A DNA stretch of 17,326 nt from a bacterium. Lineage in GTDB: Bacteria; UBP15; UBA6099; JAJRTR01. Shown one piece after another: positions 1-17,326 of the stretch. The translations under genes were made by a program, and so were the position numbers. Numbering within the stretch: the first letter of the stretch is position 1; each line of letters begins with the position of its first letter. The notes below the pieces were generated by a model, which saw nothing but the letters and a program-made list of their open reading frames with translations, did not search any database and was not told where the DNA came from. Location: the NCBI GenBank assembly GCA_024278215.1, contig JAJRTR010000029.1:1-17326 (forward strand). Direction: 5' to 3'.

Positions 1-242
1 GCGTCGGCAAGAACCTCCTCGACCGGCAGCGAAGGCTTCACTTCATCAGCCCTGAAGACATTTTTCAGTGGAATAACATGCGATGTCGGCTCGACATCTT
101 TTATATCGAGTTCATCGAGCATGGAAGCGTATTCAAGAATTTTGCTAAGCTGGCCGGCGAAGACGTCGAGTTCATCGTCCGTCATTTCCAGCCTTGAAAG
201 ATGCGCGACATTCCTGACTTCTTCTATTGTGAGTTTTGCCAT
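1..242 (-). CDS. gatC: GatC subunit of Asp-tRNA(Asn)/Glu-tRNA(Gln) amidotransferase, 3' end beyond the window
   Basis: The visible 80 residues begin MAKLTIEEVRNVAHLSRLEM, followed by DDELDVFAGQLSKILEYASM, then a VEPTSHV.PLKNVFRADEV segment. This is the typical GatC sequence; the family is about 95 residues, so only the last stretch is missing. In the GatCAB complex, GatC holds the GatA amidase and GatB kinase subunits together while misacylated Glu-tRNA(Gln) or Asp-tRNA(Asn) is transamidated in the cytoplasm. The ATG overlaps the stop of the upstream TPR gene by one base (TGATG), with a GGGGGA stretch about 10 bases upstream, so translational coupling is likely. gatA and gatB probably follow to the left, outside the window; that is inference from common gene order. 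Confidence 0.93.
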   Translation of the reverse strand, partial: MAKLTIEEVRNVAHLSRLEMTDDELDVFAGQLSKILEYASMLDELDIKDVEPTSHVIPLKNVFRADEVKPSLPVEEVLAD

Positions 243-1153
243 CAATCGTCGTCCCCCGTACTGTTCAATATGTCTTCGACAGAGCCGAGCGCCGGCTGAA
301 TCTTCAGCGCTTCCCTCGCCGCCTCCTCCGCCTCTGCATCGCGGTCGAGCTTTTTCAGCGTGCGTGCAAGGAAGCCGTACGCCTGCACATAGGACGGATC
401 AAGTTCTATCGCCGTCCTGAATTCATCTGCCGCTTCGCCGCCCCTGCCTTCCGCCAGAAGCGTCAGCCCCAGTGTCATGTGTGCCCTCGGGTGGTTCCTG
501 TCTATCTCGATAGCGTTCCTGTAAAGCGCCTCCGCGTTTTTCAGGTCTTTCATCGCATAATATGTTTTGCCGAGATTGAACATCGCCCGCGCATAATTGG
601 GATTTAATTCAATCGCCTTCTTGAACTGCTCCGCCGCTTCCGCGAACCTGCCACTGAAACGCAACGCATTACCCAGATTGTTTCGCAGGTCGGGATAATC
701 GGGTTTAAGTTCCACGGCGCGGCTGTATATGCGGATAGCCATATCATGGTTGCGCACATCGCCGCCGTAAATGTTGCCCAATGCAAGCAAAGCTTTAAAG
801 TGATCTGCATCAAGGGAAATGCAACGCTCGTATTCGTTTATCGCGCTCTCGACCTGCATGTTCTTATAGTAGATGTTGCCGAGTTGATAGTGGAGTTCAG
901 GCACGTGCGGATAGTGGCGGATCGTCCTGACAAGTTCTTCGACCGCCTTCTCGTGCTGCCCGCGCGTCGAATATATGAAGGCTTTCCCCTTCATGGATTC
1001 TATGTCGAGCTTTTCGGCGTCGTCGAGGTTCTCTATCTCCACTGTCACAAGACTCAGCAGCCTGTTGCCGCACTCTTTACAATACTTGTGATCGTCTTCG
1101 TTTTCTGTTTTGCAGTATTCGCAGACCTGCATCCCGATATCCGTTCGTTCCAT
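242..1153 (-). CDS. Zinc-ribbon and tetratricopeptide repeat protein
   Basis: 303 residues. The N-terminus carries a four-cysteine zinc ribbon (C11, C14, C25, C28; CEYC...YCKEC). From about residue 53 to 290 there are roughly seven TPR units with typical W/L-G-A-P spacing, for example 'FNLGKTYYAMKDLKNAEALY'. No signal peptide or membrane segment is present, so it should be cytoplasmic. TPR arrays form a superhelical groove for protein partners; the partner and function are unknown. The gene ends one base into gatC and may be co-transcribed with it. A near-consensus promoter ends 15 bases before the ATG, leaving a leader of only about ten bases without a Shine-Dalgarno sequence. A later in-frame ATG at residue 8 is possible but also lacks a good ribosome site. 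An unusual start mechanism or a slightly different start cannot be excluded. Confidence 0.88.
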   Translation of the reverse strand: MERTDIGMQVCEYCKTENEDDHKYCKECGNRLLSLVTVEIENLDDAEKLDIESMKGKAFIYSTRGQHEKAVEELVRTIRHYPHVPELHYQLGNIYYKNMQVESAINEYERCISLDADHFKALLALGNIYGGDVRNHDMAIRIYSRAVELKPDYPDLRNNLGNALRFSGRFAEAAEQFKKAIELNPNYARAMFNLGKTYYAMKDLKNAEALYRNAIEIDRNHPRAHMTLGLTLLAEGRGGEAADEFRTAIELDPSYVQAYGFLARTLKKLDRDAEAEEAAREALKIQPALGSVEDILNSTGDDD

Positions 1154-1168
1154 CGTCGTAAAACATAA

Positions 1169-1197
1169 ATTATAGCAAAGTGAATGAAGTTATCCAA
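1169..1197 (-). promoter_or_regulatory. Sigma70-type promoter of the TPR-gatC unit
   Basis: On the minus strand TTGGAT (1197-1192) is followed by exactly 17 bases and then TATAAT (1174-1169), with TG one base upstream of the -10, giving an extended -10 (TGcTATAAT). The predicted start of transcription lies about 7 bases downstream, so the leader before the ATG at 1153 would be only about ten bases. This is the strongest promoter match in the window. Confidence 0.72.
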
Positions 1198-1243
1198 ATT
1201 CAACATATTCAAAAGGCCCGGTTATCGAAACAACTGACAGAAA

Positions 1244-2152
1244 TCAGTCCTCGCTTTTGACATATTTTTCGAGGAACGCGAACATCCGCTTCCGGACTTC
1301 AATTGATTGCGGACTATCGGGCTTGCTTATGACGAAGCCGTGACCTATGCCCTCGCCGCTTACGGCCACGCGCTCGAACACTGTGCCGGCTTCTTTCATC
1401 CTGTCCATAAATTCATATTGTTGTGAGTTCTCGACTATGCCATCGGGCTCGCTGAAGGAAAGGAAAATCGGAGGTTCCTTTTTTACGTAGTTTATCGGGG
1501 AATAAAACTTCAGATATTCCGCAAACTTTTTATGACTTGATATGCCTGTTTTTTTCTTAAGCTGGAGTTTGAATATAGTTGCTATCGAGCTATTGAAGGT
1601 GTTGAAATTCATCGGAGGATAAAACAGGACCGCCGCGTCTACCGAAGTGTCCGAGTCTTTCAGCGCTTTGTCGTCCGGCTGGAATCGCGCGTCGTTCGGA
1701 GTGAAAGCGATCATCGCGGCAAGATAGGCCCCGGCGGACATTCCGATGACTCCGATCCTGTCGGAGTCTATTTTATACACGTCCCTGTGGGCAATCATCC
1801 AGGCCAGACCGGTCTTGACATCTTTGATGCAGTCAGGGAAAGTGCCTCCGTCCTGTATGAGTCGGTAGTTTATGCTGAAAACAGTGTATCCCTCCTGAGC
1901 AACAAGGTGGTAGAAAGGAACCTGGGAGGACCTCAGCTTGTCACCTGTTATGAAACCGCCGCCGTGAATAAACAGTATACCCGGAAAAGGGCCGGAGCCT
2001 TCGGGAACATACATATCCCCGTAGAGAACGTAACTGCCCGCCTTGCCGAAAACTATATTCTTCGTTACTGTGATTCCGGCATCGGCACTGAAAGCGGAAA
2101 CACTACATGTGATGACAACTACCGCGAATAAAAACAAATAATACTTTTTCAT
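1244..2152 (-). CDS. Secreted alpha/beta hydrolase (esterase/lipase, HSL/BD-FAE-like)
   Basis: 302 residues with a signal peptide (KK followed by a hydrophobic stretch ending near SVSAFSA, residues 1-23), so it is probably periplasmic. The oxyanion-hole motif HGGG is at residues 63-66. The nucleophile elbow GMSAG is at 137-141 (Ser139). The acid is probably Asp237 in SEPDGIV and the base His271 in GHGF, in canonical order and spacing. This places it with the HGGG carboxylesterases acting on small acyl or acetyl esters, including acetylated sugars; the substrate is not visible. A GAGGAG site lies about 12 bases before the ATG. It starts 61 bases after the radical SAM gene on the same strand, with no terminator between, so the two may form an operon. 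Confidence 0.88.
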   Translation of the reverse strand: MKKYYLFLFAVVVITCSVSAFSADAGITVTKNIVFGKAGSYVLYGDMYVPEGSGPFPGILFIHGGGFITGDKLRSSQVPFYHLVAQEGYTVFSINYRLIQDGGTFPDCIKDVKTGLAWMIAHRDVYKIDSDRIGVIGMSAGAYLAAMIAFTPNDARFQPDDKALKDSDTSVDAAVLFYPPMNFNTFNSSIATIFKLQLKKKTGISSHKKFAEYLKFYSPINYVKKEPPIFLSFSEPDGIVENSQQYEFMDRMKEAGTVFERVAVSGEGIGHGFVISKPDSPQSIEVRKRMFAFLEKYVKSED

Positions 2153-2213
2153 AAGCCCTGATTACTCCTCTGAATCATCCCCCCGGTCACGATCCTTCAG
2201 ATGCTATTTTACG

Positions 2214-3569
2214 TCACTTCTTATGCGACACCTTGTTCCAGGCGTCGAGTTCGAGCACCATATTCTCTTTTATTTCTCTGAGTTCCTCGTCAGAGAAATC
2301 CGTAAAGTTCACAACGATCTGTTCACCCTGCTCGCCGAGTGAAAGAAGGAACTCTTCTTTATCGCCTATCTTACCCGCCTTCTGAGCAATATCGTACAAT
2401 TCGGTGCCGGGATAAGGAGTGGCGAAAAAAATGACTTCCGGCTGCAGGGCAATGGATTTGCAGAAATCTATTGTTTCCCTCACGGTTTCCATCGTCTCTC
2501 CGGGCAGTCCGGCGATAAAGGAGCAATCGGCGCGTCCCATAAGACGTTTCGTCATCAGTATGGATTCCGTCGCCTGTTCGACGGAGACCTTTTTTCTTAT
2601 ATTCTTAAGAATCTTCGGGCTGCCGGATTCGATACCGTAAGCGATGTATATGCAGCCTGCTTCGCGCATCTTCAGGATCATTTCTTCGGTCATGAGGTTA
2701 GCGCGGCCCGCGCATCCCCATTCGATGTCGATATTCTCTTGCAACAGAATATCGCAGAAGTCATAAACATTTTTTTTATTGATGATGAAACAGTCGTCGG
2801 TGAAATGAAAGTATTGAATATCGTACTTGCTTTTAAGCAAAATTATTTCGTCGGCGATATTGCGCGCCGACCTGAAGCGATAGCCCGCTCCCATGAAATC
2901 GTGATAGCAGTATATACATTTGTATGGGCAGCCCCTGCTTGATACCAGGTTCATCGAGCCGGGCGTCCCGGCAGCAGCTCCGCCGTCAACCCACTTGTTC
3001 ATATTCACCGCGCCGATTGGATTATTGACATAAGTTTCCATCGGGAAAAGCTCCCAGCGCGGGAAAGGAAGCGTGTCGAGGTCTTTAATTATCCTGCGAG
3101 GCGGATTGGCGACAGGAGCGCCCGATTCGTCGCGACGCCAGATACCGTCGACTTTCGACATGTCGCCGCCGCCCTCGAGTGTGTCCACGAGATCAAGTAT
3201 TGTGTTTTCGCCTTCGCCGATGCACAGGTAGTCGACCGGATTGTTCGCCATGACGACATCAGGCGCTGAAGTGGCGCAGCTGCCGCCGAGTATTACCGGG
3301 CGGTCCGGGTGAATGGTTTTCAGCTTCGCAATCAGCTCTTTGAGCGTTTTATATATCGTTACAATGCCGCCGGTGCCGACGATGTCGTAGTCCGCGTTTT
3401 TTATGTAGTCCTCGAATTCATCGGGCGCCGGCCTCAGCGCGTTTGCATCGTAGACGTCGACTTCGTGACCGGCGTCGAGCAACACGGAAGCGAGATAGCC
3501 GAGCCCCGACGGGAAACAGTTGGGGGGTGCCCATTCCCTTATTACAGGGTGTATAAGAAGTATTTTCAT
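2214..3569 (-). CDS. B12-binding-domain radical SAM protein
   Basis: 451 residues. The N-terminus (about 1-135) is a Rossmann-like B12-binding fold: 'MKILLIHPV', 'GLGYLASVLLDAGHEVDVYD', 'PVILGGSCAT' and 'VDYLCIGEGE'. The DxHxxG motif of base-off cobalamin binders is not seen. The radical SAM core follows, with the 4Fe-4S cluster motif CPYKCIYC at 214-221 (C214, C218, C221), an 'FTDDCF' segment near 256, 'YGIESGS' at 311-317 and 'GLPGET' at 354-359. It lacks membrane segments. Such proteins perform methylations or rearrangements on lipids, tetrapyrroles and natural products; nothing here fixes the substrate. AGGAG lies 7 bases before the ATG. It is followed by the secreted hydrolase gene. Confidence 0.92.
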   Translation of the reverse strand: MKILLIHPVIREWAPPNCFPSGLGYLASVLLDAGHEVDVYDANALRPAPDEFEDYIKNADYDIVGTGGIVTIYKTLKELIAKLKTIHPDRPVILGGSCATSAPDVVMANNPVDYLCIGEGENTILDLVDTLEGGGDMSKVDGIWRRDESGAPVANPPRRIIKDLDTLPFPRWELFPMETYVNNPIGAVNMNKWVDGGAAAGTPGSMNLVSSRGCPYKCIYCYHDFMGAGYRFRSARNIADEIILLKSKYDIQYFHFTDDCFIINKKNVYDFCDILLQENIDIEWGCAGRANLMTEEMILKMREAGCIYIAYGIESGSPKILKNIRKKVSVEQATESILMTKRLMGRADCSFIAGLPGETMETVRETIDFCKSIALQPEVIFFATPYPGTELYDIAQKAGKIGDKEEFLLSLGEQGEQIVVNFTDFSDEELREIKENMVLELDAWNKVSHKK

Positions 3570-3615
3570 TATGTCTCCTGTCCTGCAATGCGTTATTCCT
3601 GGTTTTCACACAATA

Positions 3616-3643
3616 TTATTATCGGCACGATCACAAAAAACAA
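3616..3643 (-). promoter_or_regulatory. Possible promoter of the radical SAM gene
   Basis: On the minus strand TTGTTT (3643-3638) is separated by 16 bases from TAATAA (3621-3616), about 45 bases upstream of the ATG at 3569. The match is partial in both hexamers and the region is AT-rich, so chance is a real alternative. Confidence 0.3.
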
Positions 3644-3716
3644 AAGCGGCCGGTTTATGAGAGATGTTTCAAGCGCATAGCCTGCCATACAACCAGAGCC
3701 CATACAACTCAATACT

Positions 3717-3895
3717 GAGCCAATTGCAAAATTAGGATTCGGCTGCGGTCGACTGCAATCGTCCATAGCTGCGTTGTCGGCACAAAATCATCTTCAACGT
3801 ACTCGGCGAGTACGCCTGCGGGGATTTTACACCTCAGCCTTGCTTCTGAAAAATTTCGTTCGACCTCGCTTCGAACATAATTTTGCAACTGGCTC
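3717..3895 (+). mobile_element. 179-bp MITE-like fold-back element, copy A
   Basis: The element begins GAGCCAATTGCAAAATTA and ends with the inverse of GAGCCAGTTGCAAAATTA, an 18-bp terminal inverted repeat with one mismatch. It is flanked on both sides by the direct repeat TACT (3713-3716 and 3896-3899), a likely 4-bp target-site duplication. A perfect 15-base palindrome-like hairpin (3799-3813, GTACTCG-G-CGAGTAC) lies at its exact midpoint. By hand alignment about 52 of 89 positions of the left arm match the inverse of the right arm, so the single strand could fold end to end. It has no convincing reading frame. Copy B at 15142-15320 has the same length and about 88% identity, in opposite orientation. 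It occupies part of the 618-base spacer 3570-4187; the rest of that spacer shows no gene. Confidence 0.85.
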
Positions 3896-3914
3896 TACTG
3901 AACTGCGTTTTTAT

Positions 3915-3945
3915 CCCGGATATTTCACCATCACTACAGTGAAAT
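3915..3945 (+). repeat. CCCGGATATT motif followed by a small hairpin
   Basis: CCCGGATATT (3915-3924) overlaps a hairpin with arms ATTTCAC (3922-3928) and GTGAAAT (3939-3945) and a ten-base loop. The same ten bases, with TTA shortly before them, recur at 10015-10024, also next to a hairpin. It may be a degenerate intergenic repeat; a function is not evident. Confidence 0.3.
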
Positions 3946-4172
3946 TGAAAACTAAGGTTTGATTTGCCGATCTCGCTTGCACTTTTCATGAATTCTTGAT
4001 TAGATGATAGGGCTTTAAGGGTTTTCGTTCAGGCACTATATGTATTTATAATTGAAATATTCAGGGTATTTGAAACTTTTTTTTTCCTGTCGACTCAATA
4101 AACACAGAAGCATGAAGTTATAATAATGGAAAAATTGAAACTTAATCGACAAATATTTGCTTTATAACAAAA

Positions 4173-4184
4173 AAGGAGGTGATC
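4173..4184 (+). promoter_or_regulatory. Extended Shine-Dalgarno site that fixes the DUF2892 start
   Basis: AAGGAGGTGATC matches the usual complement of the bacterial 16S rRNA 3' end over 12 bases and ends 3 bases before ATG 4188. It contains an in-frame GTG at 4179 that would extend the protein by three residues, but that codon lies inside the ribosome site, so ATG 4188 is preferred. A TATAAT hexamer at 4119-4124 could be a -10 element, without a clear -35. Confidence 0.7.
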
Positions 4185-4187
4185 GAC

Positions 4188-4391
4188 ATGACAGTGGACA
4201 GATATCTAAGACTTATAGCAGGTTTTTTTATTTTGCTCAGCGTGGTGCTCAGCCAGGTGCATGACGAGCGCTGGCTCTGGTTTACCGCATTTGTAGGGCT
4301 GAATCTTTTCCAGTCGTTTTTTACGAGATGGTGCCCGATGATGTTTATTCTGGAGAAACTCGGCGTGGACAGTTGTGAAAGAAAAGCATAG
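4188..4391 (+). CDS. DUF2892 (YgaP-like transmembrane domain) small membrane protein
   Basis: 67 residues: 'MTVDRYLRLIAGFFILLSVV' (first membrane helix), a short loop, then 'WLWFTAFVGLNLFQSFFTRW' (second helix), a CPMMFILEKLGV segment and a polar tail. The pattern of R-Y-L-R-L-I-A-G-F, G-L-N-L-F-Q-S and C-P-x-x-x-I-L-E-K-L-G-V is typical of the DUF2892/YgaP transmembrane family, small inner-membrane proteins of unknown role, sometimes fused to rhodanese domains. Here it stands alone and is complete. It precedes the RND pump by 168 bases on the same strand and could be the first gene of that unit, though a weak hairpin at its end might separate them. The start is set by an excellent ribosome site. 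Confidence 0.85.
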   Translation: MTVDRYLRLIAGFFILLSVVLSQVHDERWLWFTAFVGLNLFQSFFTRWCPMMFILEKLGVDSCERKA

Positions 4392-4411
4392 CACTAATGG
4401 ATGAGCTATGC
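4386..4411 (+). terminator. Weak hairpin at the end of the DUF2892 gene
   Basis: Arms GCATAGC (4386-4392, containing the stop codon) and GCTATGC (4405-4411) form a perfect 7-bp stem with a 12-base loop. A T-rich stretch (TTTATTTT) follows six bases later. It may be a terminator or attenuator upstream of the RND gene, but the stem is short. The remainder of the spacer to 4559 holds nothing else I recognise. Confidence 0.35.
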
Positions 4412-4559
4412 CGCGACTTTATTTTGCGTCGTGTCAACGATGAGAAGTCGGCACGATATTCAGGAGAACCGCAGTGTTGCCGAATGACGATAGCTTGAAT
4501 CCGGCGATTGTTCATTTGACATGGAATCAAAAACAGTGGAAATGAAATGAGGAATTGAT

Positions 4560-7382
4560 ATGAAGATACTAACACGTATTAGCATTAATCATCCCCGGAT
4601 AGTGGTTTTTGTGGTGACGGTATTTACGCTCGGGCTGCTTCTCGCGTCAGTGCTTCCATCGCTGTTCCTGAAAACATTTCCATATATGAACACTATAAAG
4701 GTAGATACCGACCCGGAAAATATGCTGTCCGGCGATGAACCGGCAAGAGTGTACCACAACGCGGAGAAAAAGGAATTCGGACTATGGGATGTGATTGTAG
4801 TAGGAGTAGTGAACGACACGCAGAAAAACGGAGTATTCAATAAGAAGACATTGAGTGATGTATATGATCTGGTGGAATATGCGAAGACGATAAGCTGGAA
4901 GGACGCCGACGGGAAGAAGCAGGGGGTAGTTGAAGTAGATGTAATGGCGCCCTCGACGGTAGACAATATCGAGCAGGCCGGGCCGGGCACAGTCAGATTC
5001 GACTGGTTGATGCCGCGCGCGCCGAAGACCGAGGCCGAGGCGGAAGCTGTGTGGGAGAAGGCCGCCAGGCTGCCCATGCTGAACGGAACACTTGTGTCGG
5101 AGGATGGAACGGCGCTTGCCGTTTATATCCCGATTACCGCGAAGAATATAAGCTATCGGGTTGCAAAAAAGCTTGAGAAAAAGATAGCGGAATTCGAGGG
5201 CGGAGACAAATACTATATTACCGGACTTCCTGTCGCGCAGGACACTTTCGGTGTCGAGATGTTTACGCAGATGGCGATTTCCGCGCCGCTTGCGATGCTT
5301 CTTATTTTCATCCTGATGTGGTTTTTCTTCAGGAACATTTCGGTTATATTGTCGCCGATGATTGTTGCCATCATGTCGGTGATAAGTACTATGGGACTGC
5401 TCGTGATAACCGGCAACACGATACATATTATGAGCTCCATGATACCGATATTCATCATGCCGATAGCTGTGCTGGATTCAATACATATTATCTCGGATTT
5501 CTATGACAAGTATCAGAAAACGGGCGACAGGCGAAAGACTATCGTGGCGGTTATGGATGAGTTGTCCGCACCGATGTTTTTTACATCGTTGACGACGATG
5601 GCCGGTTTCGGTTCGCTTGTGATGACGCCGATTCCGCCAGTGCAGACGTTCGGACTTTTCGTCGCTGTCGGTGTGCTGATCGCGTGGGTGGTGACAGTGA
5701 TGTTCGTACCGGCGTTCATCATGCTAAAAAGTGAAAAGTCGCTTGCGGGATTCGGCATGTCCCATCATGACGTTAACAAATCGTTGCTGGCTCGCATAAT
5801 GCACTGGCTGGGCAGGGGAACATACAATCATGCCAGGCTAATCCTGACGGTAATGCTGTTGATGGGAGTAGTGGCAGTGTACGGCATAACAAAAATCACG
5901 ATAAACGATAATCCGGTTAAATGGTTCTCGAATAAACATAAAATCAGGATTGCCGACAGAGAATTGAACAAGCGTTTTGCCGGTACGTATATGGCATATC
6001 TCGAGATCGAACCTGAAGACCTTGAAAAGGATCCAGAAAAAGTAATCGCCGGGTTGCGCGGTCTGAATATACCTGAGGCGGAGAGAACTGCGGCGGAAGC
6101 GGAAAAACTTAAAAATTCTGATGGAAATGATTTCATGTCGGGCATAAAAAACTTTGTAGAAAAAGCTGCCGCGGAGCCGTCGGGCGAAGACGCGAAAGCC
6201 GGATGGAACGATGCTCTGGACTATCTCGATACGCTCGATCCCTATACCGGCGATTTCGACAAGGAAGCTGTTATCGGGCAACTTGCCGCAAAACAACAAC
6301 CCGAGTTTCAGAGACTGGCCGCGAAAGCACGTGAACTGAAGGATTTGCCCGCCGAAGATTTTTACGACGACTTATATTCTTTCGCAGACGACGAATCGTT
6401 GACTACCGGCTGGGACAAAGTGCGCGGATACCTCGATGCAGTCGAACTCGAGGGACAGTTCTTTAAGAATCCGGAATCGCTTGCTTATGTTGAAAACCTC
6501 CAGAAGTATCTGCTCGATACCGGACTGGTCGGGAAATCGAATTCACTGGTCGATGTCGTAAAAACCGTATCGCGTGAACTTTACGGCAGCAAAGATGCGT
6601 TCAGGATTCCCGACACACAGGCGGCGGTCGGCCAGACGCTGTTGCAGTATCAGAACAGCCACAGGCCGAACGATCTGTGGAAAATGGTGACGCCGGACTA
6701 CAGAAAACTGAATATCTGGATACAGCTCAAAAGCGGCGACAACAAGGATATGAACGCTCTGGTTAAGGCAGTGGATAAGTATTTCGAGGATAATAAGTCT
6801 CCGCTGAAACTGAATCATAATTGGTTCGGACTTACATATATAAACGTGATATGGCAGGAAAAGATGGTGAAAGGTATGATGAAGGCGTTTCTCGGCAGCT
6901 TCGTTATTGTGCTGATACTGATGGTGATACTCTTCAGGTCGTTCCTGTGGGGACTGCTCTCGATGATACCGCTTACGCTGACCATCGGGATAATATACGG
7001 GATGATAGGCCTTGTCGGTAAGGACTATGATATGCCTGTAGCGGTGTTGTCGTCGCTGACTCTGGGTCTGGCAGTGGATTATGCGATTCACTTCATATCA
7101 AGAAGCCGTGAGATGCGGGAACGATACGACAACTGGCGCGATACGACAGATGCCGTGTTCGGCGAACCGGCACGCGCCATCACAAGGAATGTCATTGTCA
7201 TAGGTGTCGGTTTCCTGCCACTGCTTGCCGCGCCGCTTGTGCCCTACAAGACGGTAGGCGTCTTCATATCCGCCATTCTGCTGCTGGCCGGAGCCGCGAC
7301 ACTTCTGATATTACCGGCATTGATTAAGGTGATGGAAGGTGTTTTATTCAAGAAAACAAAGAAGGCTGAAAGTAATGAATGA
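4560..7382 (+). CDS. RND superfamily (MMPL-type, HAE3-like) exporter
   Basis: 940 residues with two similar halves. An N-terminal membrane helix (about 13-36) is followed by a periplasmic loop (40-235), five or six helices (238-388), a helix at 425-445, a very large second periplasmic loop (about 446-770) and the last helices (775-925). Each half has an acidic residue in the fourth-helix region, D306 in 'VLDSIHI' and D840 in 'GLAVDYAIHF', as expected for proton-coupled MMPL/HAE3 pumps. HAE3 relatives move hydrophobic molecules such as lipids or hopanoids out of the inner membrane. The second loop carries an internal duplication (505-560 and 581-631). GAGG lies 8 bases before the ATG. The next genes encode a LolA-like periplasmic protein and an outer-membrane barrel, pointing to a trans-envelope route. 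Substrate unknown. Confidence 0.93.
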   Translation: MKILTRISINHPRIVVFVVTVFTLGLLLASVLPSLFLKTFPYMNTIKVDTDPENMLSGDEPARVYHNAEKKEFGLWDVIVVGVVNDTQKNGVFNKKTLSDVYDLVEYAKTISWKDADGKKQGVVEVDVMAPSTVDNIEQAGPGTVRFDWLMPRAPKTEAEAEAVWEKAARLPMLNGTLVSEDGTALAVYIPITAKNISYRVAKKLEKKIAEFEGGDKYYITGLPVAQDTFGVEMFTQMAISAPLAMLLIFILMWFFFRNISVILSPMIVAIMSVISTMGLLVITGNTIHIMSSMIPIFIMPIAVLDSIHIISDFYDKYQKTGDRRKTIVAVMDELSAPMFFTSLTTMAGFGSLVMTPIPPVQTFGLFVAVGVLIAWVVTVMFVPAFIMLKSEKSLAGFGMSHHDVNKSLLARIMHWLGRGTYNHARLILTVMLLMGVVAVYGITKITINDNPVKWFSNKHKIRIADRELNKRFAGTYMAYLEIEPEDLEKDPEKVIAGLRGLNIPEAERTAAEAEKLKNSDGNDFMSGIKNFVEKAAAEPSGEDAKAGWNDALDYLDTLDPYTGDFDKEAVIGQLAAKQQPEFQRLAAKARELKDLPAEDFYDDLYSFADDESLTTGWDKVRGYLDAVELEGQFFKNPESLAYVENLQKYLLDTGLVGKSNSLVDVVKTVSRELYGSKDAFRIPDTQAAVGQTLLQYQNSHRPNDLWKMVTPDYRKLNIWIQLKSGDNKDMNALVKAVDKYFEDNKSPLKLNHNWFGLTYINVIWQEKMVKGMMKAFLGSFVIVLILMVILFRSFLWGLLSMIPLTLTIGIIYGMIGLVGKDYDMPVAVLSSLTLGLAVDYAIHFISRSREMRERYDNWRDTTDAVFGEPARAITRNVIVIGVGFLPLLAAPLVPYKTVGVFISAILLLAGAATLLILPALIKVMEGVLFKKTKKAESNE

Positions 7383-7400
7383 TTTTGTTATTTATATAGT

Positions 7401-7438
7401 GAGCCGTCGGTAAAGGTTTGCTGTACCGCATTCGGCTC
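7401..7438 (+). other. Two-part hairpin between the RND and LolA-like genes
   Basis: Arms GAGCCG (7401-7406) with CGGCTC (7433-7438), and inside them CGGTA (7408-7412) with TACCG (7424-7428), leaving an 11-base loop and a 1-by-4 internal loop. No T-tract follows, so it is more likely an RNA-stabilising or expression-setting intercistronic structure than a terminator. The 148-base gap has no gene. Confidence 0.45.
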
Positions 7439-7530
7439 CAGTATGAACCGGTTCCGGGTTATTCCGCTTGATCGAATGGGCCGGAATTGCAACAGGCTGA
7501 AACTAAAAACAGAGAACGGGGGTAATGAAA

Positions 7531-8316
7531 ATGAAAAAATTGATAGTGATATTGCTGGTAATGATGTTCGCGGTGCCCGCGCTGGCGATGGAGGTCGACG
7601 AGATTGTCGACAGGGCAAACACTATGGCTTATTACCAGGGCAAGGACGGCAGGGCGACCGTAAACATGGTGATAACCGACTCGCAGGGGCGCGAGCGAAC
7701 ACGCCAACTCGTTATCCTGCGCTACGACGAAGGCGAGAAAGAGGATAACGGCAATCAGATGTTCTATGTCTACTTCACACGCCCGGCAGATGTGAACAAG
7801 ACGGCTTTCCTCGTCCACAAGTTTCCCGATAAGGATGACGACCGATGGCTCTACCTGCCTGCACTCGATCTGGTGAAACGTATCGCCGCGGGCGACGACC
7901 GCACCAGCTTCGTCGGATCCACTTTCTTCTATGAAGATGTGTCCGGCAGGAGCCCGAATGACGACAAACACGAGCTGGTCGAAACAACCGACAATTATTA
8001 TGTGCTGAAAAATATTCCGAAAAATCCGGGCAACGTCGAGTTCTCTTACTATAAGGTATGGATACATAAATCGACCTTTCTGCCTGTCAAAATCGAGTAC
8101 TACGACGAAAAAGGTGAGCCGTATCGCACGTATACCGCCACAAAAGTCGAAAAGATCGACGGATTCACTACTGTGACCCAGGCGACGATGACAGACAAAA
8201 GACTCGGCACAACAACCTCCATGAGCTATTCCGATGTGAAATATAATGTTGGCGTACCGCCGGATATTTTCACGGAGCGATACCTGCGTAAACCGCCGAG
8301 GAAGTATCTGCGGTAA
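7531..8316 (+). CDS. Outer membrane lipoprotein-sorting protein (LolA-like, PF17131 type)
   Basis: 261 residues with a signal peptide ending AVPALA (cleavage near residue 19), so periplasmic. The mature part has the family pattern: a short helix 'VDEIVDRAN', then beta-rich segments including 'FYVYFTRPADVNKTAFLVH', 'DRWLYLPALDLVKRIAAGD', 'SFVGSTFFYEDVSGRS', 'VWIHKSTFLPVKIEYYDEKG' and the terminal 'FTERYLRKPPRKYLR'. Proteins of this type have a LolA/LolB-like half-barrel that holds acyl chains and are commonly encoded beside MMPL/RND pumps. It probably accepts a lipid or other hydrophobe from the pump at 4560-7382. GGGGG at 7518-7522 lies 8 bases from ATG 7531 but only 2 from ATG 7525, so I prefer the later start; the alternative adds two residues. 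Confidence 0.9.
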   Translation: MKKLIVILLVMMFAVPALAMEVDEIVDRANTMAYYQGKDGRATVNMVITDSQGRERTRQLVILRYDEGEKEDNGNQMFYVYFTRPADVNKTAFLVHKFPDKDDDRWLYLPALDLVKRIAAGDDRTSFVGSTFFYEDVSGRSPNDDKHELVETTDNYYVLKNIPKNPGNVEFSYYKVWIHKSTFLPVKIEYYDEKGEPYRTYTATKVEKIDGFTTVTQATMTDKRLGTTTSMSYSDVKYNVGVPPDIFTERYLRKPPRKYLR

Positions 8317-8440
8317 CGCGCTGTTTGAGGAACATCGGGAATCAGTTTCATGCGATCTGGTTTATGTGCATGACCCGGAAATTGCATGTTTTTTCTTACC
8401 GCATTGCAGGTCTGGGAATTAGCATTTAAGAGGTAACAAT

Positions 8441-9895
8441 ATGAAAATGTATGTGAAATGTGTATTCGCGTTGTTGATGATAGTCTTATTGCCGATCATT
8501 ATATACGCTGAAGAACCCGCGCTCCCATCGGGGTTGAGCGGCTCGAGCGAGCCCGGCCTTCCTACCGGTCTCGGCGGCCCGGCAGAACCGGGACTGCCCG
8601 CGGGGCTCGGCGGCGGCGAACCGTCGCTTCCCACAGGCATTGGCTCCGGGAGTGTTGAAAACACAAGCATGTTTTTCGACGATGAAGATGCGGGACTTCC
8701 GATTACCGGCTTCTGGGAAGTGCTGCTCGGCACACGAATACAGGATGATCGGTATGAGCAGGAAATGCCGGCGGGCGAGACGCGACTCCAGATGGAATAT
8801 GAGAAAACGAGGGGTATATTTACGCTCAATCTTACCGCCGATCTGCTTTATGATGTCGTGCTGAGCGACAAGGAAGTGGACCTCGAGACCGGGCGGGGCG
8901 CGTTCGATCTGCGCGAGGCAAAACTCAATTTCAGTCCGATAGATTCGCTCGATGTGAGCATCGGCAGGCAGACGCTCACATGGGGTACCGGCGACCTTCT
9001 GTTCATAAATGACCTGTTCCCGAAAGACTGGAATTCTTTCTTCATCGGTAGAAATGATGAATATCTCAAGGCACCTTCCGATGCTGTGAAACTGTCGTTG
9101 TTCAATAATCTGATGAACATAGACTTTGTTTACACTCCGAAATTTGACTCCGACAGGTACATAGACGGGCGAAGGATTTCATATTATAACGCGAACCTCG
9201 ATAGCCTGGCAGGCCGCAACGCCGTCGTGCGCGCAAGGGAAATGTACGACTGGTTCAGGGAAGATGAATTCGCCGTCAGGCTTTACAAAAACTTCGGGCC
9301 TTATGAATTCGCGCTCTACGGTTATGACGGCTACTGGAAAAGCCCCAACGGTCAGGACCCTGCAACATGGGACTATATTTTCCCTGAATTATCCGTCTAC
9401 GGTTTCAGCCTCAGGGGCCCGTTCCGCACGGGGATAGCCAACATCGAGGCGGGACTCTATAAGAGCCGCGAAGACTCGAGCGGCGACAATATGTTTGTCC
9501 GCAACAGCGAGTTCCGCCTGCTGCTCGGTTACGAGCAGGAACTTAAGAAAAACCTCACAGGCGCGTTTCAGTATTACCTTGAAAATATGCTCGATTACGA
9601 CGCCTACAAAGGCAGTATGCCCGCGGGGACAGCGCTCAAAGACGAGTTCCGGCATGTGCTGACATTCCGCATCACCAAACTTATGATGAACCAGAACCTG
9701 CAACTGTCGCTATTCAATTATTATTCGCCATCCGACACGGACGGATATTTCCGGCCCAAACTGAATTACAAGATCAACGATTTTTACACAGTCGAAACCG
9801 GCTTGAATATTTTCTACGGAAACAGCGATAAAACTTTCTTCGGGCAGTTCGAGGACAACTCGAATATCTACGCTAGCATGAGGTACAGTTACTGA
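8441..9895 (+). CDS. Outer-membrane beta-barrel protein, DUF1302-like, with EPxLPxGL linker
   Basis: 484 residues. A signal peptide (1-23, ending IIYA) is followed by a low-complexity linker (25-71) made of four EPxLPxG(L/I) units. The rest, from about residue 80, is rich in alternating amphipathic strands and aromatic residues and ends 'NIYASMRYSY' with a terminal Tyr, the usual barrel-assembly signal. The segment 'LDVSIGRQTLTWGTGDLLF' and the following 'NDLFPKDWNSFFIGRNDEYL' resemble DUF1302 and related porin-like barrels. Such barrels often sit beside MMPL pumps and LolA-like proteins. It would give the outer-membrane step of the proposed export or import route. GAGG lies 7 bases before the ATG. 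The 124-base gap upstream contains no other gene. Confidence 0.85.
   Translation: MKMYVKCVFALLMIVLLPIIIYAEEPALPSGLSGSSEPGLPTGLGGPAEPGLPAGLGGGEPSLPTGIGSGSVENTSMFFDDEDAGLPITGFWEVLLGTRIQDDRYEQEMPAGETRLQMEYEKTRGIFTLNLTADLLYDVVLSDKEVDLETGRGAFDLREAKLNFSPIDSLDVSIGRQTLTWGTGDLLFINDLFPKDWNSFFIGRNDEYLKAPSDAVKLSLFNNLMNIDFVYTPKFDSDRYIDGRRISYYNANLDSLAGRNAVVRAREMYDWFREDEFAVRLYKNFGPYEFALYGYDGYWKSPNGQDPATWDYIFPELSVYGFSLRGPFRTGIANIEAGLYKSREDSSGDNMFVRNSEFRLLLGYEQELKKNLTGAFQYYLENMLDYDAYKGSMPAGTALKDEFRHVLTFRITKLMMNQNLQLSLFNYYSPSDTDGYFRPKLNYKINDFYTVETGLNIFYGNSDKTFFGQFEDNSNIYASMRYSY
8513..8653 (+). repeat. Four EPxLPxG(L/I) tandem units in the barrel's N-terminal linker
   Basis: Residues 25-71 of the barrel protein read as EPALPSGLSGSS, EPGLPTGLGGPA, EPGLPAGLGGG and EPSLPTGIGSGS. 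The units are 11-12 residues long and begin right after the signal peptide, so they probably form a flexible or polyproline-like periplasmic arm. Confidence 0.85.
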
Positions 9896-9951
9896 GTAAA
9901 AGGCCTTTGCTTCACAGTGGCTTAAGCGGTGGGAACAATGAAAAACACAAA

Positions 9952-9985
9952 AAGGGACGTCTCCGAATATTCGGAGACGTCCCTT
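9952..9985 (-). terminator. Perfect 34-bp palindrome, terminator between convergent genes
   Basis: The two 17-base arms are exact inverses (centre GAAT/ATTC between 9968 and 9969; outer part AAGGGACGTCTCC). On the minus strand the stem is followed directly by TTTTTGTGTTTTT, which fits an intrinsic terminator for the CX6C-repeat gene. On plus it lies 57 bases after the barrel's stop, followed by a weaker TTATATT. A second hairpin (CCCGCTT 10027-10033 with AAGCGGG 10043-10049) lies between it and the minus-strand stop. Confidence 0.75.
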
Positions 9986-10063
9986 ATATTGAGGGTCAGA
10001 GAGCTATATTTTAACCCGGATATTACCCCGCTTCGTTGGAATAAGCGGGTTGGAAATCCCGGT

Positions 10064-10987
10064 TTATTCCCCGTCTGTAGTGCCTGATTCCGTTGCACTG
10101 TCGACATCAGTTGTTGCGGTTGTTGCGTCGTCGGCAGTTGTGCCGGAATCTGTCGATATTGTCGTAGAAGACTCAAGATCGCCGATACTATTCAACGGGC
10201 ATTGATCCGGGTCTTCCTCGCAGAGTTTCTTCATCTCCTGCATTTTGTTTTTCATGTCTTCTTTCTTCTGTTCACATTCTTCGGGGTTCTCTTCGCACCA
10301 TGCTTTGAACTCTTCTCTTTTCTGTTGCAGTGCCTCTTTTTTCTGCTGACACTCGTCCGGATTTGTCTCGCACCAGCTTTTGAACTCCTGTGCTTTTTCC
10401 CTTATTTTCTCTTTTTTCGTTGCACATTCATCGGGGTTCTTCTCACACCAATCTTTAAGCTGCTGTGCATTTTTCTTTATCTTTTCTTTCTTCGCGGCGC
10501 ACTCATCCGGATTGCTGCTACACCATTCCTTAAACTCTTTCTTTTTCGCCTGCATCGCCTGTGCTTTTTCTTTTATCTTCTCTTTCTTCGCGGCGCACTC
10601 GTCCGGATTTTCCTCACAGAGGCTCTTCATCTCTTTTGCCTTCTCTTTAATTTTCTCCTTCTGTTTCTCGCATTTTTCCGGGTTTTTCTCGCACATCTTT
10701 TTTCTCTTGTCGACGATATTTTTAATTTTCTCTTTTTTCTGCGCGCATTCCTCCGGATTATCCTCACACCACTGTTTTTTCTCCTTAAGCTTTTCTTTGA
10801 ATTTCTCGCATTTTTCGGGATGATTCTTGCAGATGGCCCCACGACTCCTTATGTTCGGGGCTACTGTCTTGCCGGTAGAGTCTGTCGACTGCGCATTTGC
10901 CGTAATCGCAACTCCGATAAGCATCACCGCGCAAAAAACAATCGTAAAAAAACATCTGAATCCCGAAACACTCTTTTTGCTTTTCAT
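10064..10987 (-). CDS. Secreted Lys/Glu-rich protein with nine CX6C (CxxNPxxC-type) repeats
   Basis: 307 residues from ATG 10987, with AGGAG immediately upstream. A longer reading from TTG 11035 would put 16 polar residues before the signal peptide and is unlikely. A signal peptide (1-32, ending ANA) is followed by a short Ser/Thr stretch. Residues 53-263 hold nine cysteine pairs of the form C-x-x-N-P-D/E-x-C (one with H, one with D in place of N), separated by charged helical segments such as 'AAKKEKIKEKAQ'. All 18 cysteines of the mature protein belong to these pairs. The tail (from about 270) is Thr/Ser/Asp-rich. I read it as a chain of helices joined by disulphide-clamped NP turns in the periplasm or outside the cell, or alternatively a metal binder. 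I cannot name a family. A terminator precedes it, so it is probably transcribed separately from the sialidase gene. Confidence 0.85.
   Translation of the reverse strand: MKSKKSVSGFRCFFTIVFCAVMLIGVAITANAQSTDSTGKTVAPNIRSRGAICKNHPEKCEKFKEKLKEKKQWCEDNPEECAQKKEKIKNIVDKRKKMCEKNPEKCEKQKEKIKEKAKEMKSLCEENPDECAAKKEKIKEKAQAMQAKKKEFKEWCSSNPDECAAKKEKIKKNAQQLKDWCEKNPDECATKKEKIREKAQEFKSWCETNPDECQQKKEALQQKREEFKAWCEENPEECEQKKEDMKNKMQEMKKLCEEDPDQCPLNSIGDLESSTTISTDSGTTADDATTATTDVDSATESGTTDGE
10199..10831 (-). repeat. Coding repeat array, nine CX6C units
   Basis: Distances between the first cysteines of successive units are 21, 25, 25, 32, 25, 25, 25 and 25 residues. Most units are therefore 25 residues (75 bases); the first is four residues shorter, and one is longer by exactly seven. 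The turn (NPDE/NPEE/NPEK) and the preceding W/L-C are kept, while the Lys/Glu/Gln/Ala helix varies. Confidence 0.88.
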
Positions 10988-11060
10988 TTCTCCTGTACCG
11001 CCTTTCTGTGATCTATACTTGTATTTGATGCGCAACTCGGGCGCAGGTTAAAAGAGGAAT

Positions 11061-11096
11061 AAAAAAAAGTAACAGTCCCCAGGGTAGACCCCGGGA
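11061..11096 (-). terminator. Intrinsic terminator after the sialidase-like gene
   Basis: On the minus strand a GC-rich hairpin (11096-11076; outer TCCC/GGGA, inner GGG-TAGA-CCC, small internal mismatch) is followed about seven bases later by a run of eight T (11068-11061). It sits 46 bases after the stop at 11142 and separates that gene from the CX6C gene. Confidence 0.6.
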
Positions 11097-11141
11097 ACGA
11101 CGAAATAGCCGACAGCCTTGTTGCTGCTTGGAGTGTTATTA

Positions 11142-12185
11142 TTATTGTGCGGCTGTTATCCACGCTTCATTGAAAACAGCGTGTTTTATCGAGACCCTTT
11201 TATATGTGTATGTCACGTGTATCAGGTTGTCGGAAGTCGTGATTATCGCGGGATAAGAGAATTCTTCACCTTTTTTATATTCGAGGTTCCTTTTGGCCGA
11301 CCATGTTTTACCTTCATCGGTCGACAGTGCGACAGTGAGTGTATTTCGATTGTCGGGCGAATCATTATAAGCGAGTGCGATGTGACCGTCGGCAAGCATA
11401 ACCATATCGCAGGCGGAATGCGGGTTACGGACATCCGTTGTATAAGGTTTGCTCCATTTTTTTCCGTTGTTTTTTGATCTCGACCACCACATCAAGCCGT
11501 TTTTCGAGCCTGTGCGCATACCGGCGAGCAGCGACCCGTCTGAAAGCTGCACGACAGTTGGTTGCAGGTTTGTGCCGGGTGACCTTATCACACTTGACAT
11601 CTTCCATTTTCGGCCACCATTCCCGGATATCAGGAATTCGGAGTCGAACAGGACTTCATTGTATATCGGTAGCAGAATGTAACCGTTTTTCAGTTGAAGC
11701 GGTTTGTTGCGTGTCATCCATCCTTCGCGTTCGAGCATCTGCACGGGTTCCGACCACGTTTTACCCCGGTCGGGCGATTTCTTGAAGAAGATGAGCGCCT
11801 GGTTCCAATTGTCCTTCATGATAGTTACAAAAAACAGCCACAGTTTATTGTCCGGTCCGAACCACAGCACGGGGTTGCCCTCGCTTTTGTCCGGCGTGTC
11901 GTGCAGTATCCAGGGTTCGGACCATTTTGTTTCGCCCCTGCCGAGCCGCGCGCCGTAGACGGCGACATTTTTTGCCTTCTCGTAGTCGCCTCCGTAATAT
12001 GCGGCGAGGATATCGCCGCCGGGCAGTTCCACAAGTGTCGATCCGTGACACTGTTTGATGTCGACCTTTTCCGGCTCGAAAATAAGTTCGCTCCGAAAGT
12101 ATGGATTCTCATCCGCTCGCACCGTGATAATATCGAGTGCCGAAAAAGCAATACATATCAGGCATGTTATCAGTACTGTTTTCAT
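11142..12185 (-). CDS. Secreted sialidase-like protein (BNR/Asp-box, PF13088-like)
   Basis: 347 residues with a signal peptide (about 1-24, ending VRA). Four Asp-box motifs (S-x-D/N-x-G-x-T/K-W) mark a six-bladed propeller: 137-144 SPDRGKTW, 187-194 SGNGGRKW, 237-244 SKNNGKKW and 288-295 STDEGKTW. The segments 'CHGSTLVELPGGDILAAYYG', 'TRNKPLQLKNGYILLPIYNE' and 'LQPTVVQLSDGSLLAGMRT' are typical of the BNR_2 exo-alpha-sialidase-like group. The FRIP/YRIP motif that supplies the first catalytic arginine of classical GH33 sialidases is not seen, so the true substrate may be another sugar. It lies 99 bases after the GH3 gene on the same strand, so both may act together on extracytoplasmic glycans. 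AAGGTGG lies about 9 bases before the ATG. Confidence 0.85.
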   Translation of the reverse strand: MKTVLITCLICIAFSALDIITVRADENPYFRSELIFEPEKVDIKQCHGSTLVELPGGDILAAYYGGDYEKAKNVAVYGARLGRGETKWSEPWILHDTPDKSEGNPVLWFGPDNKLWLFFVTIMKDNWNQALIFFKKSPDRGKTWSEPVQMLEREGWMTRNKPLQLKNGYILLPIYNEVLFDSEFLISGNGGRKWKMSSVIRSPGTNLQPTVVQLSDGSLLAGMRTGSKNGLMWWSRSKNNGKKWSKPYTTDVRNPHSACDMVMLADGHIALAYNDSPDNRNTLTVALSTDEGKTWSAKRNLEYKKGEEFSYPAIITTSDNLIHVTYTYKRVSIKHAVFNEAWITAAQ

Positions 12186-12212
12186 TAGAATACCACCTTA
12201 GTGATTTCGTGA

Positions 12213-12228
12213 TCCGGCGTTAGCCGGA
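12213..12228 (-). other. Short hairpin between the GH3 and sialidase-like genes
   Basis: TCCGGC and GCCGGA arms with loop GTTA form a perfect 6-bp stem in the 99-base gap. No T-tract follows on the minus strand, so read-through is likely and the hairpin may only mark the junction. Confidence 0.35.
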
Positions 12229-12284
12229 ACATAAACAGTATTATATCCCGGAATTCTTAACCATTCTGCTGCATAGTCGGATTA

Positions 12285-14882
12285 TCATTCGAGAAGCAGA
12301 TCGCCATTCAGGCGAATGTCACGCGACGAACTACCGATCTGTATCTCGAATAGTCCCGGTTCGGCTGTCCACCGCATCCTGTCCGCATCGTAGAAGCTGA
12401 GAGCCGCGCGGCCGATCTCGAACACTACATTTTTTGTTTCTCCGGGTTTCAGCGCGATCTTTCGGATGCCTTTGAGTTCTCTGACAGGGCGCTCGACGCT
12501 TGCTTCGTCGTCGTGAACATATAGCTGGACGACCTCTTTGCCAGCGCGTGATCCGGTGTTCGTTACATCGAGGCTGACCTTCACGGTTTTATCGCCGGGG
12601 CCTATATTCTTCGGCTCGATCTTCAGCCCGTCATATTTAAAGCTCGTGTAGGAGAGTCCGTAGCCGAATGGGAAAACCGGCTCGATGTTTTGCTTATCGT
12701 AATACCTGTATCCCACGAAGATACCTTCGTCGAAATGTACTTCGCCGTCTTTGCCGCTGCCGGGATAATTGCCGAACGCCGGGCATTGTTCCCACGAGCG
12801 CGGATATGTTATCGGCAGCTTGCCGGAAGGATTCACATCACCGAAGAGAATCTCCGCAACGGCCCGGCCGCCTTCCTCGCCGGGATACCATGCTTCCACA
12901 AGCGCGGCTACTTTATCCAGCCAGCGGTTTATAACCAGCGGCGTGCCGTTTATCATAACGACAATCGTATTGGGGTTTGCGGCGGCAACAGCCTCGATAA
13001 GGTCATTTTGCAGACCTGGCAATTCGATGTTGTCGCGGTCATGGCCTTCGCCCTCGAAACTCCTGTCGAGGCCGACAACGACTACAGCCGCGTCGCTGTC
13101 ACCGGCAAGTTTCGCCGCCTCGCCAATAAGGCTCCTATCCGGGCGCGACCAGCCAAGTTTCACAGTTGCCGGACCGCCGAGATCAGAATATTCAAAACGG
13201 ATTTTGTAGCGCCTGCCTGCCCTGAGTTTTACAGAACCGGACTTTGCTTTCCGGTTGTCTGTCCCATAATTATGCAGAATCGCCTTACCCTTTATATATA
13301 AATGTGCGGCGCCGTCGCCGATGGCGGTGAAGGTATATCGACCGCTAACCGGCGGGACGAGGACACCTTTCCAGCGGATAGTGAATCTGTCACGGTTGAC
13401 CTTTTTGTCCGGCGATTCGGATTTCCAGTTGAAGTCGATTTGTTTGTAGACACGCGACAGAACCGGCTCGCCTGTAACATTCGCGGAATTGAAGAAATCG
13501 GCGGCAAGGCCGTGCTCGCCGCTGTTGACTCCGGCGGGTATGAGAAATGTCGACGGTATCACCTCGAAGTCGACGGGAACCCGGACATCGCATCCGGGCG
13601 CGTAGCGGACCTGGACATCGTCGCCGGCTTCCTTGAGTATCCCCTCGAGCGGCGACACGCCATAAGTCGGTGTGACTTCCGAACTGCCGCCGCCGCCCAT
13701 GCGCGCCACTGCGGCGTTGGGGCCGATCACGGCCAGAGAGTGGATTTCGTCACGATTTATCGGCAACAGGTTGTTATCATTCTTCAGCAGCACTATCCCC
13801 TCGCGCGCCGCGTCGAGCGCCACGGCGCGGTTCTCCGGCGAGTCCGTCCAGTTGCCGTCGACGATGATTTTTTGATCGAACAGGCCGGTGGTAAACATAA
13901 CCCTCAATATGCGCCTTACCATGTTGTCCAGTACCGATTCGGGCACGTCTCCATTACGCACCGCCTCGATCAGTTCGTCGTCAAGGTACTTCCCGCTGCC
14001 CATCTCGATATCCATACCGGAAAGAACCGTAGGCACAGTGCTGTGCACAGCGCCCCAGTCGGACATGACAAACCCCCTAAAACCCCATTCGTTCCTCAGA
14101 ATATCCGTCAGCAGATGTCTGTTTTCGCAGGCGTGCACACCGTTTATGCGGTTGTATGAGCACATGATCGACCACGCGCCGCCTTCCTGCATAGCCGCCC
14201 TGAACTGCGGCAGATAAAGCTCGCGCAGCGTGCGTTCGTCAATCTGCACACTGATCGAACCACGGTTTATCTCCTGATTGTTGACGGCAAAGTGTTTGGG
14301 GGTGGCGACAACATTCAGGCTCTGCACGCCTTTAATATAGCCGACAGCCATGCGGCCCGCGAGGAAAGGGTCTTCGGAGAAACTCTCGAAGTTGCGACCG
14401 CCCATTGGCACACGGTGAATATTTATGCAGGGACCGAGGATAATGTTGCGGCCCTTCGCGAGAGTCTCGCGCGCCAGTCCCGCACCGACACTCTCCAGCA
14501 GTTGTTCGTTCCATGTAGAAGCGAGCGTAACACCGGTCGGGAAAGCCGTGGCTTCGCCCCAGCGCACGCCGTGCGGCCCGTCAGTCATGCTTAGGCGCGG
14601 AATGCCCAGCCGGGGCACCGGGGCCGTATCCATTCCTGTCGACGGATCGCCATGCACAAGCAAGTCTTTTTCATCGAGTGTCATGCGGTCCAGCAGGTCT
14701 TCCACTCTCTGCCCCGTCGGCGCGTCCTGTTTCATATACAGCGGCTGTTCGGTTTCGGAGCCGTCGGCGGCAACGCTGCCGCCCATCACTGAAACAAGCA
14801 TAAATATCACTACCGGAATGAGATATGGAATTCCTGTTTTTACTTCTGTGCATCTTTCAATGATCGTTTGAATGTTTCTCAT
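12285..14882 (-). CDS. Secreted GH3 beta-glycosidase with PA14 domain
   Basis: 865 residues. An N-terminal hydrophobic segment (17-39, ending SVAA) suggests export. The GH3 barrel (about 55-330) includes MTDGPHGVRW, FSEDPFLAG, KHF (196-198), 'SIMCSYNRINGVHACENRHL' and the nucleophile Asp275 in FVMSDWGAVH. The second GH3 domain (from about 355) is interrupted by a PA14 domain (about 452-580). It resumes with 'GLDRSFEGEGHDRDNIELPG', where Glu610 or Glu612 is the likely acid/base, and ends near GYGLSYTSF. A fibronectin-III-like domain follows (about 765-835). This order matches PA14-containing beta-glucosidases, which release terminal beta-linked sugars; the PA14 insert shapes the active-site entrance and restricts chain length. 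Sugar specificity is open. AAAGGA lies about 8 bases before the ATG. Followed by the sialidase-like gene. Confidence 0.95.
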   Translation of the reverse strand: MRNIQTIIERCTEVKTGIPYLIPVVIFMLVSVMGGSVAADGSETEQPLYMKQDAPTGQRVEDLLDRMTLDEKDLLVHGDPSTGMDTAPVPRLGIPRLSMTDGPHGVRWGEATAFPTGVTLASTWNEQLLESVGAGLARETLAKGRNIILGPCINIHRVPMGGRNFESFSEDPFLAGRMAVGYIKGVQSLNVVATPKHFAVNNQEINRGSISVQIDERTLRELYLPQFRAAMQEGGAWSIMCSYNRINGVHACENRHLLTDILRNEWGFRGFVMSDWGAVHSTVPTVLSGMDIEMGSGKYLDDELIEAVRNGDVPESVLDNMVRRILRVMFTTGLFDQKIIVDGNWTDSPENRAVALDAAREGIVLLKNDNNLLPINRDEIHSLAVIGPNAAVARMGGGGSSEVTPTYGVSPLEGILKEAGDDVQVRYAPGCDVRVPVDFEVIPSTFLIPAGVNSGEHGLAADFFNSANVTGEPVLSRVYKQIDFNWKSESPDKKVNRDRFTIRWKGVLVPPVSGRYTFTAIGDGAAHLYIKGKAILHNYGTDNRKAKSGSVKLRAGRRYKIRFEYSDLGGPATVKLGWSRPDRSLIGEAAKLAGDSDAAVVVVGLDRSFEGEGHDRDNIELPGLQNDLIEAVAAANPNTIVVMINGTPLVINRWLDKVAALVEAWYPGEEGGRAVAEILFGDVNPSGKLPITYPRSWEQCPAFGNYPGSGKDGEVHFDEGIFVGYRYYDKQNIEPVFPFGYGLSYTSFKYDGLKIEPKNIGPGDKTVKVSLDVTNTGSRAGKEVVQLYVHDDEASVERPVRELKGIRKIALKPGETKNVVFEIGRAALSFYDADRMRWTAEPGLFEIQIGSSSRDIRLNGDLLLE

Positions 14883-14931
14883 AGCATGTCCTTTCCAGGC
14901 GATGTGTATGTTTCATTAGATTATGTCTCTT

Positions 14932-14976
14932 GAGCCGATTGCAAAATTATGATTATGATGCGGGCGGCTGCTATCG
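14932..14976 (+). mobile_element. Degenerate end of the 179-bp element, copy C
   Basis: These 45 bases align without gaps to the left end of copy A with about eight mismatches, beginning GAGCCGATTGCAAAATTA. Similarity then fades and no matching right end or target duplication is found, so it is a truncated or decayed copy. It lies 50 bases upstream of the GH3 start with its terminal repeat facing that gene. Confidence 0.65.
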
Positions 14977-15141
14977 GCACTCCCTGTGCCTGAAAAAAAA
15001 CAGGTTTTTGTCCATACATCGTTTAAATATAATATAATATTATTCTATCATACAATACAAAGGCAGGAAGCACGGCAAGTGCGGATTTTTGTAAGTGGCC
15101 TGCACAGAGATATTTTTTCTTACAACTACGAAACAAGTATT

Positions 15142-15320
15142 GAGCCAGTTGCAAAATTATGTTCGAAGCGAGGTCGAGCGAAATTGGTCGGAAGCAAGGC
15201 GGAGGTGCAAAATCCCCGCAGGCGTACTTGTAGAGTACGTCGAGAATGATTTTGTGACGACATCGCTGCTGTTGACAATTGCAGCCGACCGTAGCCGAAT
15301 CAGAATTTTGCAATTGGCTC
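15142..15320 (-). mobile_element. 179-bp MITE-like fold-back element, copy B
   Basis: Same length as copy A and about 88% identical to its inverse (around 22 mismatches, no gaps, counted by eye). Ends GAGCCAGTTGCAAAATTA and, inverted, GAGCCAATTGCAAAATTC. It is flanked by the direct repeat TATT (15138-15141 and 15321-15324), a different 4-bp target duplication from copy A. The central GTACTTG-T-AGAGTAC (15224-15238) is again exactly at the midpoint. It fills much of the 478-base divergent spacer 14883-15360, whose other parts are copy C and an AT-rich stretch (15020-15060) without a gene. Confidence 0.85.
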
Positions 15321-15325
15321 TATTG

Positions 15326-15331
15326 TATAAT
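15326..15331 (+). promoter_or_regulatory. -10 element of the MFS transporter gene, abutting the mobile element
   Basis: TATAAT lies five bases beyond the end of copy B and 30 bases before the ATG at 15361. A -35 would have to lie inside the terminal repeat; TTTTGC is 14 bases upstream and the best 16-17-base positions (AATTTT/GAATTT) are poor. The -10 is good, the full promoter uncertain. Confidence 0.45.
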
Positions 15332-15360
15332 ATTTTCAAAACGGACAGGGGAATGCATCT

Positions 15361-16635
15361 ATGGAAAACACAACAGCACGATATCGACACTACAGGGCAC
15401 GAACATTCATCATTATGTGGATCGTGTATGCGGGCTACTACTTCACGAGAAAAACGCTCGCCGTAGCCACACCGGGGCTGATGGATCAGTATGGGCTGAA
15501 TGAAGTACATATAGGATGGATCAGCGGCGCGTATCTCGGGTTGTACGCGCTGGGGCAATTTATCAACGGCATACTGGGTGATAAACTTGGTGCTCGGGTA
15601 ATGTTGTCAATCGGCATGATCGGCTCAGCGATGATGAGTATCTGGTTCGGGTTTACCACATCCGTTTTTCTGCTTGTCGCGGTCTGGGGTGCCAACGGTT
15701 TCTTTCAGTCGTCCGGCTGGTCTAACAGTGTGAAGTCGATGGCGCAGTGGTTCTCCGTCAAAGAGCGCGGCACGATTATGGGCTTCTATTGCACCTGCTA
15801 CCAGATCGGTAGCGCGCTGGCGACAATGTTTGCAGCTTATGTGCTGGGCCACTACGGGCTGAAATCCACATTTGTGTTACCGGCGGTCCTGCTGCTTGTC
15901 GTTGCGGTAATATTCATTTTATTTCAGAAGGAAACACCGGAGAAGGCGGGGCTGCCGCCCATAGACGAATATACCGGAGAAAATACAGGTTCAACATCCG
16001 GCGACGCTGTGAGCGAATCCGAAGACGATGATACATCAGTGTTGAAGCAAGTGTTGTCGCACCCGATAGTGTGGCTTATGGCGGCCTCGTATTTTTGTCT
16101 GAAATTCGTGCGTTACAGTCTGCTGACATGGCTTCCGCTGTACCTGACGAAGAAGCTCGGCTATACACCCGAGTTATCGGGCTACATGTCCGCGCTGCCT
16201 GAACTTGTGGGTTTTCTGGGTACTGTTTTCGCTGGTGTCGTGTCGGACAAGCTGATGGGATCGCGGCGCGCTCCGATATGCGCGATGATGTTCCTCGGAC
16301 TGGCAATAGCATGTTACCTTCAATCATTTTTCGGTGTGATGGGGCCTGTCGGGATGACTATCGGACTGTCTCTTGTATACTTTATGATCTTCGGGCCCGA
16401 TTCGATTATGACAGGCGCGGCAGCGATGGACTTCGGCACTCGAAAAGGCGCTGCTACAGCTGCCGGATTCATCAACGGCGTCGGCTCTATCGGGGCATTC
16501 GTACAGGCGCCTCTGCTCGGATACCTCGCGCATAAATACGGATACGATTACTTTTTTCTTATCTTTATACCACTCTCGATCATTCCCTTTATACTAATGC
16601 TGACACAGTGGAATGTCAGAGCTAAGAAGAGTTGA
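15361..16635 (+). CDS. MFS transporter of the organophosphate:phosphate antiporter (OPA, GlpT/UhpT-like) type
   Basis: 424 residues, about 12 membrane helices. The first helix carries 'IVYAGYYFTRKTLAVATPGL', close to the YxxYYxxRK pattern of OPA transporters, where the arginine (R30) binds phosphate. 'GDKLGAR' (73-79) is the MFS loop 2-3 motif, with a second-half counterpart 'GVVSDKLMGSRR'. 'MAQWFSVKERGTIMGFYCTC' is also typical of GlpT/UhpT/UhpC relatives. An acidic cytoplasmic loop (about 195-225, with SESEDDD) separates the halves. It probably exchanges a sugar phosphate or glycerol phosphate for phosphate across the inner membrane; the substrate is unproven, and a UhpC-like sensor is an alternative. 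AGGGG lies about 10 bases before the ATG. It is divergent from the GH3 gene. Confidence 0.88.
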   Translation: MENTTARYRHYRARTFIIMWIVYAGYYFTRKTLAVATPGLMDQYGLNEVHIGWISGAYLGLYALGQFINGILGDKLGARVMLSIGMIGSAMMSIWFGFTTSVFLLVAVWGANGFFQSSGWSNSVKSMAQWFSVKERGTIMGFYCTCYQIGSALATMFAAYVLGHYGLKSTFVLPAVLLLVVAVIFILFQKETPEKAGLPPIDEYTGENTGSTSGDAVSESEDDDTSVLKQVLSHPIVWLMAASYFCLKFVRYSLLTWLPLYLTKKLGYTPELSGYMSALPELVGFLGTVFAGVVSDKLMGSRRAPICAMMFLGLAIACYLQSFFGVMGPVGMTIGLSLVYFMIFGPDSIMTGAAAMDFGTRKGAATAAGFINGVGSIGAFVQAPLLGYLAHKYGYDYFFLIFIPLSIIPFILMLTQWNVRAKKS

Positions 16636-16723
16636 TTACCGGCAGTCCGGATTTCCGTCTGCGGAACCGATGCAATTCAAGGGAAATCATTTGTTTTATC
16701 GAACAGGAGAACCAGAGAATATT

Positions 16724-17125
16724 ATGAGTGTTGACGACCATAAAACCTGTACCGACAAAGAACGCATGACCACTAACGATCTACGTACACATCTGTCGAA
16801 CGAACGTACATTCCTTGCGTGGTGCCGCACAAGCATCGCGATAATCGCGTTCGCATTTGTCATAAAGCGTTTCGATTTTATCATAAATGCCGCGAGCAAA
16901 GGCACTATAGAAACAACGGCTGCATTGCATCACGAGTTGAATTACATCAGTCTCTTCGCTTTTGTCCTGGGCGGCCTGATCGTACTGATATCAGGCTACA
17001 GGTTCCTTGCTCTGAGAAAAATGATTCGCAGGGGCGAAATGTCCATATCGATATTCCCTGAAATCATGGTGATCGTTTCCATGGTCATCATAATAATCAT
17101 GGTAATCGTTCTTATGTTCAGGTGA
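16724..17125 (+). CDS. DUF202 (YidH-like) membrane protein
   Basis: 133 residues from ATG 16724. The family signature 'LSNERTFLAWCRTSIAI' is at 24-40, and three membrane helices follow at about 31-50, 74-95 and 112-131. The conserved 'GYRFLALRKMIRRGE' lies between helices two and three. DUF202 proteins are small inner-membrane proteins of unknown function. An upstream in-frame start at 16613 would overlap the transporter gene and add 37 residues outside the family pattern, so I prefer the start that fits the usual length. AGGAG is 15 bases upstream, rather far, so translation may be modest. It follows the MFS gene by 88 bases on the same strand. Confidence 0.85.
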   Translation: MSVDDHKTCTDKERMTTNDLRTHLSNERTFLAWCRTSIAIIAFAFVIKRFDFIINAASKGTIETTAALHHELNYISLFAFVLGGLIVLISGYRFLALRKMIRRGEMSISIFPEIMVIVSMVIIIIMVIVLMFR

Positions 17126-17137
17126 AGCTATTTAATA

Positions 17138-17183
17138 ACCGTTTCCGGACATTCCCACTACATTGAAATTGCCGGGAAACGGT
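17138..17183. terminator. Hairpin between convergent DUF202 and right-edge genes
   Basis: Arms ACCGTTTCCGG (17138-17148) and CCGGGAAACGGT (17172-17183) pair over 11 bp with one bulged base and a 23-base loop. It lies 12 bases after the DUF202 stop and before the end of the minus-strand gene at 17236. Neither side has a proper T-run, so a bidirectional terminator is plausible but not proven. Confidence 0.45.
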
Positions 17184-17235
17184 AGGTGCTGTGGTAAACT
17201 CGGCCCGAAAAAACACACAGATGCTCCGACACAGC

Positions 17236-17326
17236 CTATTTCCTCTTATCGTTCTCTTGTATCTGTTTCATAATCTCATTGAAGCGTTCTTTGTATTCAG
17301 GGTGGTTTTTTAAGTTATTCAGTTCA
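17236..17326 (-). CDS. C-terminal end of an unidentified protein, cut by the window edge
   Basis: Reading the minus strand from the window edge gives an open frame ending ELNNLKNHPEYKERFNEIMK followed by QIQENDKRK and TAG. The composition is charged and helical, as expected of a real protein tail, and the stop falls just beyond the convergent hairpin. Only 30 codons are visible, so neither family nor length can be stated. Confidence 0.45.
   Translation of the reverse strand, partial: ELNNLKNHPEYKERFNEIMKQIQENDKRK

Follow-up and report, generated by a model that had tools for sequence, protein, structure and literature searches.

The Helicobacter cysteine-rich proteins HcpB and HcpC, together with Csep1P of Campylobacter concisus, are secreted proteins built of alpha/alpha repeats with an internal disulfide that connects one helix, at its end, with the beginning of the following helix (PMC12904459). 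In Csep1P, these disulfides join Cys59-68, Cys97-106, and Cys156-165, and it has been proposed that the disulfides of the Hcp and Csep1P proteins set the angle of the hairpin (PMC12904459). Repeat region 2 of Helicobacter pylori CagY is likewise exported and consists of tandem alpha-helical repeats with a high content of Lys and Glu; Cys residues occur in them at regular positions and are thought to form disulfides (PMC2581425).

The protein described here is encoded in a 17,326-nucleotide stretch of DNA that was analyzed as a whole (the window). It resembles Hcp and Csep1P in having a disulfide between successive helices of an exported repeat protein, which in the present case is a prediction, and it resembles CagY in its exported Lys/Glu-rich helical repeats with Cys at regular positions. 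The Cys residues of Csep1P are further apart (CX8C), whereas those of the window protein form a CX6C motif with a central N/D-P; the Hcp proteins are built of a Sel1-like repeat, whereas the units here are single helices of about 25 residues. The Sel1 profile of Pfam matched neither the window protein nor 31 relatives, and the predicted structure of the window protein did not match the HcpB/HcpC fold in a Foldseek search against the PDB. In CagY, a different set of motifs belongs to a large type IV secretion protein and varies by expansion and contraction of DNA repeats, whereas the DNA repeats of the window are old; Pfam scans of the window protein and its relatives gave no match to the CagY family. 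The Hcp and Csep1P solenoids and the CagY repeats are the nearest analogues, and the window protein is analogous to them, not a member of either group.

An exported protein with nine CX6C pairs

The gene occupies positions 10064 to 10987 on the minus strand (as do all of its features given below) and encodes 307 residues, with coordinates and strand as first annotated. Its ATG lies at 10987, with AGGAG 2 nucleotides 5' of it, and its stop codon is at 10064 to 10066. Residues 1 to 32 (10892 to 10987; MKSKK at the start, ITANA followed by QS at the end) have the sequence of a Sec-type signal peptide, for which the structural model gives a helix at residues 10 to 30 with low confidence. Cleavage is expected after ITANA and would leave a mature protein of 275 residues. 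Two Cys residues within the hydrophobic core of the signal peptide form a chance CX6C pair. At the other end, residues 264 to 307 (10067 to 10198) make up an acidic tail rich in Thr, Ser, and Asp (calculated pI of 4.1 for residues 266 to 307), which corresponds to the Thr/Ser-rich tail described earlier and is predicted to be disordered (pLDDT below 50 from residue 274).

A strong terminator-like hairpin with a 15-bp stem lies 3' of the gene (9952 to 9985, minus strand), where it also serves the convergent gene at 8441 to 9895, and another lies between the CX6C gene and the upstream gene at 11142 to 12185 (11075 to 11098, minus strand). Because such hairpins flank both sides, the sequence suggests a single-gene transcript. 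An antisense ORF of 269 residues (10202 to 11011, plus strand) overlaps the gene; it is unlikely to be a gene itself, being a Phe/Leu-rich mirror of Lys/Glu codons.

Residues 53 to 263 (10199 to 10831) form the repeat array, in which nine C-x2-[NHD]-P-x2-C corners are joined by predicted Lys/Glu-rich helices. The motifs start at residues 53, 74, 99, 124, 156, 181, 206, 231, and 256, with spacings of 21, 25, 25, 32, 25, 25, 25, and 25; the first is CKNHPEKC (residues 53 to 60; 10808 to 10831) and the last is CEEDPDQC (residues 256 to 263; 10199 to 10222). The initial annotation had described nine C-x-x-N-P-x-x-C pairs on a mostly 25-residue period that hold every cysteine of the mature protein. 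The period (25 in six of eight spacings) and the pairing of all 18 mature Cys residues in nine CX6C motifs were confirmed, and the strict form of the motif proved to hold for seven of the nine, with HP in the first and DP in the last. When the mature sequence was shuffled 20,000 times, CX6C pairs numbered 1.1 on average and 6 at most, against nine in the mature part of the protein. When units were compared codon by codon, synonymous sites were saturated (pS of about 1.0) against non-synonymous differences of 0.23, and TRF reported a single weak 75-bp array. Judged by this saturation, the repeats are old and selected at the protein level rather than products of recent DNA duplication.

An unnamed family defined by C-x2-[N/D]-P-x2-C

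Searches of Pfam, NCBIfam, and PDB sequences with the window protein gave only sub-threshold or coiled-coil composition matches: DUF4880 and DUF5330 scored weakly, under their cutoffs, and the matches to SMC, Rad50, and PDB coiled coils were weak composition effects. Two PDB entries, 9s7x and 9oz0 (a sulfatase and a Tox-REase-5 protein), contain a motif-like stretch near the C terminus (sequence matches with E of about 0.2). Whole-protein tblastn-type searches over relatives, genome contigs, viral contigs, and plasmids recovered no relatives of the window protein, and a literature search found no paper describing the CX2[ND]PX2C motif.

Since the protein-level search was blinded by composition, 84,980 species were scanned for a degenerate DNA pattern spanning three units in succession. 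Forty-seven stretches were found, and 32 of them translate to small exported proteins with tandem C-x2-[N/D]-P-x2-C motifs and charged linkers, nearly all from Beta- and Gammaproteobacteria. The remainder (loci L012, L014, L022 to L024, L032, L033, L041, L042, and L047 to L052) were judged on translation to be minisatellite or other Cys-rich frames and not relatives, and the single match on a viral contig (L009) was a minisatellite frame on a phage contig. A profile made from the window units only matched gammaproteobacterial members strongly (L044, E = 1.8e-28; L017, 2.4e-19; L034, 2.6e-18) and some EF-hand-containing betaproteobacterial members weakly (L026, 0.019). In the reverse direction, an HMM of relatives only, with the window rows excluded, recovered the window protein with E = 1.1e-47 overall and 2.2e-11 for its best single domain; among shuffled and reversed decoys, none scored better than 0.012 in either search. 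On these reciprocal profiles, the window protein is joined to the relatives in Beta- and Gammaproteobacteria. Members were recognized by export and by tandem C-x2-[N/D]-P-x2-C motifs between charged helices, and the window protein has this architecture with nine motifs. The earlier view that no family could be named stands for Pfam, NCBIfam, and PDB; the protein is no orphan, having many unnamed relatives. The CX6C-repeat family is real and undescribed, and of a known general kind.

The relatives share with the window protein the motif, export, and the predicted helix-corner pattern as well as the reciprocal profile matches, and they differ in having three to seven units rather than nine; many have EF-hands, and none has the Thr/Ser tail, unlike the window protein. 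A 50-position profile found no further member in 385 other, widely drawn bacterial genomes. Surveys of the class of L044 (368 genomes) and of the order of L029 (199 genomes) each yielded four more, some of which repeat earlier loci; new matches left out of profile building have the same architecture. At L072 (genome G676), two tandem CX6C-repeat genes both encode a [FY]PD[RH]P-type tail, which is partly common to L073 and L074. L075 (genome G494) encodes a 395-residue lipoprotein-like protein with a divergent CX6C helical region at its C-terminal end, a possible domain fusion of the family. The phylum-level group of the window genome is small (seven genomes in one order), and the gene is present in the window genome alone among the seven; this scattered distribution suggests that the gene was either transferred horizontally or lost widely.

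Conservation was assessed over 37 proteins with 179 motifs. Only two Cys residues lie outside CX6C, and in 35 of the 37 proteins all mature Cys residues are paired. At motif position 4, 170 of the 179 motifs (95%) have N, D, S, or T; at position 5, 174 (97%) have Pro, a value partly ascertained by the search pattern. Asn, Asp, Ser, and Thr are classic helix N-cap residues, and Pro is favored in the first helical turn, so that the motif reads as the end of a helix, a cap, and a new helix. The relatives are spaced mostly at 18 to 28 residues. In the window protein and the gammaproteobacterial members, almost all spacings are 18, 21, 25, 28, or 32, half-heptad steps by which consecutive Cys pairs stay close to a single face of the helix; the betaproteobacterial members alternate between 19 and 21 and do not follow this rule. 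The sequence rule of the family is clear (charged helices separated by C-x2-[N/D]-P-x2-C), and current libraries miss the family, probably because low-complexity filters and the shortness of the repeats hide it.

Predicted helices, corners, and disulfides

An AlphaFold2 model of the window protein, built with 32 family sequences, has a pLDDT of at least 90 for 206 residues, with blocks 51 to 260 nearly all above 90; the pTM is only 0.58, in part owing to disorder in at least a quarter of the chain, and is compatible with either a rod or a compact solenoid as the overall shape. The predicted helices (residues 57 to 76, 78 to 101, 103 to 126, 128 to 158, 160 to 183, 185 to 208, 210 to 233, and 235 to 258) are interrupted at exactly one residue, immediately before each motif Pro. 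A separate model of L026 also has a one-residue break at each motif, followed by a C-terminal EF-hand pair; among the matches listed, PDB folds corresponded to this pair only. Foldseek searches with the window model returned one unrelated match in the PDB (E = 4.6) and no significant fold match among viral models.

In an ideal continuous helix, the two Cβ atoms of a CX6C pair are 10.9 Å apart. If the break residue of an ideal chain is instead placed in the beta region, a conformation favored by a following Pro, they can come within 3 to 5 Å of each other, and the helices then meet at about 110 to 138 degrees. Ideal geometry would thus make one disulfide per motif natural at the break and impossible without it. 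About two thirds of the disulfide-compatible arrays of this kind clash, so real corners must deviate from the ideal, and the superhelix shape derived from it was set aside as not decisive.

These results suggest, with a probability of roughly 0.65, that the window protein is an oxidized, exported helical repeat scaffold with one predicted disulfide staple per corner. After Sec export, it would fold outside the cytoplasm as a chain of about ten Lys/Glu-rich alpha-helices, mostly of 20 to 24 residues. A helix would run up to the first Cys of each motif, N/D at position 4 would cap the next helix, and Pro at position 5 would start it, so that the chain would turn sharply, by about 110 to 140 degrees over one residue. 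The two Cys residues would meet at this corner and be oxidized to one disulfide, which would fix the angle between the helices. Nine staples along one array could yield a rigid, highly charged helical repeat scaffold, the length of which would be set by the number of units; the sequence rule directly predicts one disulfide per corner. A disulfide-clamped helical array had already been proposed from the sequence. The predicted structure, the corner geometry, the Cys pairing in 37 proteins, and a DsbA-like protein and VKOR encoded by the same genome, which make oxidation of exported Cys available, all point in that direction. As for its role, we tentatively favor extracytoplasmic binding or spacing, through protein-protein or polyanion contacts, at somewhat less than even odds.

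Genomic neighborhoods and alternative functions

In Betaproteobacteria, the gene order (for example, at L026, L036, and L039) is a divergent risA-risS pair, a small exported protein, the CX6C-repeat protein (in this branch often with EF-hands), DUF1800, DUF1501 (with a Tat signal), and a DndB-like gene. DUF1800 is present at 14 of 22 betaproteobacterial loci, and Pfam gave no match for the small exported protein at position -1. DUF1800 and DUF1501, both of unknown function, have also been observed to occur together next to bacterial chitin synthase genes (PMC5122149). The family thereby links an exported protein to these two domains and to RisAS. The short gammaproteobacterial members are encoded between xerC and hslV at seven loci (L010, L017, L025, L027, L034, L037, and L054), and hslV is also present at an eighth. 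The neighbors of the window gene include none of risAS, DUF1800-DUF1501, or xerC-hslV, and DUF1501 is absent from its genome, so the CX6C protein does not depend on them everywhere. L044 and L053 also lack both contexts; these neighbors therefore mark branches and not the whole family.

The betaproteobacterial arrangement bears on the possibility that the family serves as a Spy/CpxP-like periplasmic accessory or chaperone that works together with a sensor kinase, with Ca2+ input through EF-hands in that branch. Like Spy and CpxP, the CX6C proteins are small, charged, helical, and exported, and the betaproteobacterial relatives adjoin a two-component system: at each of the 18 betaproteobacterial loci whose upstream DNA was long enough, a RisA-type regulator is divergent within about 1.6 kb, usually with RisS, and EF-hands are present in 11 of 32 aligned family members. 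However, the family is defined by its Cys pairs, the LTxxQ/Spy profiles matched neither the window protein nor its relatives, there are no two-component genes near the window gene, and the gammaproteobacterial relatives lie between xerC and hslV. The RisAS synteny may also reflect mere neighborhood, and we consider this function unlikely.

The Cys residues themselves could be the active element. The initial annotation offered a multi-site metal binder as its alternative. In such a protein, a soft metal ion would sit between the two thiolates of each CX6C. With two Cys residues in each of nine motifs, strict pairing fits a two-ligand site equally well, but no conserved His, Asp, or other third ligand moves with the Cys residues, and helix capping accounts for the conserved N/D-P. 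The protein is exported to an oxidizing compartment in a genome that encodes a DsbA-like protein and VKOR, and the window contains no metal-resistance genes; the metal-binding alternative gains nothing from the present analysis and is very improbable. Marginally less probable still is a role as an extracytoplasmic store of thiols or a redox buffer, whose disulfides would be made and broken rather than being structural. Such a buffer would account for 18 Cys residues in 275 and for the two oxidation proteins, but the motif and the helix geometry are strictly kept together, neither a CXXC motif nor a thioredoxin fold is present, and the half-heptad spacings of the window and gammaproteobacterial members hold the Cys pairs near one helix face, as in a structural part. 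That the ORF is a spurious, low-complexity product of K/E-coding repeats, as its composition and the long antisense ORF might suggest, is negligibly probable given the signal peptide, the AGGAG before the ATG, the saturated synonymous against low non-synonymous change between units, and above all conservation of the same architecture in dozens of relatives.

The stapled helical scaffold thus remains our preferred reading. A bolder version of it, which we regard as speculative and rather unlikely, is that these proteins form a new class of extracytoplasmic solenoid of helices. One CX6C disulfide would set each corner angle, stiffness would depend on redox state, and the number of units would set the length, which would change by half-heptad steps; in Betaproteobacteria, where the array is joined to EF-hands and its gene lies beside risAS, it might be a calcium- and redox-responsive part of the envelope.

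Elsewhere in the window, an MMPL-family exporter, a LolA-like protein, and an unmatched, possibly beta-barrel protein are encoded in a row (4560 to 9895, plus strand), an arrangement reminiscent of a cassette for outer-membrane lipid transport. A distant genome (G039) encodes a protein with 57 to 61% identity to the MMPL protein, whereas genomes of the same order have no match to it; this suggests horizontal acquisition. Misbinning of the contig was considered for the same reason and rejected: the tetranucleotide correlation of the window was 0.64 to 0.82 with contigs of its own bin and 0.03 to 0.55 with others, so the window fits its bin. Upstream of the CX6C gene (11142 to 14882, minus strand), a sialidase-like BNR protein adjoins a GH3 glycosidase with an inserted PA14 domain, and both are apparently exported.
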